Below are positions 1 through 64,000 of a stretch of 64,000 nucleotides of DNA, piece by piece. The position numbers and the translations under genes are program-made. The stretch covers positions 310,001-374,000 of the forward strand of contig NZ_WNXQ01000001.1 in assembly GCF_009789075.1 (NCBI RefSeq), written 5' to 3'. Below the pieces are notes generated by a model. That model was not told the DNA's origin. It saw only the letters and a list, made by a program, of their open reading frames with translations, and did no database searches. This DNA is from Pseudooceanicola pacificus. Its GTDB lineage: Bacteria; Pseudomonadota; Alphaproteobacteria; Rhodobacterales; Rhodobacteraceae. Numbering within the stretch: the first letter of the stretch is position 1; each line of letters starts with the position of its first letter.

Positions 1-417
1 GATCTCATGCCGCTGCATCAGCACCAGGTGATAGGTCAGTGCCCCCATGGTCGCGTCGCGGCGCGGCTCGCTCCGCCGGGTCAGGTCGCCAAAGCGGGCC
101 AGCACCTCGTCCGTGCCGAAATCCGGCTCGCATTCCGGGCGTTTCACCAGGCCCCGGGTGCCGGGCGCCACGCGCAGTTTCTCGGTCAGCTTGCCGCCGG
201 GGCCATATTCGCCGGGCAGGAAGACGATGGGCGGCGGCAGAACCGCCCCCGAGGGCATCCGCCGCAGCCGCACCACATGCTGCACCATCTGCGCCCCGTG
301 GTCGCGGGTGATCAGCCTGTCGCCGGGGGCCAGCCATTCCACGGGGATCTCTCCCTCGCTGCCCAGCAGCATGGTGCCGGGACCCAGCCCGGGAAATGGA
401 AAGTCGCGATGGATCAT
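1..417 (-). CDS. Hint-domain protein, N-terminal part (cut by window edge)
   Basis: The 139 visible codons start at ATG 417 after a GGAGG ribosome site (425-429) and run off the left edge. The stretch LGSEGEIPVEWLAPGDRL followed by ITRDHGAQ is the opening of a Hedgehog/Intein (Hint) domain as found in many secreted or RTX-associated Rhodobacteraceae proteins. In those families the fold performs self-cleavage or is a structural module. The catalytic Cys usual at the start of a true intein is not seen; a Gly-Thr-Met-Leu-Leu-Gly stretch stands there instead, so autoprocessing is doubtful. The gene is divergent from nth. The C-terminus and any partner domains lie outside the window. Confidence 0.7.
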   Translation of the reverse strand, partial: MIHRDFPFPGLGPGTMLLGSEGEIPVEWLAPGDRLITRDHGAQMVQHVVRLRRMPSGAVLPPPIVFLPGEYGPGGKLTEKLRVAPGTRGLVKRPECEPDFGTDEVLARFGDLTRRSEPRRDATMGALTYHLVLMQRHEI

Positions 418-522
418 GCCTGTGCCTCCGACGCAAGCATGGCGCAAGAAGGTTGCTCTGCGGTTAAGCGCCACCGCCTCTGCGGCCTTGCCGGGGCGCT
501 GCGGCTGGTGCATCAAGTGCGC

Positions 523-1167
523 ATGGCAAAACAGCTTCCCTATCCGGTGCTGCGCGAGATCTTCACGCGGTTCCAGGCCGCAGAACCGGAACCCAAGGGC
601 GAGCTCGAGCACGTCAACGCCTACACGCTTGTCGTGGCCGTCGCGCTTTCGGCGCAGGCCACGGATGCGGGCGTGAACAAGGCGACGCGGGCGCTGTTCC
701 AGGTGGCCGACACGCCGCAGAAGATGCTCGACCTCGGCGAAGAGGGGCTGACCGAGCATATCAAGACCATCGGCCTGTTCCGCCAGAAGGCGAAGAACGT
801 GATCAAGCTGTCACGCATCCTCGTCGACGATTACGGCGGCGAGGTGCCCAATTCCCGTGCCGCGCTGGAATCGCTTCCCGGGGTCGGGCGCAAGACGGCG
901 AATGTGGTGCTGAACATGTGGTGGCGGCAGCCGACCCAGGCGGTCGATACGCATATCTTCCGCGTCGGCAACCGCACGGGCATCGCCCCGGGCAAGGACG
1001 TTGTCGCGGTCGAGCGCGCGATCGAGGACAACGTGCCCGCCGACTTCCAGCTTCACGCGCATCACTGGCTGATCCTGCACGGACGCTATGTCTGCAAGGC
1101 CCGCAAGCCGATGTGCGCCAACTGCCTTATCAGAGACCTTTGTGAATTCGAGGAGAAAGTACTTTGA
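523..1167 (+). CDS. nth: Endonuclease III (DNA glycosylase/AP lyase)
   Basis: Base-excision repair enzyme that removes oxidised pyrimidines and nicks at the resulting abasic site. The 214-residue product has the expected length. It shows the helix-hairpin-helix LPGVGRKTANVVL with the catalytic Lys, the catalytic Asp in VDTHIFRVGNR, and a C-terminal 4Fe-4S ligand set C-x6-C-x2-C-x5-C (CKARKPMCANCLIRDLC). ATG 523 is chosen because it opens directly on the conserved MAKQLPYPVLREIF; in-frame GTGs at 508 and 517 are possible but lack a clear ribosome site too. Its stop overlaps the TTG start of the next gene (TTGA), so the two are probably translationally coupled. Confidence 0.95.
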   Translation: MAKQLPYPVLREIFTRFQAAEPEPKGELEHVNAYTLVVAVALSAQATDAGVNKATRALFQVADTPQKMLDLGEEGLTEHIKTIGLFRQKAKNVIKLSRILVDDYGGEVPNSRAALESLPGVGRKTANVVLNMWWRQPTQAVDTHIFRVGNRTGIAPGKDVVAVERAIEDNVPADFQLHAHHWLILHGRYVCKARKPMCANCLIRDLCEFEEKVL

Positions 1168-2150
1168 AGACCTACGACGTTATCGGCATCGGCAATGCCA
1201 TCGTGGACGTGATCGCCCAGGCCGACGACAGTTTCCTGGACCTGATGGGAATCCAGAAGGGCATCATGCAGCTGGTCGAGCAGGAGCGCGGCGAAGTGCT
1301 TTACGCCGGCATGAAGGATCGCTGGCAGGCCCCGGGCGGGTCGGTCGCGAACACCATCGCGGGGCTTGGCTCGCTGGGGCTCAAGACCGGCTTCATCGGC
1401 CGCGTGCGTGACGATGCGCTTGGCCGGTTCTACGCCGAGGGCATGGCCGCGGAGGGCACAGATTTCGTGAACCCGCCGGTGGCCGCGGCAACCCTGCCGA
1501 CCTCGCGCTCGATGATCTTCGTGTCGCCCGACGGCGAGCGGTCGATGAACACCTACCTCGGCATTTCCGCCGATCTCGGCACCGAGGACGTGTCCGAGGA
1601 CGTTGCCGCCAACGCCCGGATCCTGTTCCTCGAAGGCTATCTTTACGACAAGGACAAGGGCAAGGCGGCGTTCGAGCTGACCTCGCGCGCGACCCGCGCG
1701 GCGGGCGGCATGGCCGGGATCTCGCTCAGCGATCCGTTCTGCGTCGACCGGCACCGCGCCGACTTCCGCCGCCTGGTGAAGGAACTGGACTACGTCATCG
1801 GCAACGAACACGAATGGTGCTCGCTCTACCAGACCGAGGATCTGGGCACCGCGCTGGAAACCGCGGCGGGCGAATGCGGGCTGCTGGTCTGCACCCGGTC
1901 CGGCCATGACGTGGTGGTTATCCGGGGCGAAGAAGAGGCCGTCGTGCCGGTGACCCCCGTCACCCCGGTCGATGCCACCGGCGCGGGCGACCAGTTCGCC
2001 GCCGGGTTCCTCTACGGGCTGGCCACGGGCGCGGATCTCGCCACCTCGGGCCGGATGGGCTGCATCGCGGCGGCCGAGGTCATCTCGCATTACGGTGCCC
2101 GTCCGGAAAAGGACGTGAAGACCCTGTTCGCCGCCGAAGGGCTGGTCTGA
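1164..2150 (+). CDS. PfkB-family carbohydrate/nucleoside kinase (adenosine kinase-like)
   Basis: Ribokinase-fold kinase of 328 residues. It has the N-terminal YDVIGIGNAIVDV strand, the glycine motif APGGSVANTIAGL (substrate site), and the PfkB signature 2 DATGAGDQFAAGFLYG, which holds the catalytic Asp and anion hole. Overall spacing resembles the adenosine-kinase branch common in alphaproteobacteria, but the phosphate acceptor cannot be fixed from sequence. It begins with TTG at 1164, preceded by AGGAGA at 1151-1156, and overlaps the nth stop by four bases. No other sugar or purine salvage gene is adjacent. Confidence 0.88.
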   Translation: MKTYDVIGIGNAIVDVIAQADDSFLDLMGIQKGIMQLVEQERGEVLYAGMKDRWQAPGGSVANTIAGLGSLGLKTGFIGRVRDDALGRFYAEGMAAEGTDFVNPPVAAATLPTSRSMIFVSPDGERSMNTYLGISADLGTEDVSEDVAANARILFLEGYLYDKDKGKAAFELTSRATRAAGGMAGISLSDPFCVDRHRADFRRLVKELDYVIGNEHEWCSLYQTEDLGTALETAAGECGLLVCTRSGHDVVVIRGEEEAVVPVTPVTPVDATGAGDQFAAGFLYGLATGADLATSGRMGCIAAAEVISHYGARPEKDVKTLFAAEGLV

Positions 2151-2200
2151 CGGGACGGCGGGCGGGGCGAGGCTCCGCAGGAGCGAGCGCCGGTCCCGTC
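2149..2200 (+). terminator. Nested stem-loop after the PfkB kinase gene
   Basis: GACGGGAC (2149-2156) can pair with GTCCCGTC (2193-2200). An inner hairpin GCTCC-gca-GGAGC lies at 2172-2184. There is no T-run, so this may be a Rho-assisted terminator or an RNA-stabilising structure. An AT-rich tract (2232-2260, CATATTCATATTATACTATA) follows and is the likely promoter area for the sulP gene. Confidence 0.35.
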
Positions 2201-2314
2201 CGGCCTGCCCCCCGCCTGCACGCGCGGGGTTGAACTTCATATTCATATTATACTATATGTCGGGTCTGGCCGCGCCATCTCCGGTGCGAGTCGGTCTGCA
2301 AGTGGATCTCCGAC

Positions 2315-4060
2315 ATGTCGTTCCGCCCCTTCGATACCAAGGCGCTCTCCCGCCACCTTCCGATCCTCGGCTGGGCGCGGGTCTACACGCCCGACACCCT
2401 GACCAGCGACCTGGTCGCGGCGCTGATCGTGACGATCATGCTGATCCCGCAGTCCCTCGCCTATGCCCTGCTGGCGGGGCTTCCGCCCGAGATGGGCCTT
2501 TACGCCTCGATCCTGCCGCTCATCGCCTATGCCATCTTCGGCACCTCGCGGGCGCTGGCGGTGGGGCCGGTGGCCGTGGTCTCGCTGATGACCGCCGCCG
2601 CCGCCGGCAATATCGCGGCGCAGGGCAGCATGGGCTATATCGCGGCGGCCATCGCGCTGGCCTTCATCTCGGGGCTGATCCTGCTGGCGATGGGTGTGTT
2701 CCGGCTTGGCTTCCTGGCGAATTTCCTGTCGCATCCGGTGATCGCGGGCTTCATCACCGCCTCGGGCATCCTGATCGCGGCGTCCCAGCTCAAGCATGTC
2801 CTGGGCATTCCCGGGGGCGGCCATACCCTTCCCGAACTGCTCGATTCCCTCGCCCGGGGCATCGGGCAGACCAACCCGATCACGCTGGTCATCGGCGTGA
2901 CGGCGATCGGCTTTCTCTTCTGGGTCCGCAAGGGGCTGAAACCCCTGCTGCTGGCGCGCGGGATGCGGCCCCGGCTGGCCGATATCCTGGCCAAGGCCGG
3001 CCCGGTGGCCGCTGTCGCGGTCTCGACCTTTTCGGTCTGGGCCCTCGGCCTGCATGACCGGGGCGTCGCCATCGTGGGCGAGGTCCCCCAGGGCCTGCCG
3101 CCCTTCGCCCTGCCCGCCTTCGACCCCGGCCTCTGGGGGCAGCTCTTCGTCCCGGCGCTGCTGATCTCGATCATCGGCTTCGTGGAAAGCGTCTCGGTCG
3201 CGCAGACCCTGGCCGCCAAGCGCCGTCAGCGCATCACCCCCGATCAGGAGCTTGTCGGCCTCGGCGCCTCGAACATCGTGGCGGGGCTCTCGGGCGGCTA
3301 TCCGGTGACCGGAGGATTTGCCCGGTCGGTGGTGAATTTCGACGCCGGGGCCGAAACCCCCGCCGCCGGGGCCTTCACCGCCCTGGGCATCCTGCTGGCG
3401 GCGCTGCTGCTGACCCCGCTGCTGCATTTCCTGCCAAAGGCCGTGCTGGCCGCTACGATCATCGTGGCGGTGCTGTCGCTGGTCGACCTCACGATCCTGA
3501 AACGCAGCTGGACCTATTCGCGCATCGACTTCGCCGCCGTGGCCGCGACCATCGCCCTGACCCTGCTGGCGGGGGTCGAGATCGGGGTGTCCGCCGGGGT
3601 CGGCCTGTCCATCCTGATGCACCTCTACACCACCTCGCGGCCCCATGTCGCCGAGGTCGGCCTTGTCCCCGGCACCCAGCATTTCCGCAACATCCTGCGG
3701 CACCGGGTCGAAACCCACCCCACGCTGCTGACGATCCGCATCGACGAAAGCCTCTATTTCGCCAATGCCGCCTTTCTGCAGGACAAGATCTACGACCGCG
3801 TGGTCTGCGATCAGCCGATTTCCGACGTGGTGCTGATGTGCTCGGCGGTGAACGAGATCGACATGTCGGCGCTGGAAAGCCTGGAGGCGGTGAACACCCG
3901 CCTGCACGAGATGGAGATCCGCCTGCACCTGTCCGAGGTGAAAGGCCCGGTGATGGACCGGCTCAAACGCTCGCATTTCCTGGACGAGCTGACCGGAGAG
4001 GTCTTCCTGTCGCAATACGACGCCTTCCGCGCCCTGACCAAGCCGCGCGCCGTCGCCTGA
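2315..4060 (+). CDS. SulP-family inorganic anion transporter with STAS domain
   Basis: Inner-membrane anion transporter of 581 residues (sulfate, bicarbonate or related anions). Residues ~25-430 are strongly hydrophobic with 10 or more helices and carry the SulP signature region IPQSLAYALLAGLPPEMGLYAS. Residues ~465-570 form a cytoplasmic STAS domain, including SAVNEIDMSALESLE. ATG 2315 gives the usual short amphipathic N-terminus. No carbonic anhydrase or cys gene is adjacent, so the substrate is not fixed by context. The next gene on the same strand starts 63 bp downstream. Confidence 0.9.
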   Translation: MSFRPFDTKALSRHLPILGWARVYTPDTLTSDLVAALIVTIMLIPQSLAYALLAGLPPEMGLYASILPLIAYAIFGTSRALAVGPVAVVSLMTAAAAGNIAAQGSMGYIAAAIALAFISGLILLAMGVFRLGFLANFLSHPVIAGFITASGILIAASQLKHVLGIPGGGHTLPELLDSLARGIGQTNPITLVIGVTAIGFLFWVRKGLKPLLLARGMRPRLADILAKAGPVAAVAVSTFSVWALGLHDRGVAIVGEVPQGLPPFALPAFDPGLWGQLFVPALLISIIGFVESVSVAQTLAAKRRQRITPDQELVGLGASNIVAGLSGGYPVTGGFARSVVNFDAGAETPAAGAFTALGILLAALLLTPLLHFLPKAVLAATIIVAVLSLVDLTILKRSWTYSRIDFAAVAATIALTLLAGVEIGVSAGVGLSILMHLYTTSRPHVAEVGLVPGTQHFRNILRHRVETHPTLLTIRIDESLYFANAAFLQDKIYDRVVCDQPISDVVLMCSAVNEIDMSALESLEAVNTRLHEMEIRLHLSEVKGPVMDRLKRSHFLDELTGEVFLSQYDAFRALTKPRAVA

Positions 4061-4123
4061 CCCGGTCGTCGTCCGCCGCCTCCACCGATTGACCGGCGGC
4101 GCGGCGCGGCCTATCAGCAGCGC

Positions 4124-4864
4124 ATGGCGGAATGGATCGGCATCCAGGCGACGGAACGCACCCTGACGGGCTGGCGCTTCGACGGGACGGCGCGGCAGGC
4201 CGTGCTCTCGCCCGAGGATTGCCGCGCCGCCTTCGGCGCCACACCGCCCGACCGCCTGCTTCTGGCCGGGGCCGAGGGCGCCCCGCCCGAGGATCTGCCG
4301 GCCAACCTGATGCCCGAACGCCTGCTGAGCGGGCCGCAATCGCTGGTCCTGCCCGGCCTCGCCCAGGCCCGCCCGCGCCACCGGATCGACGGCGACAGGC
4401 TGGCAGCCATCGGCTTCCTTGCGCTGAACGACGGATGGGACGGCGTGATCTGCCTGCCCGGCCCGGTGACCCACTGGCTGCAGGTCAGCGCGGGCGAGGC
4501 GATTTTCCTCCACGGCGCGCTGACCCTGTCGCTGGCCGAGGATTTCGGCCCGATCGCCACCCCCGACGCGGGGGCCTGCGACGAAACCCTGTCGCGCCCC
4601 GAGAAGCTGGCCGGCGCCCTGCGGGGCGCGCAGCTTTCGGGCGACGCGGGCGCGGCGCTCGGCAGCCTGCTGGGGGTCGAGCTGGCCTCGGCCCGGGCGA
4701 TGTGGCTGGGCCAGCAGGTGGCGGTGCTGGGCGATGGCGCCGGGGGCAAGGCCTATGCGCAGGTGTTGACGGCGCAGGGCGTGCCCGTCACCCAGGGCCC
4801 CGCTGCGGCGATGGCGGAAAAGGGGATGCTGGCCCTCGGCACCCGGTTCGGCCTGGCGGGCTAG
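4124..4864 (+). CDS. Degenerate 2-dehydro-3-deoxygalactonokinase (DgoK)-like protein
   Basis: A 246-residue protein whose second half follows the DgoK pattern: CLPGPVTHWLQV matches the LPG(T)HSKW motif, and SLLGVELASAR matches the S-x-L-I-G-x-E-L region. It is shorter than typical DgoK (about 290-310 residues), and its N-terminal WIGIQATERTLTGWRF lacks the DWGTS phosphate-binding strand expected of the actin-like kinase fold. It may therefore be inactive or altered. No galactonate pathway gene is nearby. Its TAG stop overlaps the stop of the convergent sitD within the palindrome CTAG (4861-4864). Confidence 0.55.
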   Translation: MAEWIGIQATERTLTGWRFDGTARQAVLSPEDCRAAFGATPPDRLLLAGAEGAPPEDLPANLMPERLLSGPQSLVLPGLAQARPRHRIDGDRLAAIGFLALNDGWDGVICLPGPVTHWLQVSAGEAIFLHGALTLSLAEDFGPIATPDAGACDETLSRPEKLAGALRGAQLSGDAGAALGSLLGVELASARAMWLGQQVAVLGDGAGGKAYAQVLTAQGVPVTQGPAAAMAEKGMLALGTRFGLAG

Positions 4865-5790
4865 GCCCCCTTGGGCTGGCCCAGCCGGTGGCGGCAGGGC
4901 CCGAAAAGCGCCGCCAGGGCCAGGATCACCCCCGACACCGTCGCAATCATCCCCGCCGCGCTGACCGCATCGGGCGCGCCCAGCCAGAGCGGCCCGTATC
5001 CGGCCAGCACATAGCCCAGCACGGCCGCGAGCACCGCGAACAGGCAGCTCCACGCGATCTGGCGTTCCAGCGCATTGGTCATCAGCCGGGCGGCGGCAGG
5101 CGGGCAGATGAACATCGCGATCACGATGATCGAGCCGACGGCGTCGAACGCGGCCACCGCGGCCACCGCCGCCGTGACCACCAGCGCCAGCCCCAGCAGG
5201 TCGGTGCGCATGCCAAGGGTGCGGGCAAAGCCCTCGTCGAAGGTCGACAGCTTCAGCGGCCGCCAGAACAGCCGGATGAATCCGGTCACCAGCACCAGCA
5301 CCACCGCCATGCGCAGCAGCTCCGGCGGCAGACCGGCCAGCGCGACCGGGTCCAGCAGGCTTTCCCAGCCAAAGGCATCCAGCCAGATCAGGCTCTCCAG
5401 GTTGCCATAGAGGGCGTGCTGAACGTCCAGGTGCACCGACGAGGTGTCGCTCTGCTCCAGCAGCAGAACGCCGCCCGCAAACATCGCGGTAAAGACCACG
5501 CCCATCGAGGCGCCCGGGTCGATCCGCCCGACACGGTGCACGAACTGGATCAGCAGCACGGCCACCACGGCGGCCCCGGCGGCGCCCAGCATCATCGGCC
5601 AGGTGCTGACCGCGCCGGTCAGCAGGAAGGCGACGACAATCCCCGGCAGCGCCACATGGCTGATCGCGTCTCCGATCATCGCCTGCTTGCGCAGGACAAG
5701 GAAATTGCCGGGCAGCGCACAGGCCACCGCCGCGAAAGACGCGATCAGGATCGGCGGCAGCGACAGGGGGACAAATTCCGCGCCGCTCAT
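4861..5790 (-). CDS. sitD: Mn/Fe/Zn ABC transporter permease (SitD/MntD type)
   Basis: Membrane subunit of an ABC-3 family metal importer, 309 residues, with eight or nine predicted helices. The segment GNFLVLRKQAMIGDAISHVALPG is the family hallmark near the N-terminus. IVIAMFICPPAAARLMTN lies in the second half. The start overlaps the stop of the first permease gene (ATGA, 5787-5790). Together with the upstream permease it should form a heterodimeric channel energised by the ATPase gene at 6970-7773. Substrate assignment to Mn or Fe rests on the Sit-type arrangement and the Fur-like boxes upstream. Confidence 0.9.
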   Translation of the reverse strand: MSGAEFVPLSLPPILIASFAAVACALPGNFLVLRKQAMIGDAISHVALPGIVVAFLLTGAVSTWPMMLGAAGAAVVAVLLIQFVHRVGRIDPGASMGVVFTAMFAGGVLLLEQSDTSSVHLDVQHALYGNLESLIWLDAFGWESLLDPVALAGLPPELLRMAVVLVLVTGFIRLFWRPLKLSTFDEGFARTLGMRTDLLGLALVVTAAVAAVAAFDAVGSIIVIAMFICPPAAARLMTNALERQIAWSCLFAVLAAVLGYVLAGYGPLWLGAPDAVSAAGMIATVSGVILALAALFGPCRHRLGQPKGA

Positions 5791-6968
5791 GACGCCACCG
5801 TCGGGCGCAGGGCCCGGTCCAGCGTGGCAACCTGGTCGGGGGTCAGCACCGACTCGATCGGGGTCAGCCCGTCGTAGCGCGCGGCGGCGGTCTCGGACGC
5901 CAGGTCGGCGCGCAGCAGCTGCCAGCGCCGTTCGTCCAGCAGGGCCTTGGCGGCGGCGGCGCGGCCCGCATCGGTCGCCACGCCGTCGCGGCGGATCAGC
6001 CCGGCGCGGCGCAGCAGCCGCAGGGTCAGCGCCTCATAGACCGGCTGGCCCTGGGCCAGCGCCAGCAGCCCCTGCCGCAGGTGGACCCGGCGGCGGAAGG
6101 ACAGGTGATCCGCCAGCGCCGCCAGCACCCCGCGGTTGGGGGCGAACAGGAACGACAGGGCAAAGAGCGCAAAGCCCGACAGCACGATGATCGGCCCGGT
6201 CGGCAGCGCGGGGGCCGAGGCCGAGATCACCGCCCCGCCCGCACCGGCAACGCCACCGACCAGCCCGGCGATCAGCACCACGCGGTCGCTGCGCTCGGTC
6301 CAGAACCGGGCGGTGACCGGGGGCAGGATCAGCAGGGCGACGATCATGATCAGCCCGACGATCTTGAGCCCGACAACGGTGATCCCCAGCACAAGGCCCA
6401 TCATCGCCAGGTCGATCCGCCGGTTGTCGAGCCCGAGAGAGGCCGCATATTCCGCGTCAAAGGCGCTCAGCGTCATCGGCCGCCTGAGCAGCACAACCAG
6501 CGCCAGCACCAGCGCCCCGCCCCCCGCGATGGTCAGCGCGTCGATCCTGAGCATCCCGGCGGTAGAGCCGAGCAGGAAGCTTTCCAGCCCCGCCTGCCGC
6601 CCCGCGCTCATGTTCTGGATCACCGTCAGCAGCACGATCCCCGCGCCGAAAAAGACCGACAGCACCGCGCCGATCGCCGTGTCCTCGGCCAGCCGCGTGC
6701 GGGTGGTCAGCCAGGTGACGCAGAGCAGCCCGATCCCGGCAGACAGCGCCGATCCCGCCATCAGGCCGAACAGGTTCCGCCCCTCGCCGCCAAAGGCGAC
6801 CATCACGATAAAGGCCAGCCCCACGCCCGGCAGGGTGGAATGGCTGATCGCGTCGCTGACCAGCGAGCGTTTGCGCAGGAACAGGAATGTGCCCGTGACC
6901 CCGGCGGCGATGCCCAGCAGGCCCGCCCCGATCATCACCAGCGTTGCGTTGTATCCGAGGTCCAGCAT
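5787..6968 (-). CDS. sitC: Metal ABC transporter permease with C-terminal winged-helix/DtxR-like extension (SitC type)
   Basis: A 393-residue protein. Residues ~1-285 are an ABC-3 permease (FLFLRKRSLVSDAISHSTLPG near the N-terminus, LIMIVALLILPPVTARF later). Residues ~295-393 are hydrophilic and look like a winged helix (LRQGLLALAQGQPVYEALTL, then LLRRAGLIRRDG and ATDAGRAAA) followed by LTPIESVLTPDQVATLDRAL, which resembles the DtxR/MntR dimerisation helix. ATG 6968 is preferred over an earlier in-frame start at 7019 because the latter adds an unconserved Arg-rich tail inside the ATPase gene. It is one base from the ATPase stop. Confidence 0.88.
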   Translation of the reverse strand: MLDLGYNATLVMIGAGLLGIAAGVTGTFLFLRKRSLVSDAISHSTLPGVGLAFIVMVAFGGEGRNLFGLMAGSALSAGIGLLCVTWLTTRTRLAEDTAIGAVLSVFFGAGIVLLTVIQNMSAGRQAGLESFLLGSTAGMLRIDALTIAGGGALVLALVVLLRRPMTLSAFDAEYAASLGLDNRRIDLAMMGLVLGITVVGLKIVGLIMIVALLILPPVTARFWTERSDRVVLIAGLVGGVAGAGGAVISASAPALPTGPIIVLSGFALFALSFLFAPNRGVLAALADHLSFRRRVHLRQGLLALAQGQPVYEALTLRLLRRAGLIRRDGVATDAGRAAAAKALLDERRWQLLRADLASETAAARYDGLTPIESVLTPDQVATLDRALRPTVAS

Positions 6969-6969
6969 G

Positions 6970-7773
6970 TCAGCCCAGCGACAACTGGTCGATCTGCGCC
7001 GTCGCCAGCCGCCCGCCATAGGCGGATTGCAGGGTCTCGGCGGTAAAGGCCTGTGCCACCGGACCTTCGGCGATGCGGCTCTTGTTCAGCAGGAAGACGC
7101 GGTCGAAATAGTCGGTCACCGTGGACAGGTCGTGATGCACGCAGACGACGGTCCGCTGCTCGGCCTTGAGCGATTTCAGAACGTCGATGATCGCCTTTTC
7201 GGTTGCCGCGTCGACCCCGGCAAAGGGTTCGTCCAGCAGGTAGAGCTCGGCCTCCTGCGCCAGGGCGCGGGCGAGGAAGACACGCTGCTGCTGCCCGCCG
7301 GACAACTGGCCGATCTGGCGGTCGGCGAAATCCTGCATGCCGACGCGGGCCAGGCAGTCGCGCGCCTTGTCCAGATGCGCCCGGCGCACCCGGCGCAGCA
7401 GGCCCAGTTCGCGGTAGAGGCCCATCAGAACCACATCCAGCACCAGCGTCGGGAAATCCCAGTCGACACTGGCGCGCTGCGGCACATAGGCGATGCGGCG
7501 GCGCTGGCTTTCCAGCGGCTGGCCCAGCACGCTGACCCGGCCCGACAGGCGCGGGATCACCCCCAGGGCGGCCTTCAGCAGGGTCGACTTGCCGGCGCCG
7601 TTCGGCCCGATGATCGCGGTCATCGACCCGGGCACCACGGTCATGTCGACCGAGAAGACCGCCGGCGCCCCGCCATAGGACACCGTCAGCCCCCGGATCG
7701 CGAAGGGCGAGGTTTCGCGTGCGGGATCGTCCAGGCGCGCGCCGTTCTCGGCGGCCAGTTCGGGCAGTGCCAT
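6970..7773 (-). CDS. sitB: Metal ABC transporter ATP-binding protein (SitB/MntB type)
   Basis: Cytoplasmic ATPase of 267 residues driving metal uptake. Walker A is GPNGAGKST, the signature is LSGGQQQR, Walker B is LYLLDEP and the switch His is in VVCVHHD. Before the nucleotide-binding fold there is an about 25-residue polar leader. It lies three bases downstream of the binding-protein gene's stop and one base upstream of sitC, so all four genes should be one transcript. Confidence 0.94.
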   Translation of the reverse strand: MALPELAAENGARLDDPARETSPFAIRGLTVSYGGAPAVFSVDMTVVPGSMTAIIGPNGAGKSTLLKAALGVIPRLSGRVSVLGQPLESQRRRIAYVPQRASVDWDFPTLVLDVVLMGLYRELGLLRRVRRAHLDKARDCLARVGMQDFADRQIGQLSGGQQQRVFLARALAQEAELYLLDEPFAGVDAATEKAIIDVLKSLKAEQRTVVCVHHDLSTVTDYFDRVFLLNKSRIAEGPVAQAFTAETLQSAYGGRLATAQIDQLSLG

Positions 7774-7776
7774 CTG

Positions 7777-8745
7777 TCAGATCCCCGCTTTCAGCCGTCC
7801 GTCCATGCCGCGTTCGGGCACGGTGCCGCCAAGGGCCGCGGCGATGGTGGTGACGTTGTGGTCGATCATGCCGGGATAGGTCCCCTCGTAGGTGCCGGGC
7901 AGGCCCATGGCATCCGAGAAGAGCTCGCCCCCGATGCGCACCTCGTGGCCCTGCGCCGCCGCGCCCTCGATCAGCGCGCGCATGTTGCGGTCCGAGACCG
8001 AGCTTTCGACAAAGACCGCGCCGACGCGGCGTTCGACCAGCGTGTCGACAAGGGCGCGGATGCGGTTCAGCCCCGCCTCGCTTTCGGTGGAAATGCCCTG
8101 GATGCCGAGGACTTCCATGTCATAGGCCCGGCCGAAGTAGGAAAAGGCGTCATGCGCCGTCACCAGCACGCGGGCATTGTCGGGGATGGTCGCCAGCACC
8201 TCGCGGGCATAGGCGTCCAGCCGCACCAGCGTCTCGTCCAGCTCTGCCAGATTCGCGGCGAAGACATCCGCCCCCTCGGGGCGCACCTCGCTCAGCGCGC
8301 CGGCGACGGCCGCGGCGACGGGCCGCCACAGGATCGGGTCCATCCAGACATGCGGGTCGAACTTGTCGGCATAATCCGCATGCGCCCGCAGCTTGTCGCG
8401 CGGCACCGCCTCGGCCACGGCAACCACCGAGCGGCGGCGGGCGAGGGCGTGCAGGAACTCCTCCATCTGCGCCTCAAGGTAGAGTCCGTGGCAAAGCACC
8501 AGATCGGCGCGAGTCATCGCCACGATGTCGGTGCGGGTCTGGCGATAGGAATGGGGATCGACGCCGGGGCCCATCAGGCCTTTCACCTCCACCAGATCAC
8601 CCCCGATCCGCATGGCGGTATCTGCGATCATGCCGGTGGTGGCGACCACGTTCATCGGCTCTGCCGCGCTGAGGCGGATCGGCAGGGCCACGGCCAAGGG
8701 CAATGCGGTGGCAGAGGTCAGAAGCTGGCGGCGGGACAGGGTCAT
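7777..8745 (-). CDS. sitA: Metal ABC transporter substrate-binding protein (SitA/MntA type)
   Basis: Periplasmic cluster A-I metal receptor of 322 residues. The N-terminus MTLSRRQLLTSATALPLAVA has an SRRQLL twin-arginine-like motif, suggesting Tat export. Metal-ligand regions are recognisable: DPHSYRQTRTD (His), DPHVWMDP (His), TAHDAFSYFGRAY and GELFSDAMG (Glu and Asp of the family). Start ATG 8745 is fixed by the signal sequence. It is the first gene of the leftward sitABCD operon, with the candidate metal-regulator boxes 38-84 bp upstream. Confidence 0.92.
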   Translation of the reverse strand: MTLSRRQLLTSATALPLAVALPIRLSAAEPMNVVATTGMIADTAMRIGGDLVEVKGLMGPGVDPHSYRQTRTDIVAMTRADLVLCHGLYLEAQMEEFLHALARRRSVVAVAEAVPRDKLRAHADYADKFDPHVWMDPILWRPVAAAVAGALSEVRPEGADVFAANLAELDETLVRLDAYAREVLATIPDNARVLVTAHDAFSYFGRAYDMEVLGIQGISTESEAGLNRIRALVDTLVERRVGAVFVESSVSDRNMRALIEGAAAQGHEVRIGGELFSDAMGLPGTYEGTYPGMIDHNVTTIAAALGGTVPERGMDGRLKAGI

Positions 8746-8767
8746 GCAAATGGGTCTCGGATGGCTG

Positions 8768-8783
8768 ATGTTCCTGCGAACAT
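8768..8783. promoter_or_regulatory. Inverted repeat ATGTTC-N4-GAACAT upstream of sitA
   Basis: Perfect six-base arms (8768-8773 and 8778-8783) around CTGC. It touches the Fur-like box that begins at 8783, so both sites could not easily be filled at once. It may be a separate operator or a 5'-leader hairpin of the sit transcript. Confidence 0.4.
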
Positions 8784-8797
8784 GAGAACGATTCTCA
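8783..8797. promoter_or_regulatory. Fur/Mur-family-like operator, copy A
   Basis: TGAGAACGATTCTCA, centred at 8790, matches the 7-1-7 layout of Fur-family boxes (TGAtAAT-n-ATTaTCA). It lies 38 bp upstream of the sitA start. In Rhodobacteraceae, Sit-type transporters are known targets of Mur, a manganese-sensing Fur homologue, which fits this location. Confidence 0.6.
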
Positions 8798-8812
8798 AGA
8801 ATGTCAATCGGA

Positions 8813-8829
8813 TTGCGAACGGTTCGCAA
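8813..8829. promoter_or_regulatory. Second, related palindrome (Fur-like operator copy B)
   Basis: TTGCGAACGGTTCGCAA is a perfect 8-1-8 palindrome centred at 8821. Its inner 15 bases share 12 with copy A when aligned on the centre. The two centres are 31 bp apart (about three helical turns), which suggests side-by-side binding of two dimers of one regulator. Confidence 0.5.
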
Positions 8830-8943
8830 GAAAGCGCCCGAATTGCCCGGTTTGCAGGCATCCGGAAACATGCCGTTGCGGCGGTGCGGCTTGCAAAGCG
8901 TCATGACCGGTGCAACTTTCGGTACAGGAGTGGAGGACCCCGC

Positions 8944-9933
8944 ATGGAACAGGTCAGGAATGTCGAGGGCACCCAGCTGCCCCAGACGGTCGAACCCCGG
9001 AACCCCGGGATGCCCCTGGACATGGACTGGGTGCGCGCGGTGCAGGCCAATACCTCGGCCATCGAACGGCGGGCGGCCACCCTGCCCGGGCGCCGGTCGG
9101 TCAAGAAGGATCACCAGGCGGCCTGGCTGCTGCGGGCGATCACCTGCATCGACCTGACGACCCTGTCGGGCGACGACACCGAGGACCGCGTTCGCCGGCT
9201 CTGCGCCAAGGCACGCCAACCGGTGCGGCCCGATATCCTGCAGGCCCTGGGAATGGAGCGGATCACCACCGGCGCGATCTGCGTCTACCACGAGATGGTG
9301 CCCGCCGCCGTCGAGGCCCTGCGCGGCACCGGCATCCCGGTGGCGGCGGTGTCGACCGGTTTCCCGGCGGGCCTGTCGCCCTATCGGCTGCGGCTGGCCG
9401 AGATCGGCGAAAGCGTCGAGGCCGGGGCCAGCGAGATCGACATCGTGATCTCGCGCCGCCATGTGCTGGGCGGCAACTGGCAGGCGCTCTATGACGAGAT
9501 GAAGGACTTTCGCGCGGCCAGCGGCGAGGCGCATGTAAAGGCGATCCTCGCAACCGGCGAGCTGGGCACCCTGCGCAATGTGGCGCGTGCCTCGCTGGTC
9601 TGCATGATGGCGGGGGCGGATTTCATCAAGACCTCGACCGGCAAGGAGGGGGTGAACGCCACCCTGCCCGTCTCGCTTGTCATGATGCGCGCGATTCGCG
9701 CCTATCACGAACGGACGGGCTATCGCGTGGGCTACAAGCCTGCGGGCGGGATTTCCAAGGCCAAGGACGCGCTGACCTACCTCGCGCTGGTCAAGGAAGA
9801 GCTGGGCGACCGCTGGCTGCGCCCCGACCTCTTCCGCTTTGGCGCCTCGTCGCTGTTGGGCGATATCGAGCGGCAGCTGGAACACCACGTGACCGGCGCC
9901 TATTCGGCCTCGTGGCGGCACGCCGCGGGATGA
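8944..9933 (+). CDS. deoC: Deoxyribose-phosphate aldolase
   Basis: Cleaves 2-deoxyribose 5-phosphate to acetaldehyde and glyceraldehyde 3-phosphate in deoxynucleoside breakdown. The 329-residue class I aldolase belongs to the longer DeoC form. The Schiff-base Lys region is VGYKPAGGISKAKDA, and the proton-relay Lys/Asp are in AHVKAILATGEL and the DFIKTSTGKEG motif. ATG 8944 follows GGAGG. The gene overlaps the next ORF by ATGA and is two genes upstream of an aldehyde dehydrogenase that could oxidise the acetaldehyde. Confidence 0.93.
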   Translation: MEQVRNVEGTQLPQTVEPRNPGMPLDMDWVRAVQANTSAIERRAATLPGRRSVKKDHQAAWLLRAITCIDLTTLSGDDTEDRVRRLCAKARQPVRPDILQALGMERITTGAICVYHEMVPAAVEALRGTGIPVAAVSTGFPAGLSPYRLRLAEIGESVEAGASEIDIVISRRHVLGGNWQALYDEMKDFRAASGEAHVKAILATGELGTLRNVARASLVCMMAGADFIKTSTGKEGVNATLPVSLVMMRAIRAYHERTGYRVGYKPAGGISKAKDALTYLALVKEELGDRWLRPDLFRFGASSLLGDIERQLEHHVTGAYSASWRHAAG

Positions 9934-10307
9934 GCCCGATGCGCCCGCACCGCGCCGCCCTCACCGCCATTGCCCTGACTGCCGTTGCCACCGCCGCGCC
10001 GGCGCAATCCTACCGTTGCGCCCCGTGGGACAGCGCCGCGCCCGGGATCGCGGGCATCGCCGCGATCAAGGTCGGCACGTCGCTCGCAACGGTCCGCGGC
10101 GGCGGGCCCGCCACGACGGTCCGTATGGCGCATGGCAGCCTGACCCGACGCGCCTCCCTCGACGACACCTCGGCGCTGGCGATCTACGGCGACTTCCTGC
10201 GCGGTGCCGACGGGCCGGAATTCGGCCCCGAAACCTCGGTCCAGCGGCTCTATGACGACCCGGACCGCCCAACACTCCTCAAGACGACCTGCGAGGCCAC
10301 ACCATGA
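9930..10307 (+). CDS. Small secreted protein of unknown function
   Basis: The 125-residue product starts MSPMRPHRAALTAIALTAVA, a Sec signal peptide with probable cleavage after APAQS. The mature part (~95 residues) is polar with two Cys residues (SYRCAPWD near the start, KTTCEATP at the end) that could form a disulfide. I do not recognise a family. It overlaps deoC upstream and the aldehyde dehydrogenase downstream by ATGA at each end, so it is translated as the middle cistron of the operon. ATG 9939 is an alternative start. Confidence 0.7.
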   Translation: MSPMRPHRAALTAIALTAVATAAPAQSYRCAPWDSAAPGIAGIAAIKVGTSLATVRGGGPATTVRMAHGSLTRRASLDDTSALAIYGDFLRGADGPEFGPETSVQRLYDDPDRPTLLKTTCEATP

Positions 10308-12643
10308 CCGTCAAGGAAATCTTCGAATCCATGGACTATGGCACCGCGCCGGAAAGCGCTGCCGAGGCGCTGACCTGGCTGGTCGATCAGGGGGCGCAGT
10401 TCGGCCATTTCATCAACGGCGAATTCACCGAGGCGGGCGAAGGCTTCGACAGCCGCAACCCCGCCACCGGCGAGGTGCTGGCCAGCCTGACCCAGGCGAC
10501 CCAGGCCGAGGTGGACGCCGCCGTCGCCGCCGCCCGCGCGGCGCAGCCCGGATGGGCGGCGCTTGGCGGCTATGGGCGCGCGCGGGTGATCTATGCCATC
10601 GCCCGGCTGCTGCAGAAACACGCCCGCCTCTTTGCGGTGCTGGAAACGCTCGACAACGGCAAGCCGATCCGCGAGAGCCGGGACATCGACGTGCCCCTGG
10701 CGCAGCGGCATTTCTACTATCACGCGGGCATGGCCCAGCTGATGGAGGCCGAACTGCCCGACCGCGAGGCGCTTGGCGTCTGCGGGCAGATCATCCCGTG
10801 GAACTTCCCCCTGCTGATGCTGGCCTGGAAGGTCGCGCCGGCCATCGCCATGGGCAATACCGTGGTGCTGAAACCGGCCGAATATACCTCGCTCACCGCG
10901 CTGCTGTTCGCGGATATCTGCCAGCAGGCCGGGGTGCCGCCGGGGGTGGTGAACATCGTCACCGGCGACGGCGCGGTTGGCGAGATGATCACCGGGCATG
11001 CGGATATCGACAAGATCGCCTTTACCGGCTCGACCGAGGTGGGCCGCCGGATCCGCGCGGCCACGGCGGGCAGCGGCAAGGCCCTGACGCTGGAGCTGGG
11101 CGGGAAATCCCCCTACATCGTCTTTGACGACGCCGATCTGGACAGCGCGATCGAGGGGCTGGTGGATGCGATCTGGTTCAATCAGGGCCAGGTCTGCTGC
11201 GCCGGGTCCCGCCTGCTGGTGCAGGAGGGCGTGGCCGAGACCTTCCTGACCCGGCTGAAGGCCCGGATGGACAAGCTGCGCGTCGGCGACCCGCTGGACA
11301 AGAGCATCGACGTCGGCGCGCTGGTCGACCCGGTGCAGCTGGCCACGGTCACCCGCCTGGTCGATGCCAACACCGCCGGGCAGGTGCACCGCGCCGCCTG
11401 CAACATGCCCGCCACGGGCTGCTATTACCCGCCGACGCTGATCACCGGCCTCGCCCCCAGCGACCCCCTGATGCAAGAGGAGATCTTTGGCCCGGTCCTG
11501 GTCTCAACCACCTTCCGCACACCGGCCGAGGCGGTCGCGCTCGCCAATAACACCCGCTACGGGCTGGCGGCCACGCTGTGGACCGAAAACGTGAACCTGG
11601 CGCTGGACGTGGCGCCCAAGCTGGCCGCCGGGGTTGTCTGGGTGAACGGCACCAACATGTTCGACGCCGCCGCCGGGTTCGGCGGGGTGCGCGAAAGCGG
11701 CTTTGGCCGCGAGGGCGGATGGGAGGGGCTGAGCGCCTACACCCGCCCGCGCGGCGCGACCAAGGCGCTGAAAACGGTTGAGGGATACACCGGCGACGGC
11801 GCGCCCGAGGGGCTGGACCGGACGCCCAAGCTTTACATCGGCGGCAAGCAGGCGCGGCCCGATGGCGGCTATTCACGCAGCGTCTACGGCAAGGACGGCG
11901 GCCTGCTGGGACAGGTCGGCATCGGCAACCGCAAGGATGTCCGCAACGCGGTCGAGGCGGCGCGCGGCGCTGCCGGATGGGCCAGGACAACCGGGCACCT
12001 GCGGGCGCAGATCCTCTATTTCATCGCCGAGAACCTTGAGGCCCGGGCCGACGAATTTGCCCGCCGGATCAACGGGCTGACCGGCGCGGGCGGGGATGCC
12101 GAGGTCGCGGCGTCGGTGAAACGCCTGTTCACATGGGCCGCCTGGGCCGACAAATACGCGGGCGAGGCGCGCGACGTGCCGATCCGCGGCATGGCCCTGG
12201 CCCTGCGCGAACCGGTGGGCGTGATCGGGGCGATCTGCCCGGACGAGGCGCCCCTGCTGGGTCTGATCTCGCTGATGGGCCCGGCCATCGCCATGGGCAA
12301 CCGCGCGGTGCTGGTCGCTTCTCAGGCGTTCCCGCTGGCGGCGACGGATTTCTACCAGGTTCTGGACACCTCGGACGTGCCGGGCGGCGTGGTGAACATC
12401 CTCACCGGCAGCCATGCAGAGCTGGCCCCAGTGCTGGCGAAACATGCGGATGTGGATGCGGTCTGGTGCTTTTCGTCCACGCCCCTGTCCGGCGTGGTGG
12501 AAAAGGAAAGCGCGGCCAGCCTGAAACGGACCTGGGTCAATCACGGCAGGGCCGTGGACTGGGCCGGGGCAGCGGGCGAAGGGCGCGCGTTCCTTGAGGC
12601 GGCGACCGAGGTAAAAACGGTCTGGGTGCCCTACGGCGAATAG
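10304..12643 (+). CDS. Double-domain aldehyde dehydrogenase (bacterial ALDH16 type)
   Basis: A 779-residue NAD(P)-dependent aldehyde dehydrogenase. Residues ~1-490 are a complete ALDH domain with PWNFPLLMLAWKVAPA, FTGSTEVGR, the catalytic Glu in LELGGKSP and the catalytic Cys in FNQGQVCCAGSR. Residues ~510-779 repeat the ALDH fold (LYIGGKQARPDGG, then a PVGVIGAI Rossmann-like part) but lack a catalytic Cys motif. That architecture is the one described for bacterial ALDH16. Being coupled to deoC, it probably disposes of acetaldehyde; this is inferred from context. An imperfect GC-rich hairpin follows the stop (12650-12685). Confidence 0.88.
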   Translation: MTVKEIFESMDYGTAPESAAEALTWLVDQGAQFGHFINGEFTEAGEGFDSRNPATGEVLASLTQATQAEVDAAVAAARAAQPGWAALGGYGRARVIYAIARLLQKHARLFAVLETLDNGKPIRESRDIDVPLAQRHFYYHAGMAQLMEAELPDREALGVCGQIIPWNFPLLMLAWKVAPAIAMGNTVVLKPAEYTSLTALLFADICQQAGVPPGVVNIVTGDGAVGEMITGHADIDKIAFTGSTEVGRRIRAATAGSGKALTLELGGKSPYIVFDDADLDSAIEGLVDAIWFNQGQVCCAGSRLLVQEGVAETFLTRLKARMDKLRVGDPLDKSIDVGALVDPVQLATVTRLVDANTAGQVHRAACNMPATGCYYPPTLITGLAPSDPLMQEEIFGPVLVSTTFRTPAEAVALANNTRYGLAATLWTENVNLALDVAPKLAAGVVWVNGTNMFDAAAGFGGVRESGFGREGGWEGLSAYTRPRGATKALKTVEGYTGDGAPEGLDRTPKLYIGGKQARPDGGYSRSVYGKDGGLLGQVGIGNRKDVRNAVEAARGAAGWARTTGHLRAQILYFIAENLEARADEFARRINGLTGAGGDAEVAASVKRLFTWAAWADKYAGEARDVPIRGMALALREPVGVIGAICPDEAPLLGLISLMGPAIAMGNRAVLVASQAFPLAATDFYQVLDTSDVPGGVVNILTGSHAELAPVLAKHADVDAVWCFSSTPLSGVVEKESAASLKRTWVNHGRAVDWAGAAGEGRAFLEAATEVKTVWVPYGE

Positions 12644-12822
12644 GCCCTACCGGGTGGGCGGGGCTGTCCGCCACGACCCACCGGGGCAATGGCGGGACGG
12701 TGACTCATCCCCAAATGGCCTGCGGGCGGATCACCCCCCGTTGATATGCCTGGCCAGACCAAGCAGGCGGGCAGGTGCGGGGCGGCAGGATGCGCCCTGA
12801 TCCCCGCACCGAGGGGCCCGCG

Positions 12823-13140
12823 TTACATCTCGATCGGCACGATCTCGGCGACTTCGACCGAACCGCCATCGGCGACGATGGGGTTGCTGCTGGCCATCTC
12901 GCAGGCCTCGGCGATGCTGTTGGCATTGACGATGGTATAGCCCGAAACCGGGTTGGCCCCGCCGTTGTCGACGGTGCCCGAGGCGCTGACCGTCCAGGAC
13001 TGGCCGACCGGGTTACCGGGATCGGCAAGTTTCGGGCCGTGGGTGCCCATCCAGCTGCCCCAGGCATCCATGGAGCGCTTGATATCGGCTTCGGTCTCGG
13101 GGCGTTTGCCGCCGTGGTAGATAAGCATGAACTGGGGCAT
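12823..13140 (-). CDS. YCII-related domain protein
   Basis: A 105-residue protein with the YciI/DGPF fold pattern: MPQFMLIYHGG at the start, WGSWMGTHGPKLADPGNPV in the middle, a SGYTIVNANSIAEACEMA helix and VEVAEIVPIEM at the end. These small ferredoxin-like proteins are often cofactorless and of unknown reaction; the conserved His/Asp is present. It is the last gene of an arsR-SRPBCC-YCII operon, a combination common in alphaproteobacteria. Confidence 0.85.
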   Translation of the reverse strand: MPQFMLIYHGGKRPETEADIKRSMDAWGSWMGTHGPKLADPGNPVGQSWTVSASGTVDNGGANPVSGYTIVNANSIAEACEMASSNPIVADGGSVEVAEIVPIEM

Positions 13141-13167
13141 TTGATCCTCCTGTGGTCGGGTATGGGG

Positions 13168-13629
13168 TCAGGCGCCGAGAAAGGCGTCGAGCGAGTTGAT
13201 GGTCGAGAGCCAGCCGCGGCTGTGGTCCTGCGCGCTTTCCACCGTGGGCAGGCCCCGGTGCACCAGGATCAGGCGGGCGCCGCTGTCTGTACGTTCCACG
13301 GTAAAGGTCACGTGGCTTTCGCTGCCGCGCGTGTCGGTGTCGTCGTGCCAGGCCCAGGTCAGGCCGACCGAACCGGCGCCGCCCTCGGGCGGGCGGACCG
13401 AGGTCACCTGGCCCGACGCCTTGAACTCCCGCCCGCTCTCGCGCCCGATCATGATGCAGAACCAGGGGCCGGTGCGGGTGAAATTTAGATCGCAGGTGCC
13501 GATCCGCGTGCCCTCGGGGCCGAACCACTGGGCCAGCTGATCGGGCCGGGTGATGGCCTGCCACAGCCGTTCGACCGTCACCGCGTAATCGCGGGTGAAT
13601 TCCAGGTCGTGCAGGTCGCTGTCCTTCAT
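13168..13629 (-). CDS. SRPBCC / AHSA1-type START-like protein
   Basis: A 153-residue helix-grip protein (activator of Hsp90 ATPase homologue 1 family). Visible marks are FTRDYAVTVERLWQAITRPD, QWFGPEG and the C-terminal GWLSTINSLDAFL helix. The fold binds hydrophobic ligands, but no enzymatic activity can be assigned. Its start overlaps the arsR stop by ATGA, which is the standard arrangement for ArsR-controlled SRPBCC genes. Confidence 0.88.
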   Translation of the reverse strand: MKDSDLHDLEFTRDYAVTVERLWQAITRPDQLAQWFGPEGTRIGTCDLNFTRTGPWFCIMIGRESGREFKASGQVTSVRPPEGGAGSVGLTWAWHDDTDTRGSESHVTFTVERTDSGARLILVHRGLPTVESAQDHSRGWLSTINSLDAFLGA

Positions 13630-13958
13630 TCGTCCTCTCCTTCGGGGTCCAGCGCCAGCAGCGTGTCCAGCCGGTCAAGGCTGCCTGCCCAGAAGGCGCG
13701 GTGGTCGATTGTCCAGTCCGAGACGAGGCGCATCGCCTCGGGGCGGACGGAATAATAGCGGTGCGTGCCAGCCACCCGCTGGTGCAGCAGCCCCGCCTCG
13801 CGCAGCACCTTGAGGTGGCGCGACACGGCCGGGGCCGAGATGTCGGTAAGCCCGGCCAGGGCCGAGGCAGGCTGTTCGCCGTTCCGCATCAGGTATTCGA
13901 CCAGCGAAAGGCGGGTGGTGTCGGCAAGGGCCGCGAATGTGCGTGTCAGGTCAGTCAT
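13626..13958 (-). CDS. ArsR-family transcriptional regulator
   Basis: A 110-residue winged-helix repressor. It carries the ArsR-type core ALADTTRLSLVEYLMRNGEQ, the recognition helix ISAPAVSRHLKVLREAGLL and the wing QRVAGTHRYYSV. There is no CxC metal motif, so it is not a classical arsenic sensor; it belongs to the group paired with SRPBCC proteins. It is first in its leftward operon, with a tandem inverted repeat 30-61 bp upstream that is the likely autoregulatory site. Confidence 0.9.
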   Translation of the reverse strand: MTDLTRTFAALADTTRLSLVEYLMRNGEQPASALAGLTDISAPAVSRHLKVLREAGLLHQRVAGTHRYYSVRPEAMRLVSDWTIDHRAFWAGSLDRLDTLLALDPEGEDE

Positions 13959-13987
13959 GATGCAGGCACCATGATCCGACTCATTGA

Positions 13988-14019
13988 TTAGCGCAAGTGT
14001 TAATTAGCAGATAGGCTAA
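13988..14019. promoter_or_regulatory. Two abutting inverted repeats, candidate ArsR operators
   Basis: TTAGC-N6-GTTAA (13988-14003) and TTAGC-N6-GCTAA (14004-14019) sit end to end with no gap, 30-61 bp upstream of the arsR start, in the only AT-rich stretch of the area. The repeat spacing of 16 bp and matched half-sites suggest two dimers of one regulator. Confidence 0.5.
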
Positions 14020-14031
14020 AAAATGCCGGGC

Positions 14032-14907
14032 TCAGCCGGCGAACTCTGTCCTGGCGTAGCCTTGCAGGTAGAGCAGTGCTGTCAGGTCGCCGTGATTCAC
14101 GCGGATTTCGCATTCCGCGGCGACCGAGGGCTTGGCATGCAGGGCCACGCCCGTCCCGGCCCGGCCCAGCATGCCCAGGTCGTTGGCCCCGTCGCCCACG
14201 GCGATCACATCGGCCTCGGCGATGCCAAGGCGGGCGGTGATCTCCTCCAGCGCGCGGACCTTGGCCTCGCGCCCCAGAATCGGGCGGCCGACCTCTCCGG
14301 TCAGGGCATCGCCATCCGACAGCAGGGTATTGGCCCGATGCTCGTCGAACCCGATCATGGCGGCAACGCGCGCGGTGAAGGCAGTGAAGCCGCCCGAGAC
14401 CAGCGCGCAGTAGCCGCCCGCGGCCTTCATCGTGGCAACCAGCTGCGGCCCGCCCGGCATCAGGGTGATGCGCTCGGCCAGGACCGTGTCGATGACAGTT
14501 ACGGGCAGGCCCTTCAGCAGGCCGACGCGTTCGATCAGGGCGCCTTCGAAATCCAGTTCGCCATTCATGGCGCGGGCGGTGATGTCCTTGACGCGGGCGC
14601 CGACACCGGCCTCGTCCGCCAGCTCGTCGATGCATTCCTGCCGGATCATGGTGCTGTCCATGTCCGCCAGCAGCATGCGCTTGCGCCGCCCCTCGGCCGG
14701 CTGGACGTTCAGATCGATGCGCAGGGACTGCATGTCGGACCAGACGTCACGGAAATTGCCGGGCACCTCGGCCACCGCAAATTCCGCCGCTTCGTCGGGC
14801 GCAAGCCACTGCAGATCGCCGCCGCCCCAGGCATTGCGCAGGGAGTCGGCGGCTGCGGGGTCAAGCGCGGGCAGCGCAGGGTCGGAGGTGAGGGTGACGA
14901 TGAACAT
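14032..14907 (-). CDS. serB: Phosphoserine phosphatase
   Basis: Last step of L-serine synthesis (phosphoserine to serine). The 291-residue HAD-family enzyme has motif [17 protein letters not shown], motif II SGGFTAF and motif [17 protein letters not shown]. The ~75 N-terminal residues ([17 protein letters not shown]) form the extra alpha/beta module usual in this family. ATG 14907 is chosen over upstream in-frame starts because the protein then begins at the conserved IVTLTSDP. It is divergent from serC, so all three serine genes share one control region. Confidence 0.93.
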
Positions 14908-15241
14908 GGCCGCTCCCGGATCTGGACACGCCGCGCATAAAGCACGCGGCGGACCGTTTGGCCAGAGAGGCCGCGGCCGGCCCCCCGGGCGACCGGCGGT
15001 TGAGCGGACATGGCCGGGCCCCTGCGCGAGTCGTCGAACCTTGCGACAGGGCAAGCGCGGCTGTGTTCCCGGGAATCCCGGGGGGGGGTCCGTGCAGGGT
15101 TTCCCGACACTGTCACACGCTTGCGACCTGCTTGATGCAGAAAGCGACATCAAGGCCGTTGCAAGAGTCGCGGCGGGGGCATATACGCAGCAGCGGGACA
15201 CCCCTCCCCAACGAGGGGCGCTTATCTGGAAGGATAGCTAT
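14908..15241. other. Divergent serB/serC control region (334 bp)
   Basis: No supported gene lies here. It must contain the serB promoter on the minus strand and the serC promoter on the plus strand. The last 40 bases hold the serC leader structure described separately. The stretch 14930-15090 is GC-rich with several small inverted repeats and no clear coding signal. Confidence 0.6.
15201..15237 (+). promoter_or_regulatory. serC leader RNA (two short hairpins)
   Basis: CCCCTC (15201-15206) pairs with GAGGGG (15213-15218) around the loop CCCAAC. A second small hairpin TATC/GATA (15223-15226 with 15233-15236) overlaps the ribosome site GGAAGGA just before serC. Position and two-hairpin layout agree with the serC RNA motif described upstream of alphaproteobacterial serC genes, but I could not align it to the covariance model. 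Confidence 0.5.
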
Positions 15242-16396
15242 ATGGCTATTGAAGCACCGGCATCGCGGCCGGCGAATCCGCGGTTCTCCTCTGGCCCCTG
15301 CGCCAAAATCCCCACATTTGCACTCGACAAGCTTTCAGACGCCGCGCTCGGCCGGTCGCATCGCGCCGCCATCGGCAAGGAAAAGCTGAAAGCCGCGATC
15401 GACGGCACCGCCGAGATCCTCGGGATCCCCGCGGGCTACAAGGTCGGCATCGTGCCCGCCTCCGACACCGGCGCCGTGGAAATGGCGATGTGGTCGATGC
15501 TGGGCGCGCGCAAGGCGACCATGGTGGCTTGGGAAAGCTTTGGCGCCGGCTGGGTGACCGACGTGGTCAAGCAACTCAAGATCGACGCCGAGGTCAAGGA
15601 AGCCGGATATGGCGAGATCGTCGATTTCGCCGAACTGGATTTCGACACCGATGTCGTCTTTACCTGGAACGGCACCACCTCGGGCGTGCGCGTGCCGAAT
15701 GGCGACGCGATCCCGGCGGACCGGGCCGGGCTGACGATCTGCGACGCGACCTCTGCCGCTTTCGCGCAGGACCTGCCGTGGGACAAGCTCGATGTCGTCA
15801 CCTTCTCCTGGCAGAAGGTGCTGGGCGGCGAGGCGGCGCACGGGATGCTCGTGCTGTCGCCCCGCGCGGTCGAGCGGCTGGAAAGCTACACCCCCGCATG
15901 GCCGCTGCCCAAGATCTTCCGCATGACAAAGGGCGGCAAGCTGATCGAGGGCATCTTCAAGGGCGAGACGATCAACACGCCATCCATGCTCGCGGTCGAG
16001 GATTACCTCGTCGCGCTCGACTGGGCGCGCTCGGTTGGCGGGCTCGAGGGTCTGATCGCCCGGGCCGATGCCAATGCCCAGGCCATCTGGGACTTCTGCG
16101 ACAGCCGCGACTGGATCGCGAATCTGGCGAACGACCCGGCGACGCGGTCGAACACCTCGGTCTGTCTGAAGTTCACCGATGCGCGCATCGCCGATGGCGC
16201 AGCCTTTGCCAAGGCCGTGGCCAAGCGGCTGGAAAAGGAAGGCGTGGGGCTTGACCTCGGCGCCTATCGCGACGCGCCCGCGGGCCTGCGCATCTGGTGC
16301 GGCGGCACGGTGGAAACCTCGGATATCGAGGCGCTGCTGCCCTGGATCGAATACGCCTTCATGGCCGAGATCGAAGCCCAGACCGAATCCGCCTGA
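15242..16396 (+). CDS. serC: Phosphoserine aminotransferase
   Basis: Class V PLP aminotransferase of 384 residues that converts 3-phosphohydroxypyruvate to phosphoserine. It is the alphaproteobacterial form: [16 protein letters not shown] at the start, [11 protein letters not shown], the DATSAAFA region and the PLP Lys in [18 protein letters not shown] 15242 follows GGAAGGA (15228-15234). It lies 76 bp upstream of serA on the same strand, separated by two strong hairpins. Confidence 0.95.
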
Positions 16397-16399
16397 GCG

Positions 16400-16439
16400 C
16401 GAATTTTCGTCGAAAATTCGGGGCCCCCGCGCGGGCCCC
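16400..16439 (+). promoter_or_regulatory. Two back-to-back hairpins between serC and serA
   Basis: CGAATTTTC-gtc-GAAAATTCG (16400-16420, nine base pairs) is followed at once by GGGGCCC-ccgcgc-GGGCCCC (16420-16439). No T-run follows, so termination is unlikely. They may set the serC:serA ratio by protecting or blocking the message. Confidence 0.5.
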
Positions 16440-16472
16440 GCACCCTCCCCCTGTCTGTCTAGGAGCCCTGCA

Positions 16473-18068
16473 ATGGCCCCCCGCGTTCTCATTTCCGACA
16501 AACTCTCCCCGGCCGCCGTCCAGATCTTCAAGGATCGCGGCATCGAGGTCGATTTCCAGCCCGACCTGGGCAAGGACAAGGACAAGCTGCTCGAGGTGAT
16601 CGGCCAGTATGACGGCCTGGCCATCCGCTCGGCCACCAAGGTGACCGAGAAGATCATCGCCGCCGCCGACAATCTCAAGGTCATCGGCCGGGCCGGCATC
16701 GGTGTCGACAACGTCGACCGCGACGCCGCATCGCGCAAGGGCGTCATCGTGATGAACACGCCCTTCGGCAACATGATCACCACCGCCGAGCACGCCATCG
16801 CCATGATGTTCGCCGTCGCCCGCCAGCTGCCCGAGGCCAGCGCCTCGACCCATGCCGGCAAGTGGGAAAAGTCCAAATTCATGGGCGTCGAGCTGACCGG
16901 CAAGACCCTGGGCGTGATCGGCGCCGGCAATATCGGCGGCATCGTCTGCGACCGCGCCCGCGGGCTGAAGATGAAGGTCGTGGCCTACGATCCCTTCCTC
17001 GGCCAGGAAAAGGCCGACAAGATGGGCGTCGAGAAGGTGGAACTGGACGAACTGCTCAAGCGCGCCGATTTCATCACCCTGCACGTGCCGCTGACCGACC
17101 AGACCAAGAACATCCTGGGCCGCGAGAACCTGGCCAAGACCAAGAAGGGCGTCCGCATCATCAACTGCGCCCGTGGCGGCCTGGTGGATGAGGAGGCCCT
17201 GGCCGACCTGCTGAAATCCGGCCATGTGGCCGGTGCTGCCTTCGACGTCTTTTCGGTCGAACCGGCCACCGAGAACCCGCTGTTCAACCTGCCCAACGTG
17301 GTCTGCACCCCTCACCTGGGCGCCGCCACCACCGAGGCGCAGGAAAACGTCGCCCTGCAGGTCGCCGAGCAGATGGCGAACTATCTGCTGGACGGCGCGG
17401 TCGAAAACGCGCTGAACATGCCCTCGATGACCGCCGAGGAAGCCAAGGTCATGGGCCCCTGGGTCAAGCTGGCCGATCACTTGGGCGCCTTCATCGGCCA
17501 GATGACGGACGAGCCGATCAAGGCGATCAACATTCTCTACGACGGTGTCGTGGCGCAGATGAACCTGGCGGCGCTGAACTGCTCGGTCATTGCCGGGATC
17601 ATGAAGAAGGCCAATCCCGACGTGAACATGGTGTCGGCCCCGGTTGTGGCGCAGGAGCGCGGGATCAAGATCTCGACCACCAACCAGAACAAGTCGGGCG
17701 CCTTCGACGGCTACATCAAGGTGACCGTGGTGACCGAAAAGCGCGAGCGGTCGATCGCGGGGACGGTGTTCAGCGACGGCAAGCCGCGGTTCATCCAGAT
17801 CAAGGGCATCAACATCGACGCCGAGGTCGGACCGCACATGCTCTACACCACCAACAAGGACGTGCCGGGCGTGATCGGCACCCTGGGCCGCACCCTGGGC
17901 GAGAATGGCGCGAACATCGCGAACTTCACCCTGGGCCGGGCCACCGCCGGGGGCGAGGCCATCGCGCTGCTTTACCTTGACGAGCCGCTGAACGGCGCCG
18001 CACAGAAGGCGCTTGAGGCGACCGGCATGTTCGAGCAGGTCAAGCCGCTGGTGTTCCAGTCCGCCTGA
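16473..18068 (+). CDS. serA: D-3-phosphoglycerate dehydrogenase
   Basis: First step of serine synthesis (3-phosphoglycerate to phosphohydroxypyruvate, NAD-linked). The 531-residue long form has the substrate and Rossmann domains (GVIGAGNIGGIVCDRA nucleotide loop, INCARGGLVDEEAL, and catalytic His in TPHLGAATTEAQ), then an ASB domain (~320-450) and a C-terminal ACT domain (MLYTTNKDVPGVIGTLGR), the site for serine feedback in this family. AGGAG lies seven bases before ATG 16473. A classic terminator follows. Confidence 0.96.
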   Translation: MAPRVLISDKLSPAAVQIFKDRGIEVDFQPDLGKDKDKLLEVIGQYDGLAIRSATKVTEKIIAAADNLKVIGRAGIGVDNVDRDAASRKGVIVMNTPFGNMITTAEHAIAMMFAVARQLPEASASTHAGKWEKSKFMGVELTGKTLGVIGAGNIGGIVCDRARGLKMKVVAYDPFLGQEKADKMGVEKVELDELLKRADFITLHVPLTDQTKNILGRENLAKTKKGVRIINCARGGLVDEEALADLLKSGHVAGAAFDVFSVEPATENPLFNLPNVVCTPHLGAATTEAQENVALQVAEQMANYLLDGAVENALNMPSMTAEEAKVMGPWVKLADHLGAFIGQMTDEPIKAINILYDGVVAQMNLAALNCSVIAGIMKKANPDVNMVSAPVVAQERGIKISTTNQNKSGAFDGYIKVTVVTEKRERSIAGTVFSDGKPRFIQIKGINIDAEVGPHMLYTTNKDVPGVIGTLGRTLGENGANIANFTLGRATAGGEAIALLYLDEPLNGAAQKALEATGMFEQVKPLVFQSA

Positions 18069-18086
18069 CCGGCACCATCTCACGGC

Positions 18087-18122
18087 AAGGGCCCGCCTGC
18101 ACAGCGCAGGGCGGGCCCTTTT
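18087..18122 (+). terminator. Rho-independent terminator of serC-serA
   Basis: AAGGGCCCGCC...GGGCGGGCCCTT forms a long GC-rich stem followed by TTTT (18119-18122), 19 bases after the serA stop. Confidence 0.9.
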
Positions 18123-18242
18123 CATCTCGGGACCGGGTCAGCCCCCGCCCACCTGTCGCAGCATGTCAGACGGCGCAGGGGCCGCCGGTGTCAGGCAGCC
18201 GGTCCCCCCCTCTCAGACGCTGCTGCGGTGGCCGGCGCGGCC

Positions 18243-18617
18243 TCAGGCCGTCTTGCGGCGCGAGGTCAGCACCACGATCAGGAAAATCAGCATCGACAGG
18301 ATCGACAGGATCGAGCCCAGCTTGGCCAGCGTCTCGCCGGATTCGGTGATCGCCATGTAGATGCCGGGCACGATGATCGCGACGCCTGCCAGAGCCACGG
18401 CGCAATGCACCTTGGCCAGAAGACCCGAGGCCGCGGCGGGCACCAGGTGGTAGTAGATCCCGAACAGCGAAAGGCTGACCCAGCCCAGCAGATTCAGGTG
18501 GGCGTGGGCGGGGGCCATCAGGTGGTTCCCGCTGGCCGACATGTGGATGCCCCAGGCCATGCCGATCAGGGCACAGACCACGCCAGCCACCACAAAAACA
18601 AAAGCTATACCGTTCAT
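18243..18617 (-). CDS. Small four-helix membrane protein with HAHLNLLGW motif
   Basis: The 124-residue product has four hydrophobic helices (about 3-25, 40-60, 67-87, 96-117). Between helices 1 and 2 is HLMAPAHAHLNLLGW, followed by GIYYHLVP. His-rich motifs of this form recall haem-binding helices of the haem-copper oxidase subunit I/NnrS-like membrane proteins, but the protein is only a fragment's length and I cannot assign a reaction. ATG 18617 follows AAAGGATC. An alternative upstream start would add a polar unconserved tail. Confidence 0.75.
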   Translation of the reverse strand: MNGIAFVFVVAGVVCALIGMAWGIHMSASGNHLMAPAHAHLNLLGWVSLSLFGIYYHLVPAAASGLLAKVHCAVALAGVAIIVPGIYMAITESGETLAKLGSILSILSMLIFLIVVLTSRRKTA

Positions 18618-18844
18618 AACGTTGATCCTTTTTCTGTCCCTTGGCCCATTCTGCGGGGCCGTTCCGATCTCGCGCGGGCAAGGCGCCGGGCGATAATGTC
18701 GCACCGTCCGATTCTCTTCAATCGGCGGGCGGGGGCAGGGCGACCGGAAAGGAACAGGCCGCCCGCGCCCGTCCGGGCACCCGCAGGACGGATGGCTGGC
18801 CTTTCGCGGCGGGACATGCTTCAACTCCGCCAACGGAGGGCCGC

Positions 18845-19570
18845 ATGACCATCTACGCTATCGGAGACATTCATGGCCAGCTGGCCATGCTGGAGGACGC
18901 CCTGGCCCGGATCGAGGCCGACGGCGCCGGGCCAGAGGACGAGGTCATCTTTCTGGGCGATTACACCGACCGCGGCCCGCACAGCAAAGGCGTGATCGAG
19001 CTGTTGTCGCGCGGGCTGGCAGAGGGGCGCAACTGGACCTGCCTGATGGGCAATCACGACCGGATGTTCCGCAACTACCTGGCCGATGGCACGGTGCACG
19101 ACCCCAATGTGACATCCGGCATCCCCTGGCCGCACCGTCGCATGGGCGGCAAGACGACGATGGAAAGCTACGGCGTCGACCCGTCAGACGACCGCGACCC
19201 GGCGCAGGTCTTTGCCGAAACCCGCGATGCCGTGCCCGATTCGCACCGGGCGTTCCTGGACGGGCTGGTGCTGACCGCCGAACGGGGGCCGCTGCTCTTC
19301 GTGCACGCGGGGATTCGCCCCGGCATTCCCCTGGCCGAACAGCGCGAGGATGACCTGGTCTGGATCCGTGGCGATTTCCATGCCCATGCCGACCCGCATC
19401 CCTGGCTGGTGGTGCATGGGCACACGGCGCTCGACGAGGCGCAGCATTTCGGCAACCGGATCGACCTGGACAGCGGCGCCGGTTACGACCGGCCGCTGAC
19501 GGCGGTTGTCTTCGAAGGGATGGATTGCCTGGTTCTGGAGGGCACCGGACGCAGTCGTCTGGTGCCATAG
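18845..19570 (+). CDS. PPP-family serine/threonine metallophosphatase
   Basis: A 241-residue calcineurin-like phosphatase with the full metal-site set: GDIHGQ (Asp, His), GDYTDRGPHS (Asp), GNHDRMF (Asn, His), VHAG and VVHGHTAL (His). It matches the bacterial PrpA/B-like group that acts on phosphoproteins or small phosphate esters, and the substrate is unknown. It stands alone, divergent from the small membrane protein upstream. Confidence 0.9.
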   Translation: MTIYAIGDIHGQLAMLEDALARIEADGAGPEDEVIFLGDYTDRGPHSKGVIELLSRGLAEGRNWTCLMGNHDRMFRNYLADGTVHDPNVTSGIPWPHRRMGGKTTMESYGVDPSDDRDPAQVFAETRDAVPDSHRAFLDGLVLTAERGPLLFVHAGIRPGIPLAEQREDDLVWIRGDFHAHADPHPWLVVHGHTALDEAQHFGNRIDLDSGAGYDRPLTAVVFEGMDCLVLEGTGRSRLVP

Positions 19571-19620
19571 GGCAGGTCACGGCGTCCGGTTCAGGCCAGA
19601 TCGCGCGCCGAATGGCCCTG

Positions 19621-19743
19621 TCAGTTGTGGGATGCGACCGTCGCGCTGCCTGCCTGGGATTGAGGCACGATATCGGTAACGATGACGATGCCCACCAGGA
19701 CCGTGAGAGCGGCGATAAACGTGAACCTGCGTTCGCGTGTCAT
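19621..19743 (-). CDS. Predicted 40-residue single-helix membrane peptide
   Basis: Reading leftwards from ATG 19743 gives a 40-residue product: basic start MTRERRF, then a hydrophobic helix (TFIAALTVLVGIVIVTDIV) and a short polar tail ending at TGA 19621. A GGAG ribosome site lies about ten bases upstream. Codon choice fits the neighbours. No family is recognised. It sits in the gap between the phosphatase and the beta-helix membrane protein. Confidence 0.5.
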   Translation of the reverse strand: MTRERRFTFIAALTVLVGIVIVTDIVPQSQAGSATVASHN

Positions 19744-19947
19744 AGTGTTGGTCTCCGTATTCAACTCTCGGTACTTGTCCCGCAGTTATCATCCTTCGCA
19801 CAGTAGGGAATACCCGACCTGTGAAAACTGCGGCGAAACACCGCCGAGGCAGGCCAGACCGTGGCGCGGACGCCGATTTCGTGGTCCCGACGATGCCGAA
19901 TGGCCCGTTCTTGCAGCAGATTGAAAAACGGGCATGCTGCAGCGCAG
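19744..19947. other. Non-coding stretch with one hairpin
   Basis: No ORF is supported. GCCCGTT (19903-19909) can pair with AACGGGC (19927-19933), a stem just beyond the stop of the leftward gene ending at 19948 that may end its transcript. The part near 19744-19800 is AT-richer and is the probable promoter for the small peptide gene. Confidence 0.4.
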
Positions 19948-21540
19948 CTATTCGTGACGCACCGCGCCGGTCACGGCGGCCGCACCCAGTGCGGTGATCA
20001 CCCAGCCAGCCGCGATCGCGATCCAGCGCATCCACCATCCCGCCCGGCCCCAGGGCGAGCGGCTGGTGGACGGCGCCCAGGATGCCTCCTGCCCCAGCGA
20101 GATCAGCGGGATCACCAGGTCGGCGGCATAGGCATAGGCGTTGAAGGTCTCGTAATCCTGCCCCGCCTGCCCCGGCGCCGACCAGAAGGCGGCGGGATTG
20201 TCCGGATGGTCGGCCACCGCCGCCTGCCATCCGGCCGAGACCAGGATCGGCGGCGCATTGGGCGCCATGTCCCCGGCGGCCCAGGTCCGCTGGAAAAAGG
20301 CGCCAAGCCCGGCGATCAGCAGCACAGCCAGCAGCAGGGCGCGGCCGGGGCGGTAGCCGTAGCCCACGGCGTAATGCATCACCACATCGGTGACGATGCT
20401 GCCCCACCACCGCGTCTCGCGCGCAAGGCGGCGGCGCAGGCCGGGCCGGCGGGCCTCGGCGCGCAGCATGCGGCGGTTTTCGCGCCGCAGGATCTGCTCC
20501 TTGCGCATGCGCACCGTGCGGGCGTCGTGGCGGTGGCCCATGTGGTGCAGCACACGGGCCAGCTGCTCCCACGGCTGGGCGGTAAAGCCGGTGTCGGCGG
20601 GCTGGCGGCGCAGCCAGTCTAGACGGGCCGACAGGCTGGTTTCCGTATGACGCGAGAAATCGTCATAGGTCAGCCCGTCCAGCCGGATCGGATAGCTCGC
20701 CCCCGGCCCGGCCGGTTCGTCGCGCAGCCGCGCGGCATGGGCCCCGGCCAGGCTGACGATACCCCGGGCGATCTGGTTGTCGCGGAAATAGAGGATGCCG
20801 CCGATCCGGGCGCGGGCCAGCGACAGGGCGTTGTCGGGGCCGTGCTCCTCGCTGGCGTGAAAGACGTGATCGCCGGCAGCCTCTTTCGGGGCGATGGCGC
20901 AGCGGGTGACAAAGACGTCATTGGCGACCTGCGCCGTGGCCAGGAAGATCGCGCCCTCGGCGCTCAGCTCCGTCACGCCGTCGGAATAGGGATAATTGCC
21001 CAGGTAGACCGATCCGCCGACGCGCAGCGACGGGGCAAAGACGGCATCCTGCCCGGAACCGTGCAGCTCGACATCGCAGAGCTGCAGGTCCCCCGCGATG
21101 CGTGCCCCGGCCAGGCTGATCTCGCCCGTCACCAGCGTGCCGCCGCGCAGGTAGAGCGCCCCGTCGAACACCGCATTGTCGGCGGACAGGCCCGGCAGGT
21201 GGCAATCGGTGAAATAGACGCCGCGCAGGCGGGCATTCACCAGCTCGGGCATGGTATCCAGCTGGCACGAGGTCAGGGCGAGGTCGAAATCGCTCTGCAT
21301 GCCCTGCAGGTCCAGCAGCCCCTCGATCCGCGCGCCCTTGAGGCGCAGCCCCTTGTCCGACAGCCGCAACGCCGGATCCCGGCCCGACAGGGCGGCGCGG
21401 ATCACCTCGGCCCGGATCACGCGGGCGGGATCGTCGCCGGGAAATGCGCCGTCGCCCAGTACGATACGGGCCCCGCTTCCGGCCTCGGCCGCAAGCTGTT
21501 CTTCGGCCGGGGTGGCGGGAGCGAAATCCAGGGCTGGCAT
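19948..21540 (-). CDS. Membrane protein with N-terminal beta-helix-like repeats
   Basis: A 530-residue protein of unknown function. Residues ~60-320 contain repeated short hydrophobic strands with the rhythm of a right-handed beta-helix or pentapeptide-like fold (LKGARIEGLLDLQG, LRGVYFTDCHLPGL, FDGALYLRGG, SLAGARIAGDLQL, LRVGGSVYLGN). Residues ~320-385 are Arg-rich and helical. A transmembrane helix follows (~395-415, LLLAVLLIAGLGAFF) and another is at the C-terminus (WIAIAAGWVITALGAAAV). A single-sided cytoplasmic solenoid on a membrane anchor is inferred. ATG 21540 lacks a clear ribosome site; TTG 21576 is an alternative. Confidence 0.75.
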   Translation of the reverse strand: MPALDFAPATPAEEQLAAEAGSGARIVLGDGAFPGDDPARVIRAEVIRAALSGRDPALRLSDKGLRLKGARIEGLLDLQGMQSDFDLALTSCQLDTMPELVNARLRGVYFTDCHLPGLSADNAVFDGALYLRGGTLVTGEISLAGARIAGDLQLCDVELHGSGQDAVFAPSLRVGGSVYLGNYPYSDGVTELSAEGAIFLATAQVANDVFVTRCAIAPKEAAGDHVFHASEEHGPDNALSLARARIGGILYFRDNQIARGIVSLAGAHAARLRDEPAGPGASYPIRLDGLTYDDFSRHTETSLSARLDWLRRQPADTGFTAQPWEQLARVLHHMGHRHDARTVRMRKEQILRRENRRMLRAEARRPGLRRRLARETRWWGSIVTDVVMHYAVGYGYRPGRALLLAVLLIAGLGAFFQRTWAAGDMAPNAPPILVSAGWQAAVADHPDNPAAFWSAPGQAGQDYETFNAYAYAADLVIPLISLGQEASWAPSTSRSPWGRAGWWMRWIAIAAGWVITALGAAAVTGAVRHE

Positions 21541-21646
21541 GGGCGAAGCGTTGCATGATCCCCTTGAACAGGGCAAGACGGTTGCCAGACCCGCGCACCG
21601 GCCGCTCCGGCGCCGGGTCCGGAGAGGTTTTCAGGGAGACCAGGAC

Positions 21647-22825
21647 ATGGAAGATATCGTCATTCTCGACGGCGCACGCACGGCCATCGGCACCTTCGGG
21701 GGCAGCCTGGCAGGGGTTCCGCCGATTGAACTGGGCACCGTCGCCGCCAAGGCCGCGATGGCGCGTTCGGGCGTCGAGGGCGGCCAGATCGGCCATGTCG
21801 CCTATGGCCATGTGATCAACACCGAACCGCGCGACATGTACCTCAGCCGCGTCGCGTCGATTGACGCCGGCGTGCCCGATACCGTGCCCGCGATGAACGT
21901 CAACCGGCTCTGCGGGTCCGGCGCGCAGGCCATCGTCTCGGTCATCCAGTCGCTGGCCATGGGCGATGCCGAATTCGGCCTGGCCGGCGGCGCCGAGAAC
22001 ATGTCGCGCTCGCCCTACATCAACCAGTCGGAACGCTGGGGCCAGAAGATGGGCGACATCAAGGTGCGCGACATGATGCTGGGCGCGCTGAACTGTCCCT
22101 TCGGCACCGGCCACATGGGGATCACGGCGGAAAACGTCGCCTCCGAACACCAGATCAGCCGCGAGGCGATGGACGAATTCTCGCTGGAAAGCCAGAAGCG
22201 CGCACTGGCCGCCATCGAGGGCGGGCGCTTCAAGAGCCAGATCGTCCCGGTCGAGGTGAAGGTGAAGCGCGACACGGTCCCCTTCGACACCGACGAGCAC
22301 CTGAAGCCCTCGACCACGCTCGAAGGGCTGGCGGGCCTGCGCCCGGCGTTCAAGAAGGACGGCTGCGTGACCGCGGGCAATGCCAGCGGCATCAACGACG
22401 GGGCCGCCGCCATCGTGCTGGCCACCGCCGCCGCCGCCGACAAGGCCGGGCTGAAGCCGCGCGCCCGCGTGCTGGGCTATGCCCATGCCGGTGTCCGCCC
22501 CGAGGTCATGGGCATCGGCCCGGTTCCCGCGGTCAAGAACCTGCTGGAGCGCACCGGCCTGACGGTCGAGGATTTCGACGTCATCGAATCCAACGAAGCC
22601 TTTGCCGCCCAGGCGCTGGCGGTAAACAAGGGCCTGGGCCTCGACCCGGCCAAGGTGAACCCGAACGGCGGCGCCATCGCCCTGGGTCACCCGGTGGGGG
22701 CCACCGGCGCGATCATCACCGTCAAGGCGCTCTACGAGCTGGAGCGTATCGGCGGCAAGCGCGCGCTGATCACCATGTGCATCGGCGGCGGTCAGGGCAT
22801 CGCACTGGCTATCGAACGTCTCTGA
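21647..22825 (+). CDS. Acetyl-CoA C-acetyltransferase (thiolase)
   Basis: A 392-residue thiolase that condenses or cleaves acyl-CoA (acetoacetyl-CoA formation for polyhydroxybutyrate, or beta-oxidation). The acylated Cys is in NVNRLCGSGAQAI. The ESNEAFAAQA and GGAIALGHPVGATGA motifs carry the catalytic His. The final Cys is in ITMCIGGGQGIA. AGGGAG precedes ATG 21647. No phaB, phaC or fad gene is adjacent, so a synthetic or degradative role cannot be chosen from context. Confidence 0.93.
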   Translation: MEDIVILDGARTAIGTFGGSLAGVPPIELGTVAAKAAMARSGVEGGQIGHVAYGHVINTEPRDMYLSRVASIDAGVPDTVPAMNVNRLCGSGAQAIVSVIQSLAMGDAEFGLAGGAENMSRSPYINQSERWGQKMGDIKVRDMMLGALNCPFGTGHMGITAENVASEHQISREAMDEFSLESQKRALAAIEGGRFKSQIVPVEVKVKRDTVPFDTDEHLKPSTTLEGLAGLRPAFKKDGCVTAGNASGINDGAAAIVLATAAAADKAGLKPRARVLGYAHAGVRPEVMGIGPVPAVKNLLERTGLTVEDFDVIESNEAFAAQALAVNKGLGLDPAKVNPNGGAIALGHPVGATGAIITVKALYELERIGGKRALITMCIGGGQGIALAIERL

Positions 22826-23023
22826 CTTCCGGTGTCCCGGGCCTGCCCCGGGACCCCGCCCGCCGGGTCTCCGGCAGCCGGGCGGCACCGCTTTGCGCCG
22901 CCCCTGTGGCGTCCCCGGCAACGAGTGGGAGCCTTTCCCCTTCACGTCCGGGCGAAACCGGTGAAACATGGGTGGCAAAACCGGCCCTGAGTCCCACTTA
23001 AGGCCCATGAGAGGGAGACGGAT

Positions 23024-23488
23024 ATGACGGATGCACCCACCAAGAGCTATGGCAAATCGGAAGAAGCCATCGCGAAGCTGACCCCGGAACAGTACCGCGT
23101 CACTCAGGAGAGCGGCACAGAACGCCCCTGGACCGGTCCGCTGCTCGACAACAAGGAGCCGGGGATCTACGTCGACATCGTGTCAGGAGAGCCGCTGTTC
23201 GCCTCGTCCGACAAATACGAGAGCGGCTGCGGCTGGCCGAGCTTCACCAAGCCGATCGAACCCGCCCATGTGGCCGAGCTGCGCGACACCTCGCTTGGCA
23301 TGGTCCGGGTCGAGGTGCGTTCGGCCCATGGCGACAGCCACCTGGGCCATGTCTTTCCCGACGGGCCGCGCGACCGGGGCGGGCTGCGCTACTGCATCAA
23401 CTCGGCCTCGCTGCGCTTCGTCCATCGCGACGACATGGCGGCCGAGGGCTATGGCGATTACCTGGATCAAGTGGAGGACGTGAAATGA
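23024..23488 (+). CDS. msrB: Peptide methionine-(R)-S-oxide reductase, zinc-free type
   Basis: Repairs methionine-R-sulfoxide. The 154-residue product has the catalytic Cys in [12 protein letters not shown] and the upstream [11 protein letters not shown]. The two CxxC zinc pairs of many MsrB proteins are absent: [10 protein letters not shown] replaces the first and [10 protein letters not shown] the second, so this is a metal-free form. Its stop overlaps the msrA start by ATGA, which couples repair of both stereoisomers. Confidence 0.95.
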
Positions 23489-23994
23489 CCGAGCAACGCG
23501 CCGTTCTGGCCGGAGGCTGCTTCTGGGGCATGCAGGACCTGATCCGCAGGCTGCCGGGCGTCAAGGCGACCCGCGTGGGCTATACCGGCGGTGACGTGGC
23601 CAATGCCACCTACCGCAACCACGGCACCCATGCCGAGGGGATCGAGATCCTCTATGACCCGGACACCATCAGCTATCGCCAGCTGCTGGAGTTCTTCTTT
23701 CAGATCCACGACCCGACCACGGTGAACCGGCAGGGCAACGACATCGGCCTGTCGTACCGTTCGGCGATATACTTTGTCGACGAGGATCAAAAGGCCGTGG
23801 CACTGGACACCATCGCGGATGTGAATGCCAGCGGGCTCTGGCCCGGCCGTGTGGTGACCGAGGTCGAGCCGGTTGGCGCGTTCTGGGAGGCCGAACCCGA
23901 GCACCAGGATTACCTGGAGCGCGTGCCGAACGGCTATACCTGCCATTTCCCGCGCAAGGGCTGGGTGCTGCCGCGCCGCGCGGCGGCCGAATAA
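23485..23994 (+). CDS. msrA: Peptide methionine-(S)-S-oxide reductase
   Basis: Repairs methionine-S-sulfoxide. The 169-residue product has the catalytic motif GGCFWG near the N-terminus and the family stretch [41 protein letters not shown] is also typical. It lies directly after msrB and converges on the GntR gene beyond a 30-bp gap. Confidence 0.96.
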
Positions 23995-24024
23995 CACCCG
24001 CATGCGCCGGCTGGCGCCCCGGCC

Positions 24025-24753
24025 TCAGGTCCTGGGCGCCAGAAAGGCCAGCATGACGCGCATCGAGCGCTGGTTGAACGCCCGCATCGCGGCCTCTGCC
24101 GCATCCTGATCCCGGTTGGCGATCGCGTCGGTGATGGCGGTGACATCCGCCACGACGCTGCGGGCATTGTCCTGGTCCATCTCCATGCGCGGCCATATCA
24201 GGCGCAGCCGGGTGTTCAGCTGCCGGATGACGTCGTTCAGCTCTGTGTTCCGCGACAGCGAGAACAGCACCTCGTTCCAGGTGATCTTGGCTGCGACGAT
24301 GCCCAGGATGTCGCCGCGCTCGGCCGTATCCGACAGCCGGATCAGCGCAGCGCGCATCTGCGCCACCTCCGCCGGGCCGGCGCTCTGCGCCGCCAGCCGG
24401 GCGAGGTAGGCCTCCAGCTCGGTCCTTACGTCATAGACCTGCCGCGCCGTCTCCTGGTCCAGGCTCGCAACCGAGGGGCCACGGTTCGGCGCGATGACGA
24501 TCAGGCCCTCGGCTTCGAGCTGCCTGAGCCCTTCGCGCAAGGCCGGGCGGCTGGCGCCCGTCCATTCGCAGAGCGACTTTTCCGTCAGGCGCTGGCCCGG
24601 CTCGAACCGACCCGAAAGCAGCGCATGTTTCAATATGGTTACGACCTGGTCGCGCACCGGGCCATCGCCTGGGGATACGCGAAACCCCGGTCCTGTCAGT
24701 TTACCGTCTTCCAATTCTCTTTCGTCTTCCACCTGTTTCCCATCAACTTCCAT
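24025..24753 (-). CDS. GntR-family regulator with FCD ligand domain
   Basis: A 242-residue one-component regulator. The winged helix (residues ~30-100) has RDQVVTILKHALLSGRFEPG and the recognition part TGASRPALREGLRQLEAEGL. The all-helical FCD domain (~105-230) shows YDVRTELEAYLARLAA and ERGDILGIVAAKITWNEVLF. The first ~25 residues are an acidic extension. It lies 27 bp after the stop of the LuxR-pseudohydrolase gene and is probably co-transcribed with it. FCD-GntR proteins often govern malonate genes (MatR type), and matB lies two genes upstream, but no clear operator is seen. Confidence 0.87.
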   Translation of the reverse strand: MEVDGKQVEDERELEDGKLTGPGFRVSPGDGPVRDQVVTILKHALLSGRFEPGQRLTEKSLCEWTGASRPALREGLRQLEAEGLIVIAPNRGPSVASLDQETARQVYDVRTELEAYLARLAAQSAGPAEVAQMRAALIRLSDTAERGDILGIVAAKITWNEVLFSLSRNTELNDVIRQLNTRLRLIWPRMEMDQDNARSVVADVTAITDAIANRDQDAAEAAMRAFNQRSMRVMLAFLAPRT

Positions 24754-24780
24754 TTGTCCCCTGCTCGCTCGACTTTCGTG

Positions 24781-26556
24781 TCACGACAGGGCCGTCCTCC
24801 TGCATTGCCCCGCCCATTCTGCCTGGCTGCGCAGGGCAACCAGTTCCTCCACCACCGTTTCCGGGCGGCGGTAGACGATCAGCTGGCCAAGTCCGTCCAA
24901 GACCCTGAGGTTGGCCCGGTTCGCGCGGCGGTCGTAGAAATCGCGCACCGCCTCGATCTTGACCGCCGGGTCGTCAGAGCCGTGCAGCACGCGCACCGGA
25001 ACCTGCGTTCCGTCGACCCGATGGCTCCAGTCGCTGACCATGTGCTGGCTGTCGATCTCGAAGGCCTGGTGCCCCTGCCGGACCGAAAACCGGTGCCCGG
25101 CGGCGATGCGTTCATAGATTTCGGGATCGCTGACGGCGGCCAGGTCATCGGGCGTTTCCTGGTACATGCTGCGGATGAACCGCCTTTGCCCGCCATTCAT
25201 CATCTGGTTGATGCCCGCCCGCAGGACAAAGGGCAGCAGGCGCGGCGTGAACCGGGCGGTATAGGCCACCAGCCGCTGCCGTGTGGACATGGTGGCGAAG
25301 TAATGCGTCGATTGCAGCGGCACGCTGCCCGAAACGGACAGGATGCCCTCCACCAGTTCGGGGTGATGCTGCGCCAGGGCATAGGCATAGAGCGAACCGG
25401 CCATATGCCCCAGCACAAGCGCCGGGCCCGCGTCCAGCTCTGCCAGCAGCGCGGCCACGTCCTGCGCCAGTCGGTCCGGCGCGGTGGCGGCGGGCCCGGG
25501 GGCCGGATCGCTGGAGCCGTAATAGGGCCGGATCGGGCAGATCAGCCGCAGCCCGGCATCGCTCAGCAGCTTTGCGAACCGGGGCGTGATCCCGATCCCG
25601 TCGAGCATGCCGTGAAAGAACACCACGGGCCGTCCGCCGAGGTCGCCATGCACCTCGGCCGCAAGGGTGCGCCCGTCGCCCAGACGGACCTGGATCGAGC
25701 GGTCCGAGGTCACGGCAGATGCCACCGCCGGATAGCGTTCGACCATGCGCATCAGCGAGAACAGCAACCGCACGAGGTCGACCTGCGATCTTGCCCCGGC
25801 CTTGGCGAGGATCTTCTTGACCTGGGTGCGCACGGTCGACACGGCGCTGCCGCGCAGGTTGGCGATCTGCTCGATCCCGTGCCCTTCGGCCACCAGCTCG
25901 CATATCGCGCATTCCGAGGGCGACATGTCGAAATCCTCGGCCAGCATGCGCGAAATGCCCACCGGCCAGTCCGGCGTGATCTTCTGCACCACAAGCAGGT
26001 CGCCCTCGTGCTGGTCGGACAGGGCGCGGGCCTGCAGGAACAGCGGCCGCGTCTCGCCCTGGGGATCGACCCGCAGGACCACCGGGCGCAGGCTGGCAGC
26101 ATGGGTGTCGGGCCTGATGCTCTGGCACATGCGCTCCAGCGACTTGCGATGCTTGGCCTGCAGCGGCAGGGCGTCGATGCGGCTGGTCTTGGTCAGCCCG
26201 AACAGGCGCTGCGCGGTGGCGTTGAACCAGACGATCCGCCCGCCCGGGTCGATGAGCATCTGCGGGCCAAGCGCCCGCTCGCCGCTGTTATGGCCCACCC
26301 CCTCCGGACGGGGGCGCTGCGCCATCGTCTCCAGCAATTGCGAGGCGATCTCGAAATGGCGGGCGATCTCGGGGTCTTCGTCCGTGGCCGGGGCGCCGTC
26401 GCCGGTGTTCTCGCCCTGAAGCGATTGCAGTTCTTCCAGCCGGTCCGAGATATGCGCGTCCCATTCGCCCATGAACTGGTCATAGGTCTGGGGCTCAAGC
26501 GCGATCCGATAGATGCTCTCGATGAGTCGCGCTCGGTTTTCGCCAAGTTTGGACAC
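24781..26556 (-). CDS. PAS-LuxR regulator fused to a catalytically dead alpha/beta-hydrolase domain
   Basis: A 591-residue fusion. Residues ~95-195 look like a PAS domain (MLIDPGGRIVWFNATAQRLF). Residues ~205-265 are a LuxR-type helix-turn-helix (MSPSECAICELVAEGHGIEQ, then STVRTQVKKIL). Residues ~295-575 are an alpha/beta-hydrolase fold with oxyanion loop FFHGMLDG. The nucleophile elbow GxSxG reads GHMAG (383-387), so Met replaces Ser. The acid survives in HGSDDP, but the His position reads GLGQLIVYRRP, with Gln558. Two of three triad residues are missing, which points to ligand sensing rather than hydrolysis. The start is GTG 26556. Confidence 0.85.
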   Translation of the reverse strand: MSKLGENRARLIESIYRIALEPQTYDQFMGEWDAHISDRLEELQSLQGENTGDGAPATDEDPEIARHFEIASQLLETMAQRPRPEGVGHNSGERALGPQMLIDPGGRIVWFNATAQRLFGLTKTSRIDALPLQAKHRKSLERMCQSIRPDTHAASLRPVVLRVDPQGETRPLFLQARALSDQHEGDLLVVQKITPDWPVGISRMLAEDFDMSPSECAICELVAEGHGIEQIANLRGSAVSTVRTQVKKILAKAGARSQVDLVRLLFSLMRMVERYPAVASAVTSDRSIQVRLGDGRTLAAEVHGDLGGRPVVFFHGMLDGIGITPRFAKLLSDAGLRLICPIRPYYGSSDPAPGPAATAPDRLAQDVAALLAELDAGPALVLGHMAGSLYAYALAQHHPELVEGILSVSGSVPLQSTHYFATMSTRQRLVAYTARFTPRLLPFVLRAGINQMMNGGQRRFIRSMYQETPDDLAAVSDPEIYERIAAGHRFSVRQGHQAFEIDSQHMVSDWSHRVDGTQVPVRVLHGSDDPAVKIEAVRDFYDRRANRANLRVLDGLGQLIVYRRPETVVEELVALRSQAEWAGQCRRTALS

Positions 26557-26792
26557 GGCTTCTGCCCCCGGATCTGGTCCTTGCAGGGCCGTTGAAATCC
26601 GCCGGCCCGTCGCTACGACAATACCCCAAATGGTGTACAGCTGGAATGTAGACCAAGAAAAAGCACCGGCAACGCGATGAAAAGGATTTTTACCGCCTGG
26701 TCCGGATTTGACTCGGCGGCCCGGGCGGCGTTCTGTACCGCCATTCCATTTTAAATCTATTCTTCTTCAATGACGTAGGCGTTCATTAAAGT

Positions 26793-26821
26793 GGCCGGTC
26801 CGCATAGCGGGCCGGCCTTTT
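26793..26821. terminator. Strong intrinsic terminator hairpin between matB and the LuxR-type gene
   Basis: GGCCGG-T-CCGC-ata-GCGG-G-CCGGCC (26793-26817, one T-G wobble) is followed on the plus strand by TTTT. On the minus strand, where matB ends at 26846, the stem is followed by ACTTTAAT, so it can also end matB transcripts. Confidence 0.65.
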
Positions 26822-26845
26822 GCGACGTTGCGTCAACCTGAAGGT

Positions 26846-28345
26846 TCAGGCGGTGAAGAGCTGCCCGTATCGGTCGCGCAGTTCCTTCTTCTGGACCTTG
26901 CCCATCGTGTTGCGCGGCAAATCGGCGACGATCTCGACATGTTTGGGCTGCTTGAACTTGGCCAGCTGTCCGGACAGCGCGCCCGAGATAGCCGAGGGGT
27001 CGCAGGCCTCTCCGACAACCACGGCCACCACCGCCTCGCCGAAATCCGGGTGCGGCACGCCGATGACGGCGCTTTCCACCACGCCGGGCAGGTCGTCGAT
27101 CGCCTCTTCGATCTCCTTGGGATAGACGTTGAACCCGCCCGAGATGATCAGATCCTTGGACCGCCCGACAATCGAGACATAGCCCCGTTCGTCCACGATC
27201 CCCAGGTCGCCGGTGATGAACCAGCCATCGGGCTTCAGCTCCTCCGCCGTCTTTTCGGGCATCTGCCAGTAGCCCTGGAACACATTCGCGCCGCGCACCT
27301 CGATCACGCCGATCTCGCCGGTCGCCACCTCGGCCCCGTCGGCCATCACCCGCAGTTCGACCCCCGGCAGGGGGAAGCCGACCGTGCCGGGCCGCCGTTC
27401 TCCGTCATAGGGGTTCGAGGTGTTCATGTTGGTCTCGGTCATGCCGTAGCGTTCGAGGATGCGCAGGCCGGTCCGCTCTTCCCATTTCTCATGCGTGTCG
27501 ACCAGCATCGGCGCCGATCCCGACACGAAGAGACGCATGTTCGACGCCGCCTCGCGGGTCAGCCGGGGGTTTTCCAGCAGGCGGGTGTAAAAGGTCGGCA
27601 CGCCCATCATCGCGGTGGCACCCGGCATTGCGTCCAGGATCGCCTCGGGGTCGAATTTCGCCAGAAAGACGATGGAGGCCCCCGCGAAAAGCGCCACGTT
27701 GGTCGCCACGAACAGCCCGTGGGTGTGAAAGATCGGCAATGCGTGGATCAGCACATCGGCGTCGGTGAACTGCCAGTACCCCACCAGCATCTCGGAATTC
27801 GAGGCCAGGTTGGCATGGCTGAGCATCGCCCCCTTGGACCGCCCCGTGGTGCCCGAGGTGTAGAGGATCGCCGCCAGGTCGCCGGCCCCGCGCGCCACCG
27901 CGTCGAACCCGGCCACGTCGGGCAGGGCGTCAATCAGCGAGCCTGTGCCGTCCGGCGCCAGATCGAAGACGGCGGCGGATCCGGCCAGCGGCGCGATCTC
28001 GGCCCGGCGGGCGGGATCGCAGACCACCACGGCTGGCGTCGCGTCGCCCAGGAAATAGCCCAGCTCGGCCGCCGTGTACCCGGTGTTGAGCGGCAGGAAG
28101 ATCCCGCCCGCCAGGACCGTGCCGATGTAGAGCTGCAGCGCCTCCATGGATTTTTCGACCTGTACCGCCACCCGGTCGCCCGGTGCCAGCCCCGCCGCCA
28201 ACAGCGCCGCCGCCATCCTCTCGGCCCCGGCAAAAAGCTGGGCATAGGTCACGTCGGACTGCCCGGGACGGGTGGCAAAGACCTTGTCCGGGGTCCGTCC
28301 GGCATGGCGCGCCAACCGGCTGGCAAGGTGGTTCTGGTCGTACAT
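26846..28345 (-). CDS. matB: Malonyl-CoA synthetase (malonate-CoA ligase)
   Basis: ANL-superfamily adenylating enzyme that activates malonate (or methylmalonate) with ATP and CoA. The 499-residue length is typical. Motifs are the P-loop-like YTSGTTGRSKGAMLSH, the RYGMTETNMNTSN region characteristic of malonyl-CoA synthetases, TGDLGIVDERGYVSIVGR, and the late Lys in MGKVQKKELR. ATG 28345 is followed by the conserved MYDQNHLASRL. No malonyl-CoA decarboxylase or malonate transporter is beside it; the FCD-GntR gene nearby could be its regulator. Confidence 0.9.
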   Translation of the reverse strand: MYDQNHLASRLARHAGRTPDKVFATRPGQSDVTYAQLFAGAERMAAALLAAGLAPGDRVAVQVEKSMEALQLYIGTVLAGGIFLPLNTGYTAAELGYFLGDATPAVVVCDPARRAEIAPLAGSAAVFDLAPDGTGSLIDALPDVAGFDAVARGAGDLAAILYTSGTTGRSKGAMLSHANLASNSEMLVGYWQFTDADVLIHALPIFHTHGLFVATNVALFAGASIVFLAKFDPEAILDAMPGATAMMGVPTFYTRLLENPRLTREAASNMRLFVSGSAPMLVDTHEKWEERTGLRILERYGMTETNMNTSNPYDGERRPGTVGFPLPGVELRVMADGAEVATGEIGVIEVRGANVFQGYWQMPEKTAEELKPDGWFITGDLGIVDERGYVSIVGRSKDLIISGGFNVYPKEIEEAIDDLPGVVESAVIGVPHPDFGEAVVAVVVGEACDPSAISGALSGQLAKFKQPKHVEIVADLPRNTMGKVQKKELRDRYGQLFTA

Positions 28346-28480
28346 GAAGGCCTCTCGGAGTGTGGGTATACCATTTTTTCCGATGCCGGACCGGGAATTG
28401 CAAGCGCGTCCTTGCCGTTGACCTTTGTCTGCCACAAGGAGAGCATCGCGGCGAACTGAACCCTCCGGAAGGTCGACTGA

Positions 28481-29404
28481 ATGGCACCCCTGCGCGGTAT
28501 TATCCTGAAACTCTGCGCCGTGATGTGCTTCATCGTCATGTTCGCGCTGATCAAGCTGTCCGCCGATCACGTGCCGCCGGGGGAATCCGTCTTCTTCCGC
28601 TCGTTCTTTGCCCTGCCGGTCATCGTGGGATGGCTGGCGATGAAGGGCGACCTGTCCGTCGGGCTCAAGGTGAAATCGCCCACGGCGCATGTGCTGCGCG
28701 GCTGCCTCGGGACGGTGGCGATGGGGACCAACTTTGCCGCCGTCGCCCTGCTGCCTCTGCCCGAGGTCACGGCGCTTGGCTATGCCATGCCGCTGCTGGT
28801 TGTCGTCTTTGCCGCGATGTTCCTGCACGAACGCGTCGGCCCCTACCGCTTTGGCGCGGTCGCGCTTGGGCTTGTCGGCGTGCTGGTGGTGATGGAGCCG
28901 AACATCACCATCCAGTCCGGCAACACGATCAAGAGCACGCAGGCCTTCGGCGTGATGCTGGTGCTCTTCGGCGCGGTCTGCGGGGCGCTGGCGCAGATCC
29001 ATATCCGCAACATGGTGCAGGTCGAACAGACTTCGGCCATCGTGTTCTGGTTCTCGATGACCTCCAGCGTGCTGGCGCTGCTGACGGTCCCGTTCGGCTG
29101 GGTCGTGCCGCATGGCTGGGAATGGGTCTGGCTGATTTCCTCGGGCCTGATCGGCGGCATCGGGCAGATCTGCCTGACCTCGGCCTATCGCTTCGCCGAT
29201 GCCTCGCTGGTGGCGCCGTTCGATTACGCCTCGATGATCTTTGCCGTGCTGATCGGCTATTTCCTCTTTGCCGAGGTGCCGACGATCCAGACCCTCGTTG
29301 GCGCGCTACTGGTCATCTCGGCGGGGGTGATCATCATCCTGCGCGAGCGGCACCTGGGCCTGCAGCGGGGCCGGGCCCGGCAGGCCAAGACGCCTCTGGG
29401 CTAG
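28481..29404 (+). CDS. EamA/DMT-family transporter
   Basis: Inner-membrane drug/metabolite transporter of 307 residues with ten predicted helices in two EamA halves. FFRSFFALPVIVGWLAMKG lies in the first and GGIGQICLTSAYRFADASL in the second. The substrate is unknown; related proteins export amino acids, purines or other metabolites. It is divergent from matB with a 135-bp promoter region between them. Confidence 0.9.
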   Translation: MAPLRGIILKLCAVMCFIVMFALIKLSADHVPPGESVFFRSFFALPVIVGWLAMKGDLSVGLKVKSPTAHVLRGCLGTVAMGTNFAAVALLPLPEVTALGYAMPLLVVVFAAMFLHERVGPYRFGAVALGLVGVLVVMEPNITIQSGNTIKSTQAFGVMLVLFGAVCGALAQIHIRNMVQVEQTSAIVFWFSMTSSVLALLTVPFGWVVPHGWEWVWLISSGLIGGIGQICLTSAYRFADASLVAPFDYASMIFAVLIGYFLFAEVPTIQTLVGALLVISAGVIIILRERHLGLQRGRARQAKTPLG

Positions 29405-29557
29405 ACCGGCAGCGGGCTGCAGGGGGCCGGGCACTTCGCCGGGCGCCCCCTAAGGCGGCCTGGGCATCCCTTGGCGCACCGGACCGACAGGTCGGAGGGC
29501 AACAGGTCCCCAGACATGCGCAGGCAGGCAGGTCACGCGGTGCCGCGCAATTCGCGG

Positions 29558-30271
29558 TCAGTCGGGCGCCAGCATGTAGCCCGCGCCGCGCACTGTCTGC
29601 AGATAGCGCGGCTGCTTCGGATCGGTTTCGATCTTGCGCCGCAGCCGGGTGATCTGCACGTCGACCGCGCGCTCCTGCGCCAGCCCGCCGTCCCGCCCGG
29701 TGGTGCGGCCCAGATCCTCGACCAGCTGGGTGCGCGACAGGGGCTCGCCCGGATTGGCGGCAAAGATGCGCATCAGCTGCACCTCGGTCGCCGTCAGGCG
29801 CACCTGCGCCTGCCCGCGCCACATCTCGCTGCGGTCGATGTCGTAGCTGACATCGCCCAGGTGCAGCACGCGGGGGGCCTCGTCCGGCTGGGCGGGTTCG
29901 GGCATCCGACGCAGGATGGCATTGATCCGCAGCAGCAGTTCGCGCGGTTCGAACGGCTTGGAAAGGTAGTCGTCGGCCCCCGCCTCCAGCCCCTCGATCC
30001 GCTCGCTCGTCTCGCCCTTGGCGGTCAGCAGCATCACCGGGGTCTGCAGCGTCTGGCGCACGTGGCGCGTCAGGCTCACGCCGTCCTCGCCGGGCATCAT
30101 CACGTCCAGCACGATCAGGTCGAATTCCAGCCCGGCCAGCAGGCGGCGGGCATGGGCCGCGTCGCGCGCGGTCGAGACAAGGAAACCGCTGCGCACCAGG
30201 AACTTGGCCAGCAGGGCACGAATGCGTTCGTCGTCATCGACGATCAGCAGGTGGGGCGACGGCTCGCTCAT
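29558..30271 (-). CDS. petR: OmpR-type response regulator PetR
   Basis: A 237-residue two-component regulator. The receiver domain (~5-120) has the acidic pair DDDE, the phospho-acceptor Asp in LIVLDVMMPGEDG and Lys in YLSKPFEP. The C-terminal winged helix has RAVDVQITRLRRKIE and YLQTVRGAGYML. It overlaps the MarR gene upstream by ATGA, exactly as petP-petR of Rhodobacter. No histidine kinase is present in the window. Confidence 0.85.
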   Translation of the reverse strand: MSEPSPHLLIVDDDERIRALLAKFLVRSGFLVSTARDAAHARRLLAGLEFDLIVLDVMMPGEDGVSLTRHVRQTLQTPVMLLTAKGETSERIEGLEAGADDYLSKPFEPRELLLRINAILRRMPEPAQPDEAPRVLHLGDVSYDIDRSEMWRGQAQVRLTATEVQLMRIFAANPGEPLSRTQLVEDLGRTTGRDGGLAQERAVDVQITRLRRKIETDPKQPRYLQTVRGAGYMLAPD

Positions 30272-30765
30272 CCCTGGCCCTCGCGCAGAGAGGCATAGGT
30301 CGCGCGCACCTGCGGCTCGATCATCGCCTCAAGCACCTGGCGGAACCCGGCCACGGCATCCGGACCGGCCTGGCGATAGGCCGAGCGCATCTGGCGGCGC
30401 TGCGCATCGGACAGGCGGGCCTCCAGCTCGCGGCCCTTCTCGGTCAGGAACAGGTGGCGTTCGCGCTTGTCGCTGGTGCCGACTCGGCTGTCCACCAGAC
30501 CGTCCTCGATCAGGGTGCGCAGCACGCGGTTCAGCGACTGTTTGGTGACGCCCAATATTTCAAGCAGCCGTTTCACGTTCATACCCGGCACCCGCGCGAT
30601 GAAGTGCAGCGCCCGGTGATGGGCGCGGCCGTAATCCATGCCCTCCAGTATCTGGTCGGGCGCCGAAGTGAAGCCACGGTAAGCAAAAAACATGGCTTCG
30701 ATGCCCTGTCGCAACTGCTCGTCCGTGAGAAAGAGAAGGGTATCGCCGCTGCTGGCCTCGTTCAT
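30268..30765 (-). CDS. petP: MarR-family regulator PetP
   Basis: A 165-residue winged-helix protein: RALHFIARVPGMNVKRLLEI, recognition helix VTKQSLNRVLRTLIEDGLV and wing VGTSDKRERHLFLTEKG. In Rhodobacter the PetP/PetR pair influences cytochrome bc1 gene expression. Here the two genes are translationally coupled and divergent from ilvE across a 185-bp AT-rich promoter region. Assignment rests on the conserved pair and gene order. Confidence 0.83.
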   Translation of the reverse strand: MNEASSGDTLLFLTDEQLRQGIEAMFFAYRGFTSAPDQILEGMDYGRAHHRALHFIARVPGMNVKRLLEILGVTKQSLNRVLRTLIEDGLVDSRVGTSDKRERHLFLTEKGRELEARLSDAQRRQMRSAYRQAGPDAVAGFRQVLEAMIEPQVRATYASLREGQG

Positions 30766-30950
30766 GGTAACCTGCCCTCTCGTTCACAATTTGCCCATTC
30801 AAGCGGCATGTTAAGTCAGCCTTGTTGACATTCCAAGACCCATTTGTTAGCGATTCCCGGCAACTCGCGAAATTAAATGTCCGGCATGAGACTAATTCGC
30901 GCAACAAATGAAAATTCGCGGGCCCGACCGCGCAGTGAAGGAAGAAACCG

Positions 30951-31820
30951 ATGACCGGTGCCTATGACGATCGCGACGGCAAGATCTGGATGGACGGCAA
31001 GCTGGTGGACTGGCGCGATGCCAATGTGCACCTGCTGACCCATGCCCTGCACTATGCCTCGTCGGTATTCGAGGGCGAGCGGTGCTACAACGGCAAGATT
31101 TTCAAGGGAGTCCAGCATTCCGAACGGCTGCGCAATTCGGCCAGCCTGCTGGATTTCGAAATCCCCTACACGGTCGAAGAGATCGAGGCCGCCAAATATG
31201 CCATGCTCGAGGCCAACGGCTGGACCGACGCCTATGTGCGTGCCGTCGCCTGGCGCGGCGCGGGCGAGGACATGGGCGTCTCGGCCGCCCGCAACCCGGT
31301 GCGCCTGGCCATCGCAGGCTGGGAATGGGGCAACTACTACGGCGACGCCAAGTTCAAGGGCGCCAAGCTGGACATTTCCAAGTGGAAACGCCCCTCGCCC
31401 GAAACCATCCCGGTGCATGCCAAGGCCGCCGGTCTCTACATGATCTGCACCATGTCCAAGCACGCGGCCGAGGCCAAGGGCTGTTCGGACGCGTTGTTCA
31501 TGGATTACCGCGGCTATGTGGCCGAGGCGACCGGCGCCAACATCTTCTTCGTCAAGGACGGCGAGGTGCACACGCCCAAGGCCGACTGCTTCCTCAACGG
31601 CCTGACCCGGCAGACGGTCATCGGCATGCTGGAGGAAAAGCAGATCAAGGTCACCGAGCGCCACATCATGCCGGAAGAGCTGGAAAGCTTCGAACAGTGC
31701 TGGCTGACCGGAACGGCGGCCGAGGTCACCCCCGTGGGCGAGATCGGCACCTACAATTTCGAAGTCGGCGCCCTGACGCGCGACATCGCGGAAAGCTACG
31801 AGAAGCTGGTGCGCGCCTGA
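30951..31820 (+). CDS. ilvE: Branched-chain amino acid aminotransferase
   Basis: Fold-type IV PLP aminotransferase of 289 residues that exchanges amino groups between Leu, Ile or Val and 2-oxoglutarate. Key parts are HLLTHALHYASSVFEGERCY, the PLP Lys in PVHAKAAGLYM, and EATGANIFFVKDGEVHTP. GAAGGAAGA lies upstream of ATG 30951. Its neighbour order petR-petP-ilvE is one seen in Rhodobacteraceae. Confidence 0.95.
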   Translation: MTGAYDDRDGKIWMDGKLVDWRDANVHLLTHALHYASSVFEGERCYNGKIFKGVQHSERLRNSASLLDFEIPYTVEEIEAAKYAMLEANGWTDAYVRAVAWRGAGEDMGVSAARNPVRLAIAGWEWGNYYGDAKFKGAKLDISKWKRPSPETIPVHAKAAGLYMICTMSKHAAEAKGCSDALFMDYRGYVAEATGANIFFVKDGEVHTPKADCFLNGLTRQTVIGMLEEKQIKVTERHIMPEELESFEQCWLTGTAAEVTPVGEIGTYNFEVGALTRDIAESYEKLVRA

Positions 31821-31830
31821 TCGCATCATG

Positions 31831-31854
31831 GCCCGCCCTTGCCGGGGCGGGCCG
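31831..31854 (+). terminator. GC-rich hairpin after ilvE
   Basis: GGCCCGCCC (31831-31839) pairs perfectly with GGGCGGGCC (31846-31854), 10 bases after the ilvE stop. No T-run follows, so it is a weak or Rho-assisted terminator candidate. Confidence 0.5.
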
Positions 31855-31997
31855 GTTGCCGCCGCAGTGGGGTGGCGGTGAGCGTGCTTACGTTGCCGCA
31901 GACCGCGCCGCCCCCCTGCCCGGCATGTCGCGCGCCGGGATCGCCCCGCCCGCCTGACAGGCTGTCGCGCCCCGCGCGGGGGTGCTAGAGAAACGCC

Positions 31998-32771
31998 ATG
32001 CTCTCTTACCAGCACGCCTATCACGCCGGGAACCTGGCCGATGTCCACAAGCACGCGCTGCTGGCGCTGGCGCTGGACTACATGGCGCAGAAGCCGAAAC
32101 CGCTCAGCTATCTCGAAACCCATGCCGGCCGCGCGCTCTATGACCTTGCGGCTCCCGAGGCACTGAAGACGGGCGAGGCGGCGCAGGGAATCGAGCGGGT
32201 GTCCGGCTGGTTCCCTGCCGATCACCCCTATGCCCGCGCCCTGGCCGCCGCCCGTGCGCAGGCGGGCCCCCGCGCCTATCCCGGGTCGCCCTTCATCGCC
32301 CGCCACCTGCTGCGCGAGAGCGACCGCATCACCCTGGCCGAACTGCACCCGCAGGAGGTCGCCGCCCTGCGCGCCGCCCTGCCCGGCGCCGATGTGCGCA
32401 AGGCCGACGGGCCGGCGCTGGCCCTCTCGCTTGCCCCGCCCGAGCCGCGGCGCGGCCTTGTCCTGATCGACCCGTCCTGGGAGGTGAAGACCGACTGGTC
32501 CGAGATGCCCAGGCTGGTGTCCCGCCTGCACCGGAAATGGCCGGTCGGGGTGATCATGCTGTGGTACCCGATGCTGACCTCGGGCGCGCATGAGCCGATG
32601 CGGCAGGCGCTGGACGCGCTGGATATCCCGGATGCACTGGTCAGCGAGGTGCGCTTTCCCTCGGCCCGGCCCGGTCACGGGATGACTGGCAGCGGGCTCT
32701 TTGTGGCGAACCCACCCTGGGGGCTGGCCGAGGCAGGCAGCCAGATCGGCGAGCGGTTCGGCCGGCTTTAG
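31998..32771 (+). CDS. rlmJ: 23S rRNA (adenine-2030-N6)-methyltransferase
   Basis: SAM-dependent rRNA methylase of 257 residues. It begins MLSYQHAYHAGNLADVHKH, the family's unusual N-terminal motif. The SAM site includes YLETHAGRALYD, and the catalytic motif IV is LIDPSWEVK (DPxY/W type). WYPMLTSG and GSGLFVANPPWGL close the domain. It is monocistronic and converges on the ABC operon across a repeat-filled gap. Confidence 0.93.
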   Translation: MLSYQHAYHAGNLADVHKHALLALALDYMAQKPKPLSYLETHAGRALYDLAAPEALKTGEAAQGIERVSGWFPADHPYARALAAARAQAGPRAYPGSPFIARHLLRESDRITLAELHPQEVAALRAALPGADVRKADGPALALSLAPPEPRRGLVLIDPSWEVKTDWSEMPRLVSRLHRKWPVGVIMLWYPMLTSGAHEPMRQALDALDIPDALVSEVRFPSARPGHGMTGSGLFVANPPWGLAEAGSQIGERFGRL

Positions 32772-32800
32772 GTGGTTGCGCCGGCTGCGCCGTCGCGCGG

Positions 32801-32920
32801 GAGGGGGCTCTGCCCCCGCCGCACCTGCGGTGCGACTCCCCCGGAGTATTTTGGACGAGATGAAGCGGGGGACCGGTCCCCTGCTTCCTCTTGCGTCAAA
32901 TATGCCCGCCGGAGGCGGAC
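32801..32920. repeat. Composite intergenic repeat, head-to-head pair
   Basis: The left half has hairpins GGGGGC-TCT-GCCCCC (32803-32817) and CGCACC-TGC-GGTGCG (32820-32834), then GGAGTATTTTGGACGAGATGAAGC (in two pieces, 32843-32866). The right half is a diverged inverted copy (reads leftwards from about 32915) meeting it at GGGGACC-GGTCCCC (32868-32881). It lies between the convergent rlmJ and Pot-type operon, and a related copy is at 46024-46079. Confidence 0.7.
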
Positions 32921-33015
32921 CTGCGCCAGCGGCGACGCAATCGCGCCGCCCGGCACTGCGGTGTCGGTGAAGGTGCCTGCCCCTCTCCGCCCGTGAGGAA
33001 GAGAGGGGGCGCGGA

Positions 33016-33867
33016 TCAGCCCGGGGACATGCCCCGCAGCCGTTCGGACCGGCGGCGCAGCAGTTCGACCACGGTCAGCAGGACGATCGAGATCGCCACC
33101 AGCATCGTCGCCACCGCGAGGATTGTCGGCGATATCTGTTCGCGCAGGCCGATGAACATCTGCCAGGGCAGCGTCTTCTGGCCGGCGGAGCCGACGAAGA
33201 GCACCACCACCACCTCGTCGAAGGAGGTGATGAAGGCGAAGAGCCCGCCCGAGATCACCCCCGGCAGGATCAGCGGCATCTGCACCCGGAAGAAGGTTGT
33301 CACCGGATCCGCGCCCATGTTGGCCGCCGCGCGGGTCAGCGAGCGGTCGAAGCCGACCAGCGTTGCCGTCACGGTGATGATCACAAAGGGAATGCCAAGC
33401 GCCGCATGTGCCAGCACGACGCCCAGATAGGTGCCCTGCAGACCGATGCGCGAGTAGAAGAAATACATCCCCGCGGCCGAGATGATCAGCGGCACGATCA
33501 TCGGCGAGATCAGGATCGCCATGATCGCCCGGCGGAACGGCACATGTTCCGACGACAGCCCGATGGCCGCCAGCGTGCCGAAGCCGACCGAAAGCAGCGT
33601 CGCCATCGGCGCGATCTTCAGCGAATTCCACATCGCCGCCTGCCAGTCCGAGGTCTGGAAGAAGTCGCGGTAATGCTTCAGCGAGTAGCCTGCCGGGTCG
33701 AGCCGCAGCATTTCCGGCGTGAAGGTGAAGAAGTCCTCGGCGTTGAAGCTGAGCGGCATCACCACCACGATGGGGGCGATCAGGAAGAAGAAGATCAGCC
33801 CGCAGATCACGCGGAAGGCGTAGTACCAGATGCGCTGGCCGGTCGTGGCGTACGGAGGAAGTCCCAT
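33016..33867 (-). CDS. Pot-type ABC transporter permease, second subunit (PotC/PotI-like)
   Basis: Inner-membrane permease of 283 residues with six helices. The EAA coupling loop is AAANMGADPVTTFFRVQMPL, followed by ILPGVISGGLFAFITSFDEV, typical of the spermidine/putrescine family. It starts five bases after the first permease's stop and is the last gene of the leftward operon, ending at the repeat region. It should pair with the larger permease and the ATPase at 38142-39242. Confidence 0.92.
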   Translation of the reverse strand: MGLPPYATTGQRIWYYAFRVICGLIFFFLIAPIVVVMPLSFNAEDFFTFTPEMLRLDPAGYSLKHYRDFFQTSDWQAAMWNSLKIAPMATLLSVGFGTLAAIGLSSEHVPFRRAIMAILISPMIVPLIISAAGMYFFYSRIGLQGTYLGVVLAHAALGIPFVIITVTATLVGFDRSLTRAAANMGADPVTTFFRVQMPLILPGVISGGLFAFITSFDEVVVVLFVGSAGQKTLPWQMFIGLREQISPTILAVATMLVAISIVLLTVVELLRRRSERLRGMSPG

Positions 33868-33872
33868 GTGCG

Positions 33873-35468
33873 TTACCCCAGCTTCACGTTGTCGATGCCC
33901 ACGATCCGGTCATAGGCGTAGTAGAGGATCAGAACCGCCGCCAGCAGGATCGAGCCGAGCGCGGCCGCGAGGCCCCAGTTCAGCGATGACGAGATGTGAT
34001 AGGCGATCCGGTTCGAGATGAACGTCCCCGTCGTGCCCCCCACGATCTCGGGCGTGATGTAATAGCCGATGGCCAGGATGAAGACGAGGATCGAGCCCGC
34101 GCCGATGCCCGGCACCGACTGCGGGAAGTAGACCCGCCAGAAGGCCACCCAGTTCGTCGCCCCGAGGGATTTCGCCGCGCGCAGGTAGGTCGGCGGGATC
34201 GTCTGCATCACGGAATAGAGCGGCAGGATCATGAACGGCAGCAGGATATGCGTCATCGCGACGATGGTGCCGAACTGGTTGTTGATCATGATCAGCCGTC
34301 CGCTGTCGGATATGATCCCCAGCCAGACGAGCACGTCGTTGATCACCCCCTGCTGCTGCAGCATCACCTTCCAGGCGGAGGTGCGCACCAGCAGCGAGGT
34401 CCAGAACGGCAGCAGCACCAGGATCATCAGGATATTGGCCGTGCGCATCGGCAGGTTCGCCAGCAGCCAGGCCACCGGGTAGCCCAGCATGATGCAGCTC
34501 AGCGTGATGGTGATCGACATGAAGATCGTGCGCTTGAACAGGATGCCGTAGATCTGTTCGTTCTCGGGCCGGGCCGAGACGCCATCGGCCGTCAGCTGCG
34601 CATCCACCGCGTTCAGGAAATAGCCGGGCGTATAGGCCGGCGAATAGGTCTTGATCGTCGCCCAGACCTCGTGATTGCCCCAGTCCTTGTCGGCGTCGAT
34701 GAACTGCTGCTCGATGGAGACGGGGGTGAAGGTCTTGACGGCACCGGCGGCCTGCTCCAGCCGTGGCGACAGGCCCGAGACATCGGCGCCGGCCATCAGC
34801 TCGGAATAGAGCGAGGTGAAGAGGAAGGGCTCGACATCCTCTTTCGCCGGGTCCTCGTTCTTGGTCTGCAGGAAATCCGTCCACCGCTGCCAGAGATGCG
34901 CCGTCTGCGGCAGGGCCTTGGCGATATCCTCGTTGGCGAACATCGCGGCCCAGGTGGCCGGGTCCTTCCAGCTCGGGTCCAGGGCGGCAAAATCGTCGAC
35001 ATATTTGTCGGTGTCGAACCGGTCGACCGCGCGGCCCGTCTTGCGGAACAGCGACGAGATGCCGGTGAGTTCATAGTTCAGCCGGGTGCCGAGGCGGGTG
35101 TGCAGTTTCTGCTCGGCGGCCAGGAACATGTCGTAATAGGCGGCTTCGAAGACCTTCTCGTCCGGCAGTTCGGTGGTTTCCTCGTCCCAGCTCTTCAGCG
35201 CCTCGACGGTCATCGGCAGCGTCTCCTGCACGATCTCGTTGCGGACGGACCGGAAGAGCATGTCGGCAATCGGCGCGATGAAGGTGATCAGAACAAAGAT
35301 CAGAAGCGGCGCGATCAGCATCAGCGCCCGCAGTTTCTGCCGCCGCAGCGCGCGGTTCAGGCTGCGCTTGAGCGGCGTGCCGTCGGCAGCCAGCATCGGG
35401 CCGGGTTTCGCGCCGTTGCCTGACGTCTGAGCGTCCATGCTGCCGGGATCGGTGGAACTGGTGGTCAT
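33873..35468 (-). CDS. Pot-type ABC transporter permease with large periplasmic insertion (PotB/PotH-like)
   Basis: The 531-residue product is far longer than ordinary PotB (about 285-310). After a ~45-residue polar N-terminus comes helix 1 (~47-75), then about 220 residues without membrane helices (~76-300, rich in Trp, Asp and Lys). The usual permease core follows, with EAA loop AAKSLGATNWVAFWRVYFP. The insertion should lie in the periplasm next to the binding protein. ATG 35468 follows AAGGGG. Upstream lies a 250-bp gap with two strong hairpins. Confidence 0.9.
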   Translation of the reverse strand: MTTSSTDPGSMDAQTSGNGAKPGPMLAADGTPLKRSLNRALRRQKLRALMLIAPLLIFVLITFIAPIADMLFRSVRNEIVQETLPMTVEALKSWDEETTELPDEKVFEAAYYDMFLAAEQKLHTRLGTRLNYELTGISSLFRKTGRAVDRFDTDKYVDDFAALDPSWKDPATWAAMFANEDIAKALPQTAHLWQRWTDFLQTKNEDPAKEDVEPFLFTSLYSELMAGADVSGLSPRLEQAAGAVKTFTPVSIEQQFIDADKDWGNHEVWATIKTYSPAYTPGYFLNAVDAQLTADGVSARPENEQIYGILFKRTIFMSITITLSCIMLGYPVAWLLANLPMRTANILMILVLLPFWTSLLVRTSAWKVMLQQQGVINDVLVWLGIISDSGRLIMINNQFGTIVAMTHILLPFMILPLYSVMQTIPPTYLRAAKSLGATNWVAFWRVYFPQSVPGIGAGSILVFILAIGYYITPEIVGGTTGTFISNRIAYHISSSLNWGLAAALGSILLAAVLILYYAYDRIVGIDNVKLG

Positions 35469-35661
35469 GTCAGGCCCCTTCCGCGGGAAATTCGGTGCTG
35501 GAGACGGCGTGCCTTTGGCCCTGGCCCGGCCCTGCGCCGATTGCGGGCGCAAACGCCCTGCGATGGCCGAAAAGAGTGCCCTGTGGCATGTGTCGCGTCC
35601 CTGTTGTGCCGGGCGGTTCATGCCGCCCCGTCGTTGGGTGCCGGTTCCCCGGCCGGGTGTT

Positions 35662-35708
35662 GCGGGGCGGCGGACCGCCCCGCGGATGCGGCGGGATCAC
35701 CCCGCCGC
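35662..35708 (-). promoter_or_regulatory. Two strong stem-loops between second binding protein and permease genes
   Basis: On the transcribed minus strand, GCGGCGGG-GTGAT-CCCGCCGC (35688-35708) is followed by GCGGGGCGG-TCCG-CCGCCCCGC (35662-35683). They follow the binding-protein stop by 10 bases and have no T-run. Such structures typically protect the abundant upstream binding-protein message. Confidence 0.55.
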
Positions 35709-35718
35709 GCTCAGTGCA

Positions 35719-36831
35719 TTACTGCGCGAGCCACGCCTGGAACTTGGCGTCGATGTCGTCGCGGTAATCGGCCCAGAACTCGTAGTTGTAGATGAACGTG
35801 TTCTTGGCGTTGGCCGGATCGGTCGGCATATGCGGACCCATCTCGATGCCCAGTTCGGCATGCTTGCCGACCAGCGGGGCCGACGATTTGCGCGCCGGGC
35901 CGTACGAGATGTACTTGGCCTGATCTGCCAGACGCTGGGTGTCGGTGGCGAACTTCACGAAGTCCAGCACGCGGGCCAGGCGATCCTCGGGCAGGCCGGT
36001 CGGAATGATCCAGCCGTCAAGGTCGAACACCTGCGCGTCCCACAGCATGGCGACGGGCTGGTCCTGCTCTTCGATGACCGAGAACAGGCGACCGTTGTAG
36101 GTGGAGCCCATCACGACCTCGCCGTCAGCCAGAAGCTGGGGCGTGTCGGCACCGGAGGACCACCAGATCACGTCATCCTTGATCGTGGCGAGCTTGTCGA
36201 GCGCGCGCTGCTGGCCTTCCTCGGTTTCGAGAACGTCATAGATCTCGGCCTTGGGAACACCGTCGCAGAGCAGAGCCCATTCCATGTTGTTGATCGGACG
36301 CTTTTCCAGCGAACGCTTGCCGGGATAGGTCTCGGTATCGAAGATCGCGCAGATGTCGGTCGGCGGGGTGTCTCCCACCATGTCGGTGCGATAGCCCACG
36401 GTCGTCGAATAGACGATCTGCGGGATGTAGCAGTCCGACACCAGCATTTCGCCGAAATCGTCAGTCGGGGTCGAACCGTCATCGCCGGGTGCCAGCACCT
36501 CGTCGAAGTCGACCTCCATGGCCAGGCCCTCGTCACACAGGCGGATGGCATCGGATGCCACCACGTCGACCAGGTCCCAGGTGATGTTGCCGGCCTCGTT
36601 CATGGCGCGCAGTTTTGCGACCGCCTCGGCCGAGCTTTCGTCCCAGGTCACCGACACATCGGGGTGTTCGGCGAGATAGGGTTCGACATAGGCCTTTTGC
36701 TGGCTGTTCTGGTAAGCCCCGCCCCAGGAAACGAGAGTCATCTCGTTCGCCATGTCGGAGTGGCTTGCAGCATAGGCCGTCCCTGCGATCGCGACCGCGG
36801 TCGCGGCAAGTAGGGCTTTTGTCAGTTTCAT
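35719..36831 (-). CDS. Periplasmic solute-binding protein, Pot family (paralogue 2)
   Basis: A 370-residue receptor with Sec signal MKLTKALLAATAVAIAGTAYA. The mature protein begins near NEMTLVSWGGAYQNSQQKAY, typical of PotD/PotF-like receptors. IWWSSGADTPQLLADGEVVM and WADYRDDIDAKFQAWLAQ are shared with the upstream paralogue, and by eye about three quarters of residues agree. Differences cluster in the signal region and in loops such as NNMEW/NVEW and YNYEF/TQYDF, so ligand range may differ. It is in the same operon. Confidence 0.92.
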   Translation of the reverse strand: MKLTKALLAATAVAIAGTAYAASHSDMANEMTLVSWGGAYQNSQQKAYVEPYLAEHPDVSVTWDESSAEAVAKLRAMNEAGNITWDLVDVVASDAIRLCDEGLAMEVDFDEVLAPGDDGSTPTDDFGEMLVSDCYIPQIVYSTTVGYRTDMVGDTPPTDICAIFDTETYPGKRSLEKRPINNMEWALLCDGVPKAEIYDVLETEEGQQRALDKLATIKDDVIWWSSGADTPQLLADGEVVMGSTYNGRLFSVIEEQDQPVAMLWDAQVFDLDGWIIPTGLPEDRLARVLDFVKFATDTQRLADQAKYISYGPARKSSAPLVGKHAELGIEMGPHMPTDPANAKNTFIYNYEFWADYRDDIDAKFQAWLAQ

Positions 36832-36850
36832 CGTGGTCTCCCTTTAGTTG

Positions 36851-36872
36851 GGGCGGGGGTTGGCCCCCGCCC
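36851..36872 (-). promoter_or_regulatory. Stem-loop between the two binding-protein genes
   Basis: GGGCGGGGG (36851-36859) and CCCCCGCCC (36864-36872) form a perfect nine-pair stem with a four-base loop just before the second paralogue's ribosome site (AAAGGGAG). Confidence 0.55.
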
Positions 36873-36896
36873 TTCCGCCAGGGCGGCCTGCCAGGA

Positions 36897-38003
36897 TTAC
36901 CTGGCCAGCCACGCCTGGAATTTCGCGTCGATATCGTCGCGGTAGTCGGCCCAGAAATCATACTGGGTTACGAACACGTTCTTTGCGTTTGCCGGATCGG
37001 TCGGCATGTGCGGCGCCATGTCGATGCCAAGGTCGGCATGCTGCCCGACCAGCGGCGCCGAAGAGGCGCGTGCGGGGCCGTAGCTGATCCACTTCGCCTG
37101 ATCGGCGAGGCGCTGGCTGTCGGTGGCGAACTTGAGGAAGTCCATCACCCGGGCCAGGCGCGGTGCGTCAAGCCCCGCGGGAACGATCCAGCCGTCGAAG
37201 TCCAGCATCTCGGCATCCCAGAGCATGCCGATCGGCTGGTTCTGTTCGGCAATCGCCGAGAACAGGCGCCCGTTGTAGGTCGAGCCCATGACAACTTCGC
37301 CATCGGCCAGCAGCTGCGGCGTGTCGGCGCCCGCGGTCCACCAGATCACCTGGTCCTTGATCGTGCCCAGCTTCGCCAGCGCGCGTTCCTGGCCCTCTTC
37401 GGTGGCCAGAACGTCGTAGATTTCGTCCTTGGGCACACCGTCACAGAGCAGCGCCCATTCGACGTTGGCCAGCGGGCGCTTGTTCAGCGAACGCTTGCCG
37501 GGATAGGTGTCGAGATCGAAGATCGCGCAGATATCCTTGGGCGGCGTGTCGCCCACCATGTCGGTGCGATAGCCCACGGTCGTCGAAAAGACGATCTGCG
37601 GGATGAAGCAATCCGACACCAGCGAGTCGCCGAAATCGTCGGTCGGGGTCGAACCGTCGTCGCCGGCGGCCAGTTCGCCGTCAAAGTCGATCTCCATCGC
37701 CAGACCTTCGTCACACAGGCGGATCGCGTCGGCCGCTTCGACGTCAACGAGGTCCCATGTGATGTTCTTGGCTTCGTTCATGGCACGAAGCTTGGCCACT
37801 GCCTCGGCCGAGCTTTCGTCCCAGATCACATTCACCTCGGGGTGCATGGCCTGGTAGGGCTCGACATAGGCCTTCAACTGCGACTTCTGATATGCGCCAC
37901 CCCAGCTGACAATTGTCATCTCGTTGGCCATCTCCTGCGCCGAAGCCGCAACGCCTGTCAGGGCGAAGGCGGCAGACGCCAGGAGCGAAGCAGTCGTTTT
38001 CAT
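36897..38003 (-). CDS. Periplasmic solute-binding protein, Pot family (paralogue 1)
   Basis: A 368-residue receptor with signal peptide MKTTASLLASAAFALTGVAA (cleavage near ASAQ). It has the same architecture as the adjacent paralogue: NEMTIVSWGGAYQKSQLKAY, DFGDSLVSDCFIPQIVFS and WADYRDDIDAKFQAWLAR. It is the first binding protein after the ATPase gene in the leftward operon. Tandem duplication is evident from near-equal length and the same ends. Confidence 0.92.
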   Translation of the reverse strand: MKTTASLLASAAFALTGVAASAQEMANEMTIVSWGGAYQKSQLKAYVEPYQAMHPEVNVIWDESSAEAVAKLRAMNEAKNITWDLVDVEAADAIRLCDEGLAMEIDFDGELAAGDDGSTPTDDFGDSLVSDCFIPQIVFSTTVGYRTDMVGDTPPKDICAIFDLDTYPGKRSLNKRPLANVEWALLCDGVPKDEIYDVLATEEGQERALAKLGTIKDQVIWWTAGADTPQLLADGEVVMGSTYNGRLFSAIAEQNQPIGMLWDAEMLDFDGWIVPAGLDAPRLARVMDFLKFATDSQRLADQAKWISYGPARASSAPLVGQHADLGIDMAPHMPTDPANAKNVFVTQYDFWADYRDDIDAKFQAWLAR

Positions 38004-38096
38004 GCGATGTTTTTCCTTCTCGCAAAAGAACCCGTGATGGGATGCCCTCGGCCACTCGTCACGGGCGGGACGGTCGGGGCGTCGGGTGCCGCGCTT

Positions 38097-38123
38097 GCCC
38101 CGGCCCCGAGGGGCCGCGGGGGC
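38097..38123 (-). promoter_or_regulatory. Stem-loop between ATPase and first binding-protein genes
   Basis: GCCCC/GGGGC outer arms enclose GGCCC-cgag-GGGCC (38102-38115). It is the third of four cistron-boundary hairpins in this operon and lies upstream of the first binding-protein gene. Confidence 0.45.
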
Positions 38124-38141
38124 GCAGATCTTTCTTATTCG

Positions 38142-39242
38142 TCAGGCGTCCAGCGCGTGGCAATCGGACGGCAGCCAGCCGATCTCGATCTGGGTGCCGG
38201 GTTTGAGGCGCACCTGATCCGGGGCGTTCCGGGTCTTGATCACGAAGTCGCTGTTGCCGGCGACCCTCAGGCGGGTGCGGAAGATGTCGCCCATGTAGAT
38301 GAACTCCAGCACCTCGGCCTTGATGGTGTGGGCGTCGTCCGACATCCGTTCCTTGTTGTATTCCACCCGCTCGGGGCGGATCGACACGCGGGTGCGCTCG
38401 CCGGGCTTGCTGACGTTGACCGGCTTGCACTTGATGATCTCGCCATCATCCAGCCGGACCGTCGCGACATTGCCATCGATGCTCTCGACCACGCCTTCCA
38501 GCGTGTTGTTCTCGCCGATGAACTGCGCGACAAAGCTGTTTTCCGGGCTTTCGTACAGCGCGTCAGGCGGGGCCAGCTGCTGGATCTTGCCGTCGTTGAA
38601 CACCGCGACCCGGTCCGACATGGTCAGTGCCTCGGTCTGGTCGTGGGTCACGTAGACCACGGTGATGCCCAGGTTGTCGGACAGGTGCTTGATCTCGAAC
38701 TGCATATGCTCGCGCAGCTGCTTGTCGAGCGCGCCAAGCGGTTCGTCCATCAGCACCAGTTCCGGTTCGAACACCAGCGCCCGCGCCAGGGCGATCCGCT
38801 GCTGCTGGCCGCCCGAAAGCTGCGCCGGGCGGCGGCCGCCGAACTGGCCCATCTGGACCATGTCCAGCGCGCGCATGACCTTCTTCTCGCGCTCGTCCTT
38901 GGCGATCTTCCGCACTTCGAGCGGAAAGGCCAGGTTCTCGGCCACGGTCATGTGCGGGAAAAGCGCGTAGTTCTGGAACACCATGCCGATGCCGCGCTTG
39001 TGCGGCGGGATGTTGTTGATCGGCTTGCCATCCAGCTTGATCTCGCCGTGGGTGGCGGTTTCGAAACCGGCCAGCATCATCAGGCAGGTGGTCTTGCCGG
39101 AACCCGACGGCCCGAGCATCGTCAGGAACTCGCCCTTGGGCATCGAGAGGTTCAGGTCTTTCACGACTAGCGTTTCGCCGTCGTAGCTTTTTTGCACACG
39201 TTCGAATTCGACGAATGCGTCGCTCGCTGGTGTATCAGCCAA
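38142..39242 (-). CDS. Pot-type ABC transporter ATP-binding protein
   Basis: Cytoplasmic ATPase of 366 residues. Walker A is GPSGSGKTT, the signature is LSGGQQQRIALARAL, Walker B is LVLMDEPLGALD and the switch His is in YVTHDQTEAL. Residues ~245-360 are the TOBE regulatory domain seen in PotA/PotG (IRPERVEYNKERM). It starts 224 bp downstream of the aminotransferase stop; that AT-rich gap may hold an extra promoter. Confidence 0.93.
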   Translation of the reverse strand: MADTPASDAFVEFERVQKSYDGETLVVKDLNLSMPKGEFLTMLGPSGSGKTTCLMMLAGFETATHGEIKLDGKPINNIPPHKRGIGMVFQNYALFPHMTVAENLAFPLEVRKIAKDEREKKVMRALDMVQMGQFGGRRPAQLSGGQQQRIALARALVFEPELVLMDEPLGALDKQLREHMQFEIKHLSDNLGITVVYVTHDQTEALTMSDRVAVFNDGKIQQLAPPDALYESPENSFVAQFIGENNTLEGVVESIDGNVATVRLDDGEIIKCKPVNVSKPGERTRVSIRPERVEYNKERMSDDAHTIKAEVLEFIYMGDIFRTRLRVAGNSDFVIKTRNAPDQVRLKPGTQIEIGWLPSDCHALDA

Positions 39243-39466
39243 AAGTGGCTCCCCGTTTTTGTCTTACCATGCGGAATTTGTCCCGCTTATTTTTACCAAC
39301 TAAAACGCGTCCATTCCCGCGTTGCAACCGAAAGGCGTCGTTTTTGGGCCATTTGCGACGCCCATGAACAATTCCCTAGGGTTAGGTAGAGCGCCACGGT
39401 GAAATGTCCCGCAGTTTCTGCGTTGCGGCGCGCCGGGGGAACCCGACGCGCCCGGATGGAATGGCC

Positions 39467-40837
39467 TCAGCCGAGCACCGATTCCACCGCCTTTTTTGTC
39501 TTGCCGGCGATCTCGTCGGCCTCGGCCTCGGTCAGGCAGAAGGGGGGTGCGAAACCCAGGATATCGCCCTGCGGCATCGCCCGGGCGATCACGCCCTGCT
39601 CCAGCAGCGCGGCCGAAACCTTGGCGCCGACGGTCCTGGACGGATCGAAGAAGGCGCCCTTGTCCGGGTCCTCCATGAACTCGATCGCGGCGATCATGCC
39701 CTCGCCGCGCACCTCGGCGACCTGGCCATGCGCGCCGACCGCATCGGTCAGCGCCGCATTCAAATAGGCGCCGTTTTTCCCGGCGGCCTCGACCAGGCCC
39801 AGATCGTCGATCAGCTTGAGGTTGGCGACACCCGCCGCGGCGCCGATGGGATGGGCGGAATAGGTCCAGCCGTGGCCGATGGCGCCGTTTTCATCGGTGC
39901 CCTGTTCCAGAACCTTCCACATCTTGTCGCCCACGATGGAACCGGACAGCGGCGCATAGGCCGAGGTCAGGCCCTTGGCGATGGTGATCAGGTCGGGCTT
40001 GATCCCGTAGTGATCGGATCCGAACATCGAGCCGAGACGCCCGAACCCGGTCACCACCTCGTCGGCGATCAGCAGGATGTCGTGCCGGTCCAGCACCTCC
40101 TGCACGCGGGGCCAGTAGCCTGCGGGCGGGGGGACGATGCCGCCGGTGCCCATCAGCGGCTCGCCGATGAAGGCGGCGATGGTGTCGGCCCCTTCACGTT
40201 CGATCAGCGCCTCAAGCTCGGCGATCAGATGATCGGTGAACTGCGCCTCGGTCATCGCGCGGTCCTTGCGGCGCAGGTAATAGGGCGCGTCGGTGTGGAT
40301 CACCTGCGCCAGCGGCAGGTCGAACTTCTTGTGGAACAGCTCCAGCCCGGTCAGCGAGCCGGTCATCAGGCCCGACCCGTGATACCCGCGCCAGCGGCTG
40401 ATGATCTTCTTCTTCTGCGGACGGCCGAGGATGTTGTTGTAATACCAGACCAGCTTGATGTTGGTCTCGTTCGCATCGCTGCCGCCCAGCCCGAAATAGA
40501 CCTTGGACATATGCGACGGCGCCCGGTCCAGCACCATCTTGGCCAGGGTGATCGAAGCCTCGGTCCCGTGGCCGACATAGGCGTGGTAATAGGCCAGCTC
40601 CTTCGCCTGCTCGGCAATCGCCTCGGCGATCTCGGGGCGGCCATAACCCACGTTCACGCAATAGAGCCCGGCAAAGGCGTCCAGCAGACTGGTGCCGTTG
40701 CGGTCGGTGATGTGGCAGCCGCGCGCCGTCTGGATGATGCGCGAGGGCGCCTCGCCCCGGGCGAACTGCGCCAGGTGGGTCGAGGGGTGAAAGAAATTCT
40801 CGCGGTCCCATTGGTCGAGCTGGTCGTTACGCAGCAT
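39467..40837 (-). CDS. Class III PLP aminotransferase (omega-amino acid / diaminobutyrate type)
   Basis: A 456-residue fold-type I enzyme. The PLP Lys is in [14 protein letters not shown], the PLP-binding Asp in [13 protein letters not shown], and the substrate-side segment is [18 protein letters not shown]. Relatives act on putrescine, beta-alanine, taurine or L-2,4-diaminobutyrate. Beside ectoine-hydrolase-like and deacetylase genes, a role in removing the gamma-amino group of diaminobutyrate (DoeD-like step) is plausible but inferred. It lies 42 bp downstream of the eutC-like gene. Confidence 0.9.
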
Positions 40838-40879
40838 GGTCTCTCCTTTTCTCGTGTTGCCGCGCCGTGGCGCGGATGA

Positions 40880-41869
40880 TCAGGCGCGGATCACGGTGCC
40901 CGCCGCGCTGCCCGAAAGCAGCGTCGCGACGTGGCTGGCGATGGCCGTGTCCTGCGCGCCGGTGCCGGTGAGATCGCAGATCGTCACCTCGTCTTCGGCC
41001 TGCCGTCCGGGGGCCTGGCCGGTCACGACCTGCCCCAGTTCAAGGATCGGGCCCGGCATCAGGCCCGCGGCCCGCGCATGGGCCAATTCGCCCAGAGTCT
41101 CGCATTGTGCGGCCCGATCCGCAACATAACGCCCCGCGGCGGCCAGAACGGCGGGGGCAAGCTCGCCCTTTCCGGCCTGGTCGGACCCCATCGCGGTGAT
41201 GTGCAGGCCGGGGTGCAGCCAGTCCGCCTCGATCAGCGGTTCGCGCGACGGTGTGGTGGTCACGACCAGCTGCGACCGGGCGACCAGCCCGGCCCGGTCG
41301 GCGGTGGCTTCGGCCTCGATCCCCAGTGCCGCCGACAGGTCCGCGGCGCAGGCTTCGGCCTTTCCGGCATCCCGCCCCCAGACGAGCACCCGGCGGAAGG
41401 GACGCACCAGATGCGCCGCCTGCATCTGCAGCCGCGCCTGCACCCCGGTGCCGATCACCCCCGCCGTGTCCACCTGCGCCGGCGCCATGTGCCGCGCGGC
41501 CACGGCCCCGGCGGCGGCGGTGCGCAGGTCGGTCAGATAGCCATTGTCGAGGAACAGCGCCTGCACCAGCCCGGTCCTGGCCGAAAACAGGATCATCAGC
41601 CCGTTCAGCGAGGGCAGCCCCAGCCCGGGATTGTCGAAGAACCCCGGCGAAACCTTGATCGCGAAGCCGTCGAAGCCCGGCAGATAGGCCGTCTTCACGT
41701 CCACCTCGCCATTCGCCTCGTGCAGCGCCATCGACAGGATCGGCGGCATCACCACCCCCTCGCCCGCCAGCGCGGCAAAGGCGCGTTCGACCACGTCGAC
41801 CAGCGCGAGGTCCAGCCCCAGCACCGCCCGCAGCTCTGCCTCGGTCACGATGCGCACGTCATGCGGCAT
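40880..41869 (-). CDS. eutC: Ornithine cyclodeaminase / mu-crystallin family protein (EutC-like)
   Basis: A 329-residue NAD(P)-binding protein. The substrate Lys region is GFAIKVSPGFFDNP, and LFLDNGYLTDLRTAAAGAVA is conserved. The Rossmann loop is GVIGTGVQARLQMQAA, and DLTGTGAQDTAIA near the end is the family mark. Members make proline from ornithine or reduce cyclic imines. In ectoine/hydroxyectoine clusters the homologue is EutC. It overlaps the eutB-like gene by 11 bases, so the two proteins are probably made together and act on linked steps. Confidence 0.82.
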   Translation of the reverse strand: MPHDVRIVTEAELRAVLGLDLALVDVVERAFAALAGEGVVMPPILSMALHEANGEVDVKTAYLPGFDGFAIKVSPGFFDNPGLGLPSLNGLMILFSARTGLVQALFLDNGYLTDLRTAAAGAVAARHMAPAQVDTAGVIGTGVQARLQMQAAHLVRPFRRVLVWGRDAGKAEACAADLSAALGIEAEATADRAGLVARSQLVVTTTPSREPLIEADWLHPGLHITAMGSDQAGKGELAPAVLAAAGRYVADRAAQCETLGELAHARAAGLMPGPILELGQVVTGQAPGRQAEDEVTICDLTGTGAQDTAIASHVATLLSGSAAGTVIRA

Positions 41870-42851
41870 AGGGCACCCCCGTCACGGTCACGTCTCCCAG
41901 TTGCACGTCCTGCCCGGTCACCACGCGGGTGAACTGCGCCATGTCGACATTGCGCCCGGTCAGGATGGTGCCCACCGGCCCCTCCGCCACGACCTTGCCC
42001 GCCATCAGCGCGGCCAGCCCCACGACCGAGCCGCCCTCGGCGACCAGCCCGTCGCGGTGGAACAGGGCCTGCATGGCGGCATAGATTTCGCCCTCGCTTA
42101 CCAGCACCACGTCGTCCAGCAGGTCGCGACACATGGGAAAGCTCAGCCGGTTGCGCATCCCGATCCCGCCGCCCAGGCTGTCGGCCAGGCTTGGCACCTC
42201 CTCCACCGCCACGGGTTGACCCGCGCGAAGGCTGTCGTGCATCGCGGCACCCCGGTCCATCGTCACGCCGATCACCCGGACCGCCGGATCGGCGGCCTTG
42301 GCGGCAAGGGCCACGCCCGCGGCCAGCCCGCCGCCCGACAGCGGCACAAGGATCGTCCGCAGGTCGGGCTTCTGCGCCATCATCTCGGCCCCCACGGTCG
42401 CCTGCCCGGCGATCACCAGCGGGTCGTCAAAGGGGGAAATCTCGGCCAGCCCCTCTTCGGCCACCAGGCGTTCGACCTCGGCCTGGGCGTCATCCTGGCT
42501 GCGCCCGGTGATGCGCACCTCGGCGCCAAGCGCCCGGATGCCGTCGACCTTGGCCTGCGGCACCAGCGCCGACATGCAGATCACCGCCCGCTTGCCCGCC
42601 GCCCGCGCCGCCCAGGCGACGCCGCGCCCGTGGTTGCCGGTGGAACAGCAGGTCACCGCGGGGGCATCGGTCGCGGCCACGGCATTCAGCGCCCCGCGCA
42701 GCTTGAAGGCGCCGATGGGCTGGCAGATCTCCAGCTTCAGCCACAGGTCGGCACCGGGGAACAGCGACGGCACCAGCGGTGTCGAATCCGCCCGGCCACG
42801 CAGGGTGCGCGCCGCCGCCTCGACATCTGCCATGCTGATCGTCCCTGTCAT
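41859..42851 (-). CDS. eutB: Threonine dehydratase-like PLP lyase (EutB-like)
   Basis: Fold-type II PLP enzyme of 330 residues. The PLP Lys is in PIGAFKLRGALNA, the phosphate loop is VPLSGGGLAAGVALA, and CCSTGNHGRGVAWAARAAG is the substrate loop. Such lyases dehydrate hydroxy-amino acids. In hydroxyectoine clusters EutB is proposed to act on the hydroxylated diaminobutyrate product. ATG 42851 follows GAGGCGG and opens the long leftward operon. A GTTGTGCACAAC palindrome lies 23-34 bp upstream of the start. Confidence 0.82.
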   Translation of the reverse strand: MTGTISMADVEAAARTLRGRADSTPLVPSLFPGADLWLKLEICQPIGAFKLRGALNAVAATDAPAVTCCSTGNHGRGVAWAARAAGKRAVICMSALVPQAKVDGIRALGAEVRITGRSQDDAQAEVERLVAEEGLAEISPFDDPLVIAGQATVGAEMMAQKPDLRTILVPLSGGGLAAGVALAAKAADPAVRVIGVTMDRGAAMHDSLRAGQPVAVEEVPSLADSLGGGIGMRNRLSFPMCRDLLDDVVLVSEGEIYAAMQALFHRDGLVAEGGSVVGLAALMAGKVVAEGPVGTILTGRNVDMAQFTRVVTGQDVQLGDVTVTGVPYAA

Positions 42852-42873
42852 TTCCGCCTCTTGATGCCCGCCA

Positions 42874-42885
42874 GTTGTGCACAAC
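42874..42885. promoter_or_regulatory. Candidate GntR operator, copy 1
   Basis: GTTGTGCACAAC is a perfect 12-bp palindrome just upstream of the eutB-like start. Its core TTGTGCACAA fits the TTGTnnACAA type of operator bound by FCD-GntR regulators, and such a regulator is encoded at 45372-46022. Confidence 0.65.
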
Positions 42886-42979
42886 TCACTCACGATTCCG
42901 GCAAGGTCAACCTTCGCACCCATCACAGAGCTTGTATTTCCTGAAAACGACAGGTGCAGTTCGGAAATGGAACGGCAGA

Positions 42980-42991
42980 GTTGTGCACAAC
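42980..42991. promoter_or_regulatory. Candidate GntR operator, copy 2
   Basis: An identical GTTGTGCACAAC, 41 bp upstream of the ectoine-hydrolase-like start. The centres of the two copies are 106 bp apart, close to ten helical turns, so both would face the same side of the DNA. Confidence 0.65.
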
Positions 42992-43031
42992 CTGCGAAGG
43001 GGGACAAAACGTCAGCCCACGGGAGACCGCC

Positions 43032-44216
43032 ATGATCCGCAAGTCGATTCCCTTTTCGGAGGCCGAGTACCAGCGCCGCCTGGCCAAGACCCGCGACGCG
43101 ATGGAGGCGAAGGGGATCGAGGTTCTCTGCGTCACCGACCCGTCCAACATGGCCTGGCTGACGGGTTATGACGGCTGGTCCTTCTATGTCCACCAGGGGG
43201 TTGTCGTCTTCCTCGACCGCGACCCGTGGTGGTGGGGCCGCTCGCAGGACCGCAACGGCGCCCTGCGCACCATCTGGATGGAGGACAGCTGCGCCTATGG
43301 CTATGCCGACCATTTCGTCCAGTCGACGGAGCGCCACCCGATGCAGGAACTGGCCGCGCAGCTGCGCGCCATGGGTGTTGCCACCGCCCGCATCGGGGTC
43401 GAGATGGAAAACTACTACTACAGCGCCAAGGCCCATGCGGTGCTGACGCACGAACTGCCCGACGCCCGGTTCATCGACGGAACGGCGGTGGTGAACTGGT
43501 GCCGCACGGTGAAATCCGCCGAAGAGCTGACCTTCATGCGCAAGGCGGCGAAGATCTCGGAAAAGATCGTCGACGGCTGGCTGGAGCGGGTCGAACCCGG
43601 CGTGCCCAAGAACCACGTGGTGGCCGAGATCATGCGCGACGCGGTGATGGGGGTGGATGACGCCTGGGGGGATTACGCCGCCATCGTGCCGCTGCTGCCC
43701 TCGGGCACCGATGCCGCCGCCCCGCATCTGACCTGGGACGGCCGCCCCTTTGCCGAGGGCGAGGCGACCTTCTTCGAGATCGCCGGCTGCTACCGCCGCT
43801 ATCACATCCCCTTCTGCCGCACCGTCTTTCTGGGAGAGCCGCCCGACCTGTTCAAGATGGCCGAAAGCGCGCTGGTCGAGGGGCTGGAGGCCGGGCTGGA
43901 GGCCGCCCGCGCCGGCAACCGCGCCTGCGACGTGGCCGAGGCGCTGGCCGCGCCGCTGGAAATGGCCGGCATCACCCGGGGGGCGCGCTGCGGCTATCCC
44001 ATCGGCCTCAGCTACCCGCCCGACTGGGGCGAGCGCACGATCTCGCTGCGCGCCGAGGACGAGACGGTGCTGGAACCCGACATGACCTTCCACTTCATGC
44101 CCGGCCTCTGGATGGCCAACTGGGGGCTGGAGATCACCGAATCCATCCGCATCACCGAAAACGGACCGGCGGAATGCTTCTGCGACCGGCCGAGAAAGAT
44201 GTTCGTCAAGAAATGA
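43032..44216 (+). CDS. doeA: Ectoine hydrolase-like M24/creatinase-fold enzyme (DoeA/EutD family)
   Basis: A 394-residue creatinase/prolidase-fold protein. The motifs NMAWLTGYDGWSFYVHQ (40-55), RNGALRTIW and HFVQSTERHPM are hallmarks of DoeA/EutD, which opens the ectoine ring to N-acetyl-diaminobutyrate. FFEIAG places Glu249 where DoeA has its catalytic Glu. The M24 metal ligands are not conserved (FFEIAG and IPFCRT replace the usual Asp positions), agreeing with a metal-free hydrolase. It heads the rightward operon, and its stop overlaps the deacetylase start (ATGA). Substrate identity is inferred. Confidence 0.82.
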   Translation: MIRKSIPFSEAEYQRRLAKTRDAMEAKGIEVLCVTDPSNMAWLTGYDGWSFYVHQGVVVFLDRDPWWWGRSQDRNGALRTIWMEDSCAYGYADHFVQSTERHPMQELAAQLRAMGVATARIGVEMENYYYSAKAHAVLTHELPDARFIDGTAVVNWCRTVKSAEELTFMRKAAKISEKIVDGWLERVEPGVPKNHVVAEIMRDAVMGVDDAWGDYAAIVPLLPSGTDAAAPHLTWDGRPFAEGEATFFEIAGCYRRYHIPFCRTVFLGEPPDLFKMAESALVEGLEAGLEAARAGNRACDVAEALAAPLEMAGITRGARCGYPIGLSYPPDWGERTISLRAEDETVLEPDMTFHFMPGLWMANWGLEITESIRITENGPAECFCDRPRKMFVKK

Positions 44217-45385
44217 CCTCACTCGACACCACGCGCGACATCCTGGGCGAGCTGATCGCCCACCCCACCGTCTCGGCCGACAGCAATCTCGAGATGATGG
44301 CCTGGATGGCGAACTATCTGGAAGACGCGGGCGCGCAGGTCGAGCTGATGCATGACGACACCGGGCTCAAGGCGAACCTCTTTGCCACCGTCGGCCCTGA
44401 GCGGCCCGGGGGCATCATGCTCTCGGGCCATTCCGACGTGGTCCCGGTCGAGGATCAGCCCTGGTCCTCCGATCCCTTCGCGATGCGCGAACACGACGGG
44501 CTGCTCTACGGGCGCGGGGCCTGCGACATGAAGGGGTTCATCGCCGCCTGCCTCGCCATGGCGCCGGACTGGACGGGGCGCAAGCTGACCCGCCCGATCC
44601 ACTTCGCCTTCACCCATGACGAAGAGGTCGGCTGCCTCGGCGCGCAATCCCTGGCCGAGGTGCTCAAGGGGCGCGAGGCCCGCCCCTCGGTCGCTGTGGT
44701 GGGGGAACCGACCTCGATGCGGATCATCGAGGGGCACAAGGGCTGCTGCGAATATCACGTCACCTTCACCGGGCGCGAGGGCCACGGCTCGCAGCCCGCG
44801 CTTGGCGTCAACGCGGTGGAATACGCCACCCGCTACGTCGCCCGGCTGATGGAACTGCGCGAGGCGCTGACCCACCGGGCGCCCCCGGGCGGGCGGTTCG
44901 AACCGCCCTGGACCACGATCAACCTCGGCCGGCTCTCGGGTGGCTACGTGCCCAACGTGATCCCCGGCCTGGCCGAGGTGATGTGGGAAATGCGCCCGGT
45001 GCAGCAGTCCGACATGGATTTCGTGAAACGCGCCATCGCGGATTATGTCGAGGATATCCTCCTGCCCGAGATGCGCCGCACCTGCCCCGAGGCCGCGATC
45101 CACACCACCGTTCTGGGCGAGGTCGCCGGGCTGGAACCGATGGACGACAACGCCGCCCGGCGCATGGTGGCCGAACTCACCGGCGCCAACGGGGCCGACC
45201 TCGTCGCCTTCGGGACCGAGGCCGGGCTGTTCCAGCAGATCGGCATGGATGTGGTGATCTGCGGCCCCGGCTCCATCGAACAGGCCCACAAGCCCGACGA
45301 ATTTGTCTCGCTCACCCAGCTGAACACATGCCTCGCCATGCTGCACGGGCTTGGCGACCGGCTCACGGCCCATGGCCGAGGATAG
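44213..45385 (+). CDS. M20-family deacetylase (acetylornithine deacetylase-like)
   Basis: Zinc amidohydrolase of 390 residues. Metal ligands are in LSGHSDVVPVEDQPW (His, Asp), YGRGACDMKGF (Asp), THDEEVGCLGAQ (catalytic Glu and ligand Glu) and IEQAHKPDEFV (His). CGPGSIEQAHKPDEF is characteristic of ArgE. Next to an ectoine-hydrolase homologue it would remove acetyl from N-acetyl-diaminobutyrate, the job done in known clusters by DoeB/EutE of another family. Start ATG 44213 overlaps the upstream stop and is in frame with MTSLDTTRD. Confidence 0.88.
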   Translation: MTSLDTTRDILGELIAHPTVSADSNLEMMAWMANYLEDAGAQVELMHDDTGLKANLFATVGPERPGGIMLSGHSDVVPVEDQPWSSDPFAMREHDGLLYGRGACDMKGFIAACLAMAPDWTGRKLTRPIHFAFTHDEEVGCLGAQSLAEVLKGREARPSVAVVGEPTSMRIIEGHKGCCEYHVTFTGREGHGSQPALGVNAVEYATRYVARLMELREALTHRAPPGGRFEPPWTTINLGRLSGGYVPNVIPGLAEVMWEMRPVQQSDMDFVKRAIADYVEDILLPEMRRTCPEAAIHTTVLGEVAGLEPMDDNAARRMVAELTGANGADLVAFGTEAGLFQQIGMDVVICGPGSIEQAHKPDEFVSLTQLNTCLAMLHGLGDRLTAHGRG

Positions 45386-46022
45386 CCGCGCCCGGCTCGA
45401 CCGGCTCTACCGCGAGATGCGCCAGCGCATCTGCCTGCTCGATTGGCCCCCGGGCGCGCGCCTGTCGGAAACCGAGCTGGCGGCGGAATTCGGCACCTCC
45501 CGCACGCCGATCCGCCGCGCCCTCGCCCGGCTCGAAGACGAGGGCCTGCTGCAATCCCTGCACGGCGTCGGCACGCTGGTCACCGATGTCGACCGCGAAG
45601 AGATGGCCCGCACCTATGCCCTGCGGATGGAACTCGCCGAACTGGTCGGCCGCCTCTCGCCCGCGCCGGTCACGCCGGCCATCCTCGCCCGGCTCGACGG
45701 GTTCCGCGACCGGGCCGAACGGCTGACCCTGCAGCCGGACGCGCGCCACTTTGCCCAGCTCAACATGGACTTCTTCGACTTCGGCCTCTCGCTGACGGAA
45801 AACGCCGCCCTGCGCGAGACCTCGGAACGGCTCTACTATCGCACCGCCCGGATCTGGCTGCAGCAGATCGCGGCGCTCGACCTGGCCGAGGAATGCGACA
45901 CTTTCCGCGCCGAGGTCGACGAAACCGCCCGCGCCCTGCGCGCCGGCGACCCGATGGCCGCCGCGCTGGTCCGCCGCGCCCATATCTCGATGTCCGCGCG
46001 CCGCCTGGCCCCCGGGGACTGA
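45372..46022 (+). CDS. GntR-family regulator with FCD domain (cluster regulator)
   Basis: A 216-residue regulator. The winged helix (~5-70) has LDWPPGARLSETELAAEFG and the recognition segment TSRTPIRRALARLEDEGLL. The FCD domain (~80-205) has YALRMELAELVGRL and ARHFAQLNMDFFDFGLSL. It overlaps the deacetylase gene by 14 bases and is the third gene of the rightward operon. It is the obvious candidate to bind the two GTTGTGCACAAC sites. The usual ectoine regulator EnuR (a MocR fusion with an aminotransferase domain) is not present. Confidence 0.9.
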   Translation: MAEDSRARLDRLYREMRQRICLLDWPPGARLSETELAAEFGTSRTPIRRALARLEDEGLLQSLHGVGTLVTDVDREEMARTYALRMELAELVGRLSPAPVTPAILARLDGFRDRAERLTLQPDARHFAQLNMDFFDFGLSLTENAALRETSERLYYRTARIWLQQIAALDLAEECDTFRAEVDETARALRAGDPMAAALVRRAHISMSARRLAPGD

Positions 46023-46023
46023 T

Positions 46024-46079
46024 CCGGCTTCATCTCGTCAAAAATACTCTCGGGGGGCACGGGGGGCAGACAGCCCCCC
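46024..46079 (-). repeat. Composite intergenic repeat, second copy
   Basis: On the minus strand: hairpin GGGGGGC-TGTCT-GCCCCCC (46061-46079), a C-run, then GAGAGTATTTTTGACGAGATGAAGCC (in two pieces, 46027-46052). It matches the copy at 32801-32866 in order and sequence. It lies between the convergent gntR and pdxJ genes. Confidence 0.7.
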
Positions 46080-46114
46080 GCCTCTGGCCCCGGACGGACC
46101 GCGGGGGCCTGGGG

Positions 46115-46861
46115 TCAGGCCCCCGGCCGCGCCGCGTCCATCAGCCGGCGCATCTCGGCGATGGCCGGTTGCAGCCCCAGAAAGATCGCTTCGCCGATCA
46201 GGAAATGCCCGATGTTCAGCTCGCGCACCTCGGGAAAGGCGGCGACGGGGCTGACGGTCTCGTAGGTCAGCCCGTGCCCGGCATGCACCTCCAGGCCCAG
46301 CGAATGGCCCAGGGCGGCCATCTCGCGCAGGCGTTCCAGTTCGGCGTCGCGTTCGTCGAACCGGCCCTCGGCATGGGCGTCGCAATAGGCGCCGGTGTGC
46401 AGCTCGATCACCTCGGCCCCGATGCGGTGCGCGGCCTCGATCTGGCGCCGGTCGGCGGCGATGAAGATCGACACCCGGCAGCCCGCCTCGCGCAGGGGGG
46501 CGATGAAATGGGCCAGCTTGTTCTCTTCGCGCGCGACCTCCAGCCCGCCCTCGGTCGTGCGTTCCTCGCGCTTCTCGGGCACGATGCAGACGGCATGGGG
46601 GCGGTGGCGCAGGGCAATCTTCTGCATCTCCTCGGTCGCCGCCATCTCGAAGTTCAGCGGCACCGACAGCACCTCCATCAGCCCCTCGATATCCGCGTCC
46701 GAGATATGCCGGCGATCCTCGCGCAGATGCGCGGTGATGCCGTCGGCCCCGGCCTCCTCGGCCAGTTTCGCCGCGCGCAGCGGGTCGGGATAGGCGCCGC
46801 CGCGGGCATTCCGCACGGTGGCCACATGGTCGATGTTCACGCCGAGGCGCAGGTGATGCAT
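46115..46861 (-). CDS. pdxJ: Pyridoxine 5'-phosphate synthase
   Basis: Last ring-forming step of DXP-dependent vitamin B6 synthesis. The 248-residue TIM barrel starts [19 protein letters not shown] and has [31 protein letters not shown] and [11 protein letters not shown]. It lies 28 bp after the DUF2062 gene in the leftward folK-rpoZ-rel string. In many relatives acpS follows pdxJ; here the island's end and a repeat follow instead. Confidence 0.96.
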
Positions 46862-46889
46862 GGGGTGCCCTCCTGTCTGGGGACCGGGG

Positions 46890-47540
46890 CTACTTGCCCT
46901 CGGCCTTGGCCGCCTTGGCAGACTTGATCCGTTTCACCCGCTCTTGCAAGGCCCCCCGCCGCCGCGCCTGGTAGGCCCGGATCAGCGGCAGCGAGACGTA
47001 ATAGCCGATCAGCCCGAAGACGATCCCGGGGATGATCCCGCCGATCATGTAGGGAAAGAAGATCTCGTGATAGAACACCAGCAGCCCGTGCCAGTCGGCA
47101 TCGCGCGAGGTGACCAGCGCGATCAGGTTGTCCTTCAGGTCGACGGCGGCATCGGCGAACTTGCCGCCGAATGTGCGGTGCACCTCGCCATCCGGGCGCG
47201 GCGGGCGGCCCAGCAGGAAATACCCGGTCTGAATCGAGATCAGCCCGATCGGCACATAGGTCAGCGGGTTGCCCACGAAGGTCGCCAGCAGCGAGGCCAG
47301 GATATTGCCGCGCACCAGTTTCGAGATGATCGCGGCAGTCACGAAATGCAGCCCGTAAAACGGGGTGAAGACGGTGAAGATGCCCGCAAAGATCCCCCGG
47401 GCGATCCGGTCCGGGCTGTCGGGCAGACGCCGCAGGCGGTGCTTGACGTAGTGGAACGCGCGCGCCCAGCCCCCGCGCGGCCACAAGAAGTCGAGCACGA
47501 TCTGCCAGACCGGCCGCCTGTCCCGGCGCTTAAAGACCAA
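46890..47540 (-). CDS. DUF2062 membrane protein
   Basis: A 216-residue inner-membrane protein. Basic N-terminus [12 protein letters not shown], then TM-rich part with [16 protein letters not shown] and [20 protein letters not shown], the DUF2062 marks, then two helices (~150-190) and a Lys/Arg-rich tail. The start is taken at TTG 47540 because GGGAGAGG lies just upstream; a longer reading frame upstream lies inside rel. It overlaps the rel stop by 11 bases. Function unknown. Confidence 0.82.
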
Positions 47541-49692
47541 CCGCCTCTCCCTGCGTTTCCTGGGCCGGCTCGTCCGGCGCCTTGGGGGCGTGGCGGCGCC
47601 GCTCGACCGCTGCAACGTCGCTTTCGGCCCCCAGGGCCGACGAGACGGTGTGCAGATGTTCGGCGTCGCTCAGTTCCATGTCAAAGGCGATTCGATAAAA
47701 ATCCGGTTTCCGGTCGAGGAATTTCACATCCGAGATATTGGCCTTCTGCTCGCCGATCAACGTGCAGATTCGTCCCAGCACCCCGGCGTCGTTGCCCATC
47801 GTGACTTCGATGGTGACCGGATAGATGGCCTTGTGCTTGCCCGAATGCCAGTGCAGGTCAACCCAGCGGTCGGGCTGATCCTCGTAGACCGAGAGCGTGG
47901 CGCAGTCGATGGCATGCACTTCGACCCCCTTGCCGCGCCAGGTGATACCGACGATGCGTTCGCCCGGCAGGGGCTGGCAGCAGGGCGCGCGGGCAAAGCT
48001 CTGCCCCGGCGACAGGCCGATCACTGCGCGTTCCCAGGCGACGCCGGGCCCTTCCAGCTGCACCAGGTCGGGATAGACCGCCTTGACCACCTCGCGCGCC
48101 GTCATCTCGGCGCTGCCGAGGCGGGCCAGAACCTCGTCCCGGTCCAGCAGGCGCAGGGTGTTGGCGGCAGTTTCCAGCGCCTTGTCGGTCGCCTTCTTGC
48201 CGACATGCTCGAAGGCCGCGCGGGCCAGTTCGCGCCCCAGCTTGATGAAACGTTCGCGGTCGACCTCGCGCAGGGCGCGGCGGATCGCGGTCTTGGCCTT
48301 GCCGGTGGCGGCGATGTCCAGCCAGGTCGCCTGGGGCATCTGGCCCTCGGCGGTGGTGATCTCGACCGACTGGCCGTTCTTGATCCGGGTCCACAGAGGC
48401 ACCCGCATCCCGTCGATCTTGGCCCCCACGCAGGCATTGCCGATCCGGGTGTGGATGGCATAGGCAAAGTCGATGGGCGTGGCCCCGCGCGGCAGTTTCA
48501 CCACGTCGCCCTTGGGGGTGAAGCAGAACACCTTGTCGGTGTACATTTCCAGCTTCACCGCCTCCAGGAAGTCCTCGTGATCCTCCTCGGCGTTGAACTG
48601 TTCGGTCAGGCCGGCCAGCCATTTGGCGGGATCGACGGCAAAGGGGTTTTCGGCCCGCACCCCGTCGCGGTAGGACCAGTGCGCGGCCACGCCGGCCTCG
48701 GCCACGTCGTGCATCTGGCGGGTGCGGATCTGCACCTCGACCCGCTTGCCGTCGCGCCCCGACACCGTGGTGTGAATCGAGCGATAGCCGTTGGATTTCG
48801 GCTGGCTGATATAGTCCTTGAACCGACCGGGAACCGACCGCCAGCGGCGGTGGATCACGCCTAGCGCGCGGTAACAGGCATCCTCGCTGTCGGTGATGAT
48901 GCGGAACCCGTAGATATCGGAGAGGCGGGAAAAGCCCTGCCCCTTTTCCTGCATCTTGCGCCAGATCGAATAGGGCTTCTTGGCCCGACCGATGACCTGC
49001 GCCTCGACACCGTTGGTCGCCAGTTCGCTGATCATGTCCGAGGTGATGCGCTCCACCACGCCGCCGGTCTCGCGTTCCAGCATGACGAAACGGCGGATGA
49101 TCGACTGGCGCCCCTCGGGGTTGAGCACCTTGAAGGCCAGGTCCTCCAGCTCTTCGCGCATCCACTGCATGCCCATGCGGCCCGCCAGCGGGGCGAAGAT
49201 ATCCATCGTCTCGCGCGCCTTCTGCACCTGCTTTTCGGCCCGCATCGAGCGGATCGTGCGCATGTTGTGCAGGCGGTCGGCCAGTTTGACCAGGATCACG
49301 CGCATGTCCTTGGACATCGCCATGAAAAGCTTGCGGAAATTCTCGGCCTGCTTGGTCTCGGTCGAGTTGAGCTGCAGGTTGGTCAGCTTGGTGACCCCGT
49401 CGACCAGATCGGCGATGTCCTTGCCGAACAGCGCCGCGACCTCGCCATAGCTGGCCTTGGTGTCCTCGATCGTGTCGTGCAGCAGGGCCGTCACGATGGT
49501 GGCGTCGTCAAGGCTCTGCTGGGTGAGGATGGCCGCCACCGCGAAAGGGTGGGTAAAATAGGGCTCGCCCGAATGGCGGAACTGGCCCTCATGCGCCGCG
49601 CGGGCATAGTCATATGCCGCGCGAAGCAGGGTCTCGTTGGTCTTGGGGTTGTAGGCGCGGACCAGGGCAATCAGGTCGTCAACCGCGATCAT
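47530..49692 (-). CDS. rel: Bifunctional (p)ppGpp synthetase/hydrolase (Rel/SpoT type)
   Basis: Stringent-response enzyme of 720 residues. The HD hydrolase domain (~20-170) is intact, with VTALLHDTIEDT and LADRLHNMRTI. The synthetase domain (~230-350) shows YGFRIITDS and PKSNGYRSIHTTV. TGS (~390-450) and C-terminal ACT (~645-700, VTMGNDAGVLGRICTLIG) follow. Both catalytic halves look functional. It lies 50 bp after rpoZ, the usual order in this family. Confidence 0.96.
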   Translation of the reverse strand: MIAVDDLIALVRAYNPKTNETLLRAAYDYARAAHEGQFRHSGEPYFTHPFAVAAILTQQSLDDATIVTALLHDTIEDTKASYGEVAALFGKDIADLVDGVTKLTNLQLNSTETKQAENFRKLFMAMSKDMRVILVKLADRLHNMRTIRSMRAEKQVQKARETMDIFAPLAGRMGMQWMREELEDLAFKVLNPEGRQSIIRRFVMLERETGGVVERITSDMISELATNGVEAQVIGRAKKPYSIWRKMQEKGQGFSRLSDIYGFRIITDSEDACYRALGVIHRRWRSVPGRFKDYISQPKSNGYRSIHTTVSGRDGKRVEVQIRTRQMHDVAEAGVAAHWSYRDGVRAENPFAVDPAKWLAGLTEQFNAEEDHEDFLEAVKLEMYTDKVFCFTPKGDVVKLPRGATPIDFAYAIHTRIGNACVGAKIDGMRVPLWTRIKNGQSVEITTAEGQMPQATWLDIAATGKAKTAIRRALREVDRERFIKLGRELARAAFEHVGKKATDKALETAANTLRLLDRDEVLARLGSAEMTAREVVKAVYPDLVQLEGPGVAWERAVIGLSPGQSFARAPCCQPLPGERIVGITWRGKGVEVHAIDCATLSVYEDQPDRWVDLHWHSGKHKAIYPVTIEVTMGNDAGVLGRICTLIGEQKANISDVKFLDRKPDFYRIAFDMELSDAEHLHTVSSALGAESDVAAVERRRHAPKAPDEPAQETQGEAVGL

Positions 49693-49742
49693 GTACCCTT
49701 GCGCCTCGCTCGCTGGGGATGGCCCCCGATTCTGTCCCGCCC

Positions 49743-50096
49743 TCAGCCCTGGCCCTGCGCTTCCATCAGCTGGCGCAGCAGGCGCTCTTCGCTCATGTCG
49801 TCTTCGGCCGGGCGGTCGACTTCTGCCCCCATCAGAAGCGACATGTTGTCGTCTTCGGGCTCGTCGACCTCGATCTGGGTCTGGTTCGCCTCGATCATCC
49901 GCTCGCGGAGTTCGTCGGCGCTCTGGGTCTCTTCCGCGATCTCGCGCAGCGACACGACGGGGTTCTTGTCGTTGTCACGCTCGACGGTGATGGACGAACC
50001 CGACGAGATCTCGCGTGCGCGGTGAGCGGCAAGCATCACCAGTTCGAAACGGTTCGGGACCTTGTCGACGCAGTCTTCAACGGTTACGCGGGCCAT
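49743..50096 (-). CDS. rpoZ: RNA polymerase omega subunit
   Basis: A 117-residue subunit that helps assemble beta-prime. [28 protein letters not shown] in pieces is the standard N-terminus, with [19 protein letters not shown] next. The acidic C-terminal half (~75-117) is longer than in E. coli, as usual in alphaproteobacteria. It precedes rel, and in many bacteria omega also forms a ppGpp site. Confidence 0.96.
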
Positions 50097-50147
50097 GTGT
50101 CACTCCGGGTTCGGGCAGTAGAGAGCGGTTTCTAAGCCTTTCAAACC

Positions 50148-50720
50148 CTATTGACAAGGCGGATCCCCCCATATTCGCACCGCAAGACGATCACTTTCGG
50201 GCAAGTCGGCGCACATTTGCGAGACGCTGCGCCCCAGGACGGGGTGCATCCAGTCCGGCGCCACCTCGCAGAGCGGAACCAGCACGAAGGCGCGGTCCTG
50301 CAACCTGGGATGGGGGAGAATCAGTTCCCCTGGCGCCTCCTGCATCTGGCGGTCTAGCGGCAGGGTGTACCATTGACGCCAAGTTGCCTCATCCGGCAGC
50401 ACTTGGCCGTCAGCGCCGAGCAAATCCATGTCGAGCGTGCGGCCGGACCAGCGTTTTTTCCGCTCGCGGGAGAATTCTGCTTCGACTTGATGTAGAATCG
50501 ACAGCACGGCTTGGGGCGCGGAATCAGAGTGCGCCACAACCGCGGCATTCGCAAAGTCCGGGCCACTCCCCGGCGGAAAGGCAGGTGTTCGGTATACGGT
50601 ACTTCGAGCGGCTATGCTCATTCCGAGCGAGTCAAGTCGCAGGGCCGCTTCATACACCACATCCGGCGGTTGCATGCCGTCCAAGGGCATATTCCCGCCG
50701 ATTGCAACCAGGTAACGCAT
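50148..50720 (-). CDS. folK: 2-amino-4-hydroxy-6-hydroxymethyldihydropteridine pyrophosphokinase
   Basis: Folate biosynthesis kinase of 190 residues. YLVAIGGNMPLDG is the N-terminal strand, VYRTPAFPPGSGPDFANAAV and GRTLDMDLLGADG (metal-binding Asp pair) are conserved, and LILPHPRLQDRAFVLVPL is the C-terminal signature. ATG 50720 is chosen over an in-frame start at 50753 because MRYLVAIGGN is the usual beginning. rpoZ follows 51 bp downstream. Confidence 0.93.
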   Translation of the reverse strand: MRYLVAIGGNMPLDGMQPPDVVYEAALRLDSLGMSIAARSTVYRTPAFPPGSGPDFANAAVVAHSDSAPQAVLSILHQVEAEFSRERKKRWSGRTLDMDLLGADGQVLPDEATWRQWYTLPLDRQMQEAPGELILPHPRLQDRAFVLVPLCEVAPDWMHPVLGRSVSQMCADLPESDRLAVRIWGDPPCQ

Positions 50721-50863
50721 CGTAAACTCGCTCCGTTGTGTATATTCAGGCATCTAGCCGGGGTTGATGCCCACCATTTTCGGACTTAGTCTACTTCATT
50801 CGCTCCGCCCGTATTTGATCACTCACGGAACTGCATGGCGGACGAGTTTCGGAAGGGCAATTT

Positions 50864-51439
50864 ATGTTTTACAAGGACGAACGGCTTGCGCTGTTCATTG
50901 ACGGGTCGAACCTATATGCCGCAGCCAAGGCCCTTGGCTTCGACATCGACTACAAGCTGTTGCGACAGGAGTTCATGCGCCGCGGCAAGCTGCTGCGCGC
51001 CTTCTACTATACGGCATTGCTGGAAAACGACGAATACTCCCCTATCCGGCCTCTGGTCGACTGGCTGCACTACAATGGCTTCACCATGGTGACCAAGACA
51101 GCCAAGGAGTACACCGACAGCCAGGGTCGTCGGAAGGTCAAGGGCAACATGGATATCGAGCTGACCGTGGACGCGATGGAACTCGCCCCCCGGGTCGATC
51201 ATATCGTGCTGTTCTCGGGCGACGGGGATTTCCGCCCGCTGGTCGAAAGCCTTCAGCGTCAGGGTGTCCGGGTGTCGGTCGTGTCGACGATCCGCAGCCA
51301 GCCGCCGATGATCGCCGACGAACTGCGCCGCCAGGCCGACAACTTCATCGAGCTGGACGAGCTCAAGGAAGTCATCGGTCGCACGCCGCGCGAACAGCAG
51401 TCGGATGCGGATCGCGTCCGGGCCGTCGCAGGCAACTGA
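50864..51439 (+). CDS. NYN/LabA-type nuclease domain protein
   Basis: A 191-residue PIN-like protein (DUF88/LabA family). The acidic active-site set is visible: ALFIDGSNLYAA, NMDIELTVDAMELA and LFSGDGDFRPLVESL. These folds are predicted to cut RNA. The last ~25 residues are polar. ATG 50864 follows GGAAGGG. It stands alone, divergent from folK. Confidence 0.9.
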   Translation: MFYKDERLALFIDGSNLYAAAKALGFDIDYKLLRQEFMRRGKLLRAFYYTALLENDEYSPIRPLVDWLHYNGFTMVTKTAKEYTDSQGRRKVKGNMDIELTVDAMELAPRVDHIVLFSGDGDFRPLVESLQRQGVRVSVVSTIRSQPPMIADELRRQADNFIELDELKEVIGRTPREQQSDADRVRAVAGN

Positions 51440-51587
51440 CCCTTCCCGTTCCGGTGTCCGGCGTCATGGGGGCGGCGGGTCATCCGGGATCGGGCCATGT
51501 GACGCCGGTGTGTGCCGGCTGCTGGACGCGCAACGCCCGGGCGGATAGGTCATGCCCAGAACTCCCTCAACCGGAAGCCTTGCCGTC

Positions 51588-52544
51588 ATGAGCGCACCCC
51601 TCCCCCCTCTCACCCTTTACCTCGCCGCGCCGCGCGGGTTCTGCGCCGGCGTCGACCGGGCGATCAAGATTGTCGAGATGGCGATCGAGAAATGGGGCGC
51701 GCCGGTCTATGTCCGCCACGAGATCGTGCACAACAAATATGTCGTCGACAGCCTGCGGGCGCTCGGCGCCGTGTTTGTCGAAGAGCTCGACGACTGCCCG
51801 GCCGACCGCCCCGTGGTGTTTTCGGCCCACGGCGTGCCCAAGGCCGTCCCGGCCGAGGCCGCCCGCCGCGAAATGGTCTGGGTCGACGCGACCTGCCCGC
51901 TGGTGTCCAAGGTGCATATCGAGGCCGAACGCCATCACCAGAGCGGCCTGCAGATCATCATGATCGGCCATGCCGGCCACCCGGAAACCATCGGCACGAT
52001 GGGCCAGCTCCCCGAGGGCGAGGTGCTGCTGGTCGAGACCGAGGCCGATGTGCCCGGCTTGCAGGTGCGCGATCCCGCCCGGCTTGCCTTTGTCACCCAG
52101 ACCACCCTGTCGGTCGATGACACGGCGGGCATCGTGGCGGCCCTGCAGGCGCGTTTTCCCCAGATCGTCGGCCCGCACAAGGAAGACATCTGCTACGCCA
52201 CCACCAACCGGCAGGAATCGGTCAAGGCGATGGCCCCGCATATCGACGCGATGCTGGTGGTCGGCGCGCCGAATTCCTCGAACTCGCGCCGCCTGGTCGA
52301 GGTCGGCGAACGCGCCGGCTGCCCCTATGCGCAGCTGGTCCAGCGCGCGACGGATATCGACTGGCGCGCGCTGGACGGCGCCCGGGCCATCGGCGTGACG
52401 GCGGGCGCCTCGGCCCCCGAGGTGCTGGTGGACGAGGTTGTCGCCGCCATCGGGGCACGTTTCGACGTGACCCCCCGGCTGGTCGAAACCGCCAAGGAAA
52501 ACGTCGAATTCAAGGTGCCCCGCATCCTGCGCGTGCCCGCCTGA
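51588..52544 (+). CDS. ispH: 4-hydroxy-3-methylbut-2-enyl diphosphate reductase
   Basis: Last step of the MEP isoprenoid pathway (HMBPP to IPP and DMAPP). The 318-residue protein has the three cluster Cys residues in [25 protein letters not shown] and [11 protein letters not shown]. The catalytic Glu region ([18 protein letters not shown]) and final [12 protein letters not shown] are present. ATG 51588 is preferred over 51552 because it starts near the conserved strand and has GGAAG upstream. Confidence 0.95.
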
Positions 52545-52590
52545 TCGCCGATCCGGGGAGGCCCGCGCGCGGGCCGGTTGCAAGGGACAG

Positions 52591-53187
52591 ATGATGGCAG
52601 ATCGCGAAACCCTGGATGTCTATGCGCAGCGGACGGCGGAATATGCCGCGCGGTCGGGTTCAGCCAAGGAGAAGAAGCAGCTCGACCGGTTCCTCGACGC
52701 CCTGCCGCAGGGCGCGCGGGTGCTGGACCTGGGCTGTGGCCCCGGCGACAGCTCGGCGCGCATGGCCGAACGCGGGTTCGACCCCGACCCGGTGGATGCC
52801 TCGCCCGAGATGGTCGCCCATGCGCGCGACACCTGGCACCTGCCCGCCCGGGTCCAGCCCTTTGCCGCGCTGGAATCCGAGGGCGAATATGATGGCGTCT
52901 GGGCCAATTTCAGCCTGCTGCACGCGACCAAGGCGGATTTGCCCGGCCACCTTTCGGCGATCCGCAGGGCGCTGAAGCCGGGCGGCCTGTTCGCCATCGG
53001 GATGAAGACCGGCGAGGGCGAACGGCGCGACAGGCTGGGCCGGTTCTACGCCTATTACAGCCTGGAAGAGCTGCGCGGGCTGCTGGCCTCGGCCGGTTTC
53101 ATCGTGACGGGCGAGCGAACGGGGGGCGGGACCGGGCTTGACGGCACCGGCTTTGCATGGTGTCTGCTGACCGCCCGGGCGGGCTGA
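52591..53187 (+). CDS. Class I SAM-dependent methyltransferase
   Basis: A 198-residue methyltransferase. Motif I is VLDLGCGPGDSS, motif II is DPDPVDASPEM, and ALKPGGLFAIGMKTGEG is motif IV/V. YAYYSLEELRGLLASAGF is a late helix. The target is unknown. It lies between ispH and rnhA on the same strand, 46 bp after ispH. Either ATG at 52591 or 52594 can serve as start. Confidence 0.87.
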   Translation: MMADRETLDVYAQRTAEYAARSGSAKEKKQLDRFLDALPQGARVLDLGCGPGDSSARMAERGFDPDPVDASPEMVAHARDTWHLPARVQPFAALESEGEYDGVWANFSLLHATKADLPGHLSAIRRALKPGGLFAIGMKTGEGERRDRLGRFYAYYSLEELRGLLASAGFIVTGERTGGGTGLDGTGFAWCLLTARAG

Positions 53188-53223
53188 CCCCGCCCTGCCA
53201 CGCGCAGCAGAGAAGGACCCGAT

Positions 53224-53676
53224 TTGGCCGAATTCTATGCCTATACCGACGGCGCCTGTTCCGGCAATCCCGGCCCCGGGGGCTGGGGTGTCCTGTTGCA
53301 GGCCAAATCCGGCGGCCAGGTCCTGAAGGAACGCGAGCTGTCCGGCGGCGAGCCCGAGACGACCAACAACCGGATGGAGCTGATGGCCGCGATCAGCGCG
53401 CTGGAAACCCTGGGCCGCGCCACCGACATCACCATCATCACCGACAGCCAGTATGTGAAGAACGGCGTCACCGGCTGGATCCACGGCTGGAAGCGCAACG
53501 GCTGGAAGACCTCGGCCAAGAAGCCGGTCAAGAACGCCGAGCTGTGGCAGCGGCTGGACGCGGCGCAGGCGCGGCACGCGGTGACCTGGGAATGGGTCAA
53601 GGGCCACGCCGGCCATCCCGAGAACGAGCGCGCCGACGAACTGGCCCGCGCCGGCATGGCGCCGTTCAAGGGCTGA
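53224..53676 (+). CDS. rnhA: Ribonuclease HI
   Basis: Degrades RNA in RNA-DNA hybrids. The 150-residue enzyme has the catalytic carboxylates in [16 protein letters not shown] (Asp), NNRMELMAA (Glu), [10 protein letters not shown] (Asp) and NERADELAR (Asp), with the His loop in [11 protein letters not shown]. It starts with TTG 53224, with AGAAGGA seven bases upstream; no in-frame ATG fits the conserved N-terminus. Confidence 0.96.
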
Positions 53677-53828
53677 GTCCGAACCTTTCAGGGCCTGGCC
53701 CCGCCCGCGCTTTTCGCCAGCCCCGCCAGAGCCTGCGCTTTCCATCCACCCGCCCCGCCAGTACTGTCGGCACGGGGAGAGAACCGCCGGCGGCCCGCCC
53801 GCATGGCACAGTCAAAGGAGCCCGCGCG

Positions 53829-54068
53829 ATGCAACGCCTGCACCTCGTATTCGGCGGCGAACTCGTCGATCCGTCCAAGAACGTGTTCAAGGACGTCTCT
53901 GACCTCCACATCGTCGGGATGTTTCCCGATTACGCCACGGCCTATGACGCCTGGAAATCCGAAGCGCAGCGCACGGTGGACAACGCCCATATGCGCTACT
54001 TCATCGCCCATATTCACCGGCTGCGGGACGAGGAACGCCCCGCCTCGCCCACCGAGGAGCTTGGCTGA
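53829..54068 (+). CDS. DUF4170 small protein
   Basis: A 79-residue protein with the DUF4170 pattern: LHLVFGGELVDP, HIVGMFPDYATAYDAWKSEA and RYFIAHIHRL. Function unknown. In alphaproteobacteria it is regularly found just before waaA and lpxK as here (gap 6 bp), so a link to lipid A-core synthesis is possible. A 152-bp gap without a visible gene separates it from rnhA. Confidence 0.88.
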   Translation: MQRLHLVFGGELVDPSKNVFKDVSDLHIVGMFPDYATAYDAWKSEAQRTVDNAHMRYFIAHIHRLRDEERPASPTEELG

Positions 54069-54074
54069 TCCATC

Positions 54075-55295
54075 ATGGCGCGATCGGTCAGCCTTGCGGC
54101 CTACCTGGCCCTGGCCCGGCGCGCGCCACCGTCGGACTGGCGCGCCCCCGAAGGGCTGCGCCCGCCCGGCACGCTGATCTGGGGCCACGCGGCCGAGGCC
54201 TCGCGCATCACGGCGCTGGTGCATGTGGCCGAGCGTCTGTCGGGTCTGCGCGGCGAGGTCCGCCTGCTGCTGACCCTGGGCGAGGGCGTGCGCCGCCCCG
54301 AGCGCCTGGGCCCCGGCGTGATCCTGGCCGACCTGCCGCCCGAGAACATGACAGCCGCCGAGGCCTTCATGGCGCATTGGGCCCCGGATGTCGGGCTCTG
54401 GACCAGCGGCCACCTGCGCCCGGCCCTGCTGACCTGCGCCGGGCGGCACGGCCTGCCGATGTTCCTGGTCGGCGCGACCGAAGAGGCTTTCGAGGATGCC
54501 CGCTGGCGCTGGCTGCCCGACATGGGCCGTGCCCTGCTGGGGCAGTTCGACCGGATATTCGCCCATTCCGCCAATGCCGCCCGGCGGCTGCAGCGCCTTG
54601 GCGCCCTGCCCGCCCGGATCGAGGTGACCGGCCCGCTGCAGGAGGGCGGCGTCGCCCTGCCCTGCGACGAGGCCCTGCGCGCCGAAATCGCGACCACCCT
54701 CGCCGGGCGCCCGGTCTGGCTGGCCGCGATGGTGCGCCTGCCCGAACTTCCCACCGTGATCGAGGCGCACCGCCTGGCCGCCCGCGCCGCGCACCGGCTG
54801 CTGCTGATCCTGGTGCCCGATGACGAGGACGACGGCCCCGAGTTCGCCCGCATCTGCGAGGCGGAAAGCTGGACCACCGCGATCTGGTCCAACGGCGACA
54901 TGCCGCAGGAGAACACGCAGATCCTGCTGGCCGACACCCGGGGCGAGATGGGGCTGTGGTATCGCCTTGCGCCGGTGACCTTCATGGCCAGTTCGCTGCA
55001 ACCCGGCTTTGGCGGCTCCGACCCGTTCGAACCCGCGGGGCTGGGCTCTGCCGTGCTCTACGGTCCGCATTCCGGGCGGTTCCTGCCGGCCTACAAGCGG
55101 TTCGCGGCGGCGGGGGCGGCGCGGATCGTGCGCGATGCCGACACGCTCTCGGCGGCGGTGAACCGGCTGACCGCGCCGGACCATGCCGCCGCGATGGCCT
55201 GCGCCGCCTGGACCGTCGCGACCGAGGGCGCCGAGGTCACCGACCGCCTGCTGGAGCTGGTGCAGGACGAGCTGGACCGGAGGACCGGACATTGA
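54075..55295 (+). CDS. waaA: 3-deoxy-D-manno-octulosonic acid (Kdo) transferase
   Basis: Adds Kdo to lipid A precursor at the inner membrane. The 406-residue GT-B protein has [15 protein letters not shown] (acceptor side), [39 protein letters not shown], and the donor-site region [17 protein letters not shown] followed by [15 protein letters not shown]. It is somewhat diverged from E. coli WaaA but matches the Rhodobacteraceae form. lpxK follows closely. Confidence 0.9.
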
Positions 55296-55329
55296 CGCCG
55301 CGCCGCCCCGCCGCCCGGGGGTGGTGCTG

Positions 55330-56325
55330 ATGCGCACCCCCGACTTCTGGTCCCGCCCGCCCGACAGCCCGGGCACCGCCGCCCGGCTGCTGGCCCCGCT
55401 GGGTGCGCTCTATGCCCGGGCCACCGCACGGCGCGTGGCGCGGGGCGCGGGCGCGCAGGCCGGCGTGCCGGTGATCTGCATCGGCAACCTGAACGCGGGC
55501 GGTACCGGCAAGACCCCCACGGTGATCGAGCTGATGATGCGCCTCGCCGCCCGGGGCGTGGCGGCGCATGTGGTGACACGGGGCCACGGCGGCACGCTCG
55601 ACGGGCCGGTCAGGGTCGACGAGCGGCAGCACCGCGCGGATCAGACCGGGGACGAACCGCTGCTGCTGGCCGCCTTCGGCCCGGTCTGGGTGGCCCGCGA
55701 CCGGGTGGCGGGGGCACGGGCCGCCGTCGCAGCCGGGGCACAGGCGATCCTGCTGGACGACGGGTTCCAGGATCCCGCGCTGGCCAAGGATCTGTCGCTG
55801 GTGGTGGTCGATGCGGGCGTCGGCTTCGGCAACGGGCGCTGCATCCCCGCCGGCCCCCTGCGCGAGCCGGTTGCCGCCGGGCTGGCCCGGGCCGATCTGC
55901 TGCTGTCGATCGGGGCCGAACCCGCGCAGCTCGCCTTTGGGTCCCGCTGGGGCCATGCCGTTGGTGTGCCCCGCCTGACCGGGCACCTCGCCCCGCTGCA
56001 GACCGGGATGGACTGGAACGGGCTGTGGGCGCTGGCCTTTGCCGGGATCGGGCATCCGGCCAAGTTCTTTGCCACCTTGCGCGGGCTGGGCGCCGAGCTG
56101 GCCGAGACACGCGCCCTGTCCGATCACCAGCCGCTGACACCCGCGCTGATGGCGCGGCTGGAACGCGATGCCGCTGCCGCCCATGCGCAGCTTGTGACCA
56201 CGGAAAAGGACGCCGTGCGCCTGCCCGCCGCCTTCCGGCAGAAGGTCATCACCCTGCCGGTGCGGCTGGCGCTGGACGATCCCGCCCCGCTGGACGCCGC
56301 GCTGGACCGCCTGTTCCCGACATGA
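55330..56325 (+). CDS. lpxK: Tetraacyldisaccharide 4'-kinase
   Basis: Phosphorylates the lipid A precursor disaccharide. The 331-residue protein has an N-terminal membrane-associated stretch, the P-loop [32 protein letters not shown], the [19 protein letters not shown] catalytic region and [13 protein letters not shown] 55330 is used; a GTG at 55324 is possible. It is the last gene of the DUF4170-waaA-lpxK unit. Confidence 0.94.
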
Positions 56326-56328
56326 CGA

Positions 56329-56346
56329 CGGGGCCCGAAGGCCCCG
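56329..56346. terminator. Tetraloop hairpin between lpxK and the NCS2 permease gene
   Basis: CGGGGCC-CGAA-GGCCCCG is a perfect seven-pair stem, located four bases after the lpxK stop and before the convergent permease stop. No T-run exists; it may end transcripts from both sides. Confidence 0.5.
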
Positions 56347-56370
56347 CCGCTTGACCGCCCAAGGGCGCGT

Positions 56371-57726
56371 TCAGTCCAGGTTTTCGGGCAGCGCCAGGTT
56401 CAGGATGATCGACAGCCCCGCCGCGGGCAGCAGGCCCGAGGTCAGCAGGATCTGCAGCGTGCGCGGCAGGTGCTGCAGGGCCGAAGGCTCCAGCTGCAGG
56501 CCGAACCCGACCGAGAGCGACACCGCCAGGATCACCATGTTGCGGCGGTTCCAGGTGACCTCGGACAGCATGTTGATGCCCGCCGCCGCGACCATGCCGA
56601 ACATGACGATCACGCCGCCGCCCAGCACGTTGATCGGCACGGTCGAGACCAGCGCGCCGAACTTGGGCACCAGACCGCAGAGGATCAGGAAGACGCCGCC
56701 GATGGTGACGACATGGCGGCTCATCACCCCGGTCATCGAGATCAGGCCCACGTTCTGGCTGAACGAGGTGTTGGGCAGCCCGCCGAACAGACCGGCGATG
56801 GCGGTGCCAAGGCCGTCGGCAAAGGTCGCGCCCGAGATCTCCTTGTCCGTCGCCTCGCGGTCGGCGCCGCCCTTGGTGATGCCCGATACGTCGCCCACCG
56901 TCTCGATGGCCGAGATCACGGCCATGAAGCACATGCCGACGATGATCGCGCCGTTGAACTCGAACCCCCATTTGAACGGCATCGGCAGGTCGAAGAAGGC
57001 CGCCCGGCCCACGTTGCCAAAGCTCACCTGCCCCATGACCAGCGCGACGAGATAGCCCGCGACCAGCCCGATCAGCACCGCCGAAACCGACAGCAGCCCC
57101 TTGGCGTAGAAGCTGAGGACCAGCGAGACCACGATCACCACCAGCGCCGGCAGCCATTTCGAGAAGGTGCCGAATTCCGGCGTGCCGATCAGGGGCACGC
57201 CGCCCGCGGCATACTGAATCCCGACCTTGAGCAGCGCGAGGCCGATCATCAGCACGATCAGCCCGGTCACCAGCGGCGGCAGGGCAAAGCGGATGCGCCC
57301 GATCACCGTGCCGAGGCAGAAGTGGAAGATGCCGCCGATCACGATGCCGGTCATCAGCCCGGCCATGCCCGCGGTGCCCTGGCCCGCGACCGCCGGGATC
57401 ATCACCGGCAGGAAGGCGAAGGAGGTGCCCTGCACGATGGGCAGGCGCGCGCCCACCGGACCGAAGCCGATGGTCTGGAACAGCGTCGCGACCCCGGCGA
57501 AGAGCATCGCCATCTGGATCATGTAGGTCATGTCGGGGAAGCCGAGTGCCCCCTGGTCGGACCCGAAGCCGAACCCTGCGGCCCCCGCGACGATGATCGC
57601 CGGGGTCACGTTGGATGCGAACATCGCCAGCACGTGCTGAATGCCGAGGGGAACCGCATCGACGAGCGGCGGCGTATAGTTCGGGTCGCGGAGCTGTGCC
57701 GGAGTCCCGAGGGCGGAATCTGCCAT
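56371..57726 (-). CDS. NCS2-family nucleobase permease (xanthine/urate type)
   Basis: A 451-residue inner-membrane transporter with 12-14 helices. Family marks are VPLGIQHVLAMFASNVTPAI near the start, the helix-3 stretch GFGPVGARLPIVQGTSF, and SQNVGLISMTGVMSRHV with the signature NxGxxxxT-like region. It is the last gene of the ureide operon, so import of urate, xanthine or a related purine is inferred. ATG 57726 follows GGAAGATAAC. Confidence 0.9.
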   Translation of the reverse strand: MADSALGTPAQLRDPNYTPPLVDAVPLGIQHVLAMFASNVTPAIIVAGAAGFGFGSDQGALGFPDMTYMIQMAMLFAGVATLFQTIGFGPVGARLPIVQGTSFAFLPVMIPAVAGQGTAGMAGLMTGIVIGGIFHFCLGTVIGRIRFALPPLVTGLIVLMIGLALLKVGIQYAAGGVPLIGTPEFGTFSKWLPALVVIVVSLVLSFYAKGLLSVSAVLIGLVAGYLVALVMGQVSFGNVGRAAFFDLPMPFKWGFEFNGAIIVGMCFMAVISAIETVGDVSGITKGGADREATDKEISGATFADGLGTAIAGLFGGLPNTSFSQNVGLISMTGVMSRHVVTIGGVFLILCGLVPKFGALVSTVPINVLGGGVIVMFGMVAAAGINMLSEVTWNRRNMVILAVSLSVGFGLQLEPSALQHLPRTLQILLTSGLLPAAGLSIILNLALPENLD

Positions 57727-57780
57727 GTTATCTTCCCAAATCCGTGTCAGAGGCATGCCCGCCTCTGCCGGGCGGGTCGG

Positions 57781-58275
57781 TCAGGAGGTTACCACGACCG
57801 GTTCGCTCAGGAAGAACTCTTCGAGGTTGGGGGTATCGCCAATACGGTCGATCACCGCGAAAATCGCCGGCTCTGCCAAAGGTGTAAGCACCCCGTGCCA
57901 GGTATTCCTCAGCAGATTGACCCCCTGCCCGGGCGAGGGCAGGAAGGCGAGCGGTTCGCCGGGCCGTCCGCCCGCATCCGGGGCCACGATCACCAGCCAG
58001 GCCAGGTCCATCATCGGGACAAAGGCCTGCGACCCCTCGGGGTGCCGTTCCAGCATGCCGCAGGCATAGGGCAGCGCGCGCGAGGTGGCGCGGAAGATGC
58101 TGATGCCCGCGCGCCCGCCGGGGCCGAAATCCATCCGTGCCCGGTCGTGAAAACGGTCGCAGAGCCCCTCGTTGATCACCTTGTCGGGTTGACCGGAGGC
58201 CTCCAGCACATCGCCGAACGGGGCGAAGGCGGCCGCGCTCAGCGGCCGGGCCCTGATCGTGAGGGCAGCGCTCAT
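57781..58275 (-). CDS. allA: Ureidoglycolate lyase
   Basis: Converts ureidoglycolate to glyoxylate and urea, the last ureide step. The 164-residue cupin-like protein has AFAPFGDVLEASG, ISIFRATSRALPY, LERHPEGSQAFVPM (metal/substrate side) and NTWHGVLTPL. Its start overlaps the allantoicase stop by ATGA. Confidence 0.92.
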   Translation of the reverse strand: MSAALTIRARPLSAAAFAPFGDVLEASGQPDKVINEGLCDRFHDRARMDFGPGGRAGISIFRATSRALPYACGMLERHPEGSQAFVPMMDLAWLVIVAPDAGGRPGEPLAFLPSPGQGVNLLRNTWHGVLTPLAEPAIFAVIDRIGDTPNLEEFFLSEPVVVTS

Positions 58276-59300
58276 CCGCGCCAGACCGGCCGTCCGAACA
58301 GCCGCAGGCGCGAGACGCCTCCATCTGGGTGGATGTTGAACCGGACATGGGTCACCGGCCCCAGGTCGGCCACCTGCTCGCGGAATTCGTGGATCGTGTC
58401 GCCCTGCAGCTTCTGCCGGGGCATCAGTTGGTCCCAGAACATCGACGAGGTGACCAGCGCATCGGTCAGCCCGTCGCCGAATTCGGTCAGATCGGCGGCC
58501 TGCAGGGTGCAGCTGTCGGGATAGTTGCCCTTGAACAGGTGGGTGTCGATCTCGATCCGGTCGATCGAGCCCCGCGCGCCAAGCGCCAGCACCAGCCAGT
58601 CATAACCCGGTTCGCGGCGGCGGCGGGTTTCCCAGCCATCGGCCATGTTCTTGCCCCGGCCCGGCGCCAGCAGGCGGCGGAAGTCGCCGTAATGCGCATC
58701 GGAAAAGGCCAGCACCCGCCCGCCGTTCAGGGCCGCGGCCAGGTCGATCTCGTCCTTGCCCTCGTTGGAGGGGTCAAGCTCGGGCACGCCATAGGCGCGG
58801 AACCGGGCGACGCCGCCATCGGGGTAGATATGGATGCGCAGATGCGTCCAGAGCTCGTAGCTCTCGCAGCGGAAATAGTGATGCGCCGAGGGGCCGAGCG
58901 GCTGATTGCGCAGAATCTCGACCCAGCGGGTGCTGTCGTCGGGCTCGCCATCGGTCAGGGTGCAGGCCTCGACCCGCACGGCGGGGGCGTAGTTGCCGGT
59001 GAAATGCGAGGTGTCGACGTCGAACCCCAGCAGCCGGCCCGGGGCGGCCAGGCGGATGGTGGCGTGATCATGCCCGCTGCCGCGGCGGCGGCGGGTTTCC
59101 CAGCCGTCCATCCACTTGCCGTTGTCGTCGAACCGGTCGGGATAGAACACCGCTTCGTCATCCTCCAGCATCCGCGTCAGCGGGGCGAAGAATTCGTCGG
59201 TCGCGCTCAGGGCCTTGGCCCCCAGCCCGGCAGAAGCGAGGTTGATACCCGTGCGCACGAACAGCGGCACGTCGGATTCGAGGCGGTCAATCGTGGTCAT
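58272..59300 (-). CDS. alc: Allantoicase
   Basis: Splits allantoate into ureidoglycolate and urea. The 342-residue protein is built of two similar jelly-roll halves, shown by the repeated WETRRRR (KWMDGWETRRRR and NMADGWETRRRR) with FDVDTSHFTGNYAP and IEIDTHLFKGNYPD. RIHIYPDGGVARFRAYG and RFNIHPDGGVSRLRLFG end the halves. Start and stop overlap its neighbours (TGATG and ATGA). Confidence 0.95.
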   Translation of the reverse strand: MTTIDRLESDVPLFVRTGINLASAGLGAKALSATDEFFAPLTRMLEDDEAVFYPDRFDDNGKWMDGWETRRRRGSGHDHATIRLAAPGRLLGFDVDTSHFTGNYAPAVRVEACTLTDGEPDDSTRWVEILRNQPLGPSAHHYFRCESYELWTHLRIHIYPDGGVARFRAYGVPELDPSNEGKDEIDLAAALNGGRVLAFSDAHYGDFRRLLAPGRGKNMADGWETRRRREPGYDWLVLALGARGSIDRIEIDTHLFKGNYPDSCTLQAADLTEFGDGLTDALVTSSMFWDQLMPRQKLQGDTIHEFREQVADLGPVTHVRFNIHPDGGVSRLRLFGRPVWRG

Positions 59301-60724
59301 CAGTCGTCCGGTAAAAGGGCCGCCAGACGATGATACGCGATGCGTTCGACCTGTCGGCAGGCCTCGTTGAATTCGGTGGTGGTGTCCTGATCAATGCGGC
59401 GTTCGAATGCCGCCAGGATCGACGGCTTAGTATTCTCCCTGACCGCAATGATAAAGGGAAATCCGTGTTTCGCGACATATCGGGTGTTCATTTCGGTGAA
59501 CGCCGCGCGTTCCGCGTCGGTCAGCGCGTCCAGCCCGGCCGAGGCCTGTTCGGCCGTGCTCTCTGCCGTCAGGCGTCTGGCCGCCGCCAGCTTGCCGGCC
59601 AGGTCGGGATGGGCCCTGAGCACGCCCATGCGTTCGTCATCCGATGCCGTGCGGAAGCAGCGCGCCAGCGCGCTCCACAGCCCCTTGGCGCGGTCATGGG
59701 CCGGGCCCAGCTCCAGCCCGAATGCGCGCTCGGCGATCCAGGGGGAATGTTCGTAGATGCCGCCGAAGGCATTGACGAAGGCCTCCCGGTCCATCCGCGA
59801 GGGCACGAGGTCCGGCGTCACCGGCGGATGCACCGCGGCCCAGTGGCGGGCGATGTCGATGCGGCGCGGGAACCAGACGCCCTCGTGCGAGGCGGCGTAG
59901 TCCATGAACCGCTTCAGCGCCATCACGCGCCCGGGCCGCCCGACAAGACGGCAGTGCAGACCGACCGACATCATCTTGGCGGCGCCCGCCTGCCCCTCGG
60001 CATAGAGCGCGTCGAAACTGTCCTTGAGATGGGTGAAATATTCCTCGGGACCGCCGAAACCGGCTGCGACGGCAAAGCGCATGTCGTTGGAGTCCATCGT
60101 GTAGGGAATCACCAGCTGATGCCGCGCGCCCACGGGCAGCCAGTGCGGCAGGTCGTCGTCGATGGAATCGCTGACCCAGTCGAAACAGCCGGCCTCGGCC
60201 GCCAGCCGCACGGTGTTCATCGAACAGCGCCCGGTGTACCAGCCCGTGGGGGGCGTTCCGACGAGTTCGGTGTGCAGGCGGATCGCCTCGGCCATGTCGC
60301 GGGCCTCGTGCGCCTCGGGGGCGTCCTTGTACTCGATCCACTTCAGCCCGTGGCTGGCGATCTCCCAATCCGCCTCCTGCATCGCCCAGACCTGTTCGGG
60401 CGAACGGGCCATCGCGGTGGTCACGCCGTAGACGGTCAGCGGAATGCCCGCGCCGGTGAACAGCCGGTGCAGGCGCCAGAAACCGGCACGCGCGCCGTAT
60501 TCGTAGTTCGATTCCATGTTCCAGTGCCGCGCACCCGGCCAGGGGGCGGCGCCGATGATCTCGGACAGGAACCCCTCGGAGGCCGCATCGCCGTGCAGGA
60601 TGTTGTTCTCGCCGCCTTCCTCGTAGTTCAGCACGAAACTGATCGCGATCTTCGCGCCGCCCGGCCATTTCGCGTCGGGCGGGGTGGGGCCGTGGCCGAT
60701 CAGGTTGCGCGGGTAGCGGTGCAT
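59300..60724 (-). CDS. puuE: Allantoinase (PuuE) fused to OHCU decarboxylase (UraD)
   Basis: A 474-residue fusion. Residues ~1-305 are a metal-free polysaccharide-deacetylase-like allantoinase ([50 protein letters not shown]). Residues ~310-474 are UraD ([55 protein letters not shown]). UraD makes S-allantoin from OHCU and PuuE opens allantoin to allantoate, so consecutive steps are joined in one chain. ATG 60724 follows GGAGAG. It heads the leftward operon. Confidence 0.95.
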
Positions 60725-60800
60725 GTGCTTCTCTCCGTCAGGCGTCGCACCGGCAATGAAGCCCAAGCGGACGCAGGGTTGCAAGCGGATCGGAGCAGGA

Positions 60801-61160
60801 ATGGCCAAAGGCTACCTCACCACCCACGTGCTTGACACGGCAAGCGGCAAACCCGCCGCCGGGCTGGCGGTCGTGCTCTATGCGCTGGAGGGCGGCGCGC
60901 GGCGGGAACTGGCGCGGATGACGACCAATGACGACGGCCGCACCGACAGCCCGATCCTGCCCGCCGGGGATTTCGCCACCGGCAGCTACGAGCTGGAATT
61001 CCACGCCGGCGCCTATCTCGACGCCGCCGGCGTCCCGCCCGAGTCGCCGCGCTTCCTGGATGTCATCCCGCTGCGGTTCGGCATCTCGGACCCGGAGTCG
61101 CATTATCACGTGCCGCTGCTGCTCTCGCCCTTCGGCTATTCGACCTACAGGGGCAGCTGA
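60801..61160 (+). CDS. hiuH: 5-hydroxyisourate hydrolase
   Basis: Transthyretin-fold enzyme (119 residues) that converts 5-hydroxyisourate to OHCU, just before UraD. It has [17 protein letters not shown] near the start, DGRTDSP (active-site Arg region), [21 protein letters not shown] in pieces, with the C-terminal YRGS signature. It is divergent from the puuE-uraD operon across 76 bp, a shared control region. GGAGCAGGA precedes ATG 60801. Confidence 0.96.
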
Positions 61161-61399
61161 TGATTCTGCATCTCATCGGATCGGTCGTGATCGGCGGCAT
61201 CGTCGGCTTCCTCTCGGAACGCACCGGATTCACCCGCAACGGCATCCTGCCCTCGATCATCATCTGCGTCGGCGGGGCCTTCCTGTTCTATTTCATCCGC
61301 ATCATGTTCGGCTTCCGCTTCGGCGCGCCGGGGGTGGATGCGATCATCTCGTCCATCGGCGCGCTGATCATCGTGCCGACCCATTACCGAAAGAAGTAG
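61160..61399 (+). CDS. Small GlsB/YeaQ-like membrane protein (1)
   Basis: A 79-residue protein with three hydrophobic helices (HLIGSVVIGGIVGFL, SIIICVGGAFLFYFIRIMF, and AIISSIGALIIVP) and glycine zipper-like spacing as in transglycosylase-associated (GlsB/YeaQ) proteins. The start overlaps the hiuH stop (TGATG), so it is coupled to hiuH. Function unknown. Confidence 0.75.
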   Translation: MILHLIGSVVIGGIVGFLSERTGFTRNGILPSIIICVGGAFLFYFIRIMFGFRFGAPGVDAIISSIGALIIVPTHYRKK

Positions 61400-61403
61400 C
61401 GAC

Positions 61404-61637
61404 ATGGGCCTGATCCTGTGGATCCTCATCGGGGCGGCGGCGGGCTGGTTCGCGACCCGCATGCTGGAGGTGCGCACGACCCCCCTGCAGACCGTGCTGA
61501 TCGGCATGGCCGGGGCGCTGGTTGGCGGGCTGATCGTCAAGACGGTGCTGGCGGTGCTGGGCGTGCTGGCCGGGATCATCGGCGCGATCGGCGGCGCGGT
61601 GCTGGTGCTCTGGCTCTGGGATCGCTACGCCCGCTGA
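61404..61637 (+). CDS. Small GlsB/YeaQ-like membrane protein (2)
   Basis: A 77-residue protein with three helices (ILWILIGAAAGWFATRM, VLIGMAGALVGGLIV, and VLGVLAGIIGAIGGAVLVLW). It is Gly/Ala rich, shares the fold pattern of the preceding gene and lies four bases after it. A general envelope stress link is known for the family. It precedes aroC by 54 bp. Confidence 0.72.
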   Translation: MGLILWILIGAAAGWFATRMLEVRTTPLQTVLIGMAGALVGGLIVKTVLAVLGVLAGIIGAIGGAVLVLWLWDRYAR

Positions 61638-61691
61638 TTGCCAGCCCTGCCCCCATGCGCTAGGGAACCCGCGTTCTCTTGGGGGAAGACC

Positions 61692-62795
61692 ATGTCGCTC
61701 AACACCTTCGGCCATCTGTTCCGCGTCACCACCTGGGGCGAAAGCCACGGGCCCGCGCTTGGCGCCACGGTCGACGGCTGCCCCCCGGGCGTTCCGGTGG
61801 ACGCGGCGCTGCTGCAGCACTGGCTGGACCGGCGCAAACCCGGGCAGAGCAAGTACACCACCCAGCGGCGCGAGGCCGACGAGGTCGAAATCCTCTCGGG
61901 CACCTTCGAGGGCCGGACCACGGGCACCCCGGTGCAGCTGACGATCCGCAACACCGACCAGCGGTCCAAGGATTATTCCGAGATCGCCGAGAAATTCCGC
62001 CCCGGCCATGCGGATATCACCTACTGGCAGAAATACGGTATCCGCGACTATCGCGGCGGCGGCCGGTCCTCGGCCCGCGAAACGGCGGCGCGGGTGGCGG
62101 CCGGCGGGCTGGCGCGCGCGGCGCTCAAGGCGCTGGCGCCGCAGGTGACGATCCGGGGCTACATGGTGCAGATGGGCCCGCACCGGATCGACCGCGACCG
62201 GTTCGACATCGACGAGATCGAGCGCAATCCCTTCTGGGTGCCCGATGCCGTGGCCGCCGGAGACTGGGCCGACTACCTCGACGGGCTGCGCAAATCGGGC
62301 AATTCGGTGGGCGCGGTGGTCGAGGTCGTGGCCTCGGGCGTGCCCGCGGGGCTGGGCGCGCCGATCTACGGCAAGCTCGACACCGACCTGGCCGCCGCGA
62401 TGATGTCGATCAACGCGGTCAAGGGCGTCGAGATCGGCGAGGGCATGGGCGCGGCCGAGCTGACGGGCGAGGAGAATGCCGACGAGATCTTCATGGGGAA
62501 CGACGGCCAGCCGGTCTATTCCTCGAACCACGCGGGCGGGATCCTGGGCGGGATCTCCACCGGGCAGGATCTGGTGGTGCGTTTCGCGGTCAAGCCGACC
62601 TCGTCGATCCTGAAGACGCGCCAGACCATTACCAAGTCGGGCGAGGCCGCCGAGATCATCACCAAGGGCCGCCACGATCCCTGCGTCGGCATCCGCGCCG
62701 TGCCGGTGGGCGAGGCGATGATGGCCTGCGTGGTGCTGGATCACCTGCTGCTGCATCGCGGGCAGATCGGCGACGCGGGCGGGCGGATCGGCTGA
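61692..62795 (+). CDS. aroC: Chorismate synthase
   Basis: Last shikimate-pathway step, FMN-dependent. The 367-residue protein has [18 protein letters not shown], the [17 protein letters not shown] motif and [15 protein letters not shown] near the end, all signatures of the family. ATG 61692 follows GGGGGAAG. It converges on the adenine deaminase gene across 234 bp of GC-rich sequence without a visible gene. Confidence 0.97.
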
Positions 62796-63029
62796 GCTGA
62801 CCCGGGGATTGCTGGCGCGCGTCCCGGCGCCGGCGGGCAGGCGGCCATTTCCGGCGGGCCGGTTTGCCTGTCTGGGCGGTGCCGGTGTCGGGGCCCCCTG
62901 AACCTGCCTCCGCCCTCCCGGAGTCGGGGCGGTTCCACCGCCGCCAGGGGCCACCGCCGGCCGATATTCCGCCGCCGGGCAGCGCAGAAGGCCCCCGGGA
63001 TCAGCCAGCTTTCGCCGCGCTCCGGCCCC

Positions 63030-64000
63030 TCAGGTGATGATCTCGAACTTCGTCACGTCGACCATGCCGCGATCGGTGATCTTCAGCGCCGGGATCACCG
63101 GCAGGGCGAGGAAGGCGAGCTGCAGGAAAGGTTCCTCCAGCGTCACGCCCAGCGAACGGGCGGCGGCGCGCAGGGCGACCAGGTCGTCATGCACCGCCTC
63201 GAAGGGCGACAGGCTCATCAGCCCGGCGACCGGCAGCGGCAGTTCGGCCTGCACGCGGCCATTCTCGACCACGACGAATCCGCCTTCGATCTGGCCGAGG
63301 CGGTTGGCGGCCAGGGCCATGTCCTCGTAATCCGCGCCGACCACCGCGATATTGTGGTGGTCGTGACAGACGGTCGAGGCGATGGCCCCCCGCTTCAGCC
63401 CGAAGCCCTTGACGAAGCCGGTCGCGATGTTGCCGTTGCGCCCGTGCCGTTCGATCACCGCGATCTTGACCAGGTCGCGGGCGGTGTCAGGGCGCTTGTC
63501 GCCGTCCTCGATGGCAATTGTCTCGTGCAGGTGCTCGGTGATGATCTTGCCTTCGAGGATGCCGATCACATCGGTCGCCTCGCGGTTGCCGGTGGTGCGG
63601 AAATCCTCGGGCTCCACCGTCGGCGCCCGGACGGAGTTGCGCCCGACCGGCGCGGTGCGGGCGCGGGTGCGGAACGCCTCTTCGCCCACCCGCACGCCGC
63701 CGGCAAAGACCATCTCGGCGCGGCAGTCCTCCAGCGTCGGCAGCACGACGATATCGGCCCGCTTGCCCGGCGCGATCATGCCGCGATCCTTGAGCCCGAA
63801 GGCCTCGGCGGCGGACAGCGAGGCGGCGCGATAGGCGGCCAGCGGCGAGGTGCCCAGGCGGATCATCTCGCGGATCATGTAATCGAGGTGCCCGTGTTCG
63901 CCGATGTCCAGCGGGTTGCGGTCGTCGGTGCACAGGCACAGATAGGGCGAGGTCGCCTCGCTCAGGATCGGTTGCAGGGCGTGCAGGTCCTTGGACACCG
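63030..64000 (-). CDS. ade: Adenine deaminase, C-terminal part (cut by window edge)
   Basis: The last ~323 residues of an amidohydrolase-family adenine deaminase (adenine to hypoxanthine). [19 protein letters not shown] carries the metal/catalytic Asp. [20 protein letters not shown] is the amidohydrolase tail, and [16 protein letters not shown] is the C-terminal domain mark specific to Ade. The true start lies beyond the right edge; the GTG codon at 63998 is internal. It fits with the purine catabolism genes to its left. Confidence 0.92.

Follow-up and report, generated by a model that had tools for sequence, protein, structure and literature searches.

In the sea, ectoine is an osmolyte that also serves as a nutrient. 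The closest described systems for its use are the eut/doe clusters of Ruegeria pomeroyi, Sinorhizobium meliloti and Halomonas elongata, in which a DoeA-type hydrolase, DoeD and EutB/EutC are encoded together with an M14-related deacetylase (DoeB/EutE), a Ueh, Tea or Ehu importer and the MocR-type regulator EnuR. According to the available portions of these papers, one published inventory retains only clusters with eutE beside eutD (PMC8739950), another survey focused on genomes with EutD, EutE and EutB (PMC13188858), and a transporter survey describes the ectoine importer as one that, of the Roseobacters it compared, R. pomeroyi alone or almost alone possesses (PMC10130141). Putative Gram-positive clusters without eutE, with the amidohydrolase abgB nearby and often a second eutD homologue, are also on record; they have a PucR-type regulator, and EnuR is absent in Bacillota (PMC13188858, available text).

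In this study, we describe a cluster within a 64,000-nucleotide stretch of Pseudooceanicola pacificus DNA (the window) that is, judging by sequence, very probably a variant of the known ectoine pathway. It shares with the eut/doe clusters a probable DoeA-type hydrolase, a probable DoeD orthologue, EutB/EutC homologues and a co-located importer and regulator. In contrast to them, it has an M20 protein where they have DoeB/EutE, a Pot-family importer with a GABA-receptor-like binding protein where they have Ueh, Tea or Ehu, and a GntR-FCD regulator where they have EnuR, and it is without EutA, DoeC and AsnC. As in the putative Gram-positive clusters, eutE is absent and another amidohydrolase lies nearby, although those clusters have a different deacetylase candidate, a PucR-type regulator and no Gram-negative synteny (PMC13188858, available text). 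Our searches of the open-access literature, which covered passages of PMC5924519, PMC5320631, PMC3187862, PMC7192451, PMC9038784 and PMC13342039 among others, showed no paper that links ectoine catabolism with an M20/ArgE deacetylase, with a Pot-type importer or with a GntR-FCD regulator, and they yielded no description of such a cluster.

Profile searches and inspection of open reading frames in the window confirmed the position and strand of every cluster gene given in an earlier note on this DNA, with start sites corrected, and upheld its view that importer, deacetylase and regulator all depart from the textbook. The leftward arm holds two permeases, two receptors, PotA, a class III aminotransferase and the EutC-like and EutB-like genes, in that order; the rightward arm holds the DoeA-like M24 gene, then M20, then GntR-FCD.

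33016..33867, minus strand: PotC-like ABC permease (PF00528; NF007047 PotC 145 bits, below the cut-off of 326)
33873..35468, minus strand: PotB-like ABC permease with a long N-terminal part (PF00528; NF007044 PotB 163 bits, below 348)
35719..36831, minus strand: periplasmic receptor 1 (SBP_bac_8), GABA/opine-receptor subfamily (PF13416; PDB sequence matches; AlphaFold model)
36897..38003, minus strand: second periplasmic receptor, a paralogue sharing 81% identity with receptor 1 (domain match and pairwise identity)
38142..39242, minus strand: PotA-family ABC ATPase (TIGR01187 383.6 bits, cut-off 355.6)
39467..40837, minus strand: class III aminotransferase, probable DoeD orthologue (diaminobutyrate transaminase; NF005684 over cut-off; 78% identity)
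40880..41869, minus strand: EutC-like cyclodeaminase homologue (NF006141 468.6, cut-off 408; TIGR02992 445.5, cut-off 471.65)
41859..42854, minus strand: EutB-like hydroxyectoine-utilisation dehydratase (NF005680 EutB 424.4, cut-off 413; TIGR02991 403.6, cut-off 413.35)
42874..42885, unstranded: predicted operator 1, GTTGTGCACAAC, upstream of eutB (motif search)
42980..42991, unstranded: predicted operator 2, GTTGTGCACAAC, located 106 bp away from operator 1 and upstream of M24 (motif search)
43032..44216, plus strand: predicted ectoine hydrolase, DoeA subclade, M24 family (TIGR02993 585, cut-off 613; PDB match; alignment; trees)
44213..45385 (frame open from 44174), plus strand: M20 ArgE-like deacetylase, proposed DoeB substitute (TIGR01892 381.8, cut-off 297.7; adjacency counts)
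45372..46022 (frame open from 45351), plus strand: GntR-FCD regulator, FadR subfamily (PF00392 and PF07729 over cut-off; alignment; operator association)

The M24 gene most likely starts at 43032 rather than at the first possible start, 42954. Read from its open frame, the M20 gene has its probable start near 44213 and so overlaps the end of the M24 gene; the counterparts of M20 in L205, L214 and L276 are 386 aa long. The GntR gene probably starts near 45372. We rejected the idea of a foreign island, because the GC content of the cluster (66.1%) is close to that of the flanks compared (67.2% and 68.0%).

The window hydrolase falls short of the NCBI TIGR02993 cut-off, and its best PDB match is Halomonas DoeA (E 2.5e-151), which scores more than 400 bits better than the creatinase and prolidase alternatives, whose role was rejected. 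Members of its subclade, 66% and 64% identical to it, lie in textbook clusters of Pseudovibrio (L252, L264), where each is the sole strong DoeA of its genome (588 and 587 bits, the next best being 147 and 150) and is accompanied by a DoeB over cut-off; in L252, EutA, EutB and EutC are likewise over theirs. One subclade member passes TIGR02993 itself (L214, 620 bits), and its locus combines an EhuB over cut-off (220) with DoeD-, DoeC-, AsnC-, EutB- and EutC-type genes and an M20, no DoeB match being present in that genome at E<=0.001. The closest plasmid matches (L009, L010) have the hydrolase alone in common with the window, and neither M20 nor DoeB was found at those loci. Conservation of residues in the M24 alignment was judged across the aligned sequences alone.

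Among the hydrolase matches listed, 92 of 149 loci have an M20 gene (any match per gene, at least 40% identity) no more than 1 kb away from the hydrolase, and 24 of 149 have a DoeB within 9 kb; 33 of 149 have neither, and not one has both. An earlier grouping by first match per gene gave nearly equal numbers (M20 91, DoeB 24). The 148 regions fetched are those of the matches listed, lower-ranking matches lying outside the sample. In the hydrolase tree, Pseudovibrio with its DoeB is nested within the M20 clade, and Mesorhizobium, with an M20 and a DoeA of 685 bits, over cut-off, is nested within the DoeB clade. These swaps in both directions suggest that M20 replaces DoeB. The tree of 140 rows covers 136 of the 149 loci and 4 references, the other 13 having a recovered open frame of <350 or >650 aa; the tree of 69 rows was hand-picked from loci with either partner (50 M20- or DoeB-partnered loci, 13 named loci, 4 references, Halomonas DoeA and one outgroup) and omits loci with neither. 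In the P. pacificus assembly itself, no TIGR02994 (DoeB) match was found at E<=1e-60, and M20 stands in DoeB's place. Among the loci listed, M20 and DoeB are kept apart per hydrolase but not per genome: G013 and G267 each contain an M20-type locus as well as a DoeB, so M20 and DoeB might differ in substrate.

The window aminotransferase is 78% identical to the one in the DoeD position of the textbook Leisingera cluster (the textbook clusters compared were the annotated ones of Leisingera, Caballeronia and Chelatococcus) and is a probable DoeD orthologue. We compared the 92 M20-type genomes with the 107 that have no hydrolase match at E<=1e-80. Such orthologues (E<=1e-190) occur in 69 of the former and 5 of the latter, EutB in 31 and 2, and DoeC-type genes in 24 and 1; the Fisher tests make no correction for ancestry, though the 295 genomes surveyed represent 294 genera. 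Only 15 of the 45 M20 loci with Pot-type genes have a local DoeD and 5 of 45 a local EutB, and for 19 of the 30 genomes whose M20 and Pot locus has no DoeD, an orthologue is found elsewhere in the genome. The window EutB and EutC pass NF005680 and NF006141 and fall slightly under TIGR02991 and TIGR02992. A 3-hydroxyaspartate-cycle cluster was rejected, its BhcB and BhcD models scoring far under cut-off. As had been noted before, a search of the window found no EutA, AsnC/DoeX or DoeC-type dehydrogenase in the cluster, and the sole match of this kind in the window, with 36% identity to DoeC, is an aldehyde dehydrogenase gene at about 10.4-11.7 kb, roughly 21 kb left of the cluster. Searches of the remaining 3.9-Mb assembly likewise gave no EutA at E<=0.001 and no close DoeC at E<=1e-190, an absence that weighs little because the assembly is only 66.85% complete. 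The cluster had been called self-contained, which is only partly apt: it has neither DoeC nor EutA, and in three relatives from Pseudooceanicola the same cluster includes genes of DoeC and AsnC type. In L202, L205 and L206 a DoeC-type gene lies in this cluster.

The importer resembles the PotABCD polyamine importers in its ATPase, which passes the PotA cut-off, and in its PotB/PotC-like permeases, but differs in its receptors, which are closest to GABA and opine receptors. The AlphaFold model of receptor 1 (pLDDT 85) has as its best structural match the SAR11 PotD with GABA, an entry that carries the depositor name spermidine/putrescine-binding protein; ranks 1-4 are all receptors or sensors for GABA, and most of the next ranks are taken by opine receptors. 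No entry with a polyamine receptor in its title ranks above 35, where the E-values are far weaker, and a polyamine importer was rejected on these grounds. No solved relative listed binds ectoine, in a listing that gives no ligands for 8jv2-8jv4, which are structures of the best-matching protein. No Ueh/Tea importer was found in the window, and the best EhuB score in the assembly is 75.7 against a cut-off of 190.9.

The regulator combines a GntR winged helix-turn-helix with an FCD domain, and no EnuR-type match was found in the window. The predicted operator GTTGTGCACAAC occurs exactly twice in the assembly, both times inside the divergent promoter that the two arms share. Over 215 loci (ten named repeat loci and loci with <260 upstream bases being excluded), TTGTNNACAA precedes the hydrolase gene in 40 of the 55 loci that have this GntR, in 2 of 90 M20 loci without it, in 0 of 24 DoeB loci and in 1 of 46 others, with 60 sites in 62,350 upstream bases compared with 29 in 3,982,549 other bases. 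The motif was discovered by a palindrome search with crude block shuffles in an overlapping set of loci, and the enrichment is therefore no independent test. It is missing upstream in 15 of the 55 GntR loci, L049, L071 and L113 among them, and in the L276 and L252 genomes the full 12-mer is absent and only the 10-mer core is present. FadR-subfamily operators are described as TKGT/ACMA boxes, which TTGTNNACAA resembles with a spacing of 2 nt where 3 is typical (PMC4494728, available text). RNA folding of the intergenic stretch gave a z of -2.0, mostly from pairing of the two complementary palindromes, and a promoter and terminator scan was uninformative (0 promoter-like sites; 8 terminator-like against 6.5 expected).

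Could the M20 protein be the ordinary acetylornithine deacetylase of arginine metabolism and a neighbour by chance? It does pass the profile of that enzyme, as ArgE proteins do, but unlike ArgE it adjoins an ectoine hydrolase, it does so without DoeB throughout the M20 loci listed, and a similar pair stands in Mesorhizobium beside a DoeA over cut-off; we regard this explanation as very unlikely. N-alpha-acetyl-diaminobutyrate is N-acetylornithine less one CH2. It is improbable, though somewhat less so, that the substrate of the M24-M20 pair is instead a related diamine, N-acylated or cyclic, such as an acetylated polyamine or an ectoine homologue, and that the ectoine genes are coincidental or shared. 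In its favour, 23 of 92 M20-type genomes have no DoeD at the threshold of E<=1e-190, two genomes keep a DoeB as well as the M20-type locus, and putrescine-like transporter and aminotransferase sets are fairly frequent neighbours of the hydrolase (in about 17 of 91 M20 loci under the earlier grouping). Against it stand the presence of the same hydrolase subclade in textbook DoeB clusters and beside EhuABCD over cut-off, and the mutual replacement of M20 and DoeB in both directions.

It is possible, if rather doubtful, that the enzymes degrade ectoine and that the Pot-type system imports something else, such as GABA, a betaine or an opine-like amine, as a mere neighbour or as a broad zwitterion importer. 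The nearest solved receptors speak for this, the link to ectoine runs only through position and exchange with Ehu or Ueh, and 41 of the 92 M20 loci listed have no recognised importer nearby. However, Pot-type genes are divergent from the hydrolase in all 45 listed M20 loci that have them, the arms in the window share a promoter with two operators, and other loci have Ehu in that place (M20 with Ehu in 6 of the 149 loci listed, and in 7 of a named set of 80, where one more has a Ueh-like TRAP system). The weakest point of our reading is the import of ectoine through the Pot-type importer. Of the two possibilities raised in the earlier note, a parallel ectoine/hydroxyectoine route is well supported by the Pseudovibrio clusters, the DoeD orthologue, the exclusion of M20 and DoeB and the pairing with Ehu, while a polyamine-type importer that brings in a related diamine finds no backing in the receptor comparison.

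Taken as a whole, it is likely that this is a variant cluster for ectoine/hydroxyectoine uptake and catabolism, and the enzyme roles in it are ones that we strongly infer. The Pot-family importer with its two receptors would bring ectoine and/or 5-hydroxyectoine into the cell, the M24 hydrolase would open the ring to give N-alpha-acetyl-diaminobutyrate, and the M20 protein would cleave the acetyl group. DoeD would then transaminate diaminobutyrate to aspartate semialdehyde, which a dehydrogenase encoded elsewhere (not found in the incomplete assembly) would convert to aspartate, and EutB/EutC would form the hydroxyectoine branch. The GntR-FCD protein is predicted to bind the two operators, where it probably represses both arms until a pathway intermediate frees it.

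A DoeA-type hydrolase is present in 188 of the 295 family genomes, and a DoeB over cut-off in only 39. M20-type loci occur in 92 genomes among the matches listed, 2 of which overlap with those 39. If the M20 route works, the predicted ectoine degraders in the sample would rise from 39 to about 129, and the NCBI DoeA cut-off (613) would be shutting out a working subclade. The operator offers an easy way to mark the regulon, and the exchange of deacetylases in both directions would exemplify non-orthologous replacement cleanly. Similar gene sets recur in many related bacteria, and surveys keyed to the textbook genes would overlook them. We lean slightly towards the view that in this family ectoine is more commonly used by the M20-based, EutE-less route, often with a GABA-receptor-type importer and a GntR-FCD repressor, than by the textbook one, in which case surveys based on eutE or on Ueh/Ehu would have missed most consumers and the Pot-type system would be a fresh class of ectoine importer with two co-encoded receptors.

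Two divergent gene sets occupy positions 33016-46022 of the window, in an assembly of 3.89 Mb and 22 contigs that is 66.85% complete, and both arms of the island described in the earlier note are present:

33016-42854, minus strand: leftward arm, encoding EutB-like and EutC-like proteins, a class III aminotransferase, the ATPase PotA and a pair each of receptors and permeases
43032-46022, plus strand: rightward arm, encoding the hydrolase (M24, DoeA-like), the deacetylase (M20, ArgE-like) and the regulator (GntR-FCD)

Textbook clusters use the deacetylase DoeB/EutE, described as related to M14 enzymes (PMC3187862), together with EnuR and Tea/Ueh or Ehu importers, whereas the window has an M20 protein, GntR-FCD and a Pot-type importer. 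Large surveys of ectoine clusters are described as requiring or focusing on eutE (PMC8739950; PMC13188858), and alphaproteobacterial clusters are said to have either Ueh or Ehu importers (PMC13188858). No description of an M20/Pot/GntR-FCD variant of ectoine catabolism was found in the open-access literature searched. Six named relatives, five Pseudooceanicola and one labelled Primorskyibacter, have hydrolases 84-91% identical to that of the window.

Sequence comparison argues strongly for the enzyme assignment. In the PDB the hydrolase is by far closest to the ectoine hydrolase, DoeA, at 508 bits, and the highest-ranking match of any other type, a prolidase, has 62 bits. An alignment of 12 sequences showed long invariant blocks that the window hydrolase shares with its Halomonas counterpart and with textbook relatives. 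Compared with a textbook Leisingera cluster, the aminotransferase has 78% identity to DoeD, and identity to the respective counterpart is 55% for EutB, 56% for EutC and 60% for the hydrolase. On the NCBI DoeA model the hydrolase scored 585 bits, under the cut-off of 613, which looks too strict for this subclade. A subclade hydrolase is the only strong DoeA of two Pseudovibrio genomes with DoeB clusters, L252 and L264: it scores 588 and 587 bits there, and the second-best matches have 147 and 150. In both, it is divergent from UehABC-Usp-EutABC-DoeB-AsnC-dehydrogenase genes and DoeB is over its cut-off, as are EutA, EutB and EutC, tested in L252. Moreover, the subclade hydrolase of L214 (labelled Nitratireductor alexandrii) exceeded the DoeA cut-off with 620 bits, beside EhuB over its cut-off and EutB-, EutC-, DoeD-, AsnC- and DoeC-type genes.

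Hydrolases 64-65% identical to that of the window occur on plasmids of Alisedimentitalea (L009) and Rhodobacteraceae M382 (L010), adjoining two SDR oxidoreductases and a mandelate-racemase-family gene; Rieske oxygenase and trimethylamine methyltransferase genes lie farther away in L009. No M20 or DoeB match was found around these two hydrolases, and the setting is possibly another use of the enzyme. The locus L244, labelled Nocardioides marinus, has the same region, on a contig of equal length, as L118, a genome of the window's own family, and is probably a mislabelled assembly. Several Pot and Ehu clusters encode, among their DoeD, EutC and EutB genes, an additional, distant M24 enzyme:

L047:4906, minus strand: distant second M24
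L133:2850-3989, minus strand: distant second M24 (NF038259 DoeA_2-like, 183 bits, below the cut-off of 575)
L214:1432-2583, minus strand: distant second M24
L276:3588-4736, minus strand: distant second M24

It recalls the extra eutD homologue reported in Gram-positive ectoine clusters.

The comparison of neighbourhoods across relatives, proposed in the earlier note, set M20 and DoeB apart. Across 149 loci (the window plus 148 regions around the DoeA-type matches listed), M20 lay within 1 kb of the hydrolase in 92 and DoeB within 9 kb in 24, among the matches listed; no hydrolase had both, and 33 had neither (Fisher p 2e-12 for the exclusion, a value that ignores ancestry). A DoeA-type hydrolase (E<=1e-80) was present in 188 of 295 family genomes and DoeB over its cut-off in 39, and two of the 92 M20-type genomes had DoeB elsewhere. 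A second set of 80 named loci, ten of them repeats of earlier genomes, had M20 in 62, DoeB in 2 and neither in 16. In a hydrolase tree of 69 hand-picked rows, one large, fully supported branch held 46 M20-type rows and the two Pseudovibrio rows with DoeB, a Mesorhizobium row with an M20 partner (DoeA 685 bits) fell among DoeB rows (support 93/93), and the M20 rows L162 and L180 branched apart from the large branch; three M20/DoeB changes were required. A 140-row tree (136 of the 149 loci plus 4 references) required 2 changes for M20/DoeB alone and 28 with neither-partner rows as a third state. The 69-row tree suggests replacement both ways, of DoeB by M20 and of M20 by DoeB. Pot-type loci with the hydrolase and no adjacent M20 or DoeB numbered 8 of 149, and 12 of the 80 named loci (e.g., L046, L048, L105, L106, L117, L237, L240, L241, L246 and L261); L237 and L246 have DoeD-DoeC-AsnC-EutC-EutB genes.

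Pot-type genes were near the M20-type hydrolase in 45 of the 149 loci, divergent in all 45, EhuA in 6, and neither in 41, among the matches listed; all four Ehu proteins were over their cut-offs in L113. Of the 62 named M20 loci, 18 had Pot genes nearby, 7 had Ehu genes, one had a Ueh-like TRAP and 36 had none of these. The best structural match of a receptor model (pLDDT 85) was SAR11 PotD with GABA, a spermidine/putrescine-binding protein in its depositors' naming, followed by two Agrobacterium GABA-receptor entries, a GABA sensor and then mostly opine receptors; entries titled polyamine receptors start at rank 35 (3e-15 versus 1e-30). This subfamily would suit a small zwitterion such as ectoine better than a polyamine. 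As no ectoine-bound entry is among the structural relatives listed, ectoine import by the Pot-type system is something we infer.

Often near M24-M20 is a further transporter set, PotFGHI-like and accompanied by a separate class III aminotransferase and an FAD oxidoreductase (five protein clusters, 17-22 loci each; e.g., L088, L101, L121 and L205). Many Pot clusters (24 loci; e.g., L068:6158, minus strand) have a small conserved protein, presumably of the DUF1330 type, between the two permease genes, which nearly touch in the window, where it is missing. A look-alike set on a Mesorhizobium sp. AR07 plasmid (L198) comprises GntR, EutA-like, distant M24, amidase and Pot-type importer genes.

Searching the region ahead of the hydrolase gene for palindromes led to TTGTNNACAA, found upstream in 40 of 55 loci with the window-type GntR, 2 of 90 with M20 but without GntR, none of the 24 DoeB loci, which were outside the discovery set, and 1 of 46 others. 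Its density (60 sites in 62,350 upstream bases versus 29 in 3,982,549 other bases) is a description rather than an independent test, since the discovery set overlaps the counted loci. The window carries GTTGTGCACAAC twice, at 42874 and at 42980 (a spacing of 106 bp), and GTTGTGYACAAC had no match in the 3.89-Mb assembly beyond these two sites. Three Pseudooceanicola genomes have exactly two sites each, identically spaced, beside the hydrolase, and the L214 genome has one, also beside it; the L276 and L252 genomes have no site of the longer form and just the 10-base core upstream of the hydrolase. One regulon with a predicted operator probably unites the Pot, Ehu and Ueh importers, because sites occur in all three settings (window and L205; L214 and L276; L252 and L264, respectively), as do regulators 50-70% identical to that of the window, with an SRTPxRR stretch invariant in 16 sequences.

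A DoeD orthologue (E<=1e-190) was present in 69 of 92 M20-type genomes versus 5 of 107 hydrolase-free genomes; its absence at this threshold from the other 23 counts against a full pathway. Where an M20+Pot locus had no local DoeD, one was found elsewhere in 19 of 30 genomes. In a hand-made table of 22 genomes, the start of a DoeC-type gene is no more than about 2.2 kb from this distant DoeD in 9, and EutB lies no more than about 5.3 kb away in 8. In the Pseudooceanicola loci L202, L205 and L206, Pot-DoeD-DoeC-AsnC-EutC-EutB faces M24-M20-GntR in one cluster. The gene set is therefore whole in these three and split in other genomes, the window being an intermediate form. Halomonas elongata is reported to grow on ectoine without need of EutB and EutC (PMC3187862), and Ruegeria pomeroyi to require EutABC for 5-hydroxyectoine (PMC8739950); by analogy, this points to the window EutBC as a hydroxyectoine branch, though EutA was not found. 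Some Pot-type clusters also encode an EutA-like protein close to PotA and DoeD (L047:4194, minus strand, and five more loci; TIGR02990 147 bits, cut-off 318). Judged from its genes and their neighbourhoods, the window cluster appears to represent a coherent form of ectoine catabolism that differs from the textbook one and is widespread.
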